Of a stretch of 64,000 nt of DNA, positions 1-64,000 are shown one piece after another. The translations under genes were made by a program, and so were the position numbers. The notes beneath the pieces were generated by a model that saw only the letters and a list, made by a program, of their open reading frames with translations, did no database searches and had not been told where the DNA came from. The DNA lies in assembly GCA_025055235.1 (NCBI GenBank), contig JANWYN010000109.1, positions 1-64,000 of the forward strand, in the 5' to 3' direction. Position 1 is the stretch's first letter. Each line of letters opens with the position of its first letter. The DNA is from Candidatus Roseilinea sp. (lineage in GTDB: Bacteria; Chloroflexota; Anaerolineae; J036; Brachytrichaceae).

Positions 1-431
1 GCGCCTGACGAAGCATTCACCACCGCCGGCGTCACGCCCACGCTGCGGCGCTCGCCGATCACGACGCCGTGCATGCCGGCGGCCTCCGCCGTGCGGATCA
101 GGCTGCCGAAGTTCTGCGGGTCTTGCAGCGAATCGAGGAGGAGGATGAACGGCGGTTCGCTGCGCGCTTCGGCCTCGGCGAAGATGTCGTCGAGGCCGGC
201 GTAGGGGTAGGCGCCCACCTCCAGCGCCACGCCCTGCGCGTGTGGGGAGATGGCGTTCAGCGCATCACGCCGGACGGTGTTGATCGGGATGCGCTGCTGC
301 TGGGCCAGCGCGCGAATCTCGCGGATGATCGGCGCGTCCTCCACGCCCTCGCCGATGAGCAGCCGGTGGATGGCGCGCCGGCGCGCGCGCAGACATTCGC
401 GGACGGCTTGTCGGCTATACAGGCGTTCCAT
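1..431 (-). CDS. rlmB: 23S rRNA 2'-O-methyltransferase (RlmB/TrmH, SPOUT family), 3' part cut by window edge
   Basis: Reading from the ATG at 431 the protein begins MERLYSRQAVRECLRARRR and continues with a substrate-binding domain, then the SpoU motif region LLLDSLQDPQNFGSLIRTAE, which carries the N-x-G of TrmH-family 2'-O-ribose methyltransferases. Family knowledge: RlmB methylates a guanosine of 23S rRNA with S-adenosylmethionine. Only about 143 residues are in the window; the knotted C-terminal SAM-binding part lies beyond position 1. It follows the GT39-like gene by 9 nt on the same strand and is probably co-transcribed with it. The exact target (RlmB or another TrmH paralogue) cannot be fixed from this fragment. 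Confidence 0.85.
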   Translation of the reverse strand, partial: MERLYSRQAVRECLRARRRAIHRLLIGEGVEDAPIIREIRALAQQQRIPINTVRRDALNAISPHAQGVALEVGAYPYAGLDDIFAEAEARSEPPFILLLDSLQDPQNFGSLIRTAEAAGMHGVVIGERRSVGVTPAVVNASSG

Positions 432-440
432 GGCGCGGCC

Positions 441-2939
441 TCATTTGATTTCAACCGGCACGCCGAGCGCGGCGTCGGGAATCGGCCGGCCGTCTTCATC
501 GTAAGCGGGCATGCGCGCGCCGGCAGCGTTGTATAGCCCGAACTTGATCGTGTATGCGCCGGGCGGGAAGTCCGCCGGCAGGACGACGGTATAGGCGTCG
601 TCGAGGATCAAATCGCCGGCGCGCCACCAGCGCGGCGCGAAGTCGCCACCCTTGGCGCGCCCGTCGGCCTGCGGCGGCATCTTGTTGCCCGCGGCATCGA
701 ACAACTGCACGAACGTGGTGTAGTCTTCGGTGAAGTCGTCGGTGACCAGCCAGTCCACGCTGAGTATGACCTCCCGCCCGGCCTGCTCGGCGCGGACGGC
801 GGTGAGCGCGACGCGCTCGAAGCGCGCCTTCATGCGGAAGTTCGGCGCAGGCCGCGCCAGGTTCAGGCTGGCGGCCTCGTAGCGTTGCCGGCCGGTCGGT
901 TGCCCTGACGGATCGAACGTGGGCAGGAAGCGTTGCGCCGTGAAGTCCCAAAAGCCCACGTCCAGCCACAGCGTGCTCGGCGCAAGCTGGGTGTTGGTCA
1001 AGGTGTCGTCTATGCGCAGGCGGTAACGGTCGGCGATGATCTCGCCGGGCTGCCACAGCGTGGTCTGCCACATGCCGCCGCCCGGATACGTGTCCAGCAC
1101 GTGCACCGGCTGGTCGCCCTTGGCGTATACGCGGACGAACGCGCTGTAGTTCCGCTCAAGCGGGCGGAGCGCCTGCCAGTACAACGTCACGTCCAGCAGG
1201 TCGCCCGGCGCGACGCGCTGCTTCGGGTTGTGCACGCGAAAGCCCAGGTAGCGAATCTTGTCCTCGAAGAACAGCTCGGTCTGCCGGTCGAGCGCGGGCA
1301 AGTCGGCCTCAGCGAGGCGTTGCGGCAGCGCGTAGGCCGGGCGGATGTAGACGAACGGCGCCAGCAGCGTGAGCGCGGCGAGGGTAACAGGGATCGCGAT
1401 GGCGGTGGCGTATTGCGTATTGCGTAGGCATGTGATGCGCGATGCGCTCGCAGCAAGGCAAAGCAGTCCCAGCGCGAGGAAGATCGAGATCGGCGCGATG
1501 ACGGGGAACAACAAGCGGCCCTGGCTGGCCAACGTGAGCGAAGTCCAGCGCAGCAGCGCGACGAAAGCGACGAGGAAGGCGCTGAGGAGCATCAAGAGAA
1601 TTGAGAATTGAGAATTGAGAATTGAGAAAGGGGAGTTAGCATGTCGCACCTCGCGCGGCCACTGGATGAGTGCGAGCAGGAGCCCGAAGCCGGCGAGGAT
1701 GAGCAGAAGTTGGAGCATGGCGTAGATCCACAAGTCCATCGGGATGTTGACTGCGCCGAACAAGCCCCAGTACGACTTGAAGAAGCCGTCCCACTCGCCG
1801 ATCAGTTCGAGCACCGTCGGCGCGACCTCGCGCGGGCCGGCGATGCGCGCCATCATCGCCGTGCCGGTGAAGTCGCCGTAGAGCATCTGGTTGCGCAGAT
1901 ACCACCAGCCGGCGATCGCCAGCGCCGGCAGCGCCATCCCAAGCAGCAAGGGGAAGAGGCGCGCGAGTGAACGGGCGAGGCCGCTCTGCTGTCCCGCCAC
2001 CGCATCCGCCTGCATCCGGCGCACGAGCGCGCTCGCCAGCACGAAGCACGGCGCGACGATGGCCAGCGCCAGGCCGGAGGCTTTGGTCAGCGCTGCGCCG
2101 CCCAGCACGACGCCCAGCACGATTGCGCCGCGAACGCTCGCCCCGCGCCGGATCATCCGCGCGGCCAACAACAGCGCCAGTGTCGCGAGCGTCGTCGCCA
2201 GCGTGTCGTTGTTCACCGACGCCATGATGTGCACGAACATCGGGTTGAATGCAATAAGCGCGGCGGCCAGCATAGCTGCGAATTGAGAATTGAGAATTAA
2301 GAATTGAGAAGGGCCGGTCTCCTGCTCCAACTCCCGACTCCCCACTCCCGCCTTCCGACCCCTGACCCCTGACCCCTGACCCTTGCCCCCCGCCCCCTGC
2401 CCCCTCAACTCCAGCACCAGCGCATACGTGCACGCCACCGTCGCTGCGCCGAGCGCCACGCCGATGAAGCGCATTAGCATCACGACGAGCATCGTCTTGC
2501 GCCAAGGGAAAGCCTCCGCCGGGGTGTGGATGAGCTGATTCCAATTGTTTGTTGCGTCGGCGCGGCCCAGCCGGGCGTGCGGGTTGGGCCAGACCAGGTC
2601 GGCGTGGTCACTCCGGTCGAACGGCAGCGCGACCAGCGCCATCAGCGCGTAGTAGAGTGGCGGCTGGCTGCCTTCCTGGGCGTAGTGGGTGAGTGGGCGC
2701 AGCGCCCGGCGTTCCTCCTCGGTGATCTGCCGGTTGAGCACCTCATCCTGCACGGGCAAACCGCGCCCCTGAGCGAGGTGCTCGACCATCGCGTAGTGTC
2801 GAACTTCGTCGGACACCTCGAGGAAGGGCGCAGTGAGCGCGTAGATCACGCCGGCGGCGGTGTAGATGAGCAGGATGGCGATGAGCGGCCAGTAGGCGGT
2901 GCGCTGCAAAGAAGAAACCTCGTTCATATAATAGCGCAT
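441..2939 (-). CDS. Polytopic membrane glycosyltransferase, GT39/ArnT-like, with C-terminal extracytoplasmic domain
   Basis: About 832 residues from the ATG at 2939 (a second ATG at 2927 is equally possible; the longer open frame overlaps degV and its extra N-terminus looks non-coding). Roughly ten hydrophobic segments follow an N-terminal helix with EVSDEVRHYAMVEHLAQGR, a first-loop acidic region like that of lipid-phosphate-sugar-dependent GT39/GT-C transferases. The last ~280 residues look like beta-sandwich modules on the outer face (YWQALRPLERNYSAFVRVYA). Family knowledge: such enzymes move a sugar from a polyprenyl-phosphate donor to protein or lipid. Odd: two in-frame low-complexity inserts, one rich in G/S/R/Q and one reading SQFSILNSQFSIL, are encoded by short-period repeat tracts (2280-2410, 1594-1629). 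Substrate unknown. Confidence 0.75.
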   Translation of the reverse strand: MRYYMNEVSSLQRTAYWPLIAILLIYTAAGVIYALTAPFLEVSDEVRHYAMVEHLAQGRGLPVQDEVLNRQITEEERRALRPLTHYAQEGSQPPLYYALMALVALPFDRSDHADLVWPNPHARLGRADATNNWNQLIHTPAEAFPWRKTMLVVMLMRFIGVALGAATVACTYALVLELRGQGAGGKGQGSGVRGRKAGVGSRELEQETGPSQFLILNSQFAAMLAAALIAFNPMFVHIMASVNNDTLATTLATLALLLAARMIRRGASVRGAIVLGVVLGGAALTKASGLALAIVAPCFVLASALVRRMQADAVAGQQSGLARSLARLFPLLLGMALPALAIAGWWYLRNQMLYGDFTGTAMMARIAGPREVAPTVLELIGEWDGFFKSYWGLFGAVNIPMDLWIYAMLQLLLILAGFGLLLALIQWPREVRHANSPFSILNSQFSILLMLLSAFLVAFVALLRWTSLTLASQGRLLFPVIAPISIFLALGLLCLAASASRITCLRNTQYATAIAIPVTLAALTLLAPFVYIRPAYALPQRLAEADLPALDRQTELFFEDKIRYLGFRVHNPKQRVAPGDLLDVTLYWQALRPLERNYSAFVRVYAKGDQPVHVLDTYPGGGMWQTTLWQPGEIIADRYRLRIDDTLTNTQLAPSTLWLDVGFWDFTAQRFLPTFDPSGQPTGRQRYEAASLNLARPAPNFRMKARFERVALTAVRAEQAGREVILSVDWLVTDDFTEDYTTFVQLFDAAGNKMPPQADGRAKGGDFAPRWWRAGDLILDDAYTVVLPADFPPGAYTIKFGLYNAAGARMPAYDEDGRPIPDAALGVPVEIK
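1594..1629. repeat. 7-bp-period tract inside the GT39-like gene
   Basis: Four and a half copies of TTGAGAA (coding strand TTCTCAA), read as SQFSILNSQFSIL, a seven-residue protein repeat, between predicted membrane helices. Confidence 0.88.
2280..2410. repeat. Composite 7-bp-period tract inside the GT39-like gene
   Basis: TTGAGAA-type units (2280-2312) are followed by CCCCTGA/CCCTTGC-type units (2329-2410). On the coding strand they give a ~44-residue G/Q/S/R-rich loop ending in LILNSQFAA between membrane helices. Confidence 0.85.
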
Positions 2940-3033
2940 TGGCTTCTGCGGATCACCGGCCGGGCATCGCCGCGCCGCCTCCGGTGTTATCCTCTGCAAG
3001 ACCTTCGTGAGGAGGAAGGAGAAAAGGGAACCC

Positions 3034-3870
3034 ATGGTGCACGTCGTCACCGACTCGAACGCCGACCTGACGCCTGAACTGATTCGCGATCTGAACATCG
3101 CCGCCATCGCCTCCACTTACGTCATCTTTGGCGACAAGAGCTTCCGCAGCATGGACTTATCGCCCGCGCAGTTCCACGCCATGCTGAAGAGCGACCCGAA
3201 CTTCCCGAAGACGTCGCAGCCTTCGGTCGGCGATTTTGTGGAGATTTACCAGCGCTTCAAGGGCGCAGAAGTCGTCTCCATCCACATCTCGCGCGACCTG
3301 AGCGGCACCTATGCCAGTGCGGAATCGGCGGCCTTGACGATGGGCGGCGATCCGGCGGTGACGCTGGTGGACACGCGCATGGTGAGCGCAGGGATGGCCC
3401 TGCTGGTGGCAGAAGGCGCGCGCCTGGCGAAGGAAGGCGCGAAGCCGGCGGAGATCAAGGCGCACATCGAGTCGCTCATCCCGCGCACGCGCATGCACTT
3501 CGTGCTGGAGACGCTGGAGAACTTGAAGCGCGGCGGGCGCATCGGCAACGCACAAGCGTTCATCGGCGGCGTGCTGCAAATGAAGCCGATCCTGACCATC
3601 AAGGACGGCAAGGTCGAGCCGCTGGAGCGCGTGCGGACGTTCAGCAAGGCCGTCGCCCGCCTCAAGGAGATCGTGTTGCATGAACTGGACGCCGCCAGCG
3701 ACCCGACGAAGGTGTTCTTCATGCACGCCGCGGCGCCGCACCTGGCCGAGCAGATGGCGCAGGAAGTCGGCGCGCAGTTGGGCATCAAGTCGCCGGTGAT
3801 CCTAGAGGCCGGCCCGGCCATCGCCACGCACGCCGGCCCAGGCGCCGTTGGCGTGGGCTATATTGTCTAG
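3034..3870 (+). CDS. DegV family fatty-acid-binding protein
   Basis: The 278-residue product opens with VTDSNADLTPEL, the DegV N-terminal signature, and has the family's two-domain layout and usual length (~280). Family knowledge: DegV/FakB proteins bind a fatty acid and, where FakA is present, present it for phosphorylation; no FakA is seen here. The ATG at 3034 is preferred over an upstream GTG at 3007 because an AGGAGGAAGGAG ribosome-binding stretch (3010-3021) lies between them. Divergent from the GT39-like gene; its stop codon overlaps that of the convergent symporter gene by 3-4 bp. Confidence 0.9.
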   Translation: MVHVVTDSNADLTPELIRDLNIAAIASTYVIFGDKSFRSMDLSPAQFHAMLKSDPNFPKTSQPSVGDFVEIYQRFKGAEVVSIHISRDLSGTYASAESAALTMGGDPAVTLVDTRMVSAGMALLVAEGARLAKEGAKPAEIKAHIESLIPRTRMHFVLETLENLKRGGRIGNAQAFIGGVLQMKPILTIKDGKVEPLERVRTFSKAVARLKEIVLHELDAASDPTKVFFMHAAAPHLAEQMAQEVGAQLGIKSPVILEAGPAIATHAGPGAVGVGYIV

Positions 3871-5267
3871 GCAGGCTGCGCCGCCGCGCGCCGCGCTTCC
3901 AACTCGCGCAGCGTTCGTTCGTGGCTGGCCTTGGTGATCGGGAAGCGCGCGACCAGCAGCATGCCCGCCATCAAGATCACGGCAGCGACCGGCCCCATCA
4001 TCAGCCGGATGGCGAGCAACGCGCTATCCGGCTGGGTAATCGGCGCCGTCGCGCCGGGCGGCGGCGTGATGTAGCCCGTCGCATTCAGCACCTGGCCAAC
4101 TGCGAACAACCCGAGCGCCAGCCCGAGCTTCTGCAAGAGCACGAACAGCCCGTAGAACGCGCCTTCGCGCCGGCGGCCGGTCTCCAATTCATCTAGCTCG
4201 ATCACATCGGGCAGCATCGCCCATGGGATCAAATAGGCCACTGCGACGCCGACGCCGGCCAGCGCCGCCAGCGCGATCACGCTCCACGTCGGCCAGTCGG
4301 GCTGCACGGCAAACAGCACGAGCGACGTCGCGACCCAGGCCGACATGCCGATGAAATACACACCCTGCTTGCCCACCCGCCGGCTGACCGCGTTCCAGAT
4401 GAACAGCCAGACCAACGAGCTGCCCTGCACCGCCAGCAGCACCAACGGGGTGATCTCCGGCCGGCGCAGCCAGTAGGTCAGGTAATACACGATCAGCGTG
4501 CTCACCGTCTGCACGACCAGCCAGGAGAGCAAATAGATGCCGGCGGCATATCGAAAGGCGCGGTTGCGAAAGCTCCACTTCAGGCTCTCGACGAACGGCA
4601 GCGATGCGGCCTCTTCGGGCGTGTGGCGCTCGTAGGTGCCCCAAAAGGCGAAGAAGAATGGCACCGTGCACACGACTGCCCAGATCAACGCTGAGACGGC
4701 GTAGCCGGTTTGCACGTCCGCATTCGCTGCAACGGCATCTACGATGATCGGGTGAACGACAGCGGCGATCAAGCCGGCAGCGATGCTGAAGGCGAAGCGA
4801 TACGAGTTCAGGCTGGTGCGCTCGTCGTAGTCGCGGCTGAGTTCCGGCGTCAGCGCGGTGTAGGGCACGTTGACCACGGTGAACATCGTGTCCAACAGCA
4901 ACGACACAACCAGGTAGTATGCGAACTTACCGGCGTCACCGAGCTGGGGAGTTTGAAACAAGAGGAAGAAAGCCAGCCCGAACGGGATCGCGCCGAACAG
5001 GAACCACGGCCGCCGGCGTCCCCAGCGCGTGTTGATGCGATCGGAGAGCAGTCCGACTAGCGGGTCGTTCACCGCGTCCCAGATCTTGGTGATCAGCAGG
5101 ATGACGCCGGCGGCAGCCGGATCGAGCCGCGCCACATCGGTGAAGAAGTAGAGCAGGAAGAAGCTTATGATGGCCGTAGCGACGGCCGGGCCGATGTCGC
5201 CGCTGCCGAAGGCCAGCTTGGTGCGCAAGGGAACCTTCTCGGTGGTCGGGGGTGTTGAGGCGTTCAT
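3867..5267 (-). CDS. GPH-family sugar:cation symporter (MFS, MelB-like)
   Basis: A 466-residue protein with about twelve hydrophobic segments. The N-terminal FGSGDIGPAVATAI region and IWDAVNDPLVGLLSDR followed by the charged loop RWGRRRPWFLFGAIPFG are typical of the glycoside-pentoside-hexuronide:cation symporter family. Family knowledge: these import glycosides or uronides with H+ or Na+. No glycosidase is adjacent, so the substrate is not predictable. Convergent with degV (stops overlap). The 200 bp upstream of its start contain a 7-bp-period repeat tract. Confidence 0.85.
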   Translation of the reverse strand: MNASTPPTTEKVPLRTKLAFGSGDIGPAVATAIISFFLLYFFTDVARLDPAAAGVILLITKIWDAVNDPLVGLLSDRINTRWGRRRPWFLFGAIPFGLAFFLLFQTPQLGDAGKFAYYLVVSLLLDTMFTVVNVPYTALTPELSRDYDERTSLNSYRFAFSIAAGLIAAVVHPIIVDAVAANADVQTGYAVSALIWAVVCTVPFFFAFWGTYERHTPEEAASLPFVESLKWSFRNRAFRYAAGIYLLSWLVVQTVSTLIVYYLTYWLRRPEITPLVLLAVQGSSLVWLFIWNAVSRRVGKQGVYFIGMSAWVATSLVLFAVQPDWPTWSVIALAALAGVGVAVAYLIPWAMLPDVIELDELETGRRREGAFYGLFVLLQKLGLALGLFAVGQVLNATGYITPPPGATAPITQPDSALLAIRLMMGPVAAVILMAGMLLVARFPITKASHERTLRELEARRAAAQPA

Positions 5268-5280
5268 CTTTGAGGTGTTT

Positions 5281-5340
5281 TGCGTTCTACGTCTTGCGTC
5301 TCACGTCCTGCGTCTTGCGTCTTGCATCCTACGTGTTTGC
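5281..5340. repeat. 7-bp-period degenerate repeat tract, intergenic
   Basis: About eight head-to-tail copies of a degenerate heptamer (TGCGTCT, CACGTCC, TACGTCT and similar), immediately upstream of the symporter start. The same heptamer family recurs at 6366-6446, 20326-20383 and 39504-39590. It is followed by a short CACGAAG-type piece near 5405. No gene is visible in 5268-5457. Confidence 0.85.
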
Positions 5341-5467
5341 GCTGCGATCGGCCTGCGCAAGTGTACGCCGAGGGGCGCAACTTGCCAGTCGCGGAGATGA
5401 GGGTAACCACGAAGGCGCGAAGCGGATTTGAGTGCAACTCGCATGCGTGTTCAAGCGTATCATTCGG

Positions 5468-5956
5468 ATGCGCATGAGACGAGCAGCGTTCGGGTCGCGC
5501 GGGGAGTGGTGGGTCGTGGCGCAGTTCACGCTCCTGCCTATCTTGCTGCTGGCGACGGCGCTGGTGCGGGTGGGTGAGCCATGGTCGCCGGCCATCGGCT
5601 GGAGCGCGCGCATCTGCGGTGTGGTAATCGCCGCCGGCGCGGCCGGGTTGTTCATCTGGGGCGTCGTCGCGCTGGGCCGCAACCTCACGCCCAACCCCAA
5701 ACCGCTGGATGACGGCCAGCTCGTGCGCACCGGCGCTTACGCGATCGTGCGCCATCCGATCTACGCCGGCATCATCCTGGGCATGCTGGGGATCGGCCTC
5801 TTCCTGAACAACGTGGTTGGCCTGCTCTCGGCGGCCGTCCTGTTCGTCTTCTTCGACCTGAAGTCGCGCCGCGAGGAACGCTGGCTGCGCGAGAAGTATC
5901 CCGAATACGCGGACTACTGCCGGCAGACGCGCAAGCTGATCCCGTTCATCTACTGA
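5468..5956 (+). CDS. Isoprenylcysteine carboxyl methyltransferase-family membrane protein
   Basis: About 162 residues with four hydrophobic segments. The C-terminal half has the ICMT/PEMT-like signature: LVRTGAYAIVRHPIYAG, then a hairpin and the REERWLREKYPEYADYC SAM-binding stretch. Family knowledge: membrane-embedded SAM-dependent methyltransferases acting on thiols, carboxylates or lipids; the bacterial members' substrates are mostly unknown. Start uncertain: GTG 5432, ATG 5468 or ATG 5474. TATCAT at 5458-5463 could be a -10 element and would favour one of the two ATGs. It runs convergently into the M20 peptidase gene. Confidence 0.8.
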   Translation: MRMRRAAFGSRGEWWVVAQFTLLPILLLATALVRVGEPWSPAIGWSARICGVVIAAGAAGLFIWGVVALGRNLTPNPKPLDDGQLVRTGAYAIVRHPIYAGIILGMLGIGLFLNNVVGLLSAAVLFVFFDLKSRREERWLREKYPEYADYCRQTRKLIPFIY

Positions 5957-5963
5957 TCGCGCG

Positions 5964-6028
5964 CCGACCTGATTGACCTGACCGACTTGATTGACCTGAC
6001 TGATCTATCCGACTTGCCCGACCTCACC
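5964..6028. repeat. 9-bp-period repeat tract between convergent genes
   Basis: About seven degenerate copies of a nonamer (ATTGACCTG, ACCGACTTG, CCCGACCTC and similar) fill the gap between the stops of the ICMT-like gene (5956) and the M20 peptidase (6031). The same nonamer occurs inside the coding part of the peptidase at 7084-7140. Confidence 0.85.
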
Positions 6029-6030
6029 GT

Positions 6031-7386
6031 CTACAACAACGCCGGCAACAGGGCGTAGAACTTCGTCGCTTGCACCACGTCGTCCAGCGGCACCTGGTCG
6101 AGCACGGTGTGGGCGTAGCGCTCGTCGCCGGGGCCGAAGCCGATGGCCGGGATGCCGGCCATGCCGACCCAATAGGTGCCGTTGGTGGAGAAGTCCCACT
6201 TGCCGGTCGCAGCGCGCTGTCCGAAGGCCAACTCGGTCGCATCAAGCGCGGCCTGCACCAGCGGGTGCGACTCGTCCAGCACCCAGGGCGGGAAGTATTT
6301 GTCCACGACGAGTTTGAAGCCGGTGTAGCTCGGCGCGTCGTACTTCAACAACTCGAGTTGAATTGACGCAGGATGGAGGACGTGAGGCGGTGCCGCGTCT
6401 TGCGTCTGGCGTCTTGCGTCCTGCGTCTTGCGTCCTGCGTCTGGCGCTGCATCAATGATCGCCTGCACCTCGGCGAGGGCGCGCTCCAGCGTGTCGCCGA
6501 AGGTGATGCGCCGGTCAATGAAGATCGTCGCCTCGTCCGGCACGGCGTTGATGCTGGGCGTGCTCACGCGCATGTCGCTGACGGTGATCGTGCCCTTGCC
6601 GAGGAAGTCGTGCGCGCGCAGGTGCGGATCCAAATCGCGGATGCCGGCGATGACCGGCAGCAGCTTGTAGATGGCGTTGTCGCCCAGCCAGTTGCTGGCG
6701 GCGTGTGCGCTGCGCCCTTTGGCCGTCACCTTCATCTCCACACGGCCCTTGTGCCCGCGATAGACTTGCATGCGCGTCGGCTCGCCGATCACCACGAAAT
6801 CCGGCCGCACCTTCGGGTCGTGCTCGACGAACGCGCGCGGGGCGAGGCCGTCGCATTCCTCCTCCATGTTGCCGAAGTAGTAGGCCGTCCAGCCGTCGAG
6901 CAGGCCCAGCTCGCGCGCTAAGGCGAGGCCGTAGATCATGCCGGGCGTGCTGCCCTTCTCGTCGCACGCGCCGCGCGCGTAGAGCACGCCGTCCTCGATC
7001 TTGCCCACGAACGGATCCCACTGCCACTGCGACGGGTCACCCACGCCGACCGTGTCAATGTGCGAGTCGAAGACGATGACGCGATTGACCTGACCGACCT
7101 GCCCGACTTGACCGACCTGACTAACTTGACCGACCTGCGACACATCTCCGGAGGCGCGCCGCACGTCTCTGCCCTCGATCCGTCCGAGGATGTTGCCCAT
7201 GGCGTCGAAGCGCACTTCGTCGAAGCCGAGCGCGCGCATCTCCTGCGCGCAGCGCTCGCCCACGTCCTTGATCTGCGAGTTCATGCTGGGGATGGCGCAC
7301 AGCTCGCGCATGAAGCGCACGATGTCGGCGCGATGTGCTTCGACACGAGCGTGAAGATCGGTCAGTCGCTCCGGGGTGGGGATCAT
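6031..7386 (-). CDS. M20 family metallopeptidase (YgeY-like hydrolase) with two repeat-encoded inserts
   Basis: A 451-residue M20 protein. Metal and catalytic motifs are intact: FDSHIDTVGVGD (metal His, catalytic Asp), GRGACDEKGSTPGM (bridging Asp) and GNMEEECDG (Glu-Glu pair). The C-terminal TNGTYWVGMAGIPAIGFGPG resembles the YgeY group annotated as selenium-metabolism hydrolases; a generic ArgE/DapE deacylase is the alternative. Two segments look like later in-frame insertions: a run of SQVGQVGQV units before the first metal motif (9-bp tract 7084-7140), and a T/Q/D/A/R-rich stretch before the C-terminal part (7-bp tract 6366-6446). Its ATG overlaps the ancestral hepT stop as ATGA. Confidence 0.85.
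   Translation of the reverse strand: MIPTPERLTDLHARVEAHRADIVRFMRELCAIPSMNSQIKDVGERCAQEMRALGFDEVRFDAMGNILGRIEGRDVRRASGDVSQVGQVSQVGQVGQVGQVNRVIVFDSHIDTVGVGDPSQWQWDPFVGKIEDGVLYARGACDEKGSTPGMIYGLALARELGLLDGWTAYYFGNMEEECDGLAPRAFVEHDPKVRPDFVVIGEPTRMQVYRGHKGRVEMKVTAKGRSAHAASNWLGDNAIYKLLPVIAGIRDLDPHLRAHDFLGKGTITVSDMRVSTPSINAVPDEATIFIDRRITFGDTLERALAEVQAIIDAAPDAGRKTQDARRQTQDAAPPHVLHPASIQLELLKYDAPSYTGFKLVVDKYFPPWVLDESHPLVQAALDATELAFGQRAATGKWDFSTNGTYWVGMAGIPAIGFGPGDERYAHTVLDQVPLDDVVQATKFYALLPALL
6366..6446. repeat. 7-bp-period repeat tract inside M20 peptidase
   Basis: Degenerate TGCGTCT/TGCGTCC/GGCGTCT heptamers inside the coding sequence. In the coding (minus) orientation they read without stop codons and give a T/Q/D/A/R-rich segment absent from the conserved M20 core. 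Confidence 0.8.
7084..7140. repeat. 9-bp-period repeat tract inside M20 peptidase
   Basis: Six degenerate nonamers (TTGACCTGA, CCGACCTGC and similar) encode a three-residue protein repeat (Q/N-V-G-type units) just before the first metal-binding motif. Because 9 is a multiple of 3, the frame is preserved for any copy number. Confidence 0.85.
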
Positions 7387-7726
7387 TCGGTCTCCGGCGG
7401 CACGAGTGGTTCGATCTTCTGAATCAAGTCCGGCAGGTCATTCATCACCGTATCCCACACAGCGATCAAACCTCTACATCGTCATATTTGTGGATGACGA
7501 TATTCCGCATGCCGATCATTTGCTGCCAGGGCAAATGTGACCACTCTTGTCGCTTGGAATCAGAGATGCGCCGCGCGGCCTCACCAATGATCTCCAAACG
7601 ACGAATAACGGCATCTTGAAGCTGCACGTTTTGAAGAAAGGCCTCCTGATTTTGATCGCCGAGATAATCGAGCGCCAGACGAGCCGAGTTCAGGATGTCC
7701 AGCAGGGATTTCTCATCGCGCTGCAT
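7383..7726 (-). pseudogene. hepT: HepT-like HEPN ribonuclease toxin, frameshifted near its C-terminus
   Basis: The first 86 codons give a HEPN (DUF86) domain with the catalytic motif RNIVIHKY (R-x4-H-x-Y) intact. The frame then stops at 7466. The next ~75 bases in another frame encode AVWDTVMNDLPDLIQKIEPL, which is the normal C-terminal helix of HepT, and stop at 7383-7385, overlapping the downstream peptidase ATG as ATGA. So the gene appears whole except for a 1-base insertion or 2-base deletion event near 7465-7470. Family knowledge: HepT is an RNase toxin neutralised by AMPylation of the Tyr of the HEPN motif by MntA. The 5' end overlaps mntA by 14 bp. A real mutation or a sequencing error would look the same here. 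Confidence 0.8.
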
Positions 7727-8057
7727 ACATCACCTGTGCAGTGCTCAGAATCTCATTGCGTCGAAGATAGTTCCGGCTTGTTTCGATCCCCCGACGACTT
7801 ACCAAATCCACTTCTCGCCCAAGCAGCGCACACAATTCTTCCCGAATATCAACCCAATCGAAAAGCGTCCAGCGTGCCTCAGGCTCGAACGTCACCAAGA
7901 CATCCACATCGCTGTCGGGCCGGAAGTCGTCGCGCAACACCGAGCCGAACAAGGCGAACTCGGCGATCTTCCAGCGCCGGCAAAATTCGGCGATCTTGTC
8001 CATCGGGATGGGAATCTTCGGCTCGCTCGTCTGAGCGTGGATCGTCGCCTCGGCCAT
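7713..8057 (-). CDS. mntA: MntA minimal nucleotidyltransferase antitoxin
   Basis: 114 residues with the nucleotidyltransferase signature GSVLRDDFRPDSDVD (GS-x10-D-x-D) and a third acidic residue in the following strand. Family knowledge: MntA AMPylates its HEPN partner HepT and so blocks the toxin. It sits directly upstream of, and overlaps by 14 bp, the hepT frame. The start ATG at 8057 is supported by a TAGAAT box (8070-8065) 7 nt upstream, with no ribosome-binding site, suggesting a leaderless message. A later Met within the frame would also leave the domain complete. Confidence 0.88.
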   Translation of the reverse strand: MAEATIHAQTSEPKIPIPMDKIAEFCRRWKIAEFALFGSVLRDDFRPDSDVDVLVTFEPEARWTLFDWVDIREELCALLGREVDLVSRRGIETSRNYLRRNEILSTAQVMYAAR

Positions 8058-8064
8058 GCCGGCA

Positions 8065-8086
8065 ATTCTAGCCCCAGCGCTACAAT
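8065..8086. promoter_or_regulatory. Back-to-back -10 boxes of divergent mntA and pyrK
   Basis: TAGAAT on the minus strand (8070-8065) ends 7 nt before the mntA ATG. TACAAT on the plus strand (8081-8086) ends 7 nt before the pyrK ATG at 8094. Only 36 bp separate the two start codons, and no Shine-Dalgarno stretch is present for either. Confidence 0.6.
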
Positions 8087-8093
8087 CTTCGCC

Positions 8094-8912
8094 ATGTCTT
8101 CCTGCGCCAGCTCCTCCGCCGGCGTCGCCTTCGAACTGCCGCGCATGGCGCGCGTCGTCGAGGTCATTCGCGAGACGCCGCTGGTGAAGACGTTCGTGCT
8201 GGACAGCGAGATTGACGCGCAGCCGGGGCAGTTCATCATGCTGTGGCTGCCGGGCGTGGACGAGAAGCCGATGAGCGTCGCCGGGATGCGCCCGCTCACG
8301 ATCAGCGTGGCCAAGGTCGGGCCGATGACGACGGCGCTGCACGCGCTCCGCGCCGGCGACATGGTGGGCTGGCGCGGGCCGTTCGGCCGGCCCTTCCGGC
8401 TGGAGCCGGGGCGACACGCGCTGCTGGTCGCCGGCGGCTACGGCAGCGCGCCGCTCTACGTGCTGGCGCAGCATGCGCTGGCCGTCGGGCTGGAGGTCAC
8501 CGTTGCCATCGGCGCGCGCGTCGCCGACGAGCTGCTCTACGCTGATAAGTTCGAGCGCTTGGGCGTCCGGCTGTTGCTCAGCACCAACGACGGCTCACGC
8601 GGCGTCAAAGGCTTCGTCACCGACGCCATCCTCCAATCTCCAATCTCCAATCTCCCATCACTCACCGTTTACGCCTGCGGCCCGGAGCCGATGCTCGTCG
8701 CGCTACACAAGCTGTGCCGCGCGCGTGGCTGGAACGGCCAGCTCAGCGTGGAGCGCTACATGAAGTGCGGCTTTGGCATTTGCGGGCAGTGCGCGCTGGA
8801 CGACTTGCTCGTGTGCATAGATGGGCCGGTGATGACGCTCGACCAGCTCGAAGGCAAGCACGACTTCGGGCGATGGCATCGCGGGCCGACAGGCCGCAAG
8901 TTCGAGATATGA
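8094..8912 (+). CDS. pyrK: PyrK-type electron-transfer subunit (FAD, NAD and 2Fe-2S binding)
   Basis: 272 residues: a ferredoxin-reductase-like FAD domain (PGQFIMLWLPGVDEKPMSVA), an NAD-binding domain (AGGYGSAPLYVLAQ, ACGPEPML) and a C-terminal 2Fe-2S loop CGFGICGQCALDDLLVC with C-x4-C-x2-C-x7-C spacing. Family knowledge: PyrK passes electrons from dihydroorotate dehydrogenase (PyrD) to NAD+. PyrD is not in the window but pyrC lies 470 bp downstream, which supports a pyrimidine role. A short 7-bp repeat tract (8629-8663) encodes ILQSPISNLPSL just before the conserved ACGPEP motif. Start chosen by the -10 box 7 nt upstream. Confidence 0.85.
   Translation: MSSCASSSAGVAFELPRMARVVEVIRETPLVKTFVLDSEIDAQPGQFIMLWLPGVDEKPMSVAGMRPLTISVAKVGPMTTALHALRAGDMVGWRGPFGRPFRLEPGRHALLVAGGYGSAPLYVLAQHALAVGLEVTVAIGARVADELLYADKFERLGVRLLLSTNDGSRGVKGFVTDAILQSPISNLPSLTVYACGPEPMLVALHKLCRARGWNGQLSVERYMKCGFGICGQCALDDLLVCIDGPVMTLDQLEGKHDFGRWHRGPTGRKFEI
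8629..8663. repeat. 7-bp-period repeat tract inside pyrK
   Basis: Four degenerate CCAATCT heptamers inside the NAD-domain coding sequence, read as SPISNLPSL without a stop codon. Confidence 0.75.
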
Positions 8913-8940
8913 GCCACAGATCTCACAGGTTTCACAGATT
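8913..8940 (+). repeat. Left inverted arm (9-bp period) flanking the GxxExxY gene
   Basis: A 28-nt stretch starting GCCACAGAT and ending TTCACAGATT, made of three degenerate nonamers (CCACAGATC, TCACAGGTT, TCACAGATT). It starts at the last base of pyrK's stop codon. Its reverse complement recurs at 9372-9399 with 23 of 28 positions identical. Confidence 0.85.
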
Positions 8941-8984
8941 CGAATGAGTAAAGGGGGCGTGTCAATTCCACGGGAAGGTGAGCG

Positions 8985-9365
8985 ATGAGCGATAAACCCG
9001 TCTACCTTCATCAAGAACTGACGCACGCCATCATTGGCGCAGCAATGACCGTGCACAGCATCCTCGGCGGTGGATTTTTGGAGTCCGTCTATCACGAGGC
9101 GCTGGCCTATGAGCTGCGTTTACGCGGGATCACTTTCGAGCGCGAGATCAGACTGCTGGCCCGCTATAAAGACATCGTAGCCGGCGAATCTCGCGCCGAC
9201 TTCATCGTTGACGACAAAGTGGTCGTCGAGATCAAGGCCGTCAGCGCGCTGACAAAGGCGGACGAAGCGCAGATCATTCACTATCTCAAAGCAACCGGCA
9301 AGCGCGTGGGACTGTTCATCAACTTCGGCAGAGCGTCTTTGGAATATCGGCGATTCGTCCTCTAG
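8985..9365 (+). CDS. GxxExxY protein, PD-(D/E)XK nuclease-like (PDDEXK_3)
   Basis: 126 residues. The name-giving motif is G30-F-L-E33-S-V-Y36. The PD-(D/E)XK core is visible as D72 (ADFIVDD), E82-I-K84 (VVVEIKAV) and a Q/Y helix QIIHYLKATG. Family knowledge: a widespread small-protein family of unproven function, often in many copies per genome. It stands alone between pyrK and pyrC, flanked by near-identical inverted arms at 8913-8940 and 9372-9399, so it looks inserted as a unit into a pyrimidine operon. Start ATG 8985 gives the full domain. Catalysis has not been shown for this family as far as I know; nuclease activity is inferred from the motif. Confidence 0.9.
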   Translation: MSDKPVYLHQELTHAIIGAAMTVHSILGGGFLESVYHEALAYELRLRGITFEREIRLLARYKDIVAGESRADFIVDDKVVVEIKAVSALTKADEAQIIHYLKATGKRVGLFINFGRASLEYRRFVL

Positions 9366-9371
9366 CTGATT

Positions 9372-9399
9372 AATCTGTGTAATCAGTGCAATCTGTGGC
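9372..9399 (-). repeat. Right inverted arm (9-bp period) flanking the GxxExxY gene, overlapping pyrC start
   Basis: 28 nt reading AATCTGTGT, AATCAGTGC, AATCTGTGG plus one base, i.e. three nonamers, the reverse complement of the left arm with 5 mismatches. It contains both candidate GTG start codons of pyrC (9386 and 9395). Confidence 0.85.
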
Positions 9400-10771
9400 T
9401 TCATCCCTTGTAATCAAAGGCGGCACACTCGTCAGCAGCGAGGGCGTGCGCCGTGGTGATATCCTCATCGAGGGTGAGCGCATCGTCGAAGTGCGCGATG
9501 CCTTCTCAAGTGACCAATCGCCAGTTACGAATTACCAATTACTAGACGCCTCCGGCCTGCTCATCTTCCCCGGCCTAATTGACGTGCACGTGCACCTGCG
9601 GCAGCCAGGCGGCGAGCACAAGGAGGACTTCTACACCGGCACGTGCGCGGCGCTGGCCGGCGGCGTGACCACCGTCTTCGCCATGCCCAACACCTCGCCC
9701 GCCGTCGTTGATGAAACGTCATTCGACCACGCCATGCGCCTGGCCGAGCAGAACGCCGTCTGCGACTTCAGCCTCTTCCTCGGCGCCACAACTCACAATT
9801 CAAAGCTCAAAACCCAAAACTCAAAACTCCTCGAGTGCGGCCTGAAGATCTACATGGGCAGCAGCACCGGCGACCTGCTGGTGGAGGACTTCGCCGCGCA
9901 ATATGAGCACTTCGAGCGCTATCCGCATGACCGCGTGATTGCCGTGCATGCGGAACACGAGCCGGCCGTGCGCTACTTCGCGCGTCGCGGCCTGCGCCGG
10001 CCGCCGATCTGCGCGGAGATCGAGGTGAGCCGCGCCGTGGCGATGGCCGCGCACTGCAACCGCCGCTTGCACGTGTGCCACGTCTCCACCCGGCGCGAGG
10101 TAGAGATCATCGCCGATGCCAAAGCGCGCGGCGTGCCGGTGACGTGCGAGTTCACGCCGCACCATCTGTTCCTCAGCCGGCAAGTTGTCCAGGACGGGGG
10201 GATGGGAGAACAAGGGGACAAGGGGAGGGGGAGACAGGGGGACAAGGAGAACGTCAACAGCGCATGCGGGCTTCCTCCGTCGTGCTTCGAGATGAATCCA
10301 CCGCTGCGCGATCAGGCGGATGTGGACGCGCTGTGGGCAAATCTCGCCGTCGCCGATTGCATCGCCACCGATCACGCGCCGCACACGCTGGAGGAGAAGC
10401 GCAGCGCGAATCCGCCGATGGGCGTGCCCGGGCTGGAGACGATGCTGCCGCTATTGCTGACCGCAGCTCATGAGGGCCGGCTGCGGCTGGAGGACATCGC
10501 CCGTTTGTGCTGCGAAGGGCCGGCGCGCATCTACAACATCGCCGGCAAGGGTAAAATCGCCCCTGGGTTCGATGCCGATCTCACCCTCGTGGACCCAAGC
10601 GCCGAATGGTTCATCGGCGACAAGCCGCTGTTCACCAAGTGCAACTGGACGCCGTTCGCAGGTTGGCCTGTACGGGGCGCGGTTCAACGCGTGTTCGTGC
10701 GCGGGCGGCTGGCGTTCGACGCCGGGCGCATCGTCGTCGAACGTGGCTTTGGCCGGCCGGTGCGCAATTGA
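9386..10771 (+). CDS. pyrC: Dihydroorotase (class I type) with three repeat-encoded inserts
   Basis: 461 residues with the amidohydrolase metal ligands: DVHVHLRQPGGEHKEDF (HxH), the carbamylated Lys region GLKIYMGSSTGDLL, His residues in CHVSTRREVEII and the ATDHAPHTLEEK Asp. Family knowledge: converts carbamoyl-aspartate to dihydroorotate in pyrimidine synthesis. Three in-frame segments coincide with short-period tracts: 9507-9545 (SSDQSPVTNYQ, N-terminal strand region), 9789-9830 (NSKLKTQNSKL, before the carbamyl-Lys) and 10195-10252 (G/D/K/R/Q-rich, before MNPPLR). Start is GTG 9386 or GTG 9395; both lie inside the right inverted arm of the GxxExxY unit. Confidence 0.9.
   Translation: MQSVASSLVIKGGTLVSSEGVRRGDILIEGERIVEVRDAFSSDQSPVTNYQLLDASGLLIFPGLIDVHVHLRQPGGEHKEDFYTGTCAALAGGVTTVFAMPNTSPAVVDETSFDHAMRLAEQNAVCDFSLFLGATTHNSKLKTQNSKLLECGLKIYMGSSTGDLLVEDFAAQYEHFERYPHDRVIAVHAEHEPAVRYFARRGLRRPPICAEIEVSRAVAMAAHCNRRLHVCHVSTRREVEIIADAKARGVPVTCEFTPHHLFLSRQVVQDGGMGEQGDKGRGRQGDKENVNSACGLPPSCFEMNPPLRDQADVDALWANLAVADCIATDHAPHTLEEKRSANPPMGVPGLETMLPLLLTAAHEGRLRLEDIARLCCEGPARIYNIAGKGKIAPGFDADLTLVDPSAEWFIGDKPLFTKCNWTPFAGWPVRGAVQRVFVRGRLAFDAGRIVVERGFGRPVRN
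9507..9545. repeat. 7-bp-period repeat tract inside pyrC (first)
   Basis: Degenerate ACCAATC/ACGAATT/ACCAATT heptamers, the same unit as at 38575-38612 upstream of mtnP. Encodes a polar segment in the N-terminal small domain. Confidence 0.75.
9789..9830. repeat. 7-8-bp-period repeat tract inside pyrC (second)
   Basis: CTCAAAA-type units give the protein stretch NSKLKTQNSKLL. The same unit occurs at 49971-50050 and 59019-59106. Confidence 0.8.
10195..10252. repeat. 8-bp-period repeat tract inside pyrC (third)
   Basis: Purine-rich octamers (ACAAGGGG, ACAGGGGG, ACAAGGAG) encode a hydrophilic G/D/K/Q/R insert between the VSTRREVEII helix region and the NPPLR motif of dihydroorotase. Confidence 0.8.
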
Positions 10772-10789
10772 CGTCGCAGCGACGAACAA

Positions 10790-11623
10790 ATGACGCAATC
10801 GCTTCACTCCTCCGTAGCCAATCGCATCCTGGTGCTGGTCGCGTTGCTGGCGCTCACACCGGTGCTGTTGCTGGTGGTCGAATTGCCTTCGCGCAATGCA
10901 TCGTTGACTTTCCTCGGTTCGCCGCTCTCGATCAACCTCAACGCCGACTCGCTGCTCATCCTGTTCCTGCCGGTGCTCACCATCGCCGGCGTGGACTGGG
11001 TGTTGCGCGATCATCCCGACGTGCGGGCCGGCGAAGTGCCCTTCCTCTTCCCGTTCTGGATGGCGCCCGGCCTGACCGCACTCGCCTTGGCCCTGTTGCT
11101 GACTCGGCTGACGAGCTGGCCGGTGTGGATTGCCGCGCTGCTGCTCGGTGTCGTCATCCTGGGAGTGCTGATCGTGGCCGAGTATTACACCATCGCGCCG
11201 AACACGCCGGCTTACCCGATTGCGCGCCTGACCGTGACCGGCCTGAGCTACCTGATAGCATTCAGCTTGTTCACCCTGATCTACAGCACGCGCGAGCGCA
11301 GCGTGATCACGGCGACCGGCGCGCTGCTGGTGGCCGTGGCGCTGGCGCTGGATTTGCTCGCGCCGCACATCATCGGCCTGCGCCAAGCGACGCTGTTCTC
11401 CCTGATTGTCGGTTGGCTGGTCGGCCAGGCGACGTGGGCGTTGAACTACTGGAACGTCTCGAACTGGAGCGCCGGCGTAGTGCTGCTGACCGTGTTCTAT
11501 GTATCCGTCGGCATCGCACAGCAACACTTCCAGGAGCGACTCTCTCGCAGCGTATTGATCGAATTCGCGGTGGTCACGTGCATCGCGCTGATCGTGGCCT
11601 GGCAACTGGCTGGGGTGCGATAG
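10790..11623 (+). CDS. Polytopic membrane protein, DUF5656-like, function unknown
   Basis: 277 residues with about eight hydrophobic segments and few conserved polar residues; WVLRDHPDVRAGEVPFLFPFW is the most distinctive cytosolic or loop stretch. It resembles the DUF5656 membrane proteins of Chloroflexota, recalled by overall character and not by a search. It starts 18 bp after pyrC and precedes the pseudouridine-kinase-like gene, from which a 150-bp repeat tract separates it. No catalytic motif is visible. Confidence 0.6.
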   Translation: MTQSLHSSVANRILVLVALLALTPVLLLVVELPSRNASLTFLGSPLSINLNADSLLILFLPVLTIAGVDWVLRDHPDVRAGEVPFLFPFWMAPGLTALALALLLTRLTSWPVWIAALLLGVVILGVLIVAEYYTIAPNTPAYPIARLTVTGLSYLIAFSLFTLIYSTRERSVITATGALLVAVALALDLLAPHIIGLRQATLFSLIVGWLVGQATWALNYWNVSNWSAGVVLLTVFYVSVGIAQQHFQERLSRSVLIEFAVVTCIALIVAWQLAGVR

Positions 11624-11768
11624 CTGTGAGCCGCGAGCTACGAGCTGTGAGTTTGCGTTTTACGTTTCACACTTTGACTTCCGACTCCCAACTTCTGATC
11701 TCTGATCTCTGATTTCTGATCCCTGACTTCTGGTCTCTGACCCCCGACCCCTGATCCCTGACCCGACT
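11623..11768. repeat. 7-bp-period repeat tract, intergenic
   Basis: Starts at the stop codon of the DUF5656-like gene and runs almost to the ATG of the PfkB kinase. The unit drifts from GAGCTGT-type to TTCTGAT/CTCTGAT to CCCTGAC heptamers, ending like the tracts at 2329-2410 and 46189-46264. Confidence 0.85.
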
Positions 11769-11772
11769 TCCC

Positions 11773-12726
11773 ATGGCAAAAGGTGCTCTCGTCATCGGCG
11801 CGGCGAACTTCGACATCAAAGGTCGGATGTTGCACCGGCCGGTGCTCACCTCGTCGAACGCTTCGGCCATTCGCACCAGCTTCGGCGGCGTCGCGCGCAA
11901 CATCGCCGAGAACCTGGCGCGGCTCGGTACGCCGGTCACGCTGCTCACCGCGGTCGGCGATGACTACGCCGGCGAGGACATCCTGAGCAGCGCGGACGAC
12001 GTGGGCGTGGACGTATCGCGCGCGCTGATCGTCGAGAACGAGACGACCGGCACCTACCTCGCCGCGCTAGACGAAAGCGGCGACTTGTATCTCGGCCTGG
12101 ACGACCTGCGCGTGCTGCGGCATATCACGCCGGACTACCTGCGCCTTCACAAAGACGCCTTCCGCGAGTGCGACATCGTCGCCTTCGATATGAATCTAAG
12201 CGAGGCAGCGATGCTGACGGCGATCCATCTCGCCCATGAGTATCACAAGCCGATCTGCGTGGACCCAACTTCGACGGTGCTTGCCGGCCGGCTGCGCCCA
12301 CACCTGCCCATGATCAACATCGTCACACCCAACTTGACCGAAGCCGAGATGCTGCTGCGCTGCGCTCCGATCCGCACGCCGGCTGAGGCGCTCATCGCCG
12401 CACGCCGGCTGGTCAGCCAGGGTGTGGAGATCGCCGTGATTACGCAGGCCGAACGCGGCGCGTGCTACGCCACGGAGGAGGAGAGCGGCCAGTTCCCCGC
12501 GCTGCGCGTGGACATCGTGGATACCACCGGCGCCGGCGACGCGCTGACCGCCGTGCTGATCTTCGGCTATCTGAACGACCTGCCGATTAGCGACGCGCTG
12601 CAGCTCGGCCTGCGCGCTGCTGCGCTGACGTTGCGCTCGAACGAAACCGTCGCGCCCGAACTCAGCCTCGATCGCCTCTACGGCTTCGACGAGGACGTGC
12701 ATTCGGACGACGTTGAATCGCCCTGA
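11773..12726 (+). CDS. PfkB-family sugar kinase, pseudouridine-kinase-like
   Basis: 317 residues. N-terminal VIGAANFDIKGR and FGGVARNIAENLARLG match the PsuK-like branch of PfkB kinases, and the C-terminal catalytic motif DTTGAGDALTA is intact. Family knowledge: PsuK phosphorylates pseudouridine for later cleavage by PsuG; no psuG is in the window, so ribokinase-like alternatives remain open. It is followed after 8 bp by the phytol/dolichol-kinase-like gene and then an amidohydrolase, probably one transcript. The upstream region is a short-period repeat tract with no clear ribosome-binding site. Confidence 0.85.
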   Translation: MAKGALVIGAANFDIKGRMLHRPVLTSSNASAIRTSFGGVARNIAENLARLGTPVTLLTAVGDDYAGEDILSSADDVGVDVSRALIVENETTGTYLAALDESGDLYLGLDDLRVLRHITPDYLRLHKDAFRECDIVAFDMNLSEAAMLTAIHLAHEYHKPICVDPTSTVLAGRLRPHLPMINIVTPNLTEAEMLLRCAPIRTPAEALIAARRLVSQGVEIAVITQAERGACYATEEESGQFPALRVDIVDTTGAGDALTAVLIFGYLNDLPISDALQLGLRAAALTLRSNETVAPELSLDRLYGFDEDVHSDDVESP

Positions 12727-12734
12727 CACACACC

Positions 12735-13421
12735 ATGAACAACTGGCTGGCCGTCGTCATCTCGTTCATCTACGTCTTCGCCGTGCTGGGGATCGCCGAA
12801 GCGCTGCGCCGCGCGCTCCGGCTGCCGGTCGAGTTCACGCGCAAGGTCGTGCACATCGCCGTCGGCATGTGGGCGTGGGGCACGGCCGCGCTGTTCACCG
12901 ACAAGTGGTTCGCCATTATCCCGCCGGTCGCCTTCGTCGCGCTGAACTACCTCTCGTATCGCCGCGCGCTGTTCACCGCGATGGAAACCGGCGACAAATC
13001 CAACCTCGGCACAGTCTACTTCCCCATCGCCTTCGCAGCTGTCATCTTGTTGTTCTTCGACGTCAGCAAGCCGTTCATGGTCGCGGCGCTGATGCCGATG
13101 ACGTGGGGCGATGCGTTCGCCGCGATCATCGGCAAGCGCTACGGCCGGCGGCACTACGCCCTGTTGGATGCACGCTCGCGGCGCAGCGTCGAAGGCTCGG
13201 CGGCTATGTTCGCCTTTTCGTTCCTCAGCGTCGCGGTCACGCTGCTGGTGTTCGGCGCGCCGTTCGGCACAGCGATGGTGTTCGCGCTGGTCATGGCGCT
13301 CCTCGCTACGCTCGCCGAAGCCATCAGCCCGGCCGGCCTCGACAACCTGCTGGTGCCGGCGTCGAGCGCGCTGGCTTATCCACTGCTCGTCTCCCTGCTG
13401 GGCATCCCGCTTCCAAGCTGA
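12735..13421 (+). CDS. Phytol/dolichol kinase-like CTP-dependent membrane kinase
   Basis: 228 residues with about six to seven hydrophobic helices. FTRKVVHIAVGMWAWG near the N-terminus and MTWGDAFAAIIGKRYG in the middle are the paired signatures of the SEC59/VTE5/DGK1 family. Family knowledge: CTP-dependent phosphorylation of a polyprenol or phytol at the membrane. Here it could supply a lipid-phosphate carrier or salvage phytol from chlorophyll; the window does not decide. Its TGA overlaps the next gene's ATG by one base. Confidence 0.8.
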   Translation: MNNWLAVVISFIYVFAVLGIAEALRRALRLPVEFTRKVVHIAVGMWAWGTAALFTDKWFAIIPPVAFVALNYLSYRRALFTAMETGDKSNLGTVYFPIAFAAVILLFFDVSKPFMVAALMPMTWGDAFAAIIGKRYGRRHYALLDARSRRSVEGSAAMFAFSFLSVAVTLLVFGAPFGTAMVFALVMALLATLAEAISPAGLDNLLVPASSALAYPLLVSLLGIPLPS

Positions 13422-14779
13422 TGACGCTGCTCATCCGCGACGCTGCGCTCGTCTTGGCCGACCGCGTCGCGCCGGCCGGCTACGTCTTCATCGCAGATCA
13501 GCGCATCGCGGCGATCGGAGAAGGCGTGCCGCCCGACGCGCTCGTTGCCTCCGCCCAGCACATCCTCGAAGGGACGCACAAGGTGCTGCTCCCCGGCCTG
13601 GTCAACGCCCACACGCATCTGGAGCAGACCTTCATGCGCGGCTACAGCGCCAACCGGTCGCTGCTCGACTGGTTGAAGAACTACATTTGGAAGCTGCAAG
13701 CGGCGATGGACGCCGAGGACGTGCGCCTGGCGACCACGCTCGGCCTGGTCGAGGCGATGCGCGGCGGCGCGACCACGATCATTGACCATCACAAAGTCCC
13801 TTTCTCTCGGCGCCACACCGATGTCGTGCTGGAGGCGGCTGAGAGGCTCGGCGTGCGGCTGGTGCTGGCCCGCGCCTGGGCCGACCGCGGCGCAAACGCC
13901 GAATCGCCCGACGCCATCTTGGCCGACTTGCAGCGCCTGTTCGACGAATGGCACGGCGCAGCGAACGGCCGCATCCACATCGCCAATGGGCCGCTCGTGC
14001 CGTGGCGCTGCTCCGCCGAGACGTTGCGCCGGACGACCGAACTGGCGCGCAAGCACGGCGCGATCACTCACTGTCACATGAATGAGACGCAGGCCGAGGT
14101 GGCGATGACGCTGGAGGAGACCGGCATGCGGCCGGTTGAGTGGTTCGCTTCGCTCGGCCTGCTGGGTGCGGACTTTCACGCCGTGCACGGCGTGTGGCTG
14201 TCCGATCACGAGATCAAGTTGCTGGCCGAGCATCGCGCCACCGTGACGCACTGCCCGGCGGCCAACATGATCCTCGCTTCCGGCGTCGCGCCGGTCTGGA
14301 GGCTTTTAACCACGAAGCGCACGAAGGACGCGAATGAAGAACAGGGTGAGCGCGACATCAACGTCGCCTTGGGCACCGACGGCCCGGCCAGCAACGACGG
14401 CCAGGACATGTTCGAGACGATGCGGCTGGCGGCTTATCTTCAACGCGCGACCACGCTGGACGAGCGCGCCATGCCGCCGCGCCAAGTGATCGAGATGGCG
14501 ACCACTGCCGGCGCGCGCGCCGCCGGCAGCCCGCTCCTGCGCGTCGGCGACAAGGCCGACCTGGTGCTGCTGGACTTCGACGCTGCGCACATCCAGCCGG
14601 TCGGCGATGTGCTCGCCTCCATCGTGTATAACGCGCGCGGCAGCGATGTGGACACGCTCATCGTGGACGGTCGCGTGCTGATCCAGGACAAGCGCGTGCT
14701 CGGCCTGGACGAGCATGCGCTGATCGCCGAATGCCGCGACCGCGCCCGGCATCTGGCGCGGCGGGCGGGGATTGACTAA
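13421..14779 (+). CDS. Amidohydrolase of the ATZ/TRZ (MTA/SAH deaminase-like) group
   Basis: 452 residues. Metal ligands: NAHTHLEQTFMRG (HxH), THCHMNET, a VHGVW His and GTDGPASNDGQDMFE (Asp). This matches metal-dependent deaminases such as 5-methylthioadenosine/S-adenosylhomocysteine deaminase and SsnA. An MTA phosphorylase is encoded at 38625, so a methylthioadenosine role is conceivable but unproven. The ATG at 13421 overlaps the previous stop (TGATG). An in-frame insert TTKRTKDANEEQGER (tract 14306-14343) follows the conserved NMILASGVAPV. Confidence 0.8.
   Translation: MTLLIRDAALVLADRVAPAGYVFIADQRIAAIGEGVPPDALVASAQHILEGTHKVLLPGLVNAHTHLEQTFMRGYSANRSLLDWLKNYIWKLQAAMDAEDVRLATTLGLVEAMRGGATTIIDHHKVPFSRRHTDVVLEAAERLGVRLVLARAWADRGANAESPDAILADLQRLFDEWHGAANGRIHIANGPLVPWRCSAETLRRTTELARKHGAITHCHMNETQAEVAMTLEETGMRPVEWFASLGLLGADFHAVHGVWLSDHEIKLLAEHRATVTHCPAANMILASGVAPVWRLLTTKRTKDANEEQGERDINVALGTDGPASNDGQDMFETMRLAAYLQRATTLDERAMPPRQVIEMATTAGARAAGSPLLRVGDKADLVLLDFDAAHIQPVGDVLASIVYNARGSDVDTLIVDGRVLIQDKRVLGLDEHALIAECRDRARHLARRAGID
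14306..14343. repeat. 9-bp-period CACGAAG-type tract inside the amidohydrolase gene
   Basis: ACCACGAAG, CGCACGAAG, GACGCGAAT: a degenerate nonamer. The same unit lies in opposite orientation at 21163-21206 in the diol dehydratase gene and a fragment lies near 5405. Confidence 0.75.
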
Positions 14780-14919
14780 CTCAAGCTAAGGTGTAACGCA
14801 GATTTGTGGGTGTCACACTGGCACGTCCGTGATGTCAAGCTGGTGCTCAGGCACGACGCGGCTTGAAGTGCGCGACCGGAAGGCTGGGCAGTACAGCGCG
14901 ATGAGCGATGCTGGAGCGC

Positions 14920-14986
14920 GTCACTCCCGCGAAGGCGGGAGTCCAGACCTGTTGCAATGCTAGATTCCCGCTTGTGCGAGAATGAC
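14920..14986. repeat. REP-like double hairpin (CCCGC...GCGGG type) in a gene-free stretch
   Basis: The 380-bp interval 14780-15159 has no convincing gene. It holds two hairpins, 14922-14942 (ACTCCCGC arm, GAA loop, perfect) and 14964-14983 (ATTCCCGC arm, partly decayed), inside an outer inverted repeat GTCACTCCCGC / GCGAGAATGAC. It resembles the GTCATTCCCGC-type intergenic repeats seen in many bacteria. Near 15100-15135 a CAGTCCGCGGAGGC palindrome shares sequence with 45764-45800. Confidence 0.7.
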
Positions 14987-15159
14987 AGGCAGCGGTGACG
15001 AGCTATGAGCTAATATCGCCAGTTGAAGAGTCACCAACCTTTCTGCGTTAGATCCCCTAAAGCGACGCAAAGCAACGCCGCCCTCCGGCAACCTATGGCC
15101 CAGTCCGCGGAGGCAGACGAGTTGCCCGCAGTTTTCAGAGAAACCGGGGTCAGTGGCGA

Positions 15160-16641
15160 TCACCGGCCGTAGGTCGCCGTCATCTTGCGCAGGCGCGCCT
15201 TCGTTTCGCCGGTCAACTGATCCCACGTGAAGCGCCACTGCCAGTTGCCCTCGGCGCGGCCGGGGAAGTTCATGCGCGCTTCGCTGCCTAGACCGAGCAC
15301 GTCTTGCATTGTGATGATTACCGTATCGGCCACGGACATCAGCAGCAGGCGGATCAAATCCCAGGTGATCTGGCTGCCGTCGGTGCCGGTGTAATCCAGC
15401 ACCTGCTGGCGCGTGGTCGGGTCGAGCTTCTCGAACCAGCCGCGCGTGGTGTCGTTGTCGTGCGTGCCGGCGTAGGCCACCGTGTTGCGCACGTAGTTGT
15501 GCGGCAGAAACTCCGACGACGTATCGGCCACGAAGGCGAACTGCAGCACGCGCATGCCGGGGAAGCCGAACGCGTCGCGCAATGCCTTCACCTCCGGCGT
15601 AATGATGCCCAGGTCTTCGGCGATGATGGGCAGGTCACCTAGCACGGCTTTGATCGCCTGGAACAGCGCCTTGCCCGGCCCTTTCACCCAGCGCCCGTTG
15701 ACGGCGGTCGGCTCGCTGGCCGGCACTTCCCAGTATGACTCGAAGCCGCGGAAGTGATCAATCCGGACGAAGTCGAACATGGCGAACGCTGCACGGCAGC
15801 GCTCGATCCACCAGGCGTAGCCCTGCTGCGCCATCACGTCCCAGCGATAGAGCGGGTTGCCCCAGCGCTGGCCGGTCGGGCTGAAGTAGTCGGGCGGCAC
15901 GCCGGCGATCACCTTGGGATTGCCGCGCTGATCCAGGTAGAACAGCTCGCGATGCGACCACACATCGGCGCTGTCGAAGGCGACGAAGATGGGGATGTCG
16001 CCGATGATCTTGACGCCTTTCTCGTTGGCATAGCGCTTGAGGGCCGACCACTGGCGGAAGAATTGGAACTGGTAGTACTTCTGCTTCTGCACAGCGTCGG
16101 CCAGTTGGTTGCGGGAGCGCGCCAGCGCAGTCGGCGTGCGGCGGGCCACGTCGTCCTGCCAGGTGGTCCAGGCGTCGCCGCCGTGCGCGTCCTTCAGCGC
16201 GATGAACAGCGCGTAGTCGTCCAGCCAGCCGGCGTTCGCATCGCAGAACGCCTCGAACGCCGCGTGTTGCTCGGTCGAGGCATATTGCATGAAGTAGATG
16301 TACGAGCGATGCAGGAGGTCGAGCTTGAAGTCAATCACGTCGCCGTATTCCACGCGGTCGGCCGGGAACGCCGGCGCATCCTTCAAATCGTCCCAGGCCA
16401 GCGCGTTCTCGCGCGCCAGGTGTTCCAGGCTGATGAGCAACGGGTTGCCGGCGAATGCAGAGAAGCACTGATAGGGCGAATCGCCGTAGCCGGTCGGGCC
16501 GAGCGGCAGCACCTGCCACAGCTTCTGGCCCATCTCGACCAGCGCATCTACGAAGCGATAGGCGTCGTCGTTGAATTCGCCGATTCCGAAGCGACCCGGC
16601 AACGATGTTGGGTGGAGAAGAATGCCGCTTGCTCTTTCCAT
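15160..16641 (-). CDS. malQ: 4-alpha-glucanotransferase (amylomaltase)
   Basis: 493 residues, the usual bacterial MalQ length. Opens ASGILLHPTSLPGRFGIGEF, then LPLGPTGYGDSPYQ, the nucleophile region FDFVRIDHFRGFESYWEVP, the acid/base region IIAEDLGIITPEV and AYAGTHDNDTTRGWF. Family knowledge: GH77 disproportionation of maltooligosaccharides in glycogen or starch use. It stands alone; no other glycogen gene is near. The upstream stretch is discussed under 16760-16855. Confidence 0.95.
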   Translation of the reverse strand: MERASGILLHPTSLPGRFGIGEFNDDAYRFVDALVEMGQKLWQVLPLGPTGYGDSPYQCFSAFAGNPLLISLEHLARENALAWDDLKDAPAFPADRVEYGDVIDFKLDLLHRSYIYFMQYASTEQHAAFEAFCDANAGWLDDYALFIALKDAHGGDAWTTWQDDVARRTPTALARSRNQLADAVQKQKYYQFQFFRQWSALKRYANEKGVKIIGDIPIFVAFDSADVWSHRELFYLDQRGNPKVIAGVPPDYFSPTGQRWGNPLYRWDVMAQQGYAWWIERCRAAFAMFDFVRIDHFRGFESYWEVPASEPTAVNGRWVKGPGKALFQAIKAVLGDLPIIAEDLGIITPEVKALRDAFGFPGMRVLQFAFVADTSSEFLPHNYVRNTVAYAGTHDNDTTRGWFEKLDPTTRQQVLDYTGTDGSQITWDLIRLLLMSVADTVIITMQDVLGLGSEARMNFPGRAEGNWQWRFTWDQLTGETKARLRKMTATYGR

Positions 16642-16759
16642 GATGCTCCTGATGAATGCAGCGCCTCAAAGAGACGCGGGGCAATTGTAATCACAGGATA
16701 GGCCCGGCGACCGACAAAGAGCGTATTTGCGGATAGCAGCAGAAACGTCGCGCGGTAGC

Positions 16760-16855
16760 AACTATGTCTTGGCCATCGCGGTCGTGCCGGACGGCGCGCT
16801 GTGGTTCGGGACTTGGGGCGGCGTGAGCCGGTATCGGGCTAGCGCGAACCCTTGA
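16760..16855 (+). pseudogene. Fragment of a two-component-regulator-type propeller repeat
   Basis: In the 315-bp gap 16642-16956 one frame reads NYVLAIAVVPDGALWFGTWG followed by GVSRYR and a stop at 16853-16855. The D-G-x-L-W-F-G-T-x-x-G-V-x-R-Y pattern is one blade of the Reg_prop beta-propeller family. No start or remaining blades are visible, so it looks like the degraded tail of a lost gene. The rest of the gap holds the hairpin 16882-16914 and the lepB-like promoter. Confidence 0.65.
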
Positions 16856-16881
16856 TGGCTGTTCTCAACCGATGCAACCCG

Positions 16882-16914
16882 AGCGCCTAACGCGCCCAGA
16901 GCGCGTTAGGCGCT
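16882..16914. repeat. Perfect 14-bp hairpin, CGCCTAACGCG type, copy 1
   Basis: AGCGCCTAACGCGC arm, 5-nt loop, exact reverse-complement arm. A second copy with one changed arm base is at 45429-45460. It could end transcription of the decayed upstream gene, but has no U-tract. Confidence 0.75.
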
Positions 16915-16944
16915 GCCACGATCACGCCGCCTGCGCTGTGCTCG

Positions 16945-16950
16945 TACAAT
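16945..16950 (+). promoter_or_regulatory. TACAAT -10 box 6 nt before the lepB-like GTG
   Basis: TACAAT, six bases, then GTG at 16957. No ribosome-binding site precedes the GTG, so the message is predicted to be leaderless. Confidence 0.55.
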
Positions 16951-16956
16951 CCCGCC

Positions 16957-17571
16957 GTGCAACTCTCCACCCCGGCGCATGCGGGCGCTGCAGGCAATGG
17001 CGTCACAGCAGCCGCGCCGCGCGGCACACCGCTGTGGCGCAGCCTGCTCGAAATCCTCATCGCCGCCGGCATCGTCGTGTTGCTCTTCGACTTCTTCTTC
17101 GCCTCGGCGGAGGTGAGGGACGAGCGCATGAGCCCGACACTGCGCGCCGGCCAGCGCGTGCTGGTCAGCCGGCTGCCCTACCGGCTGACGGCGCCGCAGC
17201 GCGGCGACGTCGTCGCCGTGCGCAGCCGCATAGACCCTTCGCGCATCGAATTGCACCGGGTGATCGGCCTGCCGGGCGACGCGCTCGACATTCGCGGCGC
17301 GCAGGTGTCGGTGAACGGGCTGCCGCTGCGCGAGCCTTACCTGCTCGAGGGGCGCGAGCGCCTGAACCTCGGCGCGACGACGGTGGGGCGCTACCGCCTA
17401 GGCCAGGATGACTACTTCCTGCTCAACGACAACCGCGCCGACCTCGGCGATAGCCGCTCGTTCGGCGTGTTCTCGCGCGACCAGATCCTGGGTCGCGTCT
17501 GGCTGATCTACTGGCCGCCGCAGAACATCGCCGCCGTCGCCCACACGCAGCCGGCGCGCGGCGAGCCGTAG
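16957..17571 (+). CDS. Signal peptidase I-like membrane protein lacking the catalytic Ser/Lys dyad
   Basis: 204 residues: one transmembrane helix (about 30-50) and an S26 catalytic-domain fold. Conserved boxes are present: box D DNRADLGDSRSFG (159-170) and RVIGLPGD (101-108). The active-site positions differ: box B is R57-M58-S59-P-T-L where S-M-x-P-T-L is expected, so Arg replaces the nucleophile, and the general-base Lys before RVIGLPGD is H100. Family knowledge: SipS/LepB uses Ser-Lys; archaeal and ER enzymes use Ser-His. Here His fits the second type but the Ser is displaced by two residues. It may be a pseudo-enzyme, or use S59. Start GTG 16957 follows a -10 box by 6 nt. Confidence 0.8.
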   Translation: MQLSTPAHAGAAGNGVTAAAPRGTPLWRSLLEILIAAGIVVLLFDFFFASAEVRDERMSPTLRAGQRVLVSRLPYRLTAPQRGDVVAVRSRIDPSRIELHRVIGLPGDALDIRGAQVSVNGLPLREPYLLEGRERLNLGATTVGRYRLGQDDYFLLNDNRADLGDSRSFGVFSRDQILGRVWLIYWPPQNIAAVAHTQPARGEP

Positions 17572-17706
17572 CGCCGGCACATCATCTTCTGCGGCAGCGG
17601 CCGGCAACCAGAATCACGGGCGACGGCGACGAAGCCGGCGCCAGCTGCTTTGCCCTGCGCTGTGGGCGGATTCACGCGCCGCGCAAACGTCGCGAGGGGC
17701 ACGTTC

Positions 17707-17762
17707 GCAAACGGTGTTCGCGCCCTACCGCGCCGACGTTTTGCCCCTATACGCGAAATGCA
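17707..17762. repeat. Dispersed intergenic repeat (GCGCCCTACCGCGC...GCCCCTATACGCG), copy 1
   Basis: Within the gene-free 17572-17769. A second copy in opposite orientation is at 22786-22841 (about 80 percent identical by eye) and a shorter, more diverged one at 62628-62672. All lie at the 3' or 5' edges of genes. Confidence 0.6.
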
Positions 17763-17769
17763 CCCGTTG

Positions 17770-19863
17770 CTAGCGGTACACCGTCACCGCACGTTCGCGC
17801 ACCAACAGTTGCCCGGTGGGCCCGAGCACTTCCAAGCGATAGCCGTAGAAGCCGCGCTGGGTGAGGCAATCCTGCAGCGCCCCGGTCGGCCCACCGGACA
17901 CCACGACCGGCTGGCCGTTCCGCGTGATGCGGATGGACGTTGCGCTGCCGCTCACGTCCCAGCGGATGGTTACGCATGCGCCGACCGGGATGCTCTCCGG
18001 CGTCACTGAAAACGCGTTGATCGTCGGCCCGGGCAGCCCGGACGAAATCACATTGACGATGCGCGAAGCGCGGGTCACGCCGGCGCCGTATGCCTCCAGC
18101 GTATAGGTGTTCTGTCCCGCAACTTGCGGGTAGTCCTGAATCGTGCCGACCACCGGCGCGTTGTCTAGGATCACCTGGTTGTTGCGCAGCAGCCGGACGC
18201 GATTCACCTGGCCCTGCACGCTCCAGCGCAGGGTGACGGCCTGGCCGAGCGTGACCTGATTCTGCGGGATCGTGGTGAACTCCTGGATCACCGGCGCGCC
18301 CGGCTGCTGGTTGACCTGGATGACGATCTGCCGGATCTCGATGGCACCGTCGAACCGCACGATACGCAGCTCATAGGTCGTCGTCACCCGTGGATACACC
18401 GTCTGCTGGCCGACCGTGGGCACCGGATACTGGCTCCACAACTGGCCTTGCGGGTAGAAGTATGCTGCTTGCGCGCTCTGCGCGTTCCACGTGAACACGA
18501 CCGGCTGGCCGGGAGAAATCTGCGTCGGGCTGGCCGAGAAGGCGACGCCCGGGATGGGCGTCTGAGTGGGGATAACGGGTTGCGGCACGCGGATGCCGAC
18601 GTATACGCGCGTGCCGAATCCGACGCCCCGATCATTGCGCATCCGCCAGAAGCCCTGATATGTCCCCGGCATGGTCGGCGCAACCAAGTCCACGTAGAAA
18701 TCCACCGTCTGTCCCGACACGACCGGCTGCGCGATCACCTGCATCTGGCCGCCCATCTGCGCCAGCGGCGAGTTGCCGCCATCGTAGCTGAAGGTGTAGG
18801 CCGTCGTCCACGTGCACGTGCCGGAGTTGCGCACGCGCCATCCCTTGCGGAACGGCTGGCCGGGCTGCAACACGGGCGGGTTGGCCATATTCTGATCGTC
18901 GTAGGTCAGGTCTGCTATGAACGCCATGCCGTCTATGCAGGCGGGCGCAGGCTCGGTGACGATGATGATGGGCGGCGGTCCGGGCGTCGCAGTGGGGATG
19001 GGGGTGATCTGCTCGGGCGGCACGCCGAGGTATTGCGTGAGCAGCCGGGTGAGCGTGCCGTCGGCTTGCATCTGCGTCAACGCCTGGTCGAGCGCGCCCC
19101 GCAGCGTCGAGCCTTTGCGCGTCGCCACAGCAAGCTGTTGCACGTTCAACCGCTGGCCGACCAGCTTGTATTGCCCGCGCGACGCGTTGACGATGGATTG
19201 CATCGGGCTGAGGTCGGCCACGAGCAAATCAATACGGCGGCTGGCCAAGTCGCGCACGGCGTCGTCCAGCCGGGCGTAGAGGAGCAATTCGTTCGGCGAG
19301 CTCAGGCCGGTGTCCACCAGCCGTTGGCGCAGCCAGGTTTCATACACGCTGCCGCGCTGCGCGCCGATGCGCTTGCCGACGATGTCTTCCACCGAGCGGA
19401 TGGCGACGATGGGCGAGTCGCTGAGCGCAATCATGCCGTCCTGGCTGATGTAGTAGTAGTTGGTGAAGTCCACGATCTGGCGGCGCGCGTCGGTGACGCT
19501 GACGGCTGCTGCGACGGCGTCCACCTGGCCCAGCCGCATCGCGTCCAGCACGCCTTCGAACGCGAAGTCACTGAACTCGACCTGCAGGCCCAAGCGCCGG
19601 CCGATCTCGCGCATGAGGGCGATATCCAGCCCGTCGAGCTGGTAGTTGGACATGTTGTAGAAGGCGAACGGCGGGTAATCGCCCGACGTGCCGACGCGCA
19701 GCTTGCCCGATGCCCGGACGCGCGCCAGGTCGTCGTTGGCCGGCGTCGTGGGCGCAACCGGCGGGGCGGTCGGCGCGGGCGTGGGCTGCGGCCCGCACGC
19801 GCTGAGCGCGATGGCAACGGTGATGATCGCGACGCCGATAAACGGCCGGGCTGGCTTGCTCAC
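17770..19863 (-). CDS. Lipoprotein: amino-acid-type solute-binding domain plus NBR1-like Ig and further Ig-like domains
   Basis: 697 residues from GTG 19863, chosen because AGGAGG (19876-19871) lies 7 nt upstream; the longer frame to 19896 is not supported. Lipobox ALSAC follows an N-terminal hydrophobic helix. Next is a periplasmic-binding family 3 domain (GKLRVGTSGDYPPFAFYN to TQYLGVPPEQ, about 45-285), an NBR1-type Ig-like domain with W/C core RKGWRVRNSGTCTW (about 310-425), then two to three Ig-like repeats sharing PGQPVVFTWNAQ-like strands. Family knowledge: SBP family 3 binds amino acids for ABC uptake or acts as a sensor. No ABC permease is nearby, so sensing or scavenging at the surface is an inference. 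Confidence 0.85.
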   Translation of the reverse strand: MSKPARPFIGVAIITVAIALSACGPQPTPAPTAPPVAPTTPANDDLARVRASGKLRVGTSGDYPPFAFYNMSNYQLDGLDIALMREIGRRLGLQVEFSDFAFEGVLDAMRLGQVDAVAAAVSVTDARRQIVDFTNYYYISQDGMIALSDSPIVAIRSVEDIVGKRIGAQRGSVYETWLRQRLVDTGLSSPNELLLYARLDDAVRDLASRRIDLLVADLSPMQSIVNASRGQYKLVGQRLNVQQLAVATRKGSTLRGALDQALTQMQADGTLTRLLTQYLGVPPEQITPIPTATPGPPPIIIVTEPAPACIDGMAFIADLTYDDQNMANPPVLQPGQPFRKGWRVRNSGTCTWTTAYTFSYDGGNSPLAQMGGQMQVIAQPVVSGQTVDFYVDLVAPTMPGTYQGFWRMRNDRGVGFGTRVYVGIRVPQPVIPTQTPIPGVAFSASPTQISPGQPVVFTWNAQSAQAAYFYPQGQLWSQYPVPTVGQQTVYPRVTTTYELRIVRFDGAIEIRQIVIQVNQQPGAPVIQEFTTIPQNQVTLGQAVTLRWSVQGQVNRVRLLRNNQVILDNAPVVGTIQDYPQVAGQNTYTLEAYGAGVTRASRIVNVISSGLPGPTINAFSVTPESIPVGACVTIRWDVSGSATSIRITRNGQPVVVSGGPTGALQDCLTQRGFYGYRLEVLGPTGQLLVRERAVTVYR

Positions 19864-20013
19864 GAACGAACCTCCTGGACGGGGCGCATTCACCAAAAGG
19901 GACAGTGGGTAGCCGATGGCAGTGCCGTCGGCTACCCTGTGTAGTTTGCCACCCTAGAAATGCACCTTTTGAACTTCCGAATAACGCCGAATATAGCCGC
20001 GACCGGAGAATTG

Positions 20014-20325
20014 TCACGCCGATCGGAACAACCGGCGCCGGGCGTATTCCGCCGCCGCCTCGCGGATGAAGGCCGCCGTCTGCTGTGCGCCGTAGTCGCG
20101 CTCCAGCGCATCGGCGACGGCGAGCAGTTCGGCCTGCGTGGAGCGGCCGGGGCGCAGCGCTTCGTAGATGCGCAGCAGCTCCTCTTTCGGCACGGCGGTC
20201 AGCTCGGCGGCACGGCGCAGGTTCTCGGCCAATTGCGTGAAGCCGGCCGCCTGCGCGGCGTCCGCCTGCCGGCGCAGGGTGTCGGGGGAGACCTGCAAGT
20301 CGTCAATCAATCTTTCGTCTTTCAT
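20014..20325 (-). CDS. pduE: Propanediol/glycerol dehydratase small subunit (PduE-like)
   Basis: 103 residues matching the small subunit of B12-dependent diol dehydratase: SPDTLRRQADAAQAAGFTQL, AENLRRAAELTAVPKEELL, YEALRPGRSTQAELLAVAD and AAFIREAAAEYARR. It is shorter at the N-terminus than typical PduE (~170), as in glycerol dehydratase gamma-like forms. It follows the large-medium fusion by 66 bp. The start codon and first residues (MKDERLIDD) lie inside a 7-bp repeat tract, so the repeat has supplied or replaced the 5' end. Confidence 0.88.
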   Translation of the reverse strand: MKDERLIDDLQVSPDTLRRQADAAQAAGFTQLAENLRRAAELTAVPKEELLRIYEALRPGRSTQAELLAVADALERDYGAQQTAAFIREAAAEYARRRLFRSA

Positions 20326-20383
20326 CTTTCATCTTTCGTCTTGCGTCTTGCGTCCTGCGTCATGCGTCTTGGTTCTTGGCTCT
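20309..20383. repeat. 7-bp-period tract between dehydratase subunit genes, supplying a start codon
   Basis: Heptamers of CTTTCAT/CTTTCGT type pass into TGCGTCT type. On the minus strand the first type contains ATGAAAG units 7 bp apart, so successive ATGs fall in different frames; only the one at 20325 opens the small-subunit frame. Confidence 0.85.
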
Positions 20384-20391
20384 CGCTCGCC

Positions 20392-22746
20392 TCACACATC
20401 CGGCTCCCAGTCGAAGAACAGCTCCTGCGGCGGCTTGTCGCACACCTCCTCGGTCTCGCGGCGGTGCAGCAGCGCCGTCTTCACGATCAGCCGCAGGCGC
20501 GCCCAGTTGTCCACCGTCACCGGCACGGGCTTGACCACCTCGCCCTTGGCATACTTCGCCGCGTTGCGCCCAATCTGCTCGAAGGTCTCCAGCGTCAGGC
20601 TGGGCGAGAACGAGAACAGCTCCAGATTGTGCAGCCGGGGCATGCCGCGCTTGTGGATGACCGCCGTGCCGCGGCTCTGCAGGCCGATGCCGATGCCGCT
20701 GCCGCTGTAGCTCGATGCGGTGAAGCCGAGCTGAGCGCAATCGCTGGTGTGGTAGGCCTTGATCAGCCGGGCGACCATGCCCTCCTTTGCCACGCCGGTG
20801 AAGATGGCTTTGAGCACGTCCTCATGATCGAGGCCGTTGATCGTCTTGGTGAGCGCCGTGCCGAAGGCCGGCCCGACGCACACGATCACCTCGTTGAAGC
20901 GACCGGGACGCGCCGGCCCGATCTCGTGCAAGTTTTGCAGCGGCGCGCCCACCCGGTCGGCGATGAAGTCGCGCGGCGAGCGCGCCTGCGGCAGAGCGAT
21001 GATCTCCTGCCAGCGCGCGCCTTGCACGCGGTAGCCGGTGCCCGGCCCGGCGTAGTCGTTGGGATCGGTGAGGGCGCTGAGCACGCGGAAAGAGGGAATC
21101 GGGAGTGGGGAGTCGGGAGTGGGTGGGTGAGCTAGCTCACCGTTTGTGCCAACGGCCACTTCGATTTCTTTTACTCCTTCGTGTGCTTCGCGCGCTTCGT
21201 GGTTCGAAACGAAAATCGCCGCCGGCTGCAGATAGTCGCCCAGCGTGCGCTGGCGCAGCATCTCGGCCAAGTTAGCGGCGATGCGCACGAACCCGCGCCG
21301 ACGCAGCGCGGCGATCACGTCGCGCACATCCTGCGTCCCTTCCAGGAAGCGATCGGCAGCGGCCAGGTCGGCGACGATGTCGCGCGGCGGCATGTCGTCG
21401 CTGCCGTGGGCGACGACGGCGGCTTCCACTTCCTCGTCGCAGATCTCCGGGAAGCCCAGCTCGGCATAGACGGCCTGCACCGCGCGGGCGGCTTCGCGAC
21501 GCACGGCCAGCGCCTCCACCTCGCGCACCGGCCGCAGCCCGCCGTCAATCTGCATGTCGCGCTGCAGCACGTTGTAATCGTCGAAGTCCTCGGCGTCGAA
21601 GTTGCCGCCGCCGAACATGTTGTCGCGGCGCGGCACGGCGCTGTAGCCGCTGAAGATGAAGTCCGTGCCGGGGATGAACTGCAACATCAGCTTGGCGCTC
21701 TTGCGGATGGCGCTGTGGCTGGCCAGCGCGTCGTTGCCGCTGGCGACCTCCAGGCCGAGCATCGCGGCGATGAGGTTCTCGGCCAGCACGGCGCGCACGC
21801 CGCCCGGCAGGCTCTCCGGCAAGGCGATGCACGAGATCGAGCCGTTCTGCACGCCCTGGCTGCCGGCGCCACGCGCCACGCACAGGCAGCGCGCCTCCAG
21901 GTACAGCATGCTCTTGCCTTCGCTGCTGCCCATCAGCGCTTCGCTGCCGGTGCCGCTGGTGAAGCGAATCTTCACGCCGCGCGAGGCGTAGGCGCTGGCG
22001 AGGAACGCTTTGCTCCATGGCGTGTCGTCGCCGTCCACGAAGCTGCGCTCGGTGCCGTACACGCTCAGCGTCTCGGCGTAGCTGGTCAGCCCCTTCATCG
22101 CCAGGCGCAGGCCCATGCTCTCCTCGATGGCGCACTGGGTGAGCACGCCGCCGCGGCCGGTCTGCGAGCCGATCAGCACGCACAGCGCGTTCAGCGGCGC
22201 CATGCGCGCGATGCCGACGGTGGTTTCGATCTCGGCGAAGCCGCGCAGCGCTGCTTCGGCGGCGTCGGCGGCCAGCAGCGCCGGGTTCTCGCGGCGGTTA
22301 GTGACGTGCGCCTGGTTGGCCGGCGTCTTGCGCACGCGCATCTTGGCCAAGCCCATCATCATCTCCAAGACGCTCATGTGCCGCACGATCTCGCACAGCT
22401 TGGCCGGCGTGCAGCCCAGTGCCAGCCGGCGCACTTCGCGCGCAGGCACGTTGATGTCCACCAACATGCGCGCGATGTGCAGCGACGGCATGGCCATGGC
22501 TTCTTCGGCCACGCTCAAGTCGAGGAAGTGATCGGCGATGAAGGTATCGAGCGCGTCGAACTGCGCGCGCGGCTTGCCATCCATCTCTATTACCCTCGTG
22601 TGCGGGGGAGATTCGAGGGTCAACGACGGTTGGGGATCGTTCGGCCCGTCGGCGACGATCAGGCCGGCGTCGGGCCACGCCTCGACGAAGGTTTCCTTAT
22701 TGATATCGCGTTCGGCCAGCAGGGCGAAGCGTTTGGAATGGGTCAT
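20392..22746 (-). CDS. pduCD: B12-dependent diol/glycerol dehydratase, fused large and medium subunits
   Basis: 784 residues from ATG 22746. Residues 1 to ~555 match PduC (SKRFALLAERDINKETFVEAW, PANQAHVTN, GRGGVLTQCAIEES, YGTERSFVDGDDTPWSKAF, EARCLCV, GSISCIALPESLPGG, DAEDFDDYNVLQRDMQIDGG, NDYAGPGTGYR); the rest matches PduD (VCVGPAFGTALTKTINGLDH, LGFTASSYSGSGIGIGLQSR). Family knowledge: adenosylcobalamin radical dehydration of 1,2-diols or glycerol to aldehydes. Subunit fusion occurs in some lineages. A repeat-encoded insert of ~40 residues (21090-21206) splits the PduC C-terminal part just before VLSALTDPNDYAGP. No reactivase (PduGH), aldehyde dehydrogenase or microcompartment shell gene is in the window. 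Confidence 0.9.
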   Translation of the reverse strand: MTHSKRFALLAERDINKETFVEAWPDAGLIVADGPNDPQPSLTLESPPHTRVIEMDGKPRAQFDALDTFIADHFLDLSVAEEAMAMPSLHIARMLVDINVPAREVRRLALGCTPAKLCEIVRHMSVLEMMMGLAKMRVRKTPANQAHVTNRRENPALLAADAAEAALRGFAEIETTVGIARMAPLNALCVLIGSQTGRGGVLTQCAIEESMGLRLAMKGLTSYAETLSVYGTERSFVDGDDTPWSKAFLASAYASRGVKIRFTSGTGSEALMGSSEGKSMLYLEARCLCVARGAGSQGVQNGSISCIALPESLPGGVRAVLAENLIAAMLGLEVASGNDALASHSAIRKSAKLMLQFIPGTDFIFSGYSAVPRRDNMFGGGNFDAEDFDDYNVLQRDMQIDGGLRPVREVEALAVRREAARAVQAVYAELGFPEICDEEVEAAVVAHGSDDMPPRDIVADLAAADRFLEGTQDVRDVIAALRRRGFVRIAANLAEMLRQRTLGDYLQPAAIFVSNHEAREAHEGVKEIEVAVGTNGELAHPPTPDSPLPIPSFRVLSALTDPNDYAGPGTGYRVQGARWQEIIALPQARSPRDFIADRVGAPLQNLHEIGPARPGRFNEVIVCVGPAFGTALTKTINGLDHEDVLKAIFTGVAKEGMVARLIKAYHTSDCAQLGFTASSYSGSGIGIGLQSRGTAVIHKRGMPRLHNLELFSFSPSLTLETFEQIGRNAAKYAKGEVVKPVPVTVDNWARLRLIVKTALLHRRETEEVCDKPPQELFFDWEPDV
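21090..21206. repeat. Composite repeat tract inside the diol dehydratase gene
   Basis: Left part: GGGAGTG/GGGAGTC heptamers. Middle: a GGTGAGCTAGCTCACC palindrome (21125-21140). Right part: a 9-bp CACGAAG-type tract in minus orientation (21163-21206). Together they encode a ~40-residue hydrophilic insert inside the conserved large-subunit sequence. Confidence 0.8.
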
Positions 22747-22785
22747 GGCAAACGTAGTGTACGGGAATTCGGCAAGCCGGGGGCA

Positions 22786-22841
22786 TGCGCGTATAGGGGC
22801 GAACATGTCGCGCGGCAGGGCGCGGACGCCGTTCCGCGCCG
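22786..22841. repeat. Dispersed intergenic repeat, copy 2 (inverted relative to copy 1)
   Basis: Reverse complement shares CGCGCCCTGCCGCGC and CGCCCCTATACGCG blocks with 17707-17762. It sits between the MBOAT stop and the diol dehydratase start. Confidence 0.6.
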
Positions 22842-22847
22842 GTGATG

Positions 22848-24104
22848 TTAAACCAGCCCTAGCCAATACAGCGGATACAAATATTTTGCCGACTGCGCTG
22901 TGTAGCCGTAGGGCGTGAGCGCGAGGTTGACGAATGCGACGGCGCACAGCAACAGCACGCTGCGCAGCACCGGCGGCGCTTCCGGCCAGCCATGGCGGAT
23001 GCGCAGCCGGTTCCAGCCGTGCTCGATCACCAGCAGCAACCCTAGCCCAAAGCCCCACGCCGCGCCGAACAAGCTCACCGAGTGCCACAGCCCGCACGCC
23101 GTCATCGTCAACAACACGTTGCGCACCGGATGGCGACGATGCCCACCCAGCGATTGATACACATAGTCGTTCAGCCAGCGCGTGGTGGTGATGTTCCAGT
23201 TGCGCCAGAAATCGCGCATGCGGTTGATGCGCACCATCTTGAGCACTGGCGCGAAGTTCTCCGGCAGGGTGATGCCGTACAGGCTGGCCACGCCGATGCC
23301 CAGGTCTATGAACGCCGAGAAGCCGATGTAATAGGCAATCGCCGAGACGATGGCAGCGGCGAAGAGTTCGAGGAACGGCCGGCCGGCGGGGCTGAGCAGA
23401 ATCGTGTTCGGGTTGAACGTGACGAAGACAAGCGCCAAGAAGACGCCCTTGAACAACGCTTGCCCGATGCGGAAGATGCCCTTGCGCAGATGCGCGACCT
23501 CCAATCGCTCCGGTAAGTTCGTAAACTGCTCCGACCAGCCCTGGTAGCGGATGAGCGGCAGATGCACAAAGGTAGGGAAGAACAGGCACCACGCCGCATA
23601 GGTGAACGGATGCGGCGGCGCAACCGGCGCGCGCGGCGCCGTTTCGTTGGGCCATGGGCCGGCGCCGTAGTCCACGCTGAAGTGCACCATCCGAAGGAAG
23701 GTGAACGCTGCCGTGAGGCCGATAGTGGGCAGCACGTATCCCGGCGTCAACCCTGACCAATCCAGCCAGGGCGTGAACGTGAGCAAGCCGAACAACCCGT
23801 GCAGCGCGGCGTAGAGTGCGACGACGCCGGCGACGATCCACGTCCGAGGCACGCCACGACAGACGGCAAGGTAGACCAGTGCGCAGATCGCCCCCGTGAC
23901 GACCACAAGCATCGCCGGACGTTGATAGCCCAGCAGCACGATGGCGATGCTGATCGGAATGAGCGCCTTGGGCCGGTGCGCGTGCGGGATCAGCCAATAG
24001 ACGACCGCGCCGAGGCCGATGGCCGCCAGCGTGCGAAACGTCACCAGCACCTGTAGCGCGCTGGCGGCATACGGCAAGAACTGATCGAACGATGCCATGT
24101 TCAT
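22848..24104 (-). CDS. MBOAT-family membrane O-acyltransferase
   Basis: 418 residues, about ten hydrophobic segments. RDFWRNWNITTTRWLNDYVY and the catalytic His in LLTMTACGLWHS are the MBOAT signatures seen in DltB/AlgI-type proteins. Family knowledge: transfers acyl groups to polysaccharides, teichoic acids or lipids from a thioester donor. No partner esterase (AlgJ/AlgX) or dlt gene is adjacent, so the acceptor is unknown. It is divergent from the SerK-like gene, with the two start codons only 20 bp apart and overlapping -10-like boxes. Confidence 0.88.
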   Translation of the reverse strand: MNMASFDQFLPYAASALQVLVTFRTLAAIGLGAVVYWLIPHAHRPKALIPISIAIVLLGYQRPAMLVVVTGAICALVYLAVCRGVPRTWIVAGVVALYAALHGLFGLLTFTPWLDWSGLTPGYVLPTIGLTAAFTFLRMVHFSVDYGAGPWPNETAPRAPVAPPHPFTYAAWCLFFPTFVHLPLIRYQGWSEQFTNLPERLEVAHLRKGIFRIGQALFKGVFLALVFVTFNPNTILLSPAGRPFLELFAAAIVSAIAYYIGFSAFIDLGIGVASLYGITLPENFAPVLKMVRINRMRDFWRNWNITTTRWLNDYVYQSLGGHRRHPVRNVLLTMTACGLWHSVSLFGAAWGFGLGLLLVIEHGWNRLRIRHGWPEAPPVLRSVLLLCAVAFVNLALTPYGYTAQSAKYLYPLYWLGLV

Positions 24105-24111
24105 AGCTGCT

Positions 24112-24120
24112 TACAATCTA
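24112..24120. promoter_or_regulatory. Overlapping divergent -10 boxes
   Basis: Plus strand TACAAT (24112-24117) ends 7 nt before the ATG at 24125. Minus strand TAGATT (24120-24115) ends 10 nt before the MBOAT ATG at 24104. The two boxes share three base pairs, so the two promoters probably exclude each other. Confidence 0.45.
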
Positions 24121-24124
24121 GTCT

Positions 24125-24949
24125 ATGCAACTTCCCGACCTACGCATCTTGCCGCTCGACCTGCTCATACCGCACGAGCGCACCGATCCACGCCGCGTCA
24201 ACCCACTGCTCGCGCGCATTCGCGACGAAGCCGTGCTGCGCAACCCGCCGATCGTCGCGCCGTTTGGCAACGGCGACAAACAGTTCGTCGTGCTCGATGG
24301 CGCGAACCGCATCACGGCCATGCGCGCGCTCGGTGTGCCGCATGTGCTCGTACAGGTGGTGGACTACAGCCAAGTGCAGTTGTTCGTATGGCATCATGCC
24401 ATCACCCAGTGCAGCATGGAGGAGCTGCTGGCGCAGGTGCGCAGCATCTCCGGGCTGCGCATTTGCGAAGGCGACTTGACCCATGCGCGCGCCTTGCTGG
24501 CGCGCCGCGAGGCGCTGGCTTTTATCTCGTGTGACTACACCCACAAGGCCGACATCCTGTGCGGCGGCGGCGACGTGCGCGAGCGCACCGAGCTGCTCAA
24601 TCAGCTGGTGGACGTTTACGAGGGCTGCGCCAAAGTGCAGCGCACCACCAGCGACAACTTGCGCGAAGTGCGGCAGTCCTTCCCTGACGCCAGCGCAGTG
24701 GTGGTCTTCCCGCGCTACGAGCCGGCCGAGATCATCGAGCTGACGCGCACCGGCGTGAGGTTGCCCGCCGGCATCACGCGCCACGTGCTACCGCTGCGCG
24801 CGCTGCGCGTGAATTACCCGATGGCGATCCTGTGCAGCGACATGCCGCTGGCGCAGAAGCAAGGCCATCTAAGCGAGTGGATTCACGAGTGCATCATGAA
24901 CCGGCGCGTGCGAACCTACGTCGAACCGACGGTGTTGTTTGACGAGTGA
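24125..24949 (+). CDS. ParB/sulfiredoxin-fold protein, SerK/SbnI-like (possible free-serine kinase)
   Basis: 274 residues. The N-terminal ParB-like fold carries LPLDLLIPHERTDPRR, NPPIVAPFGNGDKQFVVLDG and ANRITAMRALGVPHVLVQVV. The pattern matches SbnI/SerK proteins, shown in some organisms to phosphorylate free L-serine using ATP or ADP. A DNA-binding role of classical ParB is less likely: no HTH is evident and no parA is nearby. Start ATG 24125 is 7 nt after a TACAAT box. Specific substrate is inferred from family resemblance only. Confidence 0.7.
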   Translation: MQLPDLRILPLDLLIPHERTDPRRVNPLLARIRDEAVLRNPPIVAPFGNGDKQFVVLDGANRITAMRALGVPHVLVQVVDYSQVQLFVWHHAITQCSMEELLAQVRSISGLRICEGDLTHARALLARREALAFISCDYTHKADILCGGGDVRERTELLNQLVDVYEGCAKVQRTTSDNLREVRQSFPDASAVVVFPRYEPAEIIELTRTGVRLPAGITRHVLPLRALRVNYPMAILCSDMPLAQKQGHLSEWIHECIMNRRVRTYVEPTVLFDE

Positions 24950-24950
24950 A

Positions 24951-25047
24951 CAGGTCGTCAGGTCATTGGGTCGCCAGGTCGTCAGGTCGTCAAGTCATCA
25001 ATCATCACTCATCAATCATCACTCATCAATCATTCATCGGTCGTCAG
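24951..25047. repeat. 8-bp then 7-bp period repeat tract, intergenic
   Basis: Begins right after the stop at 24949. First half: octamers CAGGTCGT/CAGGTCAT. Second half: heptamers ATCAATC/ATCACTC. The switch of period inside one tract is clear. Confidence 0.85.
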
Positions 25048-25061
25048 TCGCTGAGCATTGG

Positions 25062-25067
25062 TACAAT
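25062..25067 (+). promoter_or_regulatory. TACAAT -10 box of the LysM-M23 gene
   Basis: TACAAT ends 12 nt before the GTG at 25080, at the end of the repeat tract. Consistent with a very short or absent leader. Confidence 0.45.
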
Positions 25068-25079
25068 CTGTGCGTCATC

Positions 25080-26480
25080 GTGTCCACAGTCCGGCCTTCG
25101 TTGAACGATCTTGCCCGTGGTGCTGTCGCCGCGCTGTTATCGGCGGCACTTTCGCTGCCATCGCTCTCGCTTTCAGCTTCCTACGCACAAGACCAACCGC
25201 CGGCTGTGCCGGCTGCGTCGCCCACCCCTGACCCGAACGCGCCGCCTCAACCGCCGGTCGAAGCCCAACCCGCCGAGCTGCCCACGGCGGTGATCGAAGT
25301 CGTGGCGACGCCAGAACCGACGGAAACGCCCATCCCGCTGCCGCGCAGCAACGATCCGCTGGTGCGCTTCGTCCAGGTGGGCGAGACGCTGAACAGCCTC
25401 GCTGCGCAGTCCGGTTTCTCGGCCAGTGACCTCGCCCTGCGCAACAGGCTTACCAATCCACACTTGCTGCTGGTCGGCCAGCAGATTCGCATGCCGGCGG
25501 CGCCGTCGAACAACATTCAGTTGTATCGCGTGTCGGCCGGCGACACGTTGGTGAGCATTGCGGCGCAGTATGGCGTCTCGCCTCATGCCCTGCGCCGCAC
25601 CAACGATCTGCCGTGCAGCGCGTGCTTGGTGTTCGGCCAAATATTGCGCGTGCCGCAGACCGGCGTAGCCAGCAACCTGCCGGAACCGTTCAAGCGCATC
25701 GAGGTCTTGCCCGTCGTGCCGCGCCAGGGCGAAGTGATCGTCGTGCGCGTCGCCGCGCGCGCCCCGCTGCAACAGATCACCGGCATGCTGGCCGACCGGC
25801 CGCTGCGCTTCGCCCAGAAAAACGGCGAATACATCGCGCTGAGCGGCGTGTCGGCGCTGCAGGAGCCGGGGGTTTATCCAATCGCCATCCGCGCCATCAC
25901 ACAGAACGGCCTGGCCAGCGTGGTGCAAGGCCGGCTGCAAGTAGGCGCCGGACGCTTCGGTTATGAGAACCTCAGCCTCAGCGCAAAGTTGATGCCGCTG
26001 CTCGAACCTCAGGTCAACCAGGAGGAGCGGGCCGAACTCGACGCGATCTTCAGCGACTTTTCGGGCACGCAGTGGTGGCAAGGGCCGCTGCAATGGCCGA
26101 TCAAGAGCAAGATTGTGTCGTACTACGGCACACGGCGCAACTTCAACCGCGGCAAGCTGAACACCTTCCACAGCGGCATAGACCTATCGGCGCGCGTCGG
26201 CACGCCGGTCAAGGCGGCTGCGCCCGGGCGCGTCACGGCTGCACAGGCGTTTCCAATTCGTGGCAATGCCATCATCCTGGATCACGGTCGCGGCGTGTTC
26301 ACCGTGTATTGCCACCTGTCGAAGTTCGAGGTCGAGGTGGGCCAGATCGTCAACGCCGGCGACGTGATCGGCTACACCGGCAACACCGGTCGCAGCCTGG
26401 GCCCGCATTTACATTTCGAGCTGGCCGTCGGTGGCGTGACCGTCAACCCGCTTGCTTGGCTGGAACGCGAGCTGCCCTGA
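25080..26480 (+). CDS. Secreted LysM - M23 peptidoglycan endopeptidase
   Basis: 466 residues from GTG 25080; the longer frame from 24939 would translate the repeat tract and is not supported. N-terminal signal peptide (AALLSAALSLPSLSLSASYA), a Pro-rich linker, LysM 1 (FVQVGETLNSLAAQSGFSAS), LysM 2 (YRVSAGDTLVSIAAQYGVSP), a beta-rich region and a C-terminal M23 LytM domain with zinc ligands H and D in FHSGIDLS and HLHFEL. Family knowledge: hydrolyses peptidoglycan cross-links or acts as an amidase activator. Located two bases before proS; co-transcription with it is likely. Confidence 0.9.
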   Translation: MSTVRPSLNDLARGAVAALLSAALSLPSLSLSASYAQDQPPAVPAASPTPDPNAPPQPPVEAQPAELPTAVIEVVATPEPTETPIPLPRSNDPLVRFVQVGETLNSLAAQSGFSASDLALRNRLTNPHLLLVGQQIRMPAAPSNNIQLYRVSAGDTLVSIAAQYGVSPHALRRTNDLPCSACLVFGQILRVPQTGVASNLPEPFKRIEVLPVVPRQGEVIVVRVAARAPLQQITGMLADRPLRFAQKNGEYIALSGVSALQEPGVYPIAIRAITQNGLASVVQGRLQVGAGRFGYENLSLSAKLMPLLEPQVNQEERAELDAIFSDFSGTQWWQGPLQWPIKSKIVSYYGTRRNFNRGKLNTFHSGIDLSARVGTPVKAAAPGRVTAAQAFPIRGNAIILDHGRGVFTVYCHLSKFEVEVGQIVNAGDVIGYTGNTGRSLGPHLHFELAVGGVTVNPLAWLERELP

Positions 26481-26481
26481 C

Positions 26482-28239
26482 ATGCGCCTGTCGTCCCTCT
26501 TCGGCGTCACGCTGCGCGAAGCGCCCGCCGGCGTCGAGTCCGCGAGCCACCAGTTGCTGTTACGCGCCGGCTTCGTCCGTCCGATCGGCACGGGTCTCTT
26601 CGCCTACCTGCCGCTCGCCCGTCGCGCGCTGGTCAAGATCGAGCATGTGCTGCGCGAGGAGCTGAGCGCCATCGGCGGCCAAGAGATGCAGTTGCCGGTC
26701 GTGCTGCCTGCCGAACTTGCAGGCGCAGCCGGCGCCGAGGCGGCGCGCTTCACAGATCGCAAAGCGCGCGACCTGGCGCTGGCCGCATCGTGGGAAGCCG
26801 CGATCGCCGAGGTCGTCAGGAGCGAGATCCGGTCGCATCGCCAACTGCCGCAGTTGGTGTTTCACGTTCAGTCGCAGTTCCGCGACGAGCTGCGCCCGCG
26901 CGCCGGCCTGCTCAACGCGCGCGAGTTCACGGCGCTGCAAGCGTTCGCGTTGGCCGCCGACGACGCCGGCATGCAGGCGCAGTACGGCGCGCTGCGCGAG
27001 GCGTGGCTGCGTGCCTTCCGGCGTTGCGCGCTGCCGGTCATCATGGTTGAGGCCGGCATGGGCGATGCCGTCGCGCATCGCTTCGTGTATCTCACGCCGG
27101 AGGGCGAAGACGAGATCGTCGCGTGCGACGCGTGTGGTTACGCCGCCGACCGGCGCGCAGCAACCTTTCGCAAGCCGCTGGGCAACGCCGAGCCGCTCCG
27201 GCCGATTGAGAAGGTCGCCACGCCTGACGCCAAGACGATCGAAGCGCTGGCGCGCTTCCTCGCCATCCCGCGGCGCAAGACGGCCAAGGCGGTCTTCCTC
27301 GTGGCGACAGACGATGCAGCCGAAGGCCGGCAAGCACGCTTTGTCTTCGTCGTGATTCGCGGCGACATGGAGGTGAACACGGCCAAGCTGGCCGCTGCGC
27401 TCGGCACGACCGACCTGCGGCCGGCGACCGACGACGAGATTCGCGCCGCCGGCGCGGAGCCGGGCTATGCGTCACCTGTCGGGTTAGCCGAGCAGATTCA
27501 CCGCTCGCCGTTGCCGGTGGTAGTCGTCGTGGACGACGCCGTGCCGGCCTCGCCCAACCTGGTCGCCGGCGCAAACGTGCCTGGCTATCACTTGTTGAAT
27601 ACGAACTACGGCCGGGACTACACCGCCCACATTGTGGCCGACATCGCTGCTGCCGGCGAGGGCGATGCCTGCCCGCGATGCGGCGCGCCGCTGCGCTTGA
27701 CCCAAGGCGTGGCTGTCGGTCGTATGCGCTGGCTCAGCGCATCGTATGCCGAAGCGATGCGCCTGGCATATCGCACTGCCGATGGCGCATCGCGGCCGGT
27801 GATGATGGCGAGCGCGGGCGTCGGCGTCAGCCGGCTGCTGGCGTGCATCGCCGAGGCGCACCACGACGACAACGGGCTGATCTGGCCGCCGAGCGTCGCG
27901 CCGTACGGGGTGCATCTGGTGGCGCTGGCCGGCCGGGATGGCGACGCACTCGCCAAGGCCGAGGCGCTCTATCGCGACTTGCAACGCGCAGGGATCGAAG
28001 TGCTCTTCGACGACCGCGCCGAGTCGCCCGGCGTGAAGTTCGCCGACGCCGACCTGATCGGCCTGCCGTTGCGCGTCACCGTTGCGCCGAAGTCGCTGGC
28101 TGCCGGCGGCGTGGAATTCAAGCGCCGCGATGCCGAAGCGCGGGAGATCGTGCCGCTCGGCGATGCGGTCGAGCACGCGCGGCGCATGCTCGATCAAATG
28201 GCTGCCGAGGTCGAAGCCGGCGCGTGGCACGCGCTGTAA
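26482..28239 (+). CDS. proS: Prolyl-tRNA synthetase (bacterial type with INS editing domain), divergent
   Basis: 585 residues from ATG 26482. Class II core: RRALVKIEHVLREELSAIG, motif 2 FRDELRPRAGL, motif 3 GVGVSRLLACIAEAHHDDNG, then the anticodon domain. The YbaK-like editing insertion is present (RRKTAKAVFLV, VFVVIRGDMEVNTAKL). Divergences: the proline-binding T-x-E loop reads S-W-E, its following Glu is Ala, and the usual FLMKDAYSF after motif 2 reads FTALQAFAL. It is followed 11 nt after the stop by a GGTCAGACC hairpin. Prolyl-tRNA synthetase is the best call; reduced activity or a second proS elsewhere is possible. Confidence 0.85.
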   Translation: MRLSSLFGVTLREAPAGVESASHQLLLRAGFVRPIGTGLFAYLPLARRALVKIEHVLREELSAIGGQEMQLPVVLPAELAGAAGAEAARFTDRKARDLALAASWEAAIAEVVRSEIRSHRQLPQLVFHVQSQFRDELRPRAGLLNAREFTALQAFALAADDAGMQAQYGALREAWLRAFRRCALPVIMVEAGMGDAVAHRFVYLTPEGEDEIVACDACGYAADRRAATFRKPLGNAEPLRPIEKVATPDAKTIEALARFLAIPRRKTAKAVFLVATDDAAEGRQARFVFVVIRGDMEVNTAKLAAALGTTDLRPATDDEIRAAGAEPGYASPVGLAEQIHRSPLPVVVVVDDAVPASPNLVAGANVPGYHLLNTNYGRDYTAHIVADIAAAGEGDACPRCGAPLRLTQGVAVGRMRWLSASYAEAMRLAYRTADGASRPVMMASAGVGVSRLLACIAEAHHDDNGLIWPPSVAPYGVHLVALAGRDGDALAKAEALYRDLQRAGIEVLFDDRAESPGVKFADADLIGLPLRVTVAPKSLAAGGVEFKRRDAEAREIVPLGDAVEHARRMLDQMAAEVEAGAWHAL

Positions 28240-28250
28240 AAACATGCTAC

Positions 28251-28267
28251 GACAGGTCAGACCTGTC
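28251..28267. terminator. GGTCAGACC-type hairpin, copy 1, just after proS
   Basis: A perfect 17-nt palindrome GACAGGTC-A-GACCTGTC starting 11 nt after the proS stop. Shares its core with the hairpins at 29089-29115 and 56394-56426. No strong U-tract follows, so termination or 3'-end protection are both possible. Confidence 0.6.
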
Positions 28268-28281
28268 TTCAGCGCAATTCG

Positions 28282-28623
28282 CTACTCCCCAGAAATCTCG
28301 ACCAAGTCCTCGCTCGCGTTAAGCAGCGCAATCACAGTCGGCAGCTCTTTTGTCAGCACCTGCTTGAGGCGATTGTTCGAGGTGTTGCCGCACGTCACCC
28401 AGATGATTTTGGGCGGTGCACCGAGTTGCTCCTGCAACTCGACGAAGTCACCATCTTTTGTCATCACTGTCGCTGATGCCGTTCGTGCGGCGAAGAAGAT
28501 AACAGTGTCGGTCGCATCTCTCAACCCCAAGTCGCGAACGGCGGTAGCTTCGATGCCGGGGAGGTTAAGTGAAATCCATGTCGCTATTGCAGGCGATAAC
28601 CGCGCGTCAACCCATAGTTTCAT
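28282..28623 (-). CDS. DUF5615 PIN-like toxin candidate
   Basis: 113 residues of the DUF5615/Mut7-C-like PIN fold: KLWVDARLSPAIATWI at the N-terminus, acidic residues in RDATDTVIFFAA and VMTKDGDFVELQ, and WVTCGNTSNNRL. Family knowledge: such proteins are paired with DUF433 partners and are predicted RNase toxins. Its ATG overlaps the DUF433 stop (ATGA, 28620-28623), the normal arrangement. Nuclease activity is predicted and not demonstrated here. Confidence 0.85.
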   Translation of the reverse strand: MKLWVDARLSPAIATWISLNLPGIEATAVRDLGLRDATDTVIFFAARTASATVMTKDGDFVELQEQLGAPPKIIWVTCGNTSNNRLKQVLTKELPTVIALLNASEDLVEISGE

Positions 28624-28850
28624 GAGGCGACAAGAATTGGATGGTCGAGACGACGGGCGGCAAATCGGGCAACGGCTTGTATGTCCTCAATCTCAAGATC
28701 GGGGAGCTCCTCGAGAATCTCGGCGGGGGTGAGACCGGCGGCGAGCAAATCCAACACGTCAACGACCCGAATTCGCATGCCACGAATGCACGGCCGTCCA
28801 CCACACTGCTCGGGATTCACAGTGATTCTCTCAGTCAGATTTGTCTGCAT
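28620..28850 (-). CDS. DUF433 antitoxin candidate
   Basis: 76 residues, a complete DUF433 domain: ITVNPEQCGGRPCIRGMRI, VVDVLDLLAAGLTPAEIL, ELPDLEIEDIQAVARFAA. Family knowledge: VapB-like partner of DUF5615 toxins with a small winged-helix-like fold; probably autoregulates the pair. An AAGAGGTAAGGA stretch before the ATG could serve as ribosome-binding site. The gap up to 29125 holds a GAAACCCGGTTTC palindrome (29026-29038), a repeat-like element, and the hairpin at 29089. Confidence 0.88.
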   Translation of the reverse strand: MQTNLTERITVNPEQCGGRPCIRGMRIRVVDVLDLLAAGLTPAEILEELPDLEIEDIQAVARFAARRLDHPILVAS

Positions 28851-29088
28851 CGTCCTTACCTCTTACGAAGCAATGGTCTGCGCGCCGATATCGCCGTCGA
28901 AGTTCTAATTGCTCAGCGAGCGCACTTTTTATAGGCCACTGCGGGCTTTGCCGATGAGCAATTATAGGTTCCGTAGGTGAATCCGGAGTCTCTTTGCCGG
29001 AAACCCACTTCGTGCGTTTCTCGAAGAAACCCGGTTTCTCGTTTCCAATGAGTTGGAGGAGGCGCTATGGTGCGCCTCTGGAAAGACG

Positions 29089-29115
29089 GGTCAGACCGCT
29101 TCGAGCGGTCTGACC
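29089..29115. terminator. GGTCAGACC-type hairpin, copy 2, just after the alpha-2-macroglobulin gene
   Basis: Perfect 12-bp arms GGTCAGACCGCT / AGCGGTCTGACC with a 3-nt loop, ending 10 nt past the stop codon (29126) of the minus-strand gene. Nearly identical to 56394-56426. Confidence 0.65.
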
Positions 29116-29125
29116 TGTTCATAGG

Positions 29126-32100
29126 CTAACGCTCAATCGTGAACGCCGCCCCGTCGCTCCGCCCGAACACCTCGGGGAAGTAAGTCTGCTCGGCCGACGC
29201 CGGCATTACCTTGAACTGGCCGGCGATGCTGGGCCGGATGACGTAGGTGTATTCGTACGTGCCGGCGGGCAGGTAGCTGGCGAAGACGGCCACGCGGTCG
29301 TCATAGATCTCCCGGTGGTTGAAGTACCACCAGCCCCAGCCGCCCTTGCCGCCGAAGATAGGGATGACCGGCTCGTCGCCCAGGTTCAGCGTCTGGCTGG
29401 TCTTCAACGAGGTGTCCACCGCTTCTGCGCCGCTCGGCAGCGGGTCGGTGATGCGCAAGTAATACAGCTCGCTCGGCGCGACGATGGTCAAACGCACGCG
29501 CACGTTCTGCCCGATCTTCGCGCCGTTGATGGCCGGGCACGGCTTGTCCGGCGCCGGCGCGCAGTCGGCCAGCTCGTACTTGCGCGCGATCACGATACCG
29601 CGGTTGATGGCCGGCGCGGCGTCCGCGGGCAGATAGGCGCGCAGGTGCGCGGTGTAGTACAGCCGGCCCTCGCCCGCGCCGCGCTCGAAGGCCAGCTCGT
29701 TGGCCTGCGTCCGCAACAGGTTCGCGACGGCGACCACCGCTTCCGCCGACTCGCCCTGCGGATTGGCCTGGCCGCGCAGCAGGCTCTGGTCGTTCAACGT
29801 GACGCGCCAGTCGAACGCGCTGCGGCGCTCATCGGTCGCTCGGATCCATTCGGCGAAGGCGACGATGGCCCAAGCAGTCTCTTGGGTGGTGGACCAGCCA
29901 CTGCCGGTGCGCGCCGCCATCAACCATCGCACGGCATTGGGCGCGAACGCGCTGCGCGGGTCGAGCCGCGCCAGCGCCGCCAGCACGATGCCTGTGCTGC
30001 GGGTGTCGCTGCTCCAGTTGGCCCAGTCGCGCTCGCGTTCCTGCCACGATACGCCGGTCGCGCTGGGGATCGCCGCCGCCTGAATGTCGGCCAACAGCGT
30101 CTTGATGCGCGAGTCGCCCGGGTTGATCCTGTCCAGCGCCATGGCCAGCAGCGCCCGGCCGTAATGGCTGAGCTTGGCGCGGTTCTCGTAGAGCGCGCCC
30201 AGCCGGCCACTGTCACCGCGCCCGGCCTCAGTCTGCACGAACAAGATGTAGGCTTGGCGATTGGCTGCGGTCGCGTCGGCCAGCGCGCTCGGCGGCTTGA
30301 GCTGCTCACTCAGGTAGTTGAGCGCGCGGTTCAGCGCGCCCTCGTCCACCGGGAAGCCGGCCTGCTGCGCGCGCGCCATGGCCCACACGACGTGGGCGCT
30401 GACCATCGGGTCACTAGGGCTGCTGATCCACCAGCCCCAGCCGCCGTCGCTGTGCTGCTGGCCGTATAGGCGCTGCAGCGCTGCGGCAGCATCGTAGGCG
30501 GCTGTGACACCGGCCTGCACCAGCGCCAGGTTGACGATGATGCGCGAGGCGGTCCATTCGGCGCTCTCGTAGGGATAGGCCTCCAGCGCCTGCACGCCCT
30601 TCGCTGCCGCGACACCCAAGCCGGTATCCACGCGCACGGTTAGATCGCCCCGGCCGGTGTCGAGCCGCGGCGGCAGGGCGATCAGCTCGAGCTTGCGCCC
30701 CGGCTCGCCCAGGTCGCCCGCCGTGCCAACCGTCTCCGGCGCGGAATAGCGCAGGATCGGGATGCCGTTCGGCGCGCCCAACAGTCCGGGCTGCGCGCTA
30801 TCTTGCAGGCCGCCGCCGGCCACCGTCATCGTGATCTCCGACGAGGCCACCGCGCCGGTCGCGGGCTCTTGCACGGTCACCGTCCAGTCCACGCGCGTCG
30901 TGCTGCCGGCCTTTACGTTGACCTGCTGGATGGCGTCCCCGCCGATCAGCGTGAGGCCGGTGGAGGCGAGGGCGACCTGCACATCCAGATCGGCCGCGGT
31001 GTTGTTGTTCACCACCGCGCCGATGGTGACCGTGTCGCCGGCAACGAAGAAGCGCGGGGTGACCGGCCGCACCAACAGCGGTTTAGTGGAGACGACCTCG
31101 TTGGTCGCCTCGCCCACGCGCGTGTCGGGCGTAATGGCGCGCGCGGTCATCCGCCAGGTGGTCAGATTATCGGGCAGGATGATCTGCACGCGCGCCCGGC
31201 CATCGGCGCCGGTCTGCACCACGGCGTTCCAGTAAGCCGTGTCTTTGAAGTTGCGACGGGTGAATTGCACATCGGCGAGCGCTTCGCCGCCTCCACCGCC
31301 GCCCTTGGCCTCTGCCGAGAGGAGTCTCGAGGTGATGCGATCCACGTTCACGCTGAGCGTGCTGGACGTGCGCACGCTGAGCGGGCGCCGGCCGTAGAAG
31401 GCGTCGAGGATCGGCTCCACGTTTGGATCGGCCAGGCTGAGCACGGCTTTGTCCACCAGCGCCAGCGACAGTTCGGCTTGCACGGGGTTGCCGGCGGCGT
31501 CGGTCACGCGGATGTCGTAGGTGGCCGTGTCGCGCGGGGCGTATTGCGCCCGGTCGGGCGTGATCTCGATGTTGAGGGCAAACTGCGCGGGATCCACCTC
31601 AAACTGGGTGTAGCCCAGCCGGTAGGCCGGCACGGGGTTGTCGCTGCTCACACCCTGAACGATGAGCACCGAGACATAGACGTTCGGCGCGAAGCTCGGC
31701 TCGATGGGGATGTCGAGCACGTCGCTATTGCTGCGCAGGGTGATCGTCTTGCGCTGGAGGAAGCCACCGCGCTCGATGGTGAGCAGCGCAGTGGTCGCGC
31801 CCTGGAAGGGCGACGGCACCAGCACGCGGGCCGTCTCGCCCACCTGGTAGCTGCGCTTGTCGGCCTTCAGCTCGATGCGGTCGTTGTTCTCCACCCGCCA
31901 GGCCACGTATTCGCCGGCCGACGAGACGTAGACCGACGTGCCGGCCGCCACGGCAGGCTCCGTGCCGGCGGGGCCGGCAGCGACGATGTGATACTCGCCG
32001 CCCTCCTGCGGCCGGAAGCCGGCCAGCGCTTTGCCGTCGGCGTCGGTCGTGATGGTGATCGAGAACACCTCGGTATCGCTGGGCACGGAGGAGTAGTACA

Positions 32101-35100
32101 GCCCGCCGTAAGGATCCTGCTCCTGCGTGGTGAACCACTGCCGGCGGTTGAACGACACGACGACGGGCTTGTTCGGCATAGGTTGGCCGTCCCAGCCCAC
32201 CGAGATCACGTCAACGGTGACTTCGTCGCCTGCGTTGAAGACGTATCCGCGCGGGGCAATGCCGAAGTAGAACGCGCCCTTGTGCACGACAACGCTGACG
32301 CGCGCCGAGACGCTCTGGTCGTTGACGTCGGTCACGCTGGCTTCCAGCGTGAAACGCGCGCTGGTCTTGCGCTTGCTCAAGTCGGCCGGCAGGCTGAGGG
32401 TGAAGCGGCCCTGCGCGTCGGTGACGCCCTCGCCGCTGGCGATCGGTTCGTTGAAGCCGAAGATGCTGCGCGGGCTGAAGTCGAAGTCGCCAAAGGTATA
32501 GCTGCCGGCGCCGGTGTAGCGGTCGAAGAAGTAGTCCGTCGCAAGCAACGACCAACGCACCTGGGCGCCCGCGACGTTGCCGCCGAAGAAGTATTTGGCG
32601 TCGAAGGTAGCGTTGATCGTCTCGCCGTCGAGGTAGTCGGTCTTGTCCGTCGCCGCCGTCACCTCGAACTCCGGCACGCGATAGGCCGCGACCAGGAACG
32701 ACACGCCGTAGTAGCTGCACGGCGGCTCATCCTGCCCACGGTTGAGCCGGGGCACGCAAATCTGGATGAAGTACTGACCGGTGGGCGCGCCGTTGTCTAG
32801 GGCGAACTGGCCGTTGAAGCCGCCATTGGCATCCAGGGGAACGGTCGTGCTGACGACCTGCTGGCCCTGGCCGTTGAAAATGGTCAGGTTGACCTGCGTG
32901 ACATCCGTCGGCACGGTGTAGCGAGCATCGTCGTCGCGGCGCACGATGCCTTTGTAGAACACCATCTGGCCGGGGCGATAGACCGGCCGGTCGGTGTAGA
33001 GGTAGGCGAAGAACGGCTCGGCCTGGTAGCGCCCGGGCAGATTGAAGTCGTAGATGTTGATGCCGAAGGACATCTCGCTCCAGGCGACGCCGAACGGCCC
33101 ACCTGGCTCACCTACCAGCGCGTAAAGCGTGTGATACGGGCGGTAGCGCTCGGGGAAGGTGACGAAGGCCTGGCCGGCCTCTTCACCGCCGCCGGTCGTC
33201 GCAGAGGCGATCTCGGCGAAGGTATTGTCGCGGAAAGAGACGAGCACACCCGACAACGACGCGCCGGTGTTCAGGTTCGTTACCCAGGCCAGCCCCTCGC
33301 GGTCGCCGCGCTTCAAGCCGATGTGCACGTTAGTGACGATGAGGATGTGGCGGATGGGTTGAAAGTCACGATCGAGGGCGACCAGCTCCGGCGCGCTCAC
33401 GGTGAGCAGGTAGATGCCGGTCGGCAATGCACCGCCGCCTTCGCTGAGCGAGACTTTGTAATTGTCCGATTCGTTTAACCCGGCAGTGGTCATCACCGAC
33501 CACCGGTGCACCATCTGGTCGGCGCCGGGTTTGAAGGCGCGCAGGTTTTCATACGAGTTGACTGCGCCGGTGAGGTCGTAGAACTGCTGAGGCGTGAGTG
33601 ACGCCAGCTCGAAATCGAGCCGGGTGACGTTGCGATAGAGCACGAACAACTGCGTCGGCTGCGCGGCGTTGTAGGTGCCGACCAGGCCGTCGCTCTGCAC
33701 GATGACGAGCGGCGGCAGCGGGCCGGTCGAGAAGCGCACTTCGGTGTCCCGGCCGATCTTGACGCCGTAGATGTCGGTCGCGTCGCCGCCGATGCGCACG
33801 CGGTAGTTGGTGGACGGCTTGAGGTTAACGTAGAGTGCGAACTCGTTGCTGAACTCGTCGTAATAGCTGTACACGCCGGTCAGCGTGATGGGCGGGTCGA
33901 ACGCCAAGTTGGCGATGACGGTGGGCACGGACATCGGCGCGCTGAAGCGGATGGCGAAGCCGTCGGTGGCCGGTGCACGGTCCTGGCCATCGGCCGGGCG
34001 CGTTTTTACCACTGTCGGCAGCGGAACGGCCTGAAAGGTCGTGGTCGTTTCGACAGCCGTCGCGCCAGAACCGGCAGCGGCGCGCGCGCCGGCTTTGACG
34101 CGCACGGTGTAGGTCTGCCCGCGCTGGTAGTCCTCGTCGGGCACGAAGGCCATCACCTCGCCGAAGGACCTGGGCAGGGGGGGCGCGCCGGCGGGCTGCG
34201 ATGCCGGCTCGAACGGCTGGGGAGAAGGTTCAGGCGGCGGCTCGTCGGCCCAGCGGAAAGACCCGCGCACCGGCGGCTCGATCACGAACGCCGCCTCGGC
34301 GCTGGCGCGATCCATCTTCTGGCTGAAGGTGACGCTGATCGGCTGGCGCAGGCCGATGTTCTTCGCGCCGTCGGATGGTGCGATGAACTTGACGACCGGC
34401 GCGGCCACGCTGAACGTCCAGACGTAGTCGCTTTCCAGCAGCGCGCCGGTGGTGTCCCGCAGGCCGGCAGCAACGCGACCCTCGTAGGTCGCGCCGGCTT
34501 GCAGCGGCTGTGATGGTTGGAAGACGTAGATGCTGGTGTTCAGCCATTGGCCGCGGCCGGCGACCGGTGGGTTGAACGTCACCGGCGCAGGCAGATTGGC
34601 CTGTTCGTCCAGCGTGGTGAGCGGGACGACCGGCCGGTTGAACAGCACGGTGATCGTCGCGTCGGCGGTCACATCTTGCGCGCCGGCGGCGGGGATGGTC
34701 TGCGCGACGGCCAGCGCGCCGACGGTGTTGACGGTGAACGACTCCGGCCGGGCCAGGGCCAAGCCCTTGGCGCTCTTGGCGTCGGTCGAGAGCGAGACGG
34801 TGTAGCGCGTCGCGCGCGCCCAGTCTTGGCTCGGCTTGAACAGGGCGCGGTTATCGCTCGTCCACTCCAGCTTGCCGGTCACGGCGACGCCATCGGCGGT
34901 TTGCACGCTGAGCGCGCGCTCCACCGAGCGGCGATCCATCGGTTGGTCGAAGATCAGCTCGATGGGCTTGTCCACCGGCAGCTCCTCGCCCTGAACCGGC
35001 GCGCGATCTACCAGGATCGGGTTGACGAGCGGGCGCGGCGTGGGCGATGGGCCGGGCGTGGCCGGCGGGTTGATCTGCACGGTGATCTGCGGCGTGACGT

Positions 35101-35203
35101 CCGGCTCAGCAGTCGGCTGAGGCGCCGGCTGGCTGCAGCCGGCGAGCGTGATCGAGGCAGTGAGCGCGCAGCTCACCAAGCGGGCGAGTAGATTTTTGCG
35201 CAT
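29126..35203 (-). CDS. Giant alpha-2-macroglobulin family lipoprotein without the thioester motif
   Basis: 2025 residues. Lipobox TLAGC at the end of the signal peptide, then a Pro-rich linker, four SbsA-like Ig (Big_5) repeats, each with an F-x-x-P/K-M core such as LIFDQPMDRRSVERAL, up to about residue 490. MG domains follow (YTDRPVYRPGQMVFYKGIVR, about 730), then the A2M domain (PDNLTTWRMTARAITPD) and an alpha-toroid thioester-type domain. At about residue 1543-1550 the expected YPYGC-x-EQ reads YPYESAEW, so both thioester residues are missing. Family knowledge: bacterial macroglobulins trap proteases at the cell surface; thioester-less forms are known. No penicillin-binding protein 1C partner is adjacent. 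Confidence 0.9.
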   Translation of the reverse strand: MRKNLLARLVSCALTASITLAGCSQPAPQPTAEPDVTPQITVQINPPATPGPSPTPRPLVNPILVDRAPVQGEELPVDKPIELIFDQPMDRRSVERALSVQTADGVAVTGKLEWTSDNRALFKPSQDWARATRYTVSLSTDAKSAKGLALARPESFTVNTVGALAVAQTIPAAGAQDVTADATITVLFNRPVVPLTTLDEQANLPAPVTFNPPVAGRGQWLNTSIYVFQPSQPLQAGATYEGRVAAGLRDTTGALLESDYVWTFSVAAPVVKFIAPSDGAKNIGLRQPISVTFSQKMDRASAEAAFVIEPPVRGSFRWADEPPPEPSPQPFEPASQPAGAPPLPRSFGEVMAFVPDEDYQRGQTYTVRVKAGARAAAGSGATAVETTTTFQAVPLPTVVKTRPADGQDRAPATDGFAIRFSAPMSVPTVIANLAFDPPITLTGVYSYYDEFSNEFALYVNLKPSTNYRVRIGGDATDIYGVKIGRDTEVRFSTGPLPPLVIVQSDGLVGTYNAAQPTQLFVLYRNVTRLDFELASLTPQQFYDLTGAVNSYENLRAFKPGADQMVHRWSVMTTAGLNESDNYKVSLSEGGGALPTGIYLLTVSAPELVALDRDFQPIRHILIVTNVHIGLKRGDREGLAWVTNLNTGASLSGVLVSFRDNTFAEIASATTGGGEEAGQAFVTFPERYRPYHTLYALVGEPGGPFGVAWSEMSFGINIYDFNLPGRYQAEPFFAYLYTDRPVYRPGQMVFYKGIVRRDDDARYTVPTDVTQVNLTIFNGQGQQVVSTTVPLDANGGFNGQFALDNGAPTGQYFIQICVPRLNRGQDEPPCSYYGVSFLVAAYRVPEFEVTAATDKTDYLDGETINATFDAKYFFGGNVAGAQVRWSLLATDYFFDRYTGAGSYTFGDFDFSPRSIFGFNEPIASGEGVTDAQGRFTLSLPADLSKRKTSARFTLEASVTDVNDQSVSARVSVVVHKGAFYFGIAPRGYVFNAGDEVTVDVISVGWDGQPMPNKPVVVSFNRRQWFTTQEQDPYGGLYYSSVPSDTEVFSITITTDADGKALAGFRPQEGGEYHIVAAGPAGTEPAVAAGTSVYVSSAGEYVAWRVENNDRIELKADKRSYQVGETARVLVPSPFQGATTALLTIERGGFLQRKTITLRSNSDVLDIPIEPSFAPNVYVSVLIVQGVSSDNPVPAYRLGYTQFEVDPAQFALNIEITPDRAQYAPRDTATYDIRVTDAAGNPVQAELSLALVDKAVLSLADPNVEPILDAFYGRRPLSVRTSSTLSVNVDRITSRLLSAEAKGGGGGGEALADVQFTRRNFKDTAYWNAVVQTGADGRARVQIILPDNLTTWRMTARAITPDTRVGEATNEVVSTKPLLVRPVTPRFFVAGDTVTIGAVVNNNTAADLDVQVALASTGLTLIGGDAIQQVNVKAGSTTRVDWTVTVQEPATGAVASSEITMTVAGGGLQDSAQPGLLGAPNGIPILRYSAPETVGTAGDLGEPGRKLELIALPPRLDTGRGDLTVRVDTGLGVAAAKGVQALEAYPYESAEWTASRIIVNLALVQAGVTAAYDAAAALQRLYGQQHSDGGWGWWISSPSDPMVSAHVVWAMARAQQAGFPVDEGALNRALNYLSEQLKPPSALADATAANRQAYILFVQTEAGRGDSGRLGALYENRAKLSHYGRALLAMALDRINPGDSRIKTLLADIQAAAIPSATGVSWQERERDWANWSSDTRSTGIVLAALARLDPRSAFAPNAVRWLMAARTGSGWSTTQETAWAIVAFAEWIRATDERRSAFDWRVTLNDQSLLRGQANPQGESAEAVVAVANLLRTQANELAFERGAGEGRLYYTAHLRAYLPADAAPAINRGIVIARKYELADCAPAPDKPCPAINGAKIGQNVRVRLTIVAPSELYYLRITDPLPSGAEAVDTSLKTSQTLNLGDEPVIPIFGGKGGWGWWYFNHREIYDDRVAVFASYLPAGTYEYTYVIRPSIAGQFKVMPASAEQTYFPEVFGRSDGAAFTIER

Positions 35204-35233
35204 AGGATTTGCACGAACAAGAAACTGGTCTCT

Positions 35234-36211
35234 TCAGCGTACCTTCGCACTACGACTTCCCTCACTCTTCCTCACTCGATATATCGCTCTTTCATCACGC
35301 ACTGCCGGTAGGTCATCGAGCCAAGAGAGATTCCTGCCGATGATCAGCTCCTTCATTTGAGCGTGGTGAGTTCCCTTCATCGGTATCAGGCGCATTTGAA
35401 AGCCGCGTCGGCGTGCCATGTCTTTCACTTCTTCGGCCTCATCGTAGGTCATCAGAAAATCGCCCACGAGGGATTCACACAGCGTGAAAAGCGCTTCATG
35501 ATCGAGTTGATGATGCTTATAGAGTCGCCTCCCTGCCCTCTTTCCGCCGGCGGTGTAGGGAGGATCTATGAAGTACACGACATCCGGTTGTGTCGCGAAC
35601 TCGGCCATCACCTTCAAACCATCATCGTGACGAAAGTCAATTCGGCTCGCGACTCGATTGAGATTGACAAGGCGCTGCGCCAGCGTTTTTGGATACCAAC
35701 GTGAGCTGATCCCCTTGTTGTTCTCTCCATGACGGATGAAGCTTGCACCCTCGGCGAGTATCCCTCCATGCAAGGTTCGGTTTTTTAGGATCGTCTGGAA
35801 CGCCTGCTCTCTTCTGGATTCCGCTGCCTGCTGGAGTTCTGCCTCCACAGCTTCCCTCGTCATTCGAAACGTCAAGATTCGATGAGCAAGCCACTCAGCA
35901 TCGCCGCCCACGATGGTTTCCCAGACGGCTGCTACTTCGTTATCCAGTTCGACCATGACGGCTCTGTCAACCCAATTCTCGAAGAGAGCAGTGAGGCTAA
36001 TAATCCCGCCACCGGCGAACGGCTCTACCAGAGCGCGCGGCCTGGCTTTTAGGCTAGCCATCCAACGCCGAAATGTCGGCACGAACCAAGTCTTCCCACC
36101 GGGATAACGGAAAGGGCTTCGCTGTGGCACAGAAGCAACGTTCACCGGTCGGGGCAGAGCTGCTCCTTCGGATATTTCAGGAAACAACGAAAGCTTCATC
36201 TGAGTTGCCAT
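35234..36211 (-). CDS. D12-class N6-adenine DNA methyltransferase of an R-M pair
   Basis: 325 residues from ATG 36211 (a TTG at 36217 is an alternative). Motif X/I region SPFRYPGGKTWFVPTF and VEPFAGGGIISL, catalytic motif IV as YFIDPPYT. Family knowledge: alpha-class (Dam/DpnM) SAM-dependent methylation of adenine in duplex DNA. It begins 2 nt after the stop of the NotI-like nuclease frame and is its likely protective partner, although the best-known NotI enzymes pair with cytosine methyltransferases. Recognition sequence cannot be read from the protein. Confidence 0.9.
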   Translation of the reverse strand: MATQMKLSLFPEISEGAALPRPVNVASVPQRSPFRYPGGKTWFVPTFRRWMASLKARPRALVEPFAGGGIISLTALFENWVDRAVMVELDNEVAAVWETIVGGDAEWLAHRILTFRMTREAVEAELQQAAESRREQAFQTILKNRTLHGGILAEGASFIRHGENNKGISSRWYPKTLAQRLVNLNRVASRIDFRHDDGLKVMAEFATQPDVVYFIDPPYTAGGKRAGRRLYKHHQLDHEALFTLCESLVGDFLMTYDEAEEVKDMARRRGFQMRLIPMKGTHHAQMKELIIGRNLSWLDDLPAVRDERAIYRVRKSEGSRSAKVR

Positions 36212-36213
36212 GG

Positions 36214-37039
36214 TCAAAACGGATTCTCAATCGTTTGATTCGTCGGCGGGGTCTCCAATTGCTCATCGAGCCGCTCCTGAAGCAGCCTGATGAAGTCTTC
36301 CATCCTGCCCGGCGATGGCCTGGTCATGGCGAGCAACGCCGGCTCAAACTTCGTAAACGTTTCGCTCACCTTAGTCAGACGATACCGCCCTGAGTCCGGT
36401 TCCAAGTCATAGATGAGCCAAGCGATGTCGGCTTCGCCCTTGGAGACCGGCTCTAGCGCGGGCAAAGTTGCATAAAAAGCCTTGCTGAGCGCTACAGCGA
36501 TCCGCTTGTTCCAACTGCGCAGGATTCCGCCCTTATAAACGACGAGGGTAGCTGGGTTCCCTTGACCAATCTATGGCGGCCCAAGTTTCAGGATCGCTCA
36601 TGTAGCGCTCGAACGGCTCGCGAACATTCCCGGAGATATAAACAGCTTGAATCTCAAGCGCCCCAAAGTCAATCACCTTTCCACTTTCGTCATAGGCAAC
36701 AAGAACCACATCTATGTTCCCTGCCGACTTGCCGTTCGCGTCATTCAATCGCACTTCGGTCAGAGAAGTCCACCGTGTTCCTCTCTCGAAGAAGAAATCC
36801 GCAGCATGGTCAGCCACGATCCAGTCCTCGCGAAAACGCACAGGGCAGGTAATGACCGGTTCGTTCTCATGGTAAATGCTACAGACACCCAGCGGGTTCT
36901 TCGCCTTGTCCTTCGTGCAATTCGGCACTTTGTTGTTGAAAGGGCATAGGCGATGAGCGCGATATCGCTTTGCCGAGTCGGTCTGATCGGTTACCAAGTG
37001 ACCGAAGACCTCTGCTAATGGTTGTCCGCTTAGGCTCAT
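36214..37039 (-). pseudogene. NotI-family restriction endonuclease, frameshifted in the second half
   Basis: From ATG 37039 the frame gives AEVFGHLV, the Cys4 iron site (LCPF..., NCTKDKAKNPLGVCS, ITCPVRF) and the nuclease core NIDVVLVAY ... GALEIQAVY, where D, E-x-Q match the NotI-type PD-(D/E)XK variant. It stops at 36533. In another frame the sequence continues YKGGILRSWNKRIAVALSKA into the ORF ending at 36214 (FYATLPALEPVSKGEADIAW), which is the expected C-terminal extension. The break is near 36541-36548. The intact gene would abut the methyltransferase. So the nuclease is probably dead, or the base sequence has one error here. Confidence 0.75.
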
Positions 37040-37222
37040 AAGCGCTCTTCTCAACTTCCTCAGGTCACAGGCAACAAGGCTACGCCGAATCCTTTAAAGG
37101 CACTTTGTTTGATCAAACGATGGATAAACGACGGTTCGCGCCGACCGGGCTGCCTTTGGAAGATTATCTACCATCAGCGCAACGATTCAAGCACGCCGGC
37201 AAGGCGCATACCGTTCATCCGC

Positions 37223-37228
37223 TAGAAT
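37223..37228 (+). promoter_or_regulatory. TAGAAT -10 box 8 nt before the DUF2085 gene
   Basis: TAGAAT, eight bases, ATG at 37237, no ribosome-binding site; predicted leaderless start. It also argues against the longer frame from 37105. Confidence 0.5.
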
Positions 37229-37236
37229 GCGCAACG

Positions 37237-37887
37237 ATGGTTGAACGACTCAACCGCCTGGCCGCCAGCTTCGAGCGTCACTGGCTGGCCATCCTGGTCG
37301 GCATCCTGCTCACGTATTCGTTGCTGCCGTTCGGCGCGCCGGTGCTGAAGAAGCTCGGCTTGGATTCGCTGGCGCAGATGATCTACCAGCCGTACAAGCT
37401 GACCTGCCACACCTATGGCTTTCGCTCGTTCTTCCTGTTCGGCGAGCAGTTCGTCTATAGCCGCCCCGAATTCGAGCAGGCGTCGGGGATAGACACCGGC
37501 ACGTTCGCCGGCCTGCTGCAGTCGCGCGACTTCCAGGGCGACGAGCAGATGGGCTATAAGGTCGCGCTGTGCCAGCGCGACGTAGCGATCTACTTCGCGA
37601 TGGGCGTCAACGGCATTGCCTATGCGCTGGTGCGTCGCCGCGCCCGGCCTATGCCCTGGCTGCTGTTCGTGCTGGTCGGCATCGTGCCTATCGGCGTTGA
37701 CGGGTTCTCGCAGTTGCTCAGCCAGCCGCCGTTTAACCTCTTCGCCTACCGAGAGAGCAACTGGGTGCTGCGCCTGGCGACCGGCGGGTTGTTCGGGTTC
37801 AGCCTGGCGTGGCTGATCTTCCCGCTGATCGAGGGCGCGTTCAAGCCGCTGCCGGCTGAGCCGCGCACCGTCGCCCGCCACGATTGA
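37237..37887 (+). CDS. DUF2085 membrane protein
   Basis: 216 residues, four to five hydrophobic segments. The Cys/His-rich segments YKLTCHTYGFRSFFLFGE and VALCQRDVAIYFAMG are the DUF2085 hallmarks. Function unknown; the conserved Cys and His could bind metal or act in redox chemistry, which would fit the adjacent thioredoxin-like gene (4 bp downstream) likely in the same transcript. Start chosen from the -10 box. Confidence 0.75.
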   Translation: MVERLNRLAASFERHWLAILVGILLTYSLLPFGAPVLKKLGLDSLAQMIYQPYKLTCHTYGFRSFFLFGEQFVYSRPEFEQASGIDTGTFAGLLQSRDFQGDEQMGYKVALCQRDVAIYFAMGVNGIAYALVRRRARPMPWLLFVLVGIVPIGVDGFSQLLSQPPFNLFAYRESNWVLRLATGGLFGFSLAWLIFPLIEGAFKPLPAEPRTVARHD

Positions 37888-37891
37888 AGCC

Positions 37892-38470
37892 ATGGACACG
37901 CAGAAGCGATCTTTCCCCTTCGGCCTGATCCTGCTGGGCGCAGCCGCGGCGCTGGTCGGCGTTGGGCTGGCGCTGCTGGTCTTGAGCAGCAGCAGTGCAG
38001 CGCAGCAGCGCGGTCTGCCCATCCTATCCTCCTCCACGCGCGCGCTGTTGCGCGAGGGCGCGCCGGCGCCGGAATTCACGCTCAAGACGCTCGACGGCCG
38101 GCCGGTTACGCTGTCCGACCTGCGCGGCAAAGCGACGCTGATCAACTTCTGGGCGTCGTGGTGCCCGCCATGCCTGGAGGAGACGCCGGCGCTGATCGCT
38201 GCTTACGACGAGCTCAAACGGACGAACTCCAACGTCGAGTTCATCGGCATCGGCACCAACGACGACCGCGCCAACCTGCAGAAGTTCGCCGAGAACAACC
38301 GCATCCCATATATCATCGTCGAAGACCCAGACGGCAAGGTGAGCGACGCCTACGGCGTGCTCGGCATGCCCACTACTGTGTTTGTGGACGGCAACGGCGT
38401 GGTGCGGCGCATCTGGAACGGCGCGATCAAGAAGGAACAGGTGATTGAGATTATGCGTGGGATCAGGTAG
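37892..38470 (+). CDS. TlpA-type membrane-anchored thioredoxin-like protein
   Basis: 192 residues: N-terminal transmembrane anchor (FPFGLILLGAAAALVGVGLA), then an AhpC/TSA-Redoxin fold with the active site FWASWCPPCLEE and the cis-Pro loop GMPTTVFVD. Family knowledge: TlpA/ResA-like extracytoplasmic thiol reductants, for example in cytochrome c maturation. It follows DUF2085 closely and is followed by a long repeat tract. Confidence 0.9.
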   Translation: MDTQKRSFPFGLILLGAAAALVGVGLALLVLSSSSAAQQRGLPILSSSTRALLREGAPAPEFTLKTLDGRPVTLSDLRGKATLINFWASWCPPCLEETPALIAAYDELKRTNSNVEFIGIGTNDDRANLQKFAENNRIPYIIVEDPDGKVSDAYGVLGMPTTVFVDGNGVVRRIWNGAIKKEQVIEIMRGIR

Positions 38471-38612
38471 GTGGTAATTGGTAAACGGTAATTGGTAATT
38501 GATGATTGATGATTGGAGATTGGAGATTAGAGATTGGCAATTGACACGATCGGCATCTCCCAAATCATCAATCATCAGTTACCAGTTACCACTTACGAAT
38601 TACCAAACTCGA
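38471..38612. repeat. 7-bp-period tract with opposed arms between tlpA-like gene and mtnP
   Basis: Starts directly at the tlpA-like stop. Left half: GGTAATT, GATGATT, GATTGGA heptamers. Right half: AATCATC, AGTTACC, ACGAATT heptamers, the approximate reverse complements in reverse order. The whole could fold into a long imperfect hairpin. Confidence 0.85.
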
Positions 38613-38624
38613 CTCACTCGCCAA

Positions 38625-39503
<879 letters not shown>

Positions 39504-39590
39504 GACAAGAGACGACGTAAGACGCAGGACGCGAGACGTAGGACGTCCTACGTCTTGCATCTTGCGTCCTACGTCCTGCGTCTCACGTTT
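39504..39590. repeat. 7-bp-period inverted tract (long hairpin) between convergent genes
   Basis: CGTAAGA, CGCAGGA, CGTAGGA on the left and CGTCCTA, CGTCTTG, CGTCCTG, CGTCTCA on the right, turning at a CGTAGGACGTCCTACG palindrome near 39546. About six heptamers pair on each side. It fills the gap between the mtnP stop (39503) and the translin-family stop (39583) and even encodes the last residues of the latter. Confidence 0.88.
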
Positions 39591-40227
39591 TGCGCTCCAT
39601 CTTCTCCCGCAGCGCGTCAATCGCCGCCTTCAGCTCCGACTCGCGAAAGCTAAGGGTCAGGTCGCTCCGCGTACGTTCCAACACGCCGCGCACCATGTCG
39701 GTGTTGCGGCGCAGCCCGCCGGTGATCGCCTCGGGGAAGTCCATGATCACGAGCACGTCGTAGATCTCGTCCATCGCGGCGAGCAGGCGTTCGGCTTCTT
39801 GGCTGTGGCCGCCGCGGATTTCGTCCAGCGCACGCCGGCGCAGCTCGCCGGCCGCTTCGGCCAAGCCGTTCAGGTAGGCGGCATGCTCCACGCCGATCTC
39901 CTCCGGCGTGGGAATCGGCTTGTCCTGCGCGATGGCCAGCGCGATATGCGCCTCGGCCAGCTCCTTCAACGCATCCTGCGTATAGCCGCTGAAGAACAGA
40001 TCGGGATACGGTTTGACGATCGCAACCATCTCGTCGGCTGCGCGACGCGCCTCGCCCAGCAGCCGCTCGGCTTCACCCCACTCATCGCGATGCGAGGCTC
40101 GGATGGCGAGTGAGCAATAACGGATTAGTTCCCTGGATAGGTTGACGGCTCTATCGCGCGCTGCGTTCTTGGCGACGAAGCTTTCACGGATGCGTTCTCC
40201 AATTTCCGGCAGACGATTGCTGGCCAT
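39583..40227 (-). CDS. Translin-family protein
   Basis: 214 residues, all helical. RELIRYCSLAIRASHRDEWG with EAERLLGEARRAADEM, and DFPEAITGGLRRNTDMVRGV near the C-terminus, match prokaryotic translin/TRAX-like proteins. Family knowledge: eukaryotic and archaeal translins bind RNA/ssDNA and assemble as octamers; some TRAX forms are RNases. Role here unknown. Start ATG 40227 is preferred because a TAGAAT box (40240-40235) lies 7 nt before it. Confidence 0.75.
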   Translation of the reverse strand: MASNRLPEIGERIRESFVAKNAARDRAVNLSRELIRYCSLAIRASHRDEWGEAERLLGEARRAADEMVAIVKPYPDLFFSGYTQDALKELAEAHIALAIAQDKPIPTPEEIGVEHAAYLNGLAEAAGELRRRALDEIRGGHSQEAERLLAAMDEIYDVLVIMDFPEAITGGLRRNTDMVRGVLERTRSDLTLSFRESELKAAIDALREKMERKT

Positions 40228-40234
40228 AGGCTTC

Positions 40235-40240
40235 ATTCTA
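40235..40240 (-). promoter_or_regulatory. TAGAAT -10 box 7 nt before the translin-family gene
   Basis: On the minus strand TAGAAT is followed by seven bases and the ATG at 40227; no ribosome-binding site. Confidence 0.5.
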
Positions 40241-40432
40241 ACGATTGAATTGATCCGTCGTCTGTATGTAGAGGTGTTGATGCTGGGGATAACCATTACG
40301 CCGGCCCATAGATGGCGCATAGCACCCGTTCATCCCCTAAATCTAGGCTTAACATCGCCGATTCGTTGATTTAGCGCAAGGGATGCTGTGCATGCGATCT
40401 ATAAACGCGCTTGGACAACGGCCATATCTGGG

Positions 40433-40510
40433 TGTGGAAGTGTGGATTCGCGGACTGGACTCACAACGTGTGGACAACAGAGCTTGTGAACGGTGTGGAA
40501 CTGTGGATCA
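40433..40510 (+). other. Cluster of five DnaA-box-like TGTGGA nonamers
   Basis: Within the 380-bp interval between divergent genes (40228-40608), five same-orientation nonamers begin TGTGGA: 40433 (TGTGGAAGT), 40441 (TGTGGATTC), 40469 (TGTGGACAA), 40494 (TGTGGAACT) and 40502 (TGTGGATCA). Two pairs have 8-bp spacing. TGTGGACAA is the reverse complement of the GC-rich-genome DnaA box TTGTCCACA. A moderately AT-rich stretch with CTAAATC / GATTTAG inverted arms lies at 40338-40375. A replication origin or DnaA-titration site is possible; no dnaA, dnaN or parAB is near. Confidence 0.4.
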
Positions 40511-40608
40511 AGCGCTACGTATGCGACGCAGCGAATCGCGTTCACGAAACCCTTTCGTCATGGAAGCGTGCGGCATTTCACACAGATTTAATGGATAATA
40601 ACGGCCCC

Positions 40609-42102
40609 ATGCAGACCGTCGAGTCGTTGTGTACGCGCTATGGCTTGGACATGGCGCACGCACGGCGCGTGGCCGAGACGGCGACGCAACTCTTCGACGA
40701 GACGCACCGGCTGGGATTGCACGTTTATACAGCTCGTGAGCGGGCGCTGCTGCATGCTGGGGCGATGCTGCTGGACATCGGCGTGGCCTTCGGCGATGCG
40801 GATCATCACCTCACCGGCCGCGACCTGGTCCTCGCCGCGCCGTTGCAAGGCTTCTCGCAGATCGAGCGCGCCATCCTGGCCTGCATCGTCGGCTTTCACG
40901 ATGGTGATGCGCAACCTGAGCGAGAATCGCTACTCGATGCGCTGGACGACCAGCAGCGCCGGCTGGTGCTGACGCTCGCGGCGCTGGCGCGCGTCGCCGA
41001 CGCGCTCGACGCAACGCGCACACAAACGACCGCCGTGCGCACCCCGAGCCACCAGATGCCGGACGGTGTGCTGGTCGTTCGTGTTTGCGGACCGCACAGC
41101 CATGCCGACGCCGAATGTGCCAACGCGAAAGCCGGCCTGTGGCGCGCGACGTTCGGCCCGGTCATCTTCGACGGCTATCTGACCTCGCCCGGCCTCTCGA
41201 TGGACGATTTGTTGGCTGAGGCTTATCGCAAGACGCTGCGCTATCGCCTGGATCAAGCGGGCGGAATGGCAGCCTGGCGGATCGGCTCGAGCGATGAAGC
41301 GACGCCGGAGCGCGTGCGCAAGCTGCGCGCCGCCGCCCGGCGCATGCGCAATGACTTGCGCCTATTCGGCCCAGGGCTGCGCTCAAAGCCCCTGCGGGCC
41401 ATCTCCGGCGGGCTGCGCGACCTGTCGAGCGCGCTGCGGCGCGTGCGCGCCTGGGATGCGCTGCTGGCCAATTTGCGCGGCTATGCCGAACGATGCGACG
41501 AAGAAGATCGTGCCGGGCTGTCGCCGCTGGCGGAGCTGTGGGGTGCCGAACGAATGCGCTGGGTCGAAGCGCTGGTCGCCTTCACTACCAGCGACGGCTA
41601 CCAGGACTGGCTTGACGCAACCCTGGCTTTCGCGGCGAACGGTGCCGGCGAGCGCGCCGCCCGTCGCATCGAAGCCGGCAGGCCCTCGTATGTGCGGCAC
41701 ATCGCTGCGTCAACAATCGCGCAGCATTTGGCCCATATCCGCTCGTACGACGTGTTGCCCGATCCGCCGGCGCCCGAACAGATCCACGCGTTGCGCGTCG
41801 CCATCCGGCGCCTGCGCCACACGGTCGAGGCGTTGCAAGATGTGCTGCCGCCCGACGAAGCGCGCACCTGGCTGCAGGCCTGCGCCGCGGCGCAGGATGC
41901 CTACGGCGCGATTCACGACGCGCATCAGGCTGCAACCAGCGCATCGCAGTTGATAACTCAAAATCAGCCGAATCACGCGCGCGGCGGCGTTTATCCGCCA
42001 CGAGTCGCCGTCAAAAGTGTTGCTGCGTATGCCGAAGCGCAACGCCGGGTCGTCGCTGCGCGCCTGGCCGGCTGGCGAGATTACCTGGAGCCGTTTCTAT
42101 GA
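40609..42102 (+). CDS. CHAD-domain protein with N-terminal Ppx/GppA C-domain-like HD region
   Basis: About 497 residues from ATG 40609 (ATG 40591 possible; GATAAT at 40594-40599 would be its -10 box and favours 40609). The N-terminal ~200 residues resemble the HD-type C-terminal domain of exopolyphosphatases (ERALLHAGAMLLDIG, ERAILACIVGFHDGD). Then two CHAD modules with conserved His/Arg (VRKLRAAARRMRNDLRLFG, QIHALRVAIRRLRHTVEALQ). Family knowledge: CHAD domains bind polyphosphate. A polyphosphate-linked role is inferred. Its stop overlaps the next ATG (ATGA). Confidence 0.8.
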   Translation: MQTVESLCTRYGLDMAHARRVAETATQLFDETHRLGLHVYTARERALLHAGAMLLDIGVAFGDADHHLTGRDLVLAAPLQGFSQIERAILACIVGFHDGDAQPERESLLDALDDQQRRLVLTLAALARVADALDATRTQTTAVRTPSHQMPDGVLVVRVCGPHSHADAECANAKAGLWRATFGPVIFDGYLTSPGLSMDDLLAEAYRKTLRYRLDQAGGMAAWRIGSSDEATPERVRKLRAAARRMRNDLRLFGPGLRSKPLRAISGGLRDLSSALRRVRAWDALLANLRGYAERCDEEDRAGLSPLAELWGAERMRWVEALVAFTTSDGYQDWLDATLAFAANGAGERAARRIEAGRPSYVRHIAASTIAQHLAHIRSYDVLPDPPAPEQIHALRVAIRRLRHTVEALQDVLPPDEARTWLQACAAAQDAYGAIHDAHQAATSASQLITQNQPNHARGGVYPPRVAVKSVAAYAEAQRRVVAARLAGWRDYLEPFL

Positions 42103-44036
42103 AGACCATCACAGCTCACATTGCAGATCATCCTGACTTACGCGGCGTTGATCGAAAGTGCGGCTCGAGGCGTGCCGGCTTTCGTCGAGCGATCGCCGCC
42201 TTGCTCTGTGCCGGATTGTTCGCGACGGCGTGCGGCGACTCAGCCGACCCGGTCGCGCAAGCGCCCACCATCACGCCGATCGTCATTACGCTCGCGCCAT
42301 CGCCCACCCCGCTCGTCATCACCATTGACGTCTCGCCTACGGCGGTGCCGATCCCGCCGCCCACGGCTACCATGCCGCCCACGGCCACCATGCCGCCTAC
42401 CGCGACGCCCCGGCCAAGCCCGACGCCGCGCCCTGCGCCGGCGAACACACCTGTCCCGTCTCCGTCGCCCACGCTCGCGCCTTCGCCAACGGTCGCGCCG
42501 GCCATCGTGCTCGATGGGCTCACCGGCCACGATGTTGCGCTGCCGGAGGTGCCGATTTCCGCGACGACCGGCATCACGGCAACATCGCTGTTCTCGCTCA
42601 CCGAGGTCCCGCCGCCCGTCGCGCCGGTGAAGTTGCGGCCCGGCGTCATCAACATTGCGCTGCTCGGCGTGGACACACGCCCGCTCGACAAGGGCACACT
42701 GACCGACGTCATCATCATCGCCAGCATTGATCCGAACGTCCCGGCCGTGACGTTGCTCTCCATTCCACGCGATACGCTGGTGTACATCCCCAACCGGCGC
42801 ATGGCTAAGGTCAACACGGCGTTCGCCGCCGGCCCAGACGTCTTCAAGCAGACCATCAAATACAACTTCGGCCTGAACGTGGATTACTACGCCACGATCA
42901 ACTTTGCTGGACTGGTGAACGCCGTCAACACGCTGGGCGGCATCGAAGTCATTGCCACCTGTTCGCTCTACCAGGTCTTTCCGAAAGATCCGTATTACAT
43001 TGCCGATCCGGCCACGCCGTTGACCGTCACCGTGCCCTACACCGACTCGTTCACCGGCGAGGTGTGGCAGCCCGGCCAGGCCGTGCCGACGCAGACGATC
43101 GATATCCCGCGGCCCGGCGTGTATACGTTGAACGGCTTGCAAGCCCTGGCCTACGCGCGGGCGCGCTATGGCGTGCCCGGCGGCGATGTGGATCGCACCC
43201 GCCGCGCGCAGCGCCTCGTGCGCGCCTTGCTCAGTAAAGCCCGCAGCGGCGGCCTGATCACGATCGCTCGCCTGCCGGCGCTGCTCGGCCAGTTCGCCCG
43301 CAACATCAAGACCGACCTCACCCTTGACCAGATCCTGTCGCTGGCGGCGCAGGCCGATCGCTTCGACGACGGCATCATCCGCAGCCGCTATTTCGACGGC
43401 GTCGGGATGACCAGCACGACGCTGCCGGTGGTCGGCGCAGTGCTCATCCCCGACCGCGACAACATCACGCCGTATCTGCAGATGGCCATGAACGTGCCGC
43501 TCAACCAGCAGGCCGGCAGCGGCATCCCCATCGAGGTGTGGAACGGCACGCGCCAGCCGGACTTCGGCATCGTGGCCGCCGACCGGCTGCGCGAGTTGGG
43601 GTTCGACGTGGTGAGCATCCAGGACGCGGACGGCGTCTATCCCAAGACGCAGGTGATTGACTTCACGACGACGTCGAAGGGCAGCGCGATCCCGTTGCTA
43701 CAGCGCGCGCTCGGCGTCCGGCCGGAGAACATCATCGCCCAGCCCAACCCCGACGGGCCGCGCTACCGCATCATCGCCGGCCAGGATTTCGACCCGTGCT
43801 ACCACAAGACCACGCCGCCCAACGTGCGCTTCATGCCGTCGCCGGTTCAGCCTACGAATGGGCAGGATGCAGTGCCGAACGGCGACACACCTGCGCCCAC
43901 GGCGGAGGGCACGCCGGCCAACTTTGCTCCACCGGTGACCGCAACTCCCGACCCGAACATGCCCCCAGCGCAACCGACGCCTACCCCGCCGGCAGAGCCG
44001 ACGCTCACGCCCACACCTACGCCAGGGGGAGGATGA
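42099..44036 (+). CDS. LytR-CpsA-Psr family cell-wall ligase, lipoprotein form, with LytR_C domain
   Basis: 645 residues. Hydrophobic N-terminal segment ending in a possible lipobox ATAC, a long Pro/Thr-rich linker (about 50-160), the LCP catalytic domain (NIALLGVDTRPLDKGTLTDV, LLSIPRDTLVYIPN, KVNTAFAAG, RRAQRLVRALL) and a LytR_C domain (IEVWNGTRQPDFGIVAADRL). A second Pro/Thr-rich tail ends the protein. Family knowledge: LCP enzymes attach undecaprenyl-linked glycopolymers to peptidoglycan; conserved Arg/Asp in GVDTR and SIPRD bind the pyrophosphate. The lipoprotein anchor and long linkers suggest a thick envelope. Confidence 0.9.
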   Translation: MKTITAHIADHPDLRGVDRKCGSRRAGFRRAIAALLCAGLFATACGDSADPVAQAPTITPIVITLAPSPTPLVITIDVSPTAVPIPPPTATMPPTATMPPTATPRPSPTPRPAPANTPVPSPSPTLAPSPTVAPAIVLDGLTGHDVALPEVPISATTGITATSLFSLTEVPPPVAPVKLRPGVINIALLGVDTRPLDKGTLTDVIIIASIDPNVPAVTLLSIPRDTLVYIPNRRMAKVNTAFAAGPDVFKQTIKYNFGLNVDYYATINFAGLVNAVNTLGGIEVIATCSLYQVFPKDPYYIADPATPLTVTVPYTDSFTGEVWQPGQAVPTQTIDIPRPGVYTLNGLQALAYARARYGVPGGDVDRTRRAQRLVRALLSKARSGGLITIARLPALLGQFARNIKTDLTLDQILSLAAQADRFDDGIIRSRYFDGVGMTSTTLPVVGAVLIPDRDNITPYLQMAMNVPLNQQAGSGIPIEVWNGTRQPDFGIVAADRLRELGFDVVSIQDADGVYPKTQVIDFTTTSKGSAIPLLQRALGVRPENIIAQPNPDGPRYRIIAGQDFDPCYHKTTPPNVRFMPSPVQPTNGQDAVPNGDTPAPTAEGTPANFAPPVTATPDPNMPPAQPTPTPPAEPTLTPTPTPGGG

Positions 44037-44039
44037 CGG

Positions 44040-44714
44040 GTGACTCGAATCGGTGCGCTCATCTTCGACTTCGACGGCACCCTGCTCGACACCGAGACGC
44101 CGGAGTATCACGCTTGGCAAGAGATCTATCGCGAGCACGGCGCATCCTTGACGCTGGCGGAGTGGCTGGAGGGCGTGGGCACCTGGTATGCCTTCGACCC
44201 CTACGCCGACCTGGAGCGCAAGCTCGGCCGGCCGCTCGACCGCGCGGCCATTCAGGCGCGCTTGAAGGTGCTGCACCATGACGTGCTGCTGGAGATGGCG
44301 TTGCGCGACGGCGTAGAAGGATTGGTGCGCGAGGCGCGCCGGCGCGGCCTGAAGCTGGCGGTCGCTTCCAGCTCCGATCATCGCTGGGTGGATGCGCATC
44401 TGGCGCGCTACGGGCTACTCGAAGCTTTCGACGCCATCTTGTGCCGCGACGACGTGCCGCCCGGCCGCAGCAAGCCGCATCCCGATCTATACCTGGCTGC
44501 GCTCGATGCGCTGGGCGTGCCCGCGCGGGAAGCGATCGCGTTCGAGGATTCGCTGAACGGCGTACGCGCGGCGAAGACCGCCGGCTTGTTCGTCGTCGCC
44601 GTCGCCAACGCCGTTACGCAACATCTGCCGCTGGACGAAGCCGACCTCGTCGTCCACTCGTTCGAGGAAGTGGACCTCGACCGGCTGCAGATGCTGTTCG
44701 CGCGCGGGGGATGA
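44040..44714 (+). CDS. HAD-superfamily phosphatase, beta-phosphoglucomutase-like
   Basis: 224 residues from GTG 44040, preceded by a GGGGGAGG ribosome-binding stretch. HAD motif I DFDGTLLDTE, motif II VASSS, motif III Lys in GRSKPHPDLY and motif IV FEDSLNGVRAA are intact, with an alpha-helical C1 cap. Family knowledge: phosphatase or beta-phosphoglucomutase; a substrate cannot be assigned. It follows the LCP gene by 3 bp, likely the same operon. Confidence 0.88.
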   Translation: MTRIGALIFDFDGTLLDTETPEYHAWQEIYREHGASLTLAEWLEGVGTWYAFDPYADLERKLGRPLDRAAIQARLKVLHHDVLLEMALRDGVEGLVREARRRGLKLAVASSSDHRWVDAHLARYGLLEAFDAILCRDDVPPGRSKPHPDLYLAALDALGVPAREAIAFEDSLNGVRAAKTAGLFVVAVANAVTQHLPLDEADLVVHSFEEVDLDRLQMLFARGG

Positions 44715-44747
44715 GCAGGAGCGCGGCCCGCTGAGCGCTTCGCGCGC

Positions 44748-45317
44748 TCAACTCTCGCTCCGCTCGATGCGCGGCAGTGTGACGCCGGTCTGGCCCTGAT
44801 ACTTGCCCCTCTTGTCGCGGTAGCTCTGCTCGCACACGCCGTCACCGGAGAAGAACAACAACTGCGCGATGCCCTCGTTGGCATACACCTTGGCCGGCAG
44901 CGGCGTGGTGTTCGAGATCTCGAGCGTAAGGTAGCCTTCCCATTCCGGCTCCAGCGGCGTGACGTTCACGATCAGCCCGCAGCGCGCATACGTGCTTTTG
45001 CCCACGCACACGGTCAGCACGTCGCGCGGGATGCGAAAGTACTCCACCGTGCGGCTGAGCACGAACGAGTTGGGCGGGATGATGCACACGTCACCCTTGA
45101 AGTCCACGAACGACTGCGACACGAAGTTCTTCGGATCCACAACGGCCGAGTTGACGTTGGTGAAGATCTTGAACTCGTCGCTCACGCGGATGTCGTAGCC
45201 GTAGGACGACAGCCCATAGCTCACCACGCCATGCCGGATGGAGTTTTCGACGAACGGCTCGATCATACGATGTTCGAGCGCCATGCGGCGGATCCAGTGG
45301 TCAGGTTTGATGCCCAT
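44748..45317 (-). CDS. dcd: dCTP deaminase
   Basis: 189 residues, the normal length. [40 protein letters not shown], catalytic region [24 protein letters not shown] and EGIAQLLFF are typical. Family knowledge: trimeric enzyme making dUTP from dCTP for thymidylate synthesis. Start ATG 45317 is 6 nt after a TAGTAT box on the minus strand (45329-45324), again with no ribosome-binding site. Confidence 0.95.
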
Positions 45318-45323
45318 GTTGAG

Positions 45324-45329
45324 ATACTA
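45324..45329 (-). promoter_or_regulatory. TAGTAT -10 box 6 nt before dcd
   Basis: Minus-strand TAGTAT followed by six bases and the dcd ATG; predicted leaderless start. Confidence 0.45.
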
Positions 45330-45428
45330 GTAGGCGGACGTGAGCGGTCAGATGAGAGATTCGCTTCGCAAATCTGTTGTCTGTGATCTGGCACATCGCT
45401 CAAGGCCATCATTCTATACGGCTTAGCC

Positions 45429-45460
45429 AGCGCCTAACGTGCTCCAAGCGCGTTAGGCGC
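45429..45460. repeat. CGCCTAACG hairpin, copy 2
   Basis: Same element as 16882-16914: AGCGCCTAACGTGC arm, 5-nt loop, GCGCGTTAGGCGC arm, with one G-T pair. Confidence 0.75.
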
Positions 45461-45519
45461 CGGTGTATAGCCAAAGTGGCGTTCAGCCGGCAGGGCGTGC
45501 GTGAGCGGCTGCTGCCGGA

Positions 45520-45820
45520 GGAGTAGGCGCGGGCTTCATGCCAGCGCGATCCGCCCAGGCGTGAACGCCCGGGCGGCGCAAACGGGCGGTGCGTCGTTGG
45601 CCGGCGACTGAAGTCGCGGCCAACCTGCAGCGAAGCCGACCCGAGTTCGACTTTGTCACGCATTGTGCGCGGATGAATCCGCGCATCTTTTCTTGTAGGG
45701 GCAGTTACGCAGCAGTTGGAAATCGCGCTAAGCAGCGCGGAGTCGCCCTGTGGTGACTAGCGTCCCAGTCTGCAGAGGCGGACTTTGCCCGAAGTTGCCC
45801 GCGACTTTGAGTCGCCGGGC
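45520..45820. repeat. Series of hairpins with TGAA/TTCA centres in a 608-bp gene-free stretch
   Basis: 45318-45925 holds no convincing gene. Hairpins: ~45528-45548 (GCGCGGGC, TTCAT centre), 45551-45576 (CCGCCCAGGCGT / ACGCCCGGGCGG), 45596-45624 (GTTGGCC-GGCGACT / AGTCGC-GGCCAAC), 45666-45685 (TGCGCGGAT / ATCCGCGCA, followed by a T-rich TCTTTTCTT) and 45797-45820 (GCCCGCGACT / AGTCGCCGGGC). Three of the five have the centre T-GA-A. A CAGTCTGCAGAGGCGGACTTTG piece at 45764-45785 matches 15100-15135. Confidence 0.7.
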
Positions 45821-45897
45821 AGAATGGCGTATGGGCTGCATGAAGGTCAATAGCCCGTCCGAAATAGCGGGCGACTGAATGACTTTTGCGAGAGTCT

Positions 45898-45925
45898 GAA
45901 ATTTCTCAATTCTCAATTCTCAATT
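45898..45925. repeat. 7-bp-period tract directly after argS
   Basis: TTCTCAA heptamers between the gene-free stretch and the argS stop (45926); the same unit as 1594-1629 and 2280-2312. Confidence 0.85.
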
Positions 45926-47800
45926 TCACATCCGCTCCGGCGCGTTCATCCCCATCAGCTTCAGTGTCTTCGCCAGCGTCAGCCGCGTTGCGCGCGCCAG
46001 TTTCATCCGCGCGTGGGCCACGTCCGGCGGGCTGCCCTTGATCCGGCATTCCTCGTAGAACTTGCTGAAGGCCTGGGTCACCTCGCGCGCGTAGGTCGTG
46101 TAGTGATGCGGCTGCAGCGTCGTCGCCACCAGCTCGACGACCTCCGGCAACTGCAGCAGCTTGCGGATGAGCGCCAGCTCCACGGAGGTGAGCGTTGAGG
46201 GGTGAGGGGTGAGGGGCGAGGAAATGGCTTCTGATCCCTGACCCCCGACCCCTGACCCCTGATCCCAGCCTTCTTCAGCTGCCTTGCGCTCGATGGAGCA
46301 GATGCGCGCGTGGCCGTATTGCACGTAGTAGACCGGGTTCTTCTCGTTCTGCTCCTTCAACACGTCCAGGTCGAAGGTGAACTTGGTGTCCACGCTGCGC
46401 GAGAGCATGATGTAGCGGAAGGCGTCGGCGCCGATCTCATCCACCACGTCGTCAATCAGCAGCGCGTTGCCCTTGCGCTTGCCCATGCGCACTTCTTGGC
46501 CGCTGCGCAGCAGGGTGATGAAGCGGTAGATCAGAATGCGAATGGCGCCGTCCGGCAGCCCGATGGCGCGCGCAGCGGCGTACAGGCGCGGCACGTCCGC
46601 CTGGTGGTCTTCGCCCCACACGTAGATGGCCGGGTTGAAGCCGCGGAGCATCACCTTGTGCCACATGTAGGGGATGTCGCTGGCGAAGTAGGTCGGCCGC
46701 TCTTCGGGATCGCTGATCACCTTCGGCGAGCGGATCAGCACGGCCTGCACCGGCAACGCTTGACCGCTTTCGTCCTTGTCTGCGGCGTATTCCTCATCGG
46801 TGCGGCGCTGGCCCTGGCCGCTGCGGATGGGCGAGCCGTCCTCGCTGAACCACAGCGCGCCGTCGTGCTCGATGACCAGCCCCTTGGCGCGCAGGCGCTC
46901 GATCATCTCGTAGCCCAGCCCGCTCGTCCACAGGCTCTTCTCGCTGAAGAAGTTGTCGTAGCGGATGTTGAGCCGGGCCAGCGTGCGCTTGATGTTGGTC
47001 ATCACTTCCTCGATGCCCAGCCGGCCAAGCGCGCGCACAGCCTCGTCCTTCGGCATGTGCAGGTATTTGTCGCCTTCGCGCTCGGCGATGATGCGGGCGA
47101 CCTCTTGCACGTCCTCGCCCTGGTAGCCGCGTTCGGGCAGCGGCTCGTCCATGCCCAGCGCCTGAGCGTAGCGGGCATACACGCTTGCGCCGAAGACGCG
47201 CACCTGTGAGCCGGCGTCGTTGATGTACCACTCGCGATGCACCTGATAACCGGCGGCTTCCAGCGTGTTGGCCAGCGTGTCGCCCACCACCACGTTGCGG
47301 CCGGTGCCGATCGTGGCGTAGCCGGTCGGGTTGGCGCTGCCGTGCTCCACCTGCGCCTTGCGCCCCTTGCCGAGGTTGATATTGCCCCAGCGCTCGCCTT
47401 GTTCGAGGATCACGTCCACCTGCCGCGACAGGTATGCCGGCGTCAGGCGGAAGTTGATGAAGCCGGAGACAACTTCGACGGTGAAAGCGGAGGGAGTGGT
47501 GTCAATTGTGTCGGTAGTGTCAGAGGTATCAGGGGTGTCGGTGGTGTCTGACACTACCGACACCAATGACACTAGCGACACTTCCCGAAGACGCTTTGCG
47601 ATGATCTCGGCGATCTTCGGCGGCGGCATCTTGGCGATGCGCGCCAGTTGCATCGCGATGCTCGTTGCATAGTCGCCCATCTCCGGCTGGCGCGGGTGCT
47701 CCAGGGTGATCGTTGGGATGGGGAAGTCGGGCAGCTCGCCGGCCTGCTGCGCTTTGGCGATGGCTTCGGCAACGCACTTGCTGAGGTAGTCGCGGATCAT
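45926..47800 (-). CDS. argS: Arginyl-tRNA synthetase with altered HIGH motif and two repeat-encoded inserts
   Basis: 624 residues from ATG 47800. N-terminal ArgRS domain (PEMGDYATSIAMQLARIAKM), class I core, KMSKS-equivalent VRMGKRKGNAL, NPVYYVQYGHARICSIERKA and a DALR anticodon domain at the C-terminus. The HIGH motif, usually in ANPTGPLHVGHGR, reads ANPTGYATIGTGR (T163-I-G-T166), so both His are gone. Two inserts: D/T-rich period-3 peptide (tract 47496-47583) in the N-terminal domain, and a G/S/P-rich one (46189-46264) just before the anticodon domain. TAGAAT at 47828-47823 may be its promoter. If no other argS exists, this variant must be active. Confidence 0.88.
   Translation of the reverse strand: MIRDYLSKCVAEAIAKAQQAGELPDFPIPTITLEHPRQPEMGDYATSIAMQLARIAKMPPPKIAEIIAKRLREVSLVSLVSVVSDTTDTPDTSDTTDTIDTTPSAFTVEVVSGFINFRLTPAYLSRQVDVILEQGERWGNINLGKGRKAQVEHGSANPTGYATIGTGRNVVVGDTLANTLEAAGYQVHREWYINDAGSQVRVFGASVYARYAQALGMDEPLPERGYQGEDVQEVARIIAEREGDKYLHMPKDEAVRALGRLGIEEVMTNIKRTLARLNIRYDNFFSEKSLWTSGLGYEMIERLRAKGLVIEHDGALWFSEDGSPIRSGQGQRRTDEEYAADKDESGQALPVQAVLIRSPKVISDPEERPTYFASDIPYMWHKVMLRGFNPAIYVWGEDHQADVPRLYAAARAIGLPDGAIRILIYRFITLLRSGQEVRMGKRKGNALLIDDVVDEIGADAFRYIMLSRSVDTKFTFDLDVLKEQNEKNPVYYVQYGHARICSIERKAAEEGWDQGSGVGGQGSEAISSPLTPHPSTLTSVELALIRKLLQLPEVVELVATTLQPHHYTTYAREVTQAFSKFYEECRIKGSPPDVAHARMKLARATRLTLAKTLKLMGMNAPERM
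46189..46264. repeat. 7-bp-period tract inside argS (C-terminal side)
   Basis: GAGGGGT-type heptamers on the left and CCCTGAC/CCCCGAC heptamers on the right, partly opposed. Encodes a G/S/P/T-rich loop before the DALR domain. Confidence 0.82.
47496..47583. repeat. 9-bp-period inverted tract inside argS (N-terminal side)
   Basis: Six GTGTCNNNN nonamers, then four GACACNNNN nonamers, meeting at GGTGTCTGACACTACC near 47545. In the coding strand the first type gives S-L-V/V-S and the second T-D-T/P-D-T repeats. Perfect frame preservation and arm symmetry. Confidence 0.9.
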
Positions 47801-47875
47801 GATGGTGGCTCGGTAAGAACGTATTCTAGCAATACCGCTTTTCAGCCAACGGCATCCGGTGTTTACTCGACGACC

Positions 47876-48661
47876 ATGACGACTCAAGCCTTCGACTATC
47901 GCCGGATGTTCGACCTGACCGGCCGCACGGCGCTTGTGGTGGGCGCCGGCAGCGGCATCGGCGAAGCGAGCGCGCACGGGCTAGCCGCGCACGGCGCGCA
48001 CGTGATCTGCGCCGACCTCAACCTGCCGGCTGCGCAGCGCGTGGCGCAAGCCATCGGCGCGGGCGCAACCGCGCTGGAACTCGACATGCGCGATGCGACG
48101 GCCATCGCCGCCGCGCTGCGCGATGCGCCGCCGCCGGATGTGCTGGTGAGCACGCCCAGCATCAACGTGCGCAAGCCGCTGCTCGAGATCAGCGACGACG
48201 AGTTCGACCGGGTGATCGGTTTGAACCTGCGCGGCACGTTCTTGCTGATGCGCCACGTAGCGCGGGGCATGGCCGAGCGCGGGCGCGGCAGCATCATTGT
48301 CTTCAGCAGCATCCGCGGCGAAGTGGTCGAGCCGGGGCAAGGGGTATACGCTGCTACCAAAGCCGGCGTGCGCCAGTTGTGCCGCGCGCTGGCGGCGGAG
48401 CTGGGGACGCGCGGTGTGCGCGTGAACCTGATCGCCCCCGGCGTGGTGGAGACGCCGCTGACGGCGCAGATCCGCAATCATCCCGACTGGTATCGCGCCT
48501 ACGCCGAGAAGAACGCCTTCAAACGCTGGGCGCAGCCGCATGAGATGGCCGGTGCAGTGGTGTATCTCGCCTCCGATGCCAGCTCGTACGTCACCGGCGC
48601 GGTGCTCTACGTAGACGCCGGCTGGACGGCGCAGGATGGCCGCTTCATGCCGCCGCTCTGA
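47876..48661 (+). CDS. Short-chain dehydrogenase/reductase
   Basis: 261 residues from ATG 47876. Classical SDR motifs: nucleotide-binding VVGAGSGIGEASA, catalytic Ser in VFSSIRGE and YAATK, and C-terminal SDASSYVTGAVLYVDAGW. The usual NNAG is replaced by STPSINV. Family knowledge: NAD(P)-dependent alcohol/sugar-acid/3-ketoacyl oxidoreductase; substrate not predictable. Divergent from argS, followed by the deacylase gene 41 bp later. Confidence 0.9.
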   Translation: MTTQAFDYRRMFDLTGRTALVVGAGSGIGEASAHGLAAHGAHVICADLNLPAAQRVAQAIGAGATALELDMRDATAIAAALRDAPPPDVLVSTPSINVRKPLLEISDDEFDRVIGLNLRGTFLLMRHVARGMAERGRGSIIVFSSIRGEVVEPGQGVYAATKAGVRQLCRALAAELGTRGVRVNLIAPGVVETPLTAQIRNHPDWYRAYAEKNAFKRWAQPHEMAGAVVYLASDASSYVTGAVLYVDAGWTAQDGRFMPPL

Positions 48662-48663
48662 AA

Positions 48664-48700
48664 TTCGACCCCCCGACACTAAAAGACACAAACAACACAA
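48664..48700. repeat. Short 9-bp-period tract before the M20 deacylase gene
   Basis: GACACTAAA, AGACACAAA, CAACACAAA just ahead of the ATG at 48703; related to the GACAC unit of 47496-47583. Confidence 0.6.
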
Positions 48701-48702
48701 AC

Positions 48703-49986
48703 ATGGTTTCCGCCCTCGAACGCCGCGTGCTCGATTGCATTGACGACGACGAGCTGATCCGCTGGGTGCAAGCGCTGACGCGCATCCCCAGCGTGTGGAA
48801 GCCCGGCGAAGGCATCGGCGAGGAGGCCGCCGCGCGCTGGGTGGAGGCGCGCTGCCAAGAGATCGGCCTGCAGACGCGCTTCGAGTTCGTCGTCCCCGGC
48901 CGGCCCAACGTCATCGCCGCTTACTCCACGCATCCCAGCTTCTCGATTGACGACCTGCGATCCGATCGCCAATCCCCAATCGCCGATCGCAAAGTGTTGA
49001 TGTTCGAAGGCCACACCGATGTAGTCACCGAAGGCGACCCGGCGCAGTGGACCGATCCACCGTTCAGCGCGACCATCCGCGATGGGCGCATCTACGGGCG
49101 TGGGGCGAACGACATGAAGGCCGGCCTGTGCTGCGCGCTCATGGCCATCAACGCCATTGTCAAGAGTGGCGTGCAACTGAACGGCGACATCCTGCTCGGC
49201 GCAGTGTGCGATGAAGAGGGCGGCATGATCGGCATCAAGCACTTCGTGGAGCGCGGCTGGGCCGACCGCGTGACGGCCTGCATCGTGTGCGAGCCGGAGG
49301 AGAACCACGTGTGCATCGCGCAGAAAGGCGTGATGTGGCTGCGCTGCGTCATCCGCGGCGTGATGAGCCACGGCGCAATGCCGCTGACCGGAGTGAACGC
49401 GATGTACCCCATGGCGCGCTTCCTGACGATGGTGCACGCATTCGAGGAGCGCGAGGTCGCCCGGCACGGCCGGCATGCATTTCTCGGCCAGCCCAGCATC
49501 ACGCCGACCATCGTCATGTCGCCCGCGCGCGGCGAGGGCGAACCGCAGCACAACGTCATGCCCGGCGCCGCCGAGTGCGTGCTCGACATCCGGCTGATCC
49601 CCGGCCAGGATCCCGACGAAATCGCCCGGCGCGTCGAGCAGATGCTGGCCGCATGTGTCGCGATTGATGATCGCCTGCGCTACGAGCTGCACGTGATCGA
49701 GGTGCGCCATCCCACCCATACCGACCGCGACCATCCGGTGGTGCAGTCGCTCGCGTCCGCCTATGCCGACCTGACCGGCCGGCCACCGATCTATGGCGGC
49801 GTGCCCGGCAGCACCGACGGCACCATCCTGCACGCGCGCAAGGGCATCCCCATCGTCACGTGCGGGCCGGGCGACATTCACATCCCGCACCACGTGGACG
49901 AGTGGGTGAGCATCGAGGAGATCAAGCTCGCCGCGCGGATGTATGTGCTGGCGGCGATGCGGTATCTGAGAGTTTTGAGTTCTTAG
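48703..49986 (+). CDS. M20 ArgE/DapE-like deacylase
   Basis: 427 residues. Metal motifs EGHTDVVTEGDPAQWTDPPF, RGANDMKAGL and CDEEGGMIG are intact, and the dimerisation domain carries GVMSHGAMPLTGVNAM. Family knowledge: zinc-dependent amide hydrolases including acetylornithine deacetylase and succinyl-diaminopimelate desuccinylase; no arginine or lysine pathway gene is adjacent to decide. A short palindromic repeat tract (48957-48992) encodes DLRSDRQSPIADRK just before the first metal motif, the same relative site as in the M20 gene at 6031. The final codons and stop lie in the next repeat tract. Confidence 0.85.
   Translation: MVSALERRVLDCIDDDELIRWVQALTRIPSVWKPGEGIGEEAAARWVEARCQEIGLQTRFEFVVPGRPNVIAAYSTHPSFSIDDLRSDRQSPIADRKVLMFEGHTDVVTEGDPAQWTDPPFSATIRDGRIYGRGANDMKAGLCCALMAINAIVKSGVQLNGDILLGAVCDEEGGMIGIKHFVERGWADRVTACIVCEPEENHVCIAQKGVMWLRCVIRGVMSHGAMPLTGVNAMYPMARFLTMVHAFEEREVARHGRHAFLGQPSITPTIVMSPARGEGEPQHNVMPGAAECVLDIRLIPGQDPDEIARRVEQMLAACVAIDDRLRYELHVIEVRHPTHTDRDHPVVQSLASAYADLTGRPPIYGGVPGSTDGTILHARKGIPIVTCGPGDIHIPHHVDEWVSIEEIKLAARMYVLAAMRYLRVLSS
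48957..48992. repeat. Short inverted 7-bp tract inside the M20 deacylase gene
   Basis: GCGATCCGATCGCCAATC on the left, CCAATCGCCGATCGC on the right; opposed arms. Inserted before the EGHTDVV metal motif. Confidence 0.65.
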
Positions 49987-50050
49987 TTTTGAGTTCTGAG
50001 TTGGGCGTGCATCGCCAACTCAAAACTCAAAATTCAAAACTAAAAACTGT
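49971..50050. repeat. 7-bp-period inverted tract: long hairpin at the deacylase 3' end
   Basis: Left arm AGTTTTG/AGTTCTT/AGTTTTG/AGTTCTG, right arm AACTCAA/AACTCAA/AATTCAA/AACTAAA, about 36 bp per arm with few mismatches and a 5-nt loop near 50018. The arm supplies the deacylase stop codon (49984-49986) and runs up to the ATG of the next gene at 50051. Confidence 0.9.
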
Positions 50051-51028
50051 ATGAACTCCACCCTCACCGCCATCCCCGGCCTCAAGGTAGGCCACTGGAC
50101 GAACCTCGAAGCAGGCACCGGCTGCACGGTCGTGCTGTGCCCGCAAGGCGCAGTCGCCGGCGTAGACATCCGTGGCGGCGCGCCGGGCACGCGCGAGACG
50201 CCGCTGCTGGAGCCGACCAGCGGCGTAGATCAGGTGCATGCCGTGCTGCTGAGCGGCGGCAGCGCCTACGGCCTCTCGGCGGCCGACGGCGTGATGCGCT
50301 GGCTGGAGGAACGTGGCTACGGCTTCGACGTGGGCGTGGCGAAGGTGCCCATCGTGCCGGCAGCGATCTTGTTCGACCTGCCGGTCGCCCGCGCCGATGT
50401 GCGGCCGGATGCCGCAGCGGGTTACGCCGCGTGCGAAGCGGCCACGGATGCGCCGGTTGTCCAGGGCAACGTCGGCGCAGGCACGGGCGCGAGCTGCGGC
50501 AAGGCGTTCGGCTTCGCGCGGGCCACGAAGGCCGGCATCGGCTCGGCAGCGATCCGCCTGGAGCGCGGCGTGATCGTCGCGGCGCTGGCCGCCGTCAACG
50601 CCTTCGGCGACGTGATCCACCCGCAGACCGGGCGTATCATCGCCGGCGCGCGCCGGCCCGACGGCATCGGCTTCGCCGACACGATGGCTTACCTGGCCGA
50701 TGCGGACGGGCTGACCATCGCGCGATTGGCCGAACAGCAGCGCGGGCAGAACACCACGCTGGCCGTAGTAGCGACCAACGCAGCGCTGCCCAAGCACCAC
50801 GCGGCCAAGGTCGCTCAGATGGCGCACGACGGCCTGGCCCGCGTCATCCGGCCGATTCACACCATGCTGGACGGCGACGCGATCTTCGCCCTCTCGCTGG
50901 GCGAGATGCGCGCTGACGTCAGCGTGATCGGCGCGCTGGCTGCCGACGCCGTGGCGCAGGCCGTCATCAATGCTGTGCTGGCTGCCGAGCCACTGGGCGG
51001 CCTGCCGTGCGCGAACGATTTCGCGTAG
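50051..51028 (+). CDS. P1 (S58, DmpA-like) family peptidase
   Basis: 325 residues. IPGLKVGHWTNLEAGTGCTV, VDIRGGAPGTRETPLLEP and LSGGSAYGLSAADGVMRWLE open the fold; the autocleavage/nucleophile region is QGNVGAGTGASCGK. Family knowledge: DmpA-type N-terminal-nucleophile aminopeptidases/amidases cleave themselves before a Ser or Thr; here the exact nucleophile (T in GAGTGA) is inferred. No ribosome-binding site precedes the ATG because the repeat hairpin abuts it. Confidence 0.88.
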   Translation: MNSTLTAIPGLKVGHWTNLEAGTGCTVVLCPQGAVAGVDIRGGAPGTRETPLLEPTSGVDQVHAVLLSGGSAYGLSAADGVMRWLEERGYGFDVGVAKVPIVPAAILFDLPVARADVRPDAAAGYAACEAATDAPVVQGNVGAGTGASCGKAFGFARATKAGIGSAAIRLERGVIVAALAAVNAFGDVIHPQTGRIIAGARRPDGIGFADTMAYLADADGLTIARLAEQQRGQNTTLAVVATNAALPKHHAAKVAQMAHDGLARVIRPIHTMLDGDAIFALSLGEMRADVSVIGALAADAVAQAVINAVLAAEPLGGLPCANDFA

Positions 51029-51063
51029 GGGCAACCACCGAGGTTGCCTGCCTGCGGCGCTCG

Positions 51064-51624
51064 TCACGCCGTGCGTGCCTTAAGCGAGGCTTCGACCGCA
51101 ACCATGACGATCGGGATGATGATGGCACAGCCGACCAGCTCGATGAGCGCCTGGGGAATGATGGCCGGAATGACCGAGGCAGGCACCTGGCCGAGCAGGA
51201 TGGCGATGCCGACGGCGGTCACGGTGTTGGTCAGCGCGCCGGCAGCGCCGGCAACGGCGCTCGCGATGATCGTGTTCGTCGTGTCGCCCGGCTCTCGCTT
51301 CAGCGCGCGATACACGGCCCAGGCCACGAGCGCGAACAGCAGCCGCGGCACGATCAGCGTGATCGGGCCGAAGGCAGCCGTCGCCGGCAGGATCAGGTAG
51401 ACGATGCCCATGATCAGCCCGGCGAACATGCCGACGATCGGCCCGCCGATGATCGCGCCGAGGATGACCGGGATGAGCAGCGTCGTCATCGCGCCGCTCA
51501 GGTTCGGCACGGGGATCGAACCGATGCCGACGATCTGCAGCGCGACGACCATCGCGCCGAAGATGGCGGCCAACACAATCGTGCGCGTGTTGACCGTCCA
51601 GGGACTTGAAGCGGTTGAAGTCAT
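51064..51624 (-). CDS. ECF transporter S component (substrate-binding membrane subunit)
   Basis: 186 residues with five to six hydrophobic helices. Ala/Gly-rich helix 1 (TIVLAAIFGAMVVALQIVGI) and GALTNTVTAVGIAILLGQ are S-component-like. Divergent from the fused ATPase gene (83 bp apart) and followed by nothing of its own; with EcfAA' and EcfT it would make a complete group I transporter. Substrate (vitamin, metal or precursor) unknown; no riboswitch is recognised upstream, only a palindrome at 51667-51681. Confidence 0.75.
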   Translation of the reverse strand: MTSTASSPWTVNTRTIVLAAIFGAMVVALQIVGIGSIPVPNLSGAMTTLLIPVILGAIIGGPIVGMFAGLIMGIVYLILPATAAFGPITLIVPRLLFALVAWAVYRALKREPGDTTNTIIASAVAGAAGALTNTVTAVGIAILLGQVPASVIPAIIPQALIELVGCAIIIPIVMVAVEASLKARTA

Positions 51625-51659
51625 ATTTCTTCTCTCCTCTCGTTTGTGGACATGCTGTT

Positions 51660-51681
51660 TACAATCCAGGGCTTAGCCCTG
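51660..51681. promoter_or_regulatory. TACAAT box and CAGGGCTTAGCCCTG palindrome in the ECF divergent region
   Basis: TACAAT (51660-51665) is followed directly by a 15-nt palindrome (51667-51681) that would cover the transcription start of the ecfAA' message. This arrangement fits a repressor operator. Alternatively it is an RNA hairpin in the leader. Confidence 0.4.
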
Positions 51682-51707
51682 AGGTTCGTCTAAATCGCTA
51701 GGGTCTG

Positions 51708-53231
51708 TTGCCTGTGGCTATCAACATCACCGGCCTGAGCTACACTTACGCCAATCGTGCCGCGCCGGCGCTGCGCGACGTTACTCTGGACTTTCGCCCC
51801 GGCGAGGTGACGCTGGTCGTTGGCAGGAGCGGCAGCGGCAAGACCACGCTCATCCGGTGCATCAACGGCCTGATCCCGCACAGCTATAAAAACGGAACAC
51901 TGCACGGCGAGATTCGTTGCTTCGACCAGTCTACTGCCGGCTTGTCGCTGGCGCAATTGGCGCGGCGCGTCGGCACGGTGATGCAAGACCCCGACAAGCA
52001 AATCGTCGCCTCGCGCGTGCTGAACGAGATCGCCTTTGGGCTGGAGAACATCGGCCTGCCGCGCGAGCGGATCGTCGCGCGCGTTCACGAGGTCGCCCGG
52101 CAGTTGCGCATCGAACACCTGCTCGACCGCGACACACATACGTTGAGCGGCGGCGAGCAGCAGAAAGTGGTGATCGCCGCGACGCTGGCGATGCAGCCGC
52201 GCGCGCTGTTGCTGGACGAGCCGCTGGCATCGCTCGACCTGCCCTCGGCGCGCACGGCGCTGGCGCTCTTCCGCCGGCTGGCCGACGAAGGCATCGCCGT
52301 CGTCCTGGTCGAGCATCGCGTGGCCGAGGCGCTGCGCGTCGCGCCGGAGCGCTGTGTGGCGCTGCACGATGGTTCGGTCGCGTTCGACGGCGACACCGCC
52401 GGCTTTCGCGCCTGGCTCGACGCCAGACACAAGACGCAGGATGATGGCGCGTCCCCGGTCTCGCGTCCGGCGTCTTCCGTCAACAGCGCGTCGCTACTTT
52501 CGTTCTACGACGTGCACTTCGCTTATCCCGGTGCGTCCGGCGAGCAACTGGGCGGTGTGTCGTTCGACGTGCGCGAGGGCGACGTGATCGCGCTGATGGG
52601 GCCGAACGGCGCCGGCAAATCTACGTTGTGCAAGATGGCGATCGGCCTGCTGCGCCCTGCGCGCGGCCGGGTGATCGTCGCCGGCGAAGACGCGGCGCGC
52701 CTGACTGTGGCGCAGCTTGCCCGAAAGGTGGGCTATGTGTTCCAAAATCCGGCGGCGATGCTGTTCGCGAACACGCTGCGCGAAGAACTGAGCTTTGGCC
52801 CGCGCAACGTGGGCATGCCGGAGGATCGCATGCGTGAGGCGATCGCCGATGCGCTCGAAACAGTCGGGCTGAGCCATTTGTCCCTCGACCAGTCGCCGTT
52901 CGGGTTGAGCTTCGGCCAGCAGAAGCGCGTGGCCGTCGCCGGCGTGCTGGCGATGCAGCCGCGCGTGCTGATCCTGGACGAGCCGACCGCCGGTCTGGAC
53001 GACGGCGCAGCGGAGGACTTGTTGTGCCGGTTGTTGCGCGCAGCACGCGGTCCGCAGGCGATCGTCATGGTGACGCACGACCTGGCGCTGGCGCGGCGCT
53101 TTGCCAATCGCGTCGTCCTGATGGCCGGCGGGCGCATCGTCGCCGACGGCCCTCCGCGCGACACGCTGGAGAACGACGAAGCGATGCGGCGCGCGGGGTT
53201 GATCGCGGCGGAGCCTCTCGCGAGCGGTTGA
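51708..53231 (+). CDS. ecfA: ECF transporter ATPases EcfA-EcfA' fused in one chain
   Basis: 507 residues (TTG 51708 or GTG 51714). Two ABC domains: first Walker A GRSGSGKTT, signature LSGGEQQK, Walker B LLLDEPLASLD; second Walker A GPNGAGKST, signature LSFGQQKR, Walker B LILDEPTAGLD. Both have Q-loops (VMQDPDKQ, VFQNPAAM). The linker includes a 7-bp repeat tract (52428-52485). Family knowledge: energises vitamin or metal uptake with EcfT and an S component. EcfT follows 12 bp later. Confidence 0.92.
   Translation: MPVAINITGLSYTYANRAAPALRDVTLDFRPGEVTLVVGRSGSGKTTLIRCINGLIPHSYKNGTLHGEIRCFDQSTAGLSLAQLARRVGTVMQDPDKQIVASRVLNEIAFGLENIGLPRERIVARVHEVARQLRIEHLLDRDTHTLSGGEQQKVVIAATLAMQPRALLLDEPLASLDLPSARTALALFRRLADEGIAVVLVEHRVAEALRVAPERCVALHDGSVAFDGDTAGFRAWLDARHKTQDDGASPVSRPASSVNSASLLSFYDVHFAYPGASGEQLGGVSFDVREGDVIALMGPNGAGKSTLCKMAIGLLRPARGRVIVAGEDAARLTVAQLARKVGYVFQNPAAMLFANTLREELSFGPRNVGMPEDRMREAIADALETVGLSHLSLDQSPFGLSFGQQKRVAVAGVLAMQPRVLILDEPTAGLDDGAAEDLLCRLLRAARGPQAIVMVTHDLALARRFANRVVLMAGGRIVADGPPRDTLENDEAMRRAGLIAAEPLASG
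52428..52485. repeat. 7-bp-period tract in the linker of the fused ATPase gene
   Basis: GACACAA, GACGCAG, then GCGTCCG, GCGTCTT heptamers, partly opposed; encodes a hydrophilic linker between the two ABC domains. Confidence 0.7.
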
Positions 53232-53243
53232 GTTTTCGATCTG

Positions 53244-53945
53244 ATGCGCATCGAATCTTTTGACCCGCGCGCGCGGGTGACCTTCTACGTGTGCCTGACC
53301 ACGGCTGTGCTGGTGGTGAACGATCTGCGCGTCTTGGCCGGGCTGGCGCTCCTCGGCATCGGCGCGCTGCTCTTTGCGCGCGTGCCATGGGAACGCATGA
53401 AGCGCATCTGGCTGGGCGCGGCGATCTTCATCGCGCTGATCACAGCGCTGAACTTGTTGTTCCGCTCGCCGGTGGAGGCGGCGCAACAGGCGCTGCGCGC
53501 CGTCGCTATGGCTGCGGCGTCGCTGGCGGTCGTGCTCACGTTCGACCCGGCCGACCTCGGCATCACCTTTCGCCGCATGGGCTTCCCCGACAGGTTCGCC
53601 TTCGCGCTCGACCTGACTGCGCGCTTCGTGCCCACGCTTATCCGCGACTTCCAGATCACGATAGACGCGCAGAGAGCGCGCGGCTATGAGTTGGAGTCGC
53701 GCGATCGCAGTTTGAAGGGCATGCTCACCGTGGGCCGGCGCTTCGTGCCGCTCATCGTGCCGGTCGTCGTGCGGGCGGTGCTGGATGCCGAGGACCGCGC
53801 CAACGCGATGGACCTGCGCGCCTTCGGCACCGGGCCGCGCACCTGGCTGCAAACCTTACACTTGCGGCCGCGCGACTATGTGCTGGTTGCGGCCTCGTTC
53901 GCGCTGCTGGCCGGCGGCATCGCGGCGCGGCTGCTGTTGGGCTGA
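53244..53945 (+). CDS. ecfT: ECF transporter T component
   Basis: 233 residues with four to five membrane helices and the two coupling-helix motifs of EcfT: Ala-Arg-x of QRARGYELE and DLRAFGTG. Family knowledge: scaffold joining the S component to the ATPase pair. Downstream of the fused ATPase in the same orientation, convergent with the antiporter gene (8 bp between stops). Confidence 0.9.
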   Translation: MRIESFDPRARVTFYVCLTTAVLVVNDLRVLAGLALLGIGALLFARVPWERMKRIWLGAAIFIALITALNLLFRSPVEAAQQALRAVAMAAASLAVVLTFDPADLGITFRRMGFPDRFAFALDLTARFVPTLIRDFQITIDAQRARGYELESRDRSLKGMLTVGRRFVPLIVPVVVRAVLDAEDRANAMDLRAFGTGPRTWLQTLHLRPRDYVLVAASFALLAGGIAARLLLG

Positions 53946-53952
53946 ATCGTGC

Positions 53953-55401
53953 TCAGCTCTTGAGGATCTGCTGGCGGGCCGATTCTGCATCCTCTTTGCT
54001 TGCCAGCAGCGTGAGCGTGTCGTCGGCTTCGATCACCGTGCTGCCGGTCGGCACGATGTGGTTGCCGTTGCGCGTGATCAGCACGATCAGCGCGCCCTGC
54101 GGCAGGTGAAGGTCCACGATTTGCTTGCCCACCGCCGGCGACGTCGCGCTGATGCGGATGTCAATCGGCCGGGCGCGCGAGCCGTCTATCAAGCGGATGG
54201 TCGGCGGGGGACGGCGCTCCTCGGGCAGGTTCAGCCCCAGCCAGTTCGCCACCAGCGACACGGTGGTGCCCTGGACCAGCACCGAAGTCAGCACCACGAA
54301 GAAGACCAGGTTGAAGATCACGCCGGCCTGCGGCAAGCCGGCCACCAGCGGGAAGGTGGCCAGGATGATCGGCGCCGCGCCGCGCAGGCCCACCCACGAC
54401 ACCAGCACCAGCTCGCGCGGCGACATGCGCGCCCAGAACAGCGAGAGGAAGACCGCCGCCGGCCGCGCTACGAAGACCAGGAAGGCCGCACTAAGCAAGG
54501 CCACGCCGGTGAGCGGCAACAACTGCGAGGGGAACACCAGCAAGCCGAGGGTGAGGAACATGGCGATCTGCATCAGCCAGGCCAGGCCGTCGTGAAAGCG
54601 GGATAAGCTGCGCTTGTGGATGAAGTCCTGGTTGCCCATGAACAGGCCGCACAGGTATACCGCCAGGAAGCCGTTGCCGCCGACCAGTGTCGTGGCGCTG
54701 TAGGTGATCAGCACGATGACGATGGTGATGACCACGTAGAGGCCGTCGGCCTGCAGCCGGATGCGGTTCATCACGCGCACGCCGAGGAAGCCGATCGCCA
54801 ATCCCAGCGCCGCACCGAGCGACATCTGCAGCACGAACATTGGCACAAGGCTGAGCACGCTCGCGCCCGGCGTCGTCAGCAGGCTGATCATGCCGATCGT
54901 GAGGAAGACGGCCATCGGATCGTTGCTGCCGGATTCCAGCTCGATCAGCGGCTCGAGGTTGCCGGCCAGCCGGGTGGACCGCATGCGCATCAGGCTGAAC
55001 ACCGCAGCGGCGTCGGTGGACGAGATGACGGCGCCGAACAACAGCCCCTCCAGCAGCGAGAACCCTAGCACGGCCGTCGCGAACAACCCCACGGCCAGCG
55101 CGGTGATGAGCACGCCGACCGTCGCCAGCGCCAGGCCGTGCTTCCATACCGGCTTCACCTCGACCCACGACGTGTCTAGGCCGCCCGAAAACAAGATGAA
55201 GATGAACGCGACCACGCCCACGGCCTGCGCCAGTTGCGCGTCGTCGAAGTAGATGCCGCCAATACCTTCCGACCCGGCTAGCATGCCGATGGCGAGGAAC
55301 AGCACCAGCGACGGCACGCCGAGCATGCTGGACGCCTTGCTGGCCAGCACGCTCAAAGCCAGTAGTCCGGCAACGATGAGCAAGAGCTGTTCGACGGGCA
55401 T
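53953..55401 (-). CDS. CPA1-type K+/H+ antiporter with C-terminal TrkA-C domain (NhaP2/CvrA-like)
   Basis: 482 residues, about twelve membrane helices: ASMLGVPSLVLFLAIGMLAG, SGGLDTSWVEVKPVW, GAVISSTDAAAVFSLM, ELESGSNDPMAVFLTIGM (the ion-binding ND), GLRGAAPIILATFPLV. The last ~75 residues are an RCK_C/TrkA_C regulatory domain (GKQIVDLHLPQGALIVLITR). Family knowledge: potassium- or sodium-proton exchange, nucleotide-regulated. Upstream lies a 7-bp repeat tract (55424-55475). Confidence 0.92.
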   Translation of the reverse strand: MPVEQLLLIVAGLLALSVLASKASSMLGVPSLVLFLAIGMLAGSEGIGGIYFDDAQLAQAVGVVAFIFILFSGGLDTSWVEVKPVWKHGLALATVGVLITALAVGLFATAVLGFSLLEGLLFGAVISSTDAAAVFSLMRMRSTRLAGNLEPLIELESGSNDPMAVFLTIGMISLLTTPGASVLSLVPMFVLQMSLGAALGLAIGFLGVRVMNRIRLQADGLYVVITIVIVLITYSATTLVGGNGFLAVYLCGLFMGNQDFIHKRSLSRFHDGLAWLMQIAMFLTLGLLVFPSQLLPLTGVALLSAAFLVFVARPAAVFLSLFWARMSPRELVLVSWVGLRGAAPIILATFPLVAGLPQAGVIFNLVFFVVLTSVLVQGTTVSLVANWLGLNLPEERRPPPTIRLIDGSRARPIDIRISATSPAVGKQIVDLHLPQGALIVLITRNGNHIVPTGSTVIEADDTLTLLASKEDAESARQQILKS

Positions 55402-55423
55402 TGGGTTGGGCGATGATTTTAAG

Positions 55424-55475
55424 GAGTGAGATTAGAGATTGGAGATTGGAGAGATTGGGGGTGGGGAAGTGAGGA
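55424..55475. repeat. 7-bp-period tract between patatin and antiporter genes
   Basis: GATTAGA, GATTGGA, GATTGGA heptamers, the same unit as 38500-38545. Confidence 0.8.
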
Positions 55476-55479
55476 GTGG

Positions 55480-56379
55480 CTAGACGAACGGGTGCGCGCC
55501 GGGAGGGCCGGGCGGCAGGGTGTGCGCTGTGTAGCGTTGCGGATAGCGCACTTCGTTCGGGCGCGGCTGCGCCAGATACGCGCATGCCAGGCGTTCGCCC
55601 TCGGCCAGCATGGCGTCGGTCTTCGAGAAGTCGCCCAGTTGCAGGTTGGCGTAGGCCGGCAGCGCGATGTGGTGCACGGTGATGCCGGGCGTCTGTACGG
55701 CAGCTTCCAGCTCACGCAGCGCCAGGCTATAGAGCGGCCGCTTGATCGCATAGCCGGCGATCTCGAACGCGCCCTTGAGCGACGCGGCCGTGTCCACCTC
55801 GAACGCCAAGTCGAGCGCCCAGACCTCGGTTGCGCCGCGCGCCAGCGCCACCAGGATCGGTAGGTTGGAGATCACCCCCCCATCCACGAATGCCTGGCCC
55901 TCGTGATACGTGGGTGGGAAGAAGCCGGGCACGGCCGCGCTGGTGAGCACGGCGTCAATCAGCGGCGCGCTTGGGTCGTCGCCGTAGAGGTAGAGCGTGA
56001 GCGTCCGCAGATGGCAGATCGTCACGTAGAGCGGAATGCGCAGGTCGCCGAAGGTGCGGGCGTGCTTCGGTAGCGTCTGCTCGATGTAGGCGCGGATACG
56101 CCGGTTGTCGGCCAGGTGATCGCTGCCGCGCAGCGCTTTGAGCACCGAGCGCACAGATGAATTGCTGAACAGTTTGCGCCGGCCGGCGTCGCGCCAAAGC
56201 TGGATCATGCGCTCGGCCTGGGCGAGCGTCGGCTCAGCGGCTAGATACGCGCCGTGCAGCGCGCCTACGGAGGAGCCGACGACCATCTCGGGGATGATGC
56301 CGTGTTGCAACAGCACCTTGATCGCGCCGGCCTGCAACGGCCCGCGATTGCCCCCGCCGGAGAGGACGAACGCGCGCAC
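55480..56379 (-). CDS. Patatin-like phospholipase
   Basis: 299 residues. Oxyanion-hole GGGNRGPLQAGAIKVL, nucleophile elbow VGSSVGALHGAYLA (G-x-S-x-G) and the catalytic Asp in FVDGGVISNLP are all present. Family knowledge: Ser-Asp lipid acyl hydrolase. Located downstream of the FtsH-like gene; the two are separated by a perfect hairpin, so they may be separate transcripts. Confidence 0.93.
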   Translation of the reverse strand: MRAFVLSGGGNRGPLQAGAIKVLLQHGIIPEMVVGSSVGALHGAYLAAEPTLAQAERMIQLWRDAGRRKLFSNSSVRSVLKALRGSDHLADNRRIRAYIEQTLPKHARTFGDLRIPLYVTICHLRTLTLYLYGDDPSAPLIDAVLTSAAVPGFFPPTYHEGQAFVDGGVISNLPILVALARGATEVWALDLAFEVDTAASLKGAFEIAGYAIKRPLYSLALRELEAAVQTPGITVHHIALPAYANLQLGDFSKTDAMLAEGERLACAYLAQPRPNEVRYPQRYTAHTLPPGPPGAHPFV

Positions 56380-56393
56380 GGGGCGGAAATAGT

Positions 56394-56426
56394 AGAGGTC
56401 AGACCGCTCTGAGCGGTCTGACCTCT
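56394..56426. terminator. GGTCAGACC-type perfect hairpin, copy 3, after the FtsH-like gene
   Basis: Perfect 16-bp arms (AGAGGTCAGACCGCTC and its complement) around a single T, starting 8 nt after the FtsH-like stop codon (56434). Same sequence core as 29089-29115. No U-tract on the minus strand after it beyond TACTATT. Confidence 0.7.
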
Positions 56427-56433
56427 TGAGTGT

Positions 56434-58545
56434 TCACTTCTGCTCGGGCTGGGGCGGCTCCTGATCTGGGCCGTTGATGATCTCGGGGGTGAAATTGCCG
56501 ATGCCGCTGCTGATCAGCGTCGGCCCTTCGCTGGCTAGGCTGCCGGCGTCCGCGCCGACGGTCACCGGCGCCGGCTGATGCGACGCGCTGCCGTTCGACG
56601 CGCCGTTGATGATCACCACCGGCTCGTCTTCGGCGACGGGGCCGGCCGTCCCGTTGGCCTCGACGGCGGCCGGGACGGGTTCGTTCAGCAACTGGCCCCC
56701 GCTCTTGCCGTTCCGCATTTCGGCCAGCGTCTGGGCGCGGATGGCCGCCAACGTGCGCGGGATGATCTCCTCTTCCTTGAAGGCCTCCAGGCTCTGGTTG
56801 GCCTCGATGATCTCGACCACTTCTTTGCCGTTCAACGTGTTCTTGGCGAGGAGTTCCTCGGCGAGCGCAGTCACTTCCTTCCAGTGCCGGCGGAGCAGCT
56901 TCTCGGTCACCTGCTCCATCTGCAACCAGTATTTCTCGAGCACATCGTCCTGTGCCATCGCCGAGGCTACGTTTTCGGCGCTGAACGCACCGAAGCGCAT
57001 GGCCATCCGCGGGCCGAAGTAGCCATAGACGGCGAGCTTCCACAGGTTGATCTGCACGTTGCGGTAGTCGCCGGCGGTGGAGGCGAACATCTCGCCGGTG
57101 AGGATCTTCTCTGCAGCGCGACCGGCCAGCGCCACGATGATGTCGTAGGCGTAGCGCATCACCGGCTCGATGTGTTGATCCACCGTGTCCACCGGCATCA
57201 CGTGGCCCTGCGCGCCGGTGGAGAGGCGCACGATCGTGGCGCGCACGATCTTCTGGTCAGGCATGACGTAGTACTGTGCCACAGCATGGCCGGCCTCATG
57301 ATAGGCCAGCACGCGCCGCTGCGACTCCTCCATCTCTTCCACCGGCGTCTCAATGCCGACCGTCTGCTCCATGAAGGCTTTGTCAATGTCCTTCTGGCTC
57401 ACCTTCTTGCGGCCGTCGAAGAACGCCAGGCGGACAGCGTCTTTGGTGATCGCGCCGGCGATGTCGGCAGGCGTCATGCCGGCGGTGTCGGCCACGATCG
57501 CTTCGACGTCCACCGTATCGTCGTGCTGGATCTTGTTCAGGTAGCCCTGGATGATCAGCCGGCGGCTGGCGCGGTCGGGCGCTTCCACGGCGATCTTCGT
57601 GTCTAACCGGCCGGAGCGGGTGAGCGCCGGGTCGAGCACATCGGGCCGGTTTGTGCTGCCCATCCACATGACGTGCCAGTTGCGCTTGGGCCTGTACTCC
57701 CGGCCAAAGAGGCGGTAGACGCGCCGCCAGAACTTCTCGCTGCGCGAGGGCTTGTTCATGCCGTCCATCTGGCTGAGCAGCGTCGAGAGTGCGAACATGC
57801 CCAGGCCGAAGCCGGTGATGCTGCCCATCATCGGGCCGCTGCCGCGCACCCCGCCACGGTTCATGCCGACGGCGTCAATCTCGTCAATGTAGGCCACGCA
57901 TGCGCCGTATTTCTTGGCCAGGTCGCGCGCCCATTTGCAGAAGCGCAGCACCTTCAAAATGTCCATGCCCCAGAACATGCCCTGGAAGCTGGTGCCTTGA
58001 GCGCTGATGAAGGCCATGCCCGATTCGCCGGCAATGGCCTTGGCCAGCATGGTTTTGCCGGTGCCGGGCGGGCCGTACAGCAGCAGGCCGCTGATGTACT
58101 TGCCGCCCATCTTCTCGAATTCCTTGCGGTCGCGCAGCAGGCTCATCCACTGCTTGACCAGCTTGACGAGCTGCGGCTGGCCCCAGTAGTCGTCGAAGGT
58201 GACGGTGGTATCGTCACCAGGGCGGATAATCTCGACCTCGGGGCGTGAAAGGAACCAGAACAGCAAGCCGAACTGCAGCACGATGCTCAACAGCACGGCC
58301 ATGATGCGCAGAGACAGATCTATCGCCAATCCGACGGCGCTGAAGAACATGTTCAGCGACACGTCGTCAATCGTGGCCAGCTGGTAGATCGTGACGCCGA
58401 TGCTGACCAGGATAAAGATCTTGATGAAGCTGCGGATCGCCCGGCGAATGCGATTCGGCCAGCGGTTATAGGGAATGTCGATCTTCTTCTTTTGCTTTTT
58501 AGGTTTAGGATCGGACAAACTCAGTGGGCCGGGAAGGCTCGCCAT
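56434..58545 (-). CDS. FtsH-like membrane AAA+ zinc protease
   Basis: 703 residues. Two N-terminal hydrophobic segments (IRSFIKIFILVSIGVTIYQL and RIMAVLLSIVLQFGLLFWFL), AAA domain with Walker A YGPPGTGKT, Walker B CVAYIDEIDA, second-region SGRLDTKIAVEAPDRASR, then the M41 zinc motif AYHEAGHAVAQYY (HExxH variant HEAGH). The C-terminal ~100 residues are a low-conservation Gly/Pro/Glu-rich tail. The substrate pore region differs from classical FtsH, and the AAA domain has a Gly-rich insert. Family knowledge: quality-control proteolysis of membrane proteins. An AAGGAG ribosome-binding site lies before the ATG at 58545, with a TACAAT about 40 nt upstream. Confidence 0.85.
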   Translation of the reverse strand: MASLPGPLSLSDPKPKKQKKKIDIPYNRWPNRIRRAIRSFIKIFILVSIGVTIYQLATIDDVSLNMFFSAVGLAIDLSLRIMAVLLSIVLQFGLLFWFLSRPEVEIIRPGDDTTVTFDDYWGQPQLVKLVKQWMSLLRDRKEFEKMGGKYISGLLLYGPPGTGKTMLAKAIAGESGMAFISAQGTSFQGMFWGMDILKVLRFCKWARDLAKKYGACVAYIDEIDAVGMNRGGVRGSGPMMGSITGFGLGMFALSTLLSQMDGMNKPSRSEKFWRRVYRLFGREYRPKRNWHVMWMGSTNRPDVLDPALTRSGRLDTKIAVEAPDRASRRLIIQGYLNKIQHDDTVDVEAIVADTAGMTPADIAGAITKDAVRLAFFDGRKKVSQKDIDKAFMEQTVGIETPVEEMEESQRRVLAYHEAGHAVAQYYVMPDQKIVRATIVRLSTGAQGHVMPVDTVDQHIEPVMRYAYDIIVALAGRAAEKILTGEMFASTAGDYRNVQINLWKLAVYGYFGPRMAMRFGAFSAENVASAMAQDDVLEKYWLQMEQVTEKLLRRHWKEVTALAEELLAKNTLNGKEVVEIIEANQSLEAFKEEEIIPRTLAAIRAQTLAEMRNGKSGGQLLNEPVPAAVEANGTAGPVAEDEPVVIINGASNGSASHQPAPVTVGADAGSLASEGPTLISSGIGNFTPEIINGPDQEPPQPEQK

Positions 58546-58641
58546 GAACGAACTCCTTACTCTTCAAATTCGCGTTCTCTGATTGTAGTATTGCCCCAAT
58601 TTGGAACAAGTTAAATTGGTTTAGAGTTTGGTGAGAACATC

Positions 58642-60186
58642 GTGATAATCGTTCTTGGTTTAGGCCCCGGTGACGCAAAACTCCTGACGCGCGAGGCGTG
58701 GGACGTGCTCGGCGCGAGCGCGCGCGTGTACTTGCGGACGCGGCGCCATCCGGCCGTCGCCGGGCTGCCCCCGCATCTCGCCGTGCAGGACTTCGACGCG
58801 CTCTACGACGGCGCGACCAGCTTCGACGACGTATACGCCCGGATCGCCGAGGCGATCATCGCGGTGGCTCAGACGACGCCCGGCGACGTGGTCTATGCCG
58901 TGCCCGGCCACCCGCTCGTCGGCGAAGCCAGCGTGTGGCTGATCCTCCGGCGCGCCCGGCAGCTCGGCATCCCGACCCGCATCGTCAGCGGCCTGAGCTT
59001 CATCGAACCCACGCTGGAAGCTTTGAGTGCTGAGTTCTTCGTTTTGAGTTCAAATCCCGGCTTGACGGCATCAACTCAAACCTCAAACCTCAAACCTCAA
59101 ACCTTTGATCCGCTCGACGGCCTGCAGATCTGCGACGCGCTCGAAATCGCCGCCTTGCATCATCCGCCCTTGAACCCGGACAAGCCGGCGCTGATCGCCC
59201 AGGTCTACTCGCGCGCCGTCGCCTCCGACGTCAAGCTCACGTTGATGAACCAGTACCCGCCGGAGCATCCGGTTTTCGTCGTTCGCGGCGGCTCGAGCGA
59301 CGGCCGCAAGGGGAAGCGCGCCGTGCCACCTTGTCACCTGGTCGCCTTGTCGCAGCTCGACCACGCCGACCGCTTTGACCATTTGACGTCGCTCTACGTG
59401 CCGCCGTTGGCGCAACCCGGCGGCTTCGAATCGCTGCAAGAGACGATCGCCCACCTGCGCGCGCCAGAGGGCTGCCCGTGGGATCGCGAGCAAACGCACG
59501 AGTCGCTGCGCAGCACGCTGCTCGAAGAGGCCTACGAGGTGCTGGCGGCCATTGACGCCGGCGACCTGGAAGCGTTGAAGGAAGAGCTGGGCGACCTGCT
59601 GCTCAACGTGGTGCTGCAAGCGCAGATCGCCACCGAGGCGGAGGAGTTCCGCATGTGCGACGTGATCGCCGCTGTGGACGCCAAGTTGCGGCGCCGGCAT
59701 CCGCACGTGTTCGGCGATGTGGTCGTCAACGACGCCGGCGAGGTCATCGCCAACTGGAACGCCATCAAGCAACAGGAGAAGGCGGCGAAGGGCGAAGAGG
59801 AAGGTTCGGTTCTCGACGGCATCGCGCCGGCGCTGCCTGCGCTGGCCCAGGCGCAGAAGATGGCCCATCGTGCGGAGAAGGCCGGATTTCGCTGGAACAG
59901 CCATGGCGACCGGCTGGCTAAAGTGCGCGAAGAGCTGGAGGAGGCCGCCAACGCCCGCGACGACGCGCACCGCGCCGAGGAGATCGGCGACCTGCTGTTC
60001 ACCATCGCCGACTGGGCCGACGGCTACGGGATTGACGTCGAGACGGCAGCGCGCGAGGCAAATCTGAAGTTTGCCCGCCGCTTCCGCGCGTTAGAGCGGA
60101 TCGTCCGCGAGCGCGGCCTGACGCTGAGCGCGATGAGCCAGGATGAGATGCTGGCGATTTGGCGGGAGATCAAGCAATCGGAATGA
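58642..60186 (+). CDS. mazG: MazG nucleotide pyrophosphohydrolase with N-terminal tetrapyrrole-methylase domain (YabN-like)
   Basis: 514 residues from GTG 58642. Residues 1 to ~215 form the SAM-dependent methylase-like domain (VLGLGPGDAKLLTREAW, YAVPGHPLVGEASV). Two MazG domains follow: LRAPEGCPWDREQTHESLRS ... EEAYEVLAAID ... ELGDLLLNVV (active, E-x2-E...E-x2-D) and EEIGDLLFTIADWA. Family knowledge: hydrolyses NTPs to NMP and PPi, cleaning pools or lowering (p)ppGpp. A repeat tract (59019-59106) encodes an S/T/N/Q-rich insert in the methylase domain. Its stop overlaps the next ATG (ATGA). Confidence 0.92.
   Translation: MIIVLGLGPGDAKLLTREAWDVLGASARVYLRTRRHPAVAGLPPHLAVQDFDALYDGATSFDDVYARIAEAIIAVAQTTPGDVVYAVPGHPLVGEASVWLILRRARQLGIPTRIVSGLSFIEPTLEALSAEFFVLSSNPGLTASTQTSNLKPQTFDPLDGLQICDALEIAALHHPPLNPDKPALIAQVYSRAVASDVKLTLMNQYPPEHPVFVVRGGSSDGRKGKRAVPPCHLVALSQLDHADRFDHLTSLYVPPLAQPGGFESLQETIAHLRAPEGCPWDREQTHESLRSTLLEEAYEVLAAIDAGDLEALKEELGDLLLNVVLQAQIATEAEEFRMCDVIAAVDAKLRRRHPHVFGDVVVNDAGEVIANWNAIKQQEKAAKGEEEGSVLDGIAPALPALAQAQKMAHRAEKAGFRWNSHGDRLAKVREELEEAANARDDAHRAEEIGDLLFTIADWADGYGIDVETAAREANLKFARRFRALERIVRERGLTLSAMSQDEMLAIWREIKQSE
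59019..59106. repeat. 7-bp-period inverted tract inside mazG
   Basis: Left TTTGAGT/TTTGAGT-type and right AACTCAA/ACCTCAA heptamers flank a CCCGGCTTGACGGC centre. Encodes SAEFFVLSSNPG and TSTQTSNLKPQT-like residues with no counterpart in the conserved domain. Confidence 0.82.
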
Positions 60187-61019
60187 AGCTGGCCATCCTC
60201 AGCGACATCCACGGCAACTACCCGGCGCTGCTCAACGTCATCGAGCACGTCGAAGCCTGGCGCCCGGATGTGGTGGTCGTCGCTGGCGATACCGTCAACC
60301 GCGGGCCGCGCTCGGCGGATTGCCTGGCGCTGACGTTGGCCAAGGCGCGCGAGGCCGGCTGGCTGACCGTCATCGGCAATCACGAGGAGTATGTGATCGC
60401 CCAGAGCAAACCGGACTGCCCGACGCACGGCCCGAAAGCCGACATTCAGCGTGCCTCGCGCTGGACGTATGAGCAGTTGAACCGCGACGTATCGGCGCTG
60501 GAGGCAATGCCGTTCGCGCACGACCTGCCGGGCCCGGGCGGCAGCGACGTGCGCATCACGCATGGCTCGATGCTCGGCACGCGCGACGGCGTGTATCCCC
60601 GGACGACCGATGACGAACTCGCGCCGAAGCTGGGGCAGCCGCTGCCGGCGGTGTTCTGCGTCGGGCACACACACCAGCCGCTCACGCGCACGCTGGACGG
60701 CGCGCTGGTCATCAACGCCGGCTCGGTGGGCTTGCCGTTCGACGGCGACTGGCGGTCGAGCTACGCCCAGGTGACCTGGCAGGGCGGCAGGTGGCATGCG
60801 CGCATCGTGCGCTTGGAGTACGACCGGCAGCAAGCCGAGCACGACTTCTGTGAGACCGGCTTCCTGGACGAAGGCGGGCCGCTGGCGCGCGTGATGCTGC
60901 GCGAACTGCAGATCGCCTCGGGGTTAATCTACAGTTGGGCAAAGGAGTTCGAGCAGCCGGTGCTGGACGGCGAGATCACCATCGAGCAGTCCGTCGAACG
61001 CTTCTTGCAGCGGTATTAG
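60183..61019 (+). CDS. Calcineurin-like metallophosphoesterase (YfcE/ApaH-like)
   Basis: 278 residues from ATG 60183. Metal-site motifs in order: LSDIHGNYPALL (D-x-H), VVAGDTVNRGP (GD), VIGNHEEY (GNHE) and VGHTHQP (GHTH). Family knowledge: dinuclear-metal phosphodiesterase or phosphatase. ATGA overlap with mazG suggests translational coupling and a shared role, for example nucleotide clean-up. A cNMP or Ap4A substrate is a guess only. Confidence 0.9.
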   Translation: MKLAILSDIHGNYPALLNVIEHVEAWRPDVVVVAGDTVNRGPRSADCLALTLAKAREAGWLTVIGNHEEYVIAQSKPDCPTHGPKADIQRASRWTYEQLNRDVSALEAMPFAHDLPGPGGSDVRITHGSMLGTRDGVYPRTTDDELAPKLGQPLPAVFCVGHTHQPLTRTLDGALVINAGSVGLPFDGDWRSSYAQVTWQGGRWHARIVRLEYDRQQAEHDFCETGFLDEGGPLARVMLRELQIASGLIYSWAKEFEQPVLDGEITIEQSVERFLQRY

Positions 61020-61060
61020 ATTGCGCGTGGTCGCGGCCTTCTCGAGTGCGGCTACCGCAA

Positions 61061-61066
61061 TAAAAT
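61061..61066 (+). promoter_or_regulatory. TAAAAT -10-like box 6 nt before the creatininase-family gene
   Basis: TAAAAT, six bases, ATG at 61073; no ribosome-binding site. Same spacing as the other predicted leaderless starts. Confidence 0.4.
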
Positions 61067-61072
61067 AAGCCA

Positions 61073-61882
61073 ATGGCGAGAAGCTGGCGCTACGAGGAGC
61101 ATACCTGGCCGGAGATCAAAGAGCGCGTCGCCGAACAGCCCGTCGTTGTGCTGCCGATCGGCGCGGTGGAGGATCACGGCCGGCACATGGCGCTCAACAC
61201 CGACAACGTCATCCTCGAGGGCATCGTCCATGCTGCCGCTCAGCGTGCGCCCGACGACATGATCGTGTTGCCCACCATCCCCTACGGCTTCGACGAGCAC
61301 CACATGGACTTCCCCGGCACGATCAGCATCGGGATGCACACCTTGATAGACTTCGCCAGCGACGTCGCCATCAGCGTGGCGCGTCACGGCTTCACCCACA
61401 TCCTCATCGCCAACGGCCACGGCAGCAACCATGCCATCTGCGATCTGGTGGCGCGCAACGTCGTCATCGCCACCGGCGTGATCTGCGCCAGCATGTCGCC
61501 AAACGCTGCCATAGACCCGACGCTGGCGCAGGACGTGATCGCCGTCGAGCGACGCAGCGGCATGGGCGGCATCGCGCACGCCTGCGAGTACGAGACCAGC
61601 ATGATGCTCTATCTGCGCCCCGACTTGGTAGACATGGCGCTGGCCGAGGCAGACTTCGGCCAGCTCACGCTCAAGTACTTCAACTGGGATCACGGCGAGC
61701 CGAGCGTGCTGAGCTGGCAGGACTGGTGGAGCCGGTTCTCGCGCCACGGCGTGGCCGGCGACGCGACCGTTGCCACAGCGGCGTTCGGCGAGCGCTGTTT
61801 CATGGTCACCGTCGAGCGGTTCATCGAGCTGGTCCGCGAGTTCCGCACCATCCAGATCAAGCCCCGCACCGATCACCATTGA
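61073..61882 (+). CDS. Creatininase-family amidohydrolase
   Basis: 269 residues. PIGAVEDHGRHMALNTDN (metal E and H/D), ANGHGSNHAICD and HACEYETSMMLYL match the creatininase/mycofactocin MftE/FAPy-deformylase superfamily. Family knowledge: metal-dependent ring-opening or peptide hydrolysis; members also act in riboflavin/F420 synthesis (ArfB). The substrate is unknown and neighbours do not help. The NrtR-like gene starts 17 bp after its stop. Confidence 0.88.
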   Translation: MARSWRYEEHTWPEIKERVAEQPVVVLPIGAVEDHGRHMALNTDNVILEGIVHAAAQRAPDDMIVLPTIPYGFDEHHMDFPGTISIGMHTLIDFASDVAISVARHGFTHILIANGHGSNHAICDLVARNVVIATGVICASMSPNAAIDPTLAQDVIAVERRSGMGGIAHACEYETSMMLYLRPDLVDMALAEADFGQLTLKYFNWDHGEPSVLSWQDWWSRFSRHGVAGDATVATAAFGERCFMVTVERFIELVREFRTIQIKPRTDHH

Positions 61883-61899
61883 CGTCTCCCTCACCAATC

Positions 61900-62568
61900 A
61901 TGACCAGGACATCCGACATCTTCGTCACGGTGGACATCGTGATCTTCACCCTCCGCGACGGCGATCTGCAAGTGCTGCTGGTGAAGCGCAAGACGCCGCC
62001 CTTCGAGGGGCGCTGGGCGATCCCGGGCGGCTTCGTGCAGCACGACGAATCGCTCGAGGACGCTGCGGCGCGCGTGCTGTTCGACGAGACCGGCGTGCGC
62101 GGCGTGCACATCGAGCAGCTTTACACCTTCGGCCGGGTAGATCGCGACCCGCGCGGGCGCATGGTGACCGTGGCCTACTTCGCGCTCGTGCCGGCGCCGC
62201 TGGCGCTGCATGCCGGCAACAGCACCAGCGACGCGCAGTGGAAGTCGGTCTATGACCTGCCGGAGATGGCCTTCGACCACGCCGAGATCGTCAACTACGC
62301 GCTCAAGCGGCTGCGCTACAAGCTGGAATACACCGCGGTCGGCTTCCAGTTGTTACCTAAGACGTTCACGCTCAGCCAGTTGCAGAAGGCCTACGAGACG
62401 GTGCTGGGCGAGCGCCTGGACAAGCGCAACTTCCGCCGGCGCATTCTGCAGGCACAGGTGATCGAGGAGACCGGCGAGATGCAGAGCGGCGAAGGCCGCC
62501 CCGCCAAGCTGTATCGCTATCGCGAAGACGCCGTGGCCGAGGTGAAAGCCCGGCGGTTGTTCCCATAA
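61900..62568 (+). CDS. Nudix-fold protein with C-terminal winged helix, NrtR-like regulator
   Basis: 222 residues from ATG 61900. Nudix domain (IPGGFVQHDESLEDAAARVL, FDETGV): the Nudix box is imperfect because the usual R-E-L reads R-V-L, losing one metal-binding Glu. The last ~80 residues (TFTLSQLQKAYETVLG, LDKRNFRRRILQAQVIEETG, GRPAKLYRYR) are a winged helix as in NrtR regulators. Family knowledge: NrtR binds ADP-ribose-type ligands and represses NAD-synthesis or sugar genes. No NAD gene is adjacent. A regulator with a non-catalytic Nudix domain is the most likely reading. Confidence 0.85.
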   Translation: MTRTSDIFVTVDIVIFTLRDGDLQVLLVKRKTPPFEGRWAIPGGFVQHDESLEDAAARVLFDETGVRGVHIEQLYTFGRVDRDPRGRMVTVAYFALVPAPLALHAGNSTSDAQWKSVYDLPEMAFDHAEIVNYALKRLRYKLEYTAVGFQLLPKTFTLSQLQKAYETVLGERLDKRNFRRRILQAQVIEETGEMQSGEGRPAKLYRYREDAVAEVKARRLFP

Positions 62569-62627
62569 GCCTGCCTGAGAACGCGTCTGCCGCCGGCAGG
62601 GTGCCAGTAGCTGATCGCCGGTCACAG

Positions 62628-62672
62628 GGCACGGAACGGCGTCCGTGCCTACGTTTTGCCCCCACACAACCG
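62628..62672. repeat. Dispersed intergenic repeat, diverged copy 3
   Basis: ACGGCGTCCGTGCCTACGTTTTGCCCCC matches blocks of 17707-17762 and 22786-22841. It lies in the gene-poor 62569-62795. Confidence 0.5.
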
Positions 62673-62689
62673 CTTTTTGCGTTCTCGGC

Positions 62690-62741
62690 GATAATTTAAA
62701 TGCCAAAGCACCCGCGACGCCTGTTGCAGGGATGCCCGTGA
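62690..62741 (+). promoter_or_regulatory. GATAAT box and 13-codon mini-ORF upstream of the SRPBCC gene
   Basis: GATAAT (62690-62695) is followed 4 nt later by ATG 62700, which opens a 13-residue frame MPKHPRRLLQGCP ending at 62741. It ends ~55 nt before the SRPBCC start. It may be a leader peptide; it may equally be chance. Confidence 0.3.
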
Positions 62742-62795
62742 CTCCGGGGCTTGGCCATCTCACACCAACCAAATGGATCTTCACGGAGGAGTGCC

Positions 62796-63509
62796 TTGTC
62801 TGATTCGCCTAAGCGCGCGTCGTTTCTCTCGTCGTTTCTGACCACGCTGACGCTGGCCGGCGTGGGCGCGATCGGCGCTTACGTGGCCTTCATCCGCCCT
62901 TGGCATCTGCGCTGGGGCGCCACCGAGGAAGAGGCCAAGCGGCCGCTGCTCGGCGACTCGCTGATCGAAAATGCGAAGTTGCAAGCGACGCACGCCGTCT
63001 CGATCCATGCCCCGCCGGAGGCGATCTGGCCCTGGCTGGTGCAGATGGGCCAGGGGCGCGGCGGCTTCTATAGCTACGAGTGGATCGAACGCCTGCTCGG
63101 CCTCTACCCTAGTAACGCCAACCACATCATCCCGTCGTTGCAAGAGCTGCACGCCGCCGACGCCGTGCCGCTCGCGCCGGACGGCGCCGGGCTGCCGGTG
63201 GACATCGTCGTGCCCAACCGCACGATCGTGATGCACGCCGACGCGCCCATCAAGGCGCGGGTCGCCGTGATGCAAGCTGGCTACTACCGGCGCGTGACCT
63301 GGACGTTTCACCTGGAGCCGATTGACGCGACGAACACCCGGCTGATCGAGCGCTGGCGGGCCGACTGGGAACCGACGCTCTCGAACACCCTCGTCATCCG
63401 TGCATTGCTGGAGCCGGGCGCGTTCATCATGGAACGGCAAATGCTGCTGGGCATCAAGGCGCGCGCCGAGCGCGCCTGGGCGATGCGCGAGCGGACTAAC
63501 GGGCAGTGA
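62796..63509 (+). CDS. SRPBCC-fold membrane-anchored protein
   Basis: 237 residues from TTG 62796, chosen because GGAGGA (62785-62790) lies 5 nt upstream. N-terminal transmembrane segment (FLTTLTLAGVGAIGAYVAFI), then a START/Bet v1-like domain: SIHAPPEAIWPWLVQMGQG, RGGFYSYEWIERLLGLY, RRVTWTFHLEPIDATNTRLI. Family knowledge: ligand-binding helix-grip fold, often hydrophobic ligands. Function unknown. Convergent with the glycosyltransferase at the window end, overlapping by about 14 bp. Confidence 0.8.
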   Translation: MSDSPKRASFLSSFLTTLTLAGVGAIGAYVAFIRPWHLRWGATEEEAKRPLLGDSLIENAKLQATHAVSIHAPPEAIWPWLVQMGQGRGGFYSYEWIERLLGLYPSNANHIIPSLQELHAADAVPLAPDGAGLPVDIVVPNRTIVMHADAPIKARVAVMQAGYYRRVTWTFHLEPIDATNTRLIERWRADWEPTLSNTLVIRALLEPGAFIMERQMLLGIKARAERAWAMRERTNGQ

Positions 63510-64000
63510 GCCGTTCGTAGATCTGCTCCAGCTTTGGCACGATGGCGCCCCAATCGTAGGTTGCCGAGACGAAGCGATAGGCGCTTTCGCCGAGCGCAGC
63601 GCGGTGCGATGGGCTGCGCAACAGTTCGGCCACGGCACTGGCGAACTCCTCCGGCCGGTCGGCCACGATCAATTCGCGCCCTGAAGTTACCGGAAACCCC
63701 TCGCAGCCGAGCGACGTGCTGACAATGGCGCGGCGCATGGCCATCGCCTCGAGCAGCTTGAAGCGCGTGCCGCCCCCGGCCAGTAACGGCGCGATGTACA
63801 CGTCGGCTTGCGCGATGTACGGCCGCACGTCGTCCACCTGCCCGGTCAACACGATGTCCGGATCGGCGCGCAGCGGGTCGAGGCGCGGGCTGGGCTTTTG
63901 GCCGACGACCAGCAGGCGCGCGCGCGGATGCGCCTGCTTCACCGCCGGCCATACGCGCCGGGCGAACCATAGCACCGCATCTACGTTCGGACGGAAGTCC
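63496..64000 (-). CDS. Glycosyltransferase family 4 type, C-terminal part, 5' end beyond window
   Basis: About 168 residues are visible: DFRPNVDAVLWFARRVWPAV, RARLLVVGQKPS, LTGQVDDVRPYIAQADVYIA, PLLAGGGTRFKLLEAMAM (GT-B donor-site E-x7-E-like region) and a GREL/DRPEEFASAV tail. Family knowledge: retaining GT-B sugar transferases using nucleotide sugars. The N-terminal acceptor domain is outside the window, so the acceptor cannot be judged. Confidence 0.85.
   Translation of the reverse strand, partial: DFRPNVDAVLWFARRVWPAVKQAHPRARLLVVGQKPSPRLDPLRADPDIVLTGQVDDVRPYIAQADVYIAPLLAGGGTRFKLLEAMAMRRAIVSTSLGCEGFPVTSGRELIVADRPEEFASAVAELLRSPSHRAALGESAYRFVSATYDWGAIVPKLEQIYERLTAR

What the first reader, a model, noticed from the sequence alone, without database searches (positions are those of the whole stretch)
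16957..17571. Signal peptidase I homologue with Arg in place of the Ser nucleophile and His in place of Lys
Box B reads R57-M-S-P-T-L and the box before RVIGLPGD reads ELH, while box D (DNRADLGDSR) is perfect. Either a pseudo-protease with a regulatory or chaperone role, or a re-wired active site using S59 and H100.
Basis: partly seen in the sequence, partly recalled or inferred. Interest (0 to 1): 0.6.

Follow-up and report, generated by a model that had tools for sequence, protein, structure and literature searches.

The report
Order-wide dead signal peptidase paralogue
A hot-spring bacterium and nearly all sequenced members of its order carry, beside a normal signal-peptide-cutting enzyme, a second copy whose cutting residues have all been lost while the rest of the protein is kept, so it must do some non-cutting job or be fading slowly.

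Summary
Window 16957-17571 (+) encodes a 204-aa membrane-anchored S26 protein in a Candidatus Roseilinea relative (Chloroflexota, Anaerolineae). R57 sits at the catalytic Ser position and H100 at the catalytic Lys position. It is not a base error: all eight other genomes of the genus lack the dyad, and 26 of 28 genomes of the order carry a degenerate copy, nearly all beside an intact Ser/Lys copy. Of 23 positions at least 95% conserved in active enzymes, exactly four are lost in the dead clade: Ser90, Lys145, Gly272, Ser278. The S59/H100 re-wired site is rejected: neither residue is conserved. The dead copies form one clade (100/98 support), are under purifying selection (dN/dS about 0.25; active copy about 0.12), and in two genera stand before deoC, as active lepB does in other families. 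Best reading: a pseudopeptidase of the SpsA/SipA kind with a non-catalytic role at the membrane; partner unknown. In passing: the same order also carries a dead LspA domain fused to a KAP NTPase, beside live lspA.

The parts
16957..17571 (+). S26 (type I signal peptidase) pseudopeptidase gene, GTG start, 204 aa
   Evidence: orthologues in all 8 other genomes of the genus and a degenerate copy in 26 of 28 genomes of the order
17032..17097 (+). predicted N-terminal membrane helix, residues 26-47
   Evidence: AlphaFold2 model helix 26-47 and hydrophobic sequence
17125..17127 (+). codon 57, CGC Arg, at the position of the catalytic Ser (E. coli Ser90)
17254..17256 (+). codon 100, CAC His, at the position of the catalytic Lys (E. 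coli Lys145)
17425..17427 (+). codon 157, AAC Asn, at the position of the invariant Gly272 that makes room for Lys145
   Evidence: role of Gly272 from PMC4049620
17443..17445 (+). codon 163, CTC Leu, at the position of Ser278 that supports Lys145
   Evidence: role of Ser278 from PMC4049620
16945..16950 (+). TACAAT, a -10-like box 6 bases before the GTG start; suggests a leaderless transcript
   Evidence: TACAAT stands 6-7 bases before the start in 8 of 9 genomes of the genus; inference, no transcript data
15160..16641 (-). malQ (4-alpha-glucanotransferase, GH77), divergent neighbour in 17 genomes of the order; a synteny marker, probably not part of the mechanism

Best explanation
The gene encodes a membrane-anchored type I signal peptidase paralogue that no longer cleaves. 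An ancestral active lepB, next to deoC, lost its Lys, its Lys-supporting Ser and its Ser nucleophile in the ancestor of this order or soon after, while a second lepB kept the essential cleavage job (supported by sequence, phylogeny and synteny). The protein keeps the membrane helix and the structural core of the S26 fold and is maintained by purifying selection (shown). It most likely works by binding rather than cutting, as an adaptor or scaffold for exported proteins or for the active signal peptidase/Sec machinery on the outer face of the membrane (inferred). It probably does not use the classical signal-peptide groove in the classical way, because the groove residues are less conserved than in active enzymes.
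For: S26 fold by sequence and, with a moderate model, by structure (best PDB match SpsB 4wvi E 9.2e-10, SipA 4n31 3.1e-7). No Ser/Lys dyad in 26 copies; the intact set S/K/G/S in all 49 canonical copies of the first alignment and in 30 further class-level copies, bar one cut off before the Ser. Exactly the four catalytic-set columns are lost out of 23 conserved ones, hypergeometric P 1.1e-4 (two of the four defined the group). One clade, 100/98, with those columns masked. dN/dS from this genome 0.18-0.36, mostly about 0.25, against 0.07-0.18 for the canonical gene. New invariants S71 (24/24) and Q116 (23/24). deoC lies directly downstream of dead copies in six genomes and of active Ser/Lys copies in families f4, f9, f10. 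A canonical copy is present in the same genome.
Against: No partner, phenotype or expression data. Groove positions are more variable than in active enzymes (1.80 against 1.37 bits, whole domain equal), which weakens a peptide-binding role. Neighbours (malQ, solute-binding protein, amidohydrolase) point to no secretion pathway. Some members (G010, G017) have decayed further and G014 lacks the gene. The structure model is only of moderate confidence (pLDDT 68.8).
Confidence: 0.6

Rival explanations
1. A slowly decaying relic: after the second lepB took over, the first copy lost catalysis and is drifting towards loss with little or no remaining function.
For: dN/dS is about twice that of the canonical copy. 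The nucleophile position needs about 14 changes on the tree. Further decay in G010, G017 and g2; absent from G014. G001 and G008 carry a second, broken copy.
Against: Retained as an open frame in 26 of 28 genomes at family-level divergence; dN/dS well under 1; 19 of 23 conserved columns kept; new invariant positions gained.
Confidence: 0.25
2. An active protease with a re-wired site (S59 as nucleophile, H100 as base, or another residue pair).
For: Ser and His are present in this one sequence.
Against: Position 59 is S/T/N and position 100 H/Y/R within the genus; across the order 59 is S/T/A/E/R/N and 100 R/H/Y/L/S/N. S71 is invariant but no Lys or His is invariant in the clade. The Ser278 partner is also lost.
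Confidence: 0.03
3. A sequencing or assembly error in codons 57 and 100.
For: CGC is one base from AGC (Ser).
Against: Dyad missing in all 9 separately assembled genomes of the genus; CAC is at least two bases from Lys; G157 and S163 changed as well.
Confidence: 0.005
4. A direct regulatory subunit of the canonical LepB (competitive inhibitor or hetero-oligomer); a special case of the best explanation.
For: Same fold and membrane placement; co-occurs with a canonical copy in nearly every adequately complete genome.
Against: No physical linkage of the two genes; nothing tested about contact.
Confidence: 0.12

Closest known systems
Streptococcus pyogenes SipA (LepA), FCT-region pilus assembly factor, PDB 4n31 / 4k8w
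   Same: S26 fold; Ser90 to Asp48, Lys145 to Gly85, Gly272 to Asn140, Ser278 to Arg145, i.e. the same four positions lost, and the same Gly to Asn change as in all nine genomes of this genus (PMC4049620); sequence match E 1.1e-4.
   Different: SipA belongs to a pilus operon with a class B sortase and keeps the peptide groove; here there is no pilus or sortase neighbour and the groove is less conserved.
Staphylococcus aureus SpsA
   Same: Signal peptidase I paralogue lacking both catalytic residues, in a genome with an active SpsB (PMC12445088).
   Different: SpsA adjoins spsB (from memory, not tested); here the dead and active copies lie on different contigs or far apart. SpsA is dispensable; not known here.
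Canonical LepB of the same genome (G000:C11:22455-22994)
   Same: About 39% identical over the domain; same length, helix and boxes.
   Different: Intact Ser/Lys/Gly/Ser set.

Membership tests
Type I signal peptidase, Pfam PF10502 (as a sequence family) | Profile match over most of the domain | tested here: met
   1.8e-35, residues 28-186, model 3-168 of 168
Type I signal peptidase as an enzyme (MEROPS S26) | Ser nucleophile and Lys general base | tested here: not met
   R57 and H100; no dyad in any of 26 copies of the clade
Type I signal peptidase as an enzyme (MEROPS S26) | Lys-supporting Gly272 and Ser278 | tested here: not met
   N157 and L163
Type I signal peptidase as an enzyme (MEROPS S26) | Signal-peptide cleavage activity | not testable with these tools
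   needs a biochemical assay
S26 pseudopeptidase (SpsA/SipA kind) | S26 domain, catalytic residues absent, gene maintained | tested here: met
SipA pilus assembly factor | Location in a sortase/pilin cluster | tested here: not met
   neighbours are malQ, SBP_bac_3, amidohydrolase, diol dehydratase; the genome's two sortases are on other contigs
SipA pilus assembly factor | Conserved peptide-binding groove | tested here: inconclusive
   M58, V53, L62, V68, L99 kept hydrophobic, but groove entropy is higher than in active enzymes

The most novel reading that the evidence does not exclude
This order of Chloroflexota has turned spare copies of both secretory signal peptidases into conserved non-cutting proteins: a stand-alone dead S26 and a dead LspA domain fused to a KAP P-loop NTPase (catalytic Asp to Asn and Asp to His). 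The two could act as signal-peptide or lipoprotein sensors or adaptors at the membrane.
Probability: 0.15. Interest if true: 0.75.

Novelty: new variant of a known kind. Interest (0 to 1): 0.45.

Why it matters
Dead signal peptidase paralogues are known from a few Gram-positive bacteria (SpsA, SipA) and their mode of action is unsolved. Here one is found order-wide in Chloroflexota, with the four catalytic-set residues cleanly lost and nearly everything structural kept, in the chromosomal place of a former active lepB. That gives a well-sampled case of an essential protease turning into a pseudoenzyme, and warns that profile-based annotation calls this gene signal peptidase I.

Tried and rejected
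The S59/H100 active site was rejected by column variability. Sequencing error was rejected by orthologues. A sortase/pilus link was sought: two sortases exist in the genome but lie on other contigs. No functional link to malQ was found; it is a divergent neighbour only, and deoC, not malQ, is the link to active orthologues. Testing whether the dead clade and the deoC-linked active group form one clade: the free tree keeps them apart, the constraint is not rejected (p-AU 0.335), so that link rests on synteny. The AlphaFold2 model was made from only 12 sequences and is weak at the active-site loops, so no geometry was argued from it. No paper on dead S26 in Chloroflexota was found, in an open-access library only.

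Full report
What is there. Window 16957-17571 (+) is a 204-codon gene starting at GTG. The protein has a predicted N-terminal membrane helix (residues 26-47) followed by an S26 domain (PF10502, 1.8e-35; TIGR02227, 9.5e-34). Its nearest solved relatives are signal peptidases I, first an entry (4nv4) named Bacillus anthracis and then S. aureus SpsB; SipA/LepA of S. pyogenes also match. Against these, R57 lies on the Ser nucleophile and H100 on the Lys base. The Gly that leaves room for the Lys (E. coli Gly272) is N157 and the Ser that supports it (Ser278) is L163; the roles of Gly272 and Ser278 are as described in PMC4049620.

Organism and copies. The closest named records are Candidatus Roseilinea and uncultured Anaerolineae/Thermoflexales. 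The genome holds one canonical copy, G000:C11:22455-22994, with LGQSMEPN, LIKRLIGKPGD and GDNRSFSQDSR. In a search of 60 relatives every genome of the genus has one orthologue of the window gene (53-88% identity) plus a canonical copy. The order holds 28 genomes in this collection, all of one family. Of these, 26 have a degenerate copy; G014 has only a canonical one and G023 has none found. The canonical copy was not found in G025, G026 and G027, which are 75-82% complete.

Pattern of loss. At the Ser position the nine genomes of the genus have R (five), G (two), H and N; at the Lys position H (six), Y (two), R (one). Across the order no copy has Lys; four of 26 keep a Ser (G026, G027, G016, G010) without Lys. 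So Lys was probably lost first and the nucleophile drifted afterwards (inference; parsimony needs 14 changes at 57 and 11 at 100). All 49 canonical copies keep S, K, G and S at the four positions. So do 30 further copies from other families of the class, except that one is cut off before the Ser. Of 23 columns at least 95% conserved in active enzymes, four are lost in the dead clade, and they are exactly these four (P 1.1e-4; two of them were used to define the clade; the two most decayed copies were left out of this count). Residues of the fold core, R82, G83, D84, R101, P106, G107, D158, N159, R160, D165, W186, are kept. Two positions became invariant or nearly so in the dead clade only: S71 and Q116.

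Origin. With the four columns masked, the 26 dead copies are one side of a branch with 100/98 support. In six genomes (genera g7, g8) the dead gene is directly followed by deoC. In families f4, f10 and f9 (G030, G036, G035) the gene before deoC is an active Ser/Lys signal peptidase; in G039 and G040 deoC lies about 1 kb away. The dead gene thus stands in the place of an ancestral active lepB. The tree alone neither shows nor rejects that link (p-AU 0.335). malQ lies divergently on the other side in 17 genomes, including all nine of the genus.

Selection. Pairwise Nei-Gojobori dN/dS from this genome is 0.18-0.36 for the dead gene and 0.07-0.18 for the canonical gene. The dead gene is therefore constrained, but less so. 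A contrast is offered by G001 and G008, whose second dead copies are broken into pieces. A TACAAT box stands 6 bases before the GTG, and the same box stands 6-7 bases before the start in 8 of 9 genomes of the genus, which suggests a leaderless transcript (inference).

How it may work. Loss of nucleophile, base and both base-supporting residues should make proteolysis by the S26 mechanism impossible; this is inference from established enzymology, not an assay. S59/H100 are not conserved and cannot be a new site. What is kept is the membrane helix and the fold. The groove positions taken from E. coli LepB (my knowledge of the S1/S3 pockets) are more variable than in active enzymes (1.80 against 1.37 bits, domain average equal). 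So, unlike SipA, the classical groove is not the best-preserved part. I therefore favour an adaptor or scaffold role at the outer face of the membrane, with the partner unknown; a slow relic is the main rival.

Comparison. SipA of S. pyogenes lost the same four positions and shares the Gly to Asn change; it has no detectable peptidase activity but is essential for pilus polymerisation (PMC4049620). SpsA of S. aureus lacks both catalytic residues and is dispensable (PMC12445088). The present gene is the same kind of thing by anatomy, but lies in another phylum, is order-wide, and has no pilus neighbourhood. I found no description of it (open-access library only).

A parallel seen in passing. 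The same genome has a live lspA (L180:808-1386) and, just upstream on the same strand, a 551-aa or longer ORF with a KAP P-loop domain and a C-terminal LspA domain (PF01252, 1.6e-10). In that domain the VTDF and FNxAD motifs, which carry the catalytic Asp pair (my knowledge of LspA), read TMNYL and FNLAH. A match to the domain is found in 25 of 28 genomes of the order. In the 24 aligned copies the second Asp is His in every one and the first is Asn in 20. A class-wide sample of 100 genomes found the fusion only in the family; hits elsewhere cover the LspA part alone.

Noticed in passing
L180:1346-3001 (-) in G000:C147, next to live lspA at L180:808-1386 (-): KAP P-loop NTPase fused to a dead LspA (signal peptidase II) domain; catalytic Asp to Asn (20 of 24) and Asp to His (24 of 24). 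The domain is matched in 25 of 28 genomes of the order, and the fusion was not found in 95 sampled genomes of the class outside the family.
   Followed up: partly
L064 (G008:C2:730132-730514) and L065 (G001:C64:59055-59383): A second, broken copy of the dead S26 gene in two genomes of the genus, about 60% identical to the window protein.
   Followed up: partly
L075-L078, L086, L089, L091, L093-L095: The canonical signal peptidase of part of the order reads IEQxSAxPxx in box B: the usual Met after the catalytic Ser is Ala, and the Gly two residues before the Ser is Gln.
   Followed up: no
window 16883-16913: Perfect 13-bp inverted repeat (GCGCCTAACGCGC, 5-base loop) between malQ and the dead S26 gene; not seen in the same place in the other genomes of the genus.
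   Followed up: no
window 16760-16853 (+): A short reading frame (VVPDGALWFGTWGGVSRYR) that looks like a fragment of a two-component-regulator propeller repeat, upstream of the gene (by eye).
   Followed up: no
window 20395-22761 (-): Large and medium subunits of diol/glycerol dehydratase are fused in one ORF, followed by the small subunit at 20017-20325.
   Followed up: no
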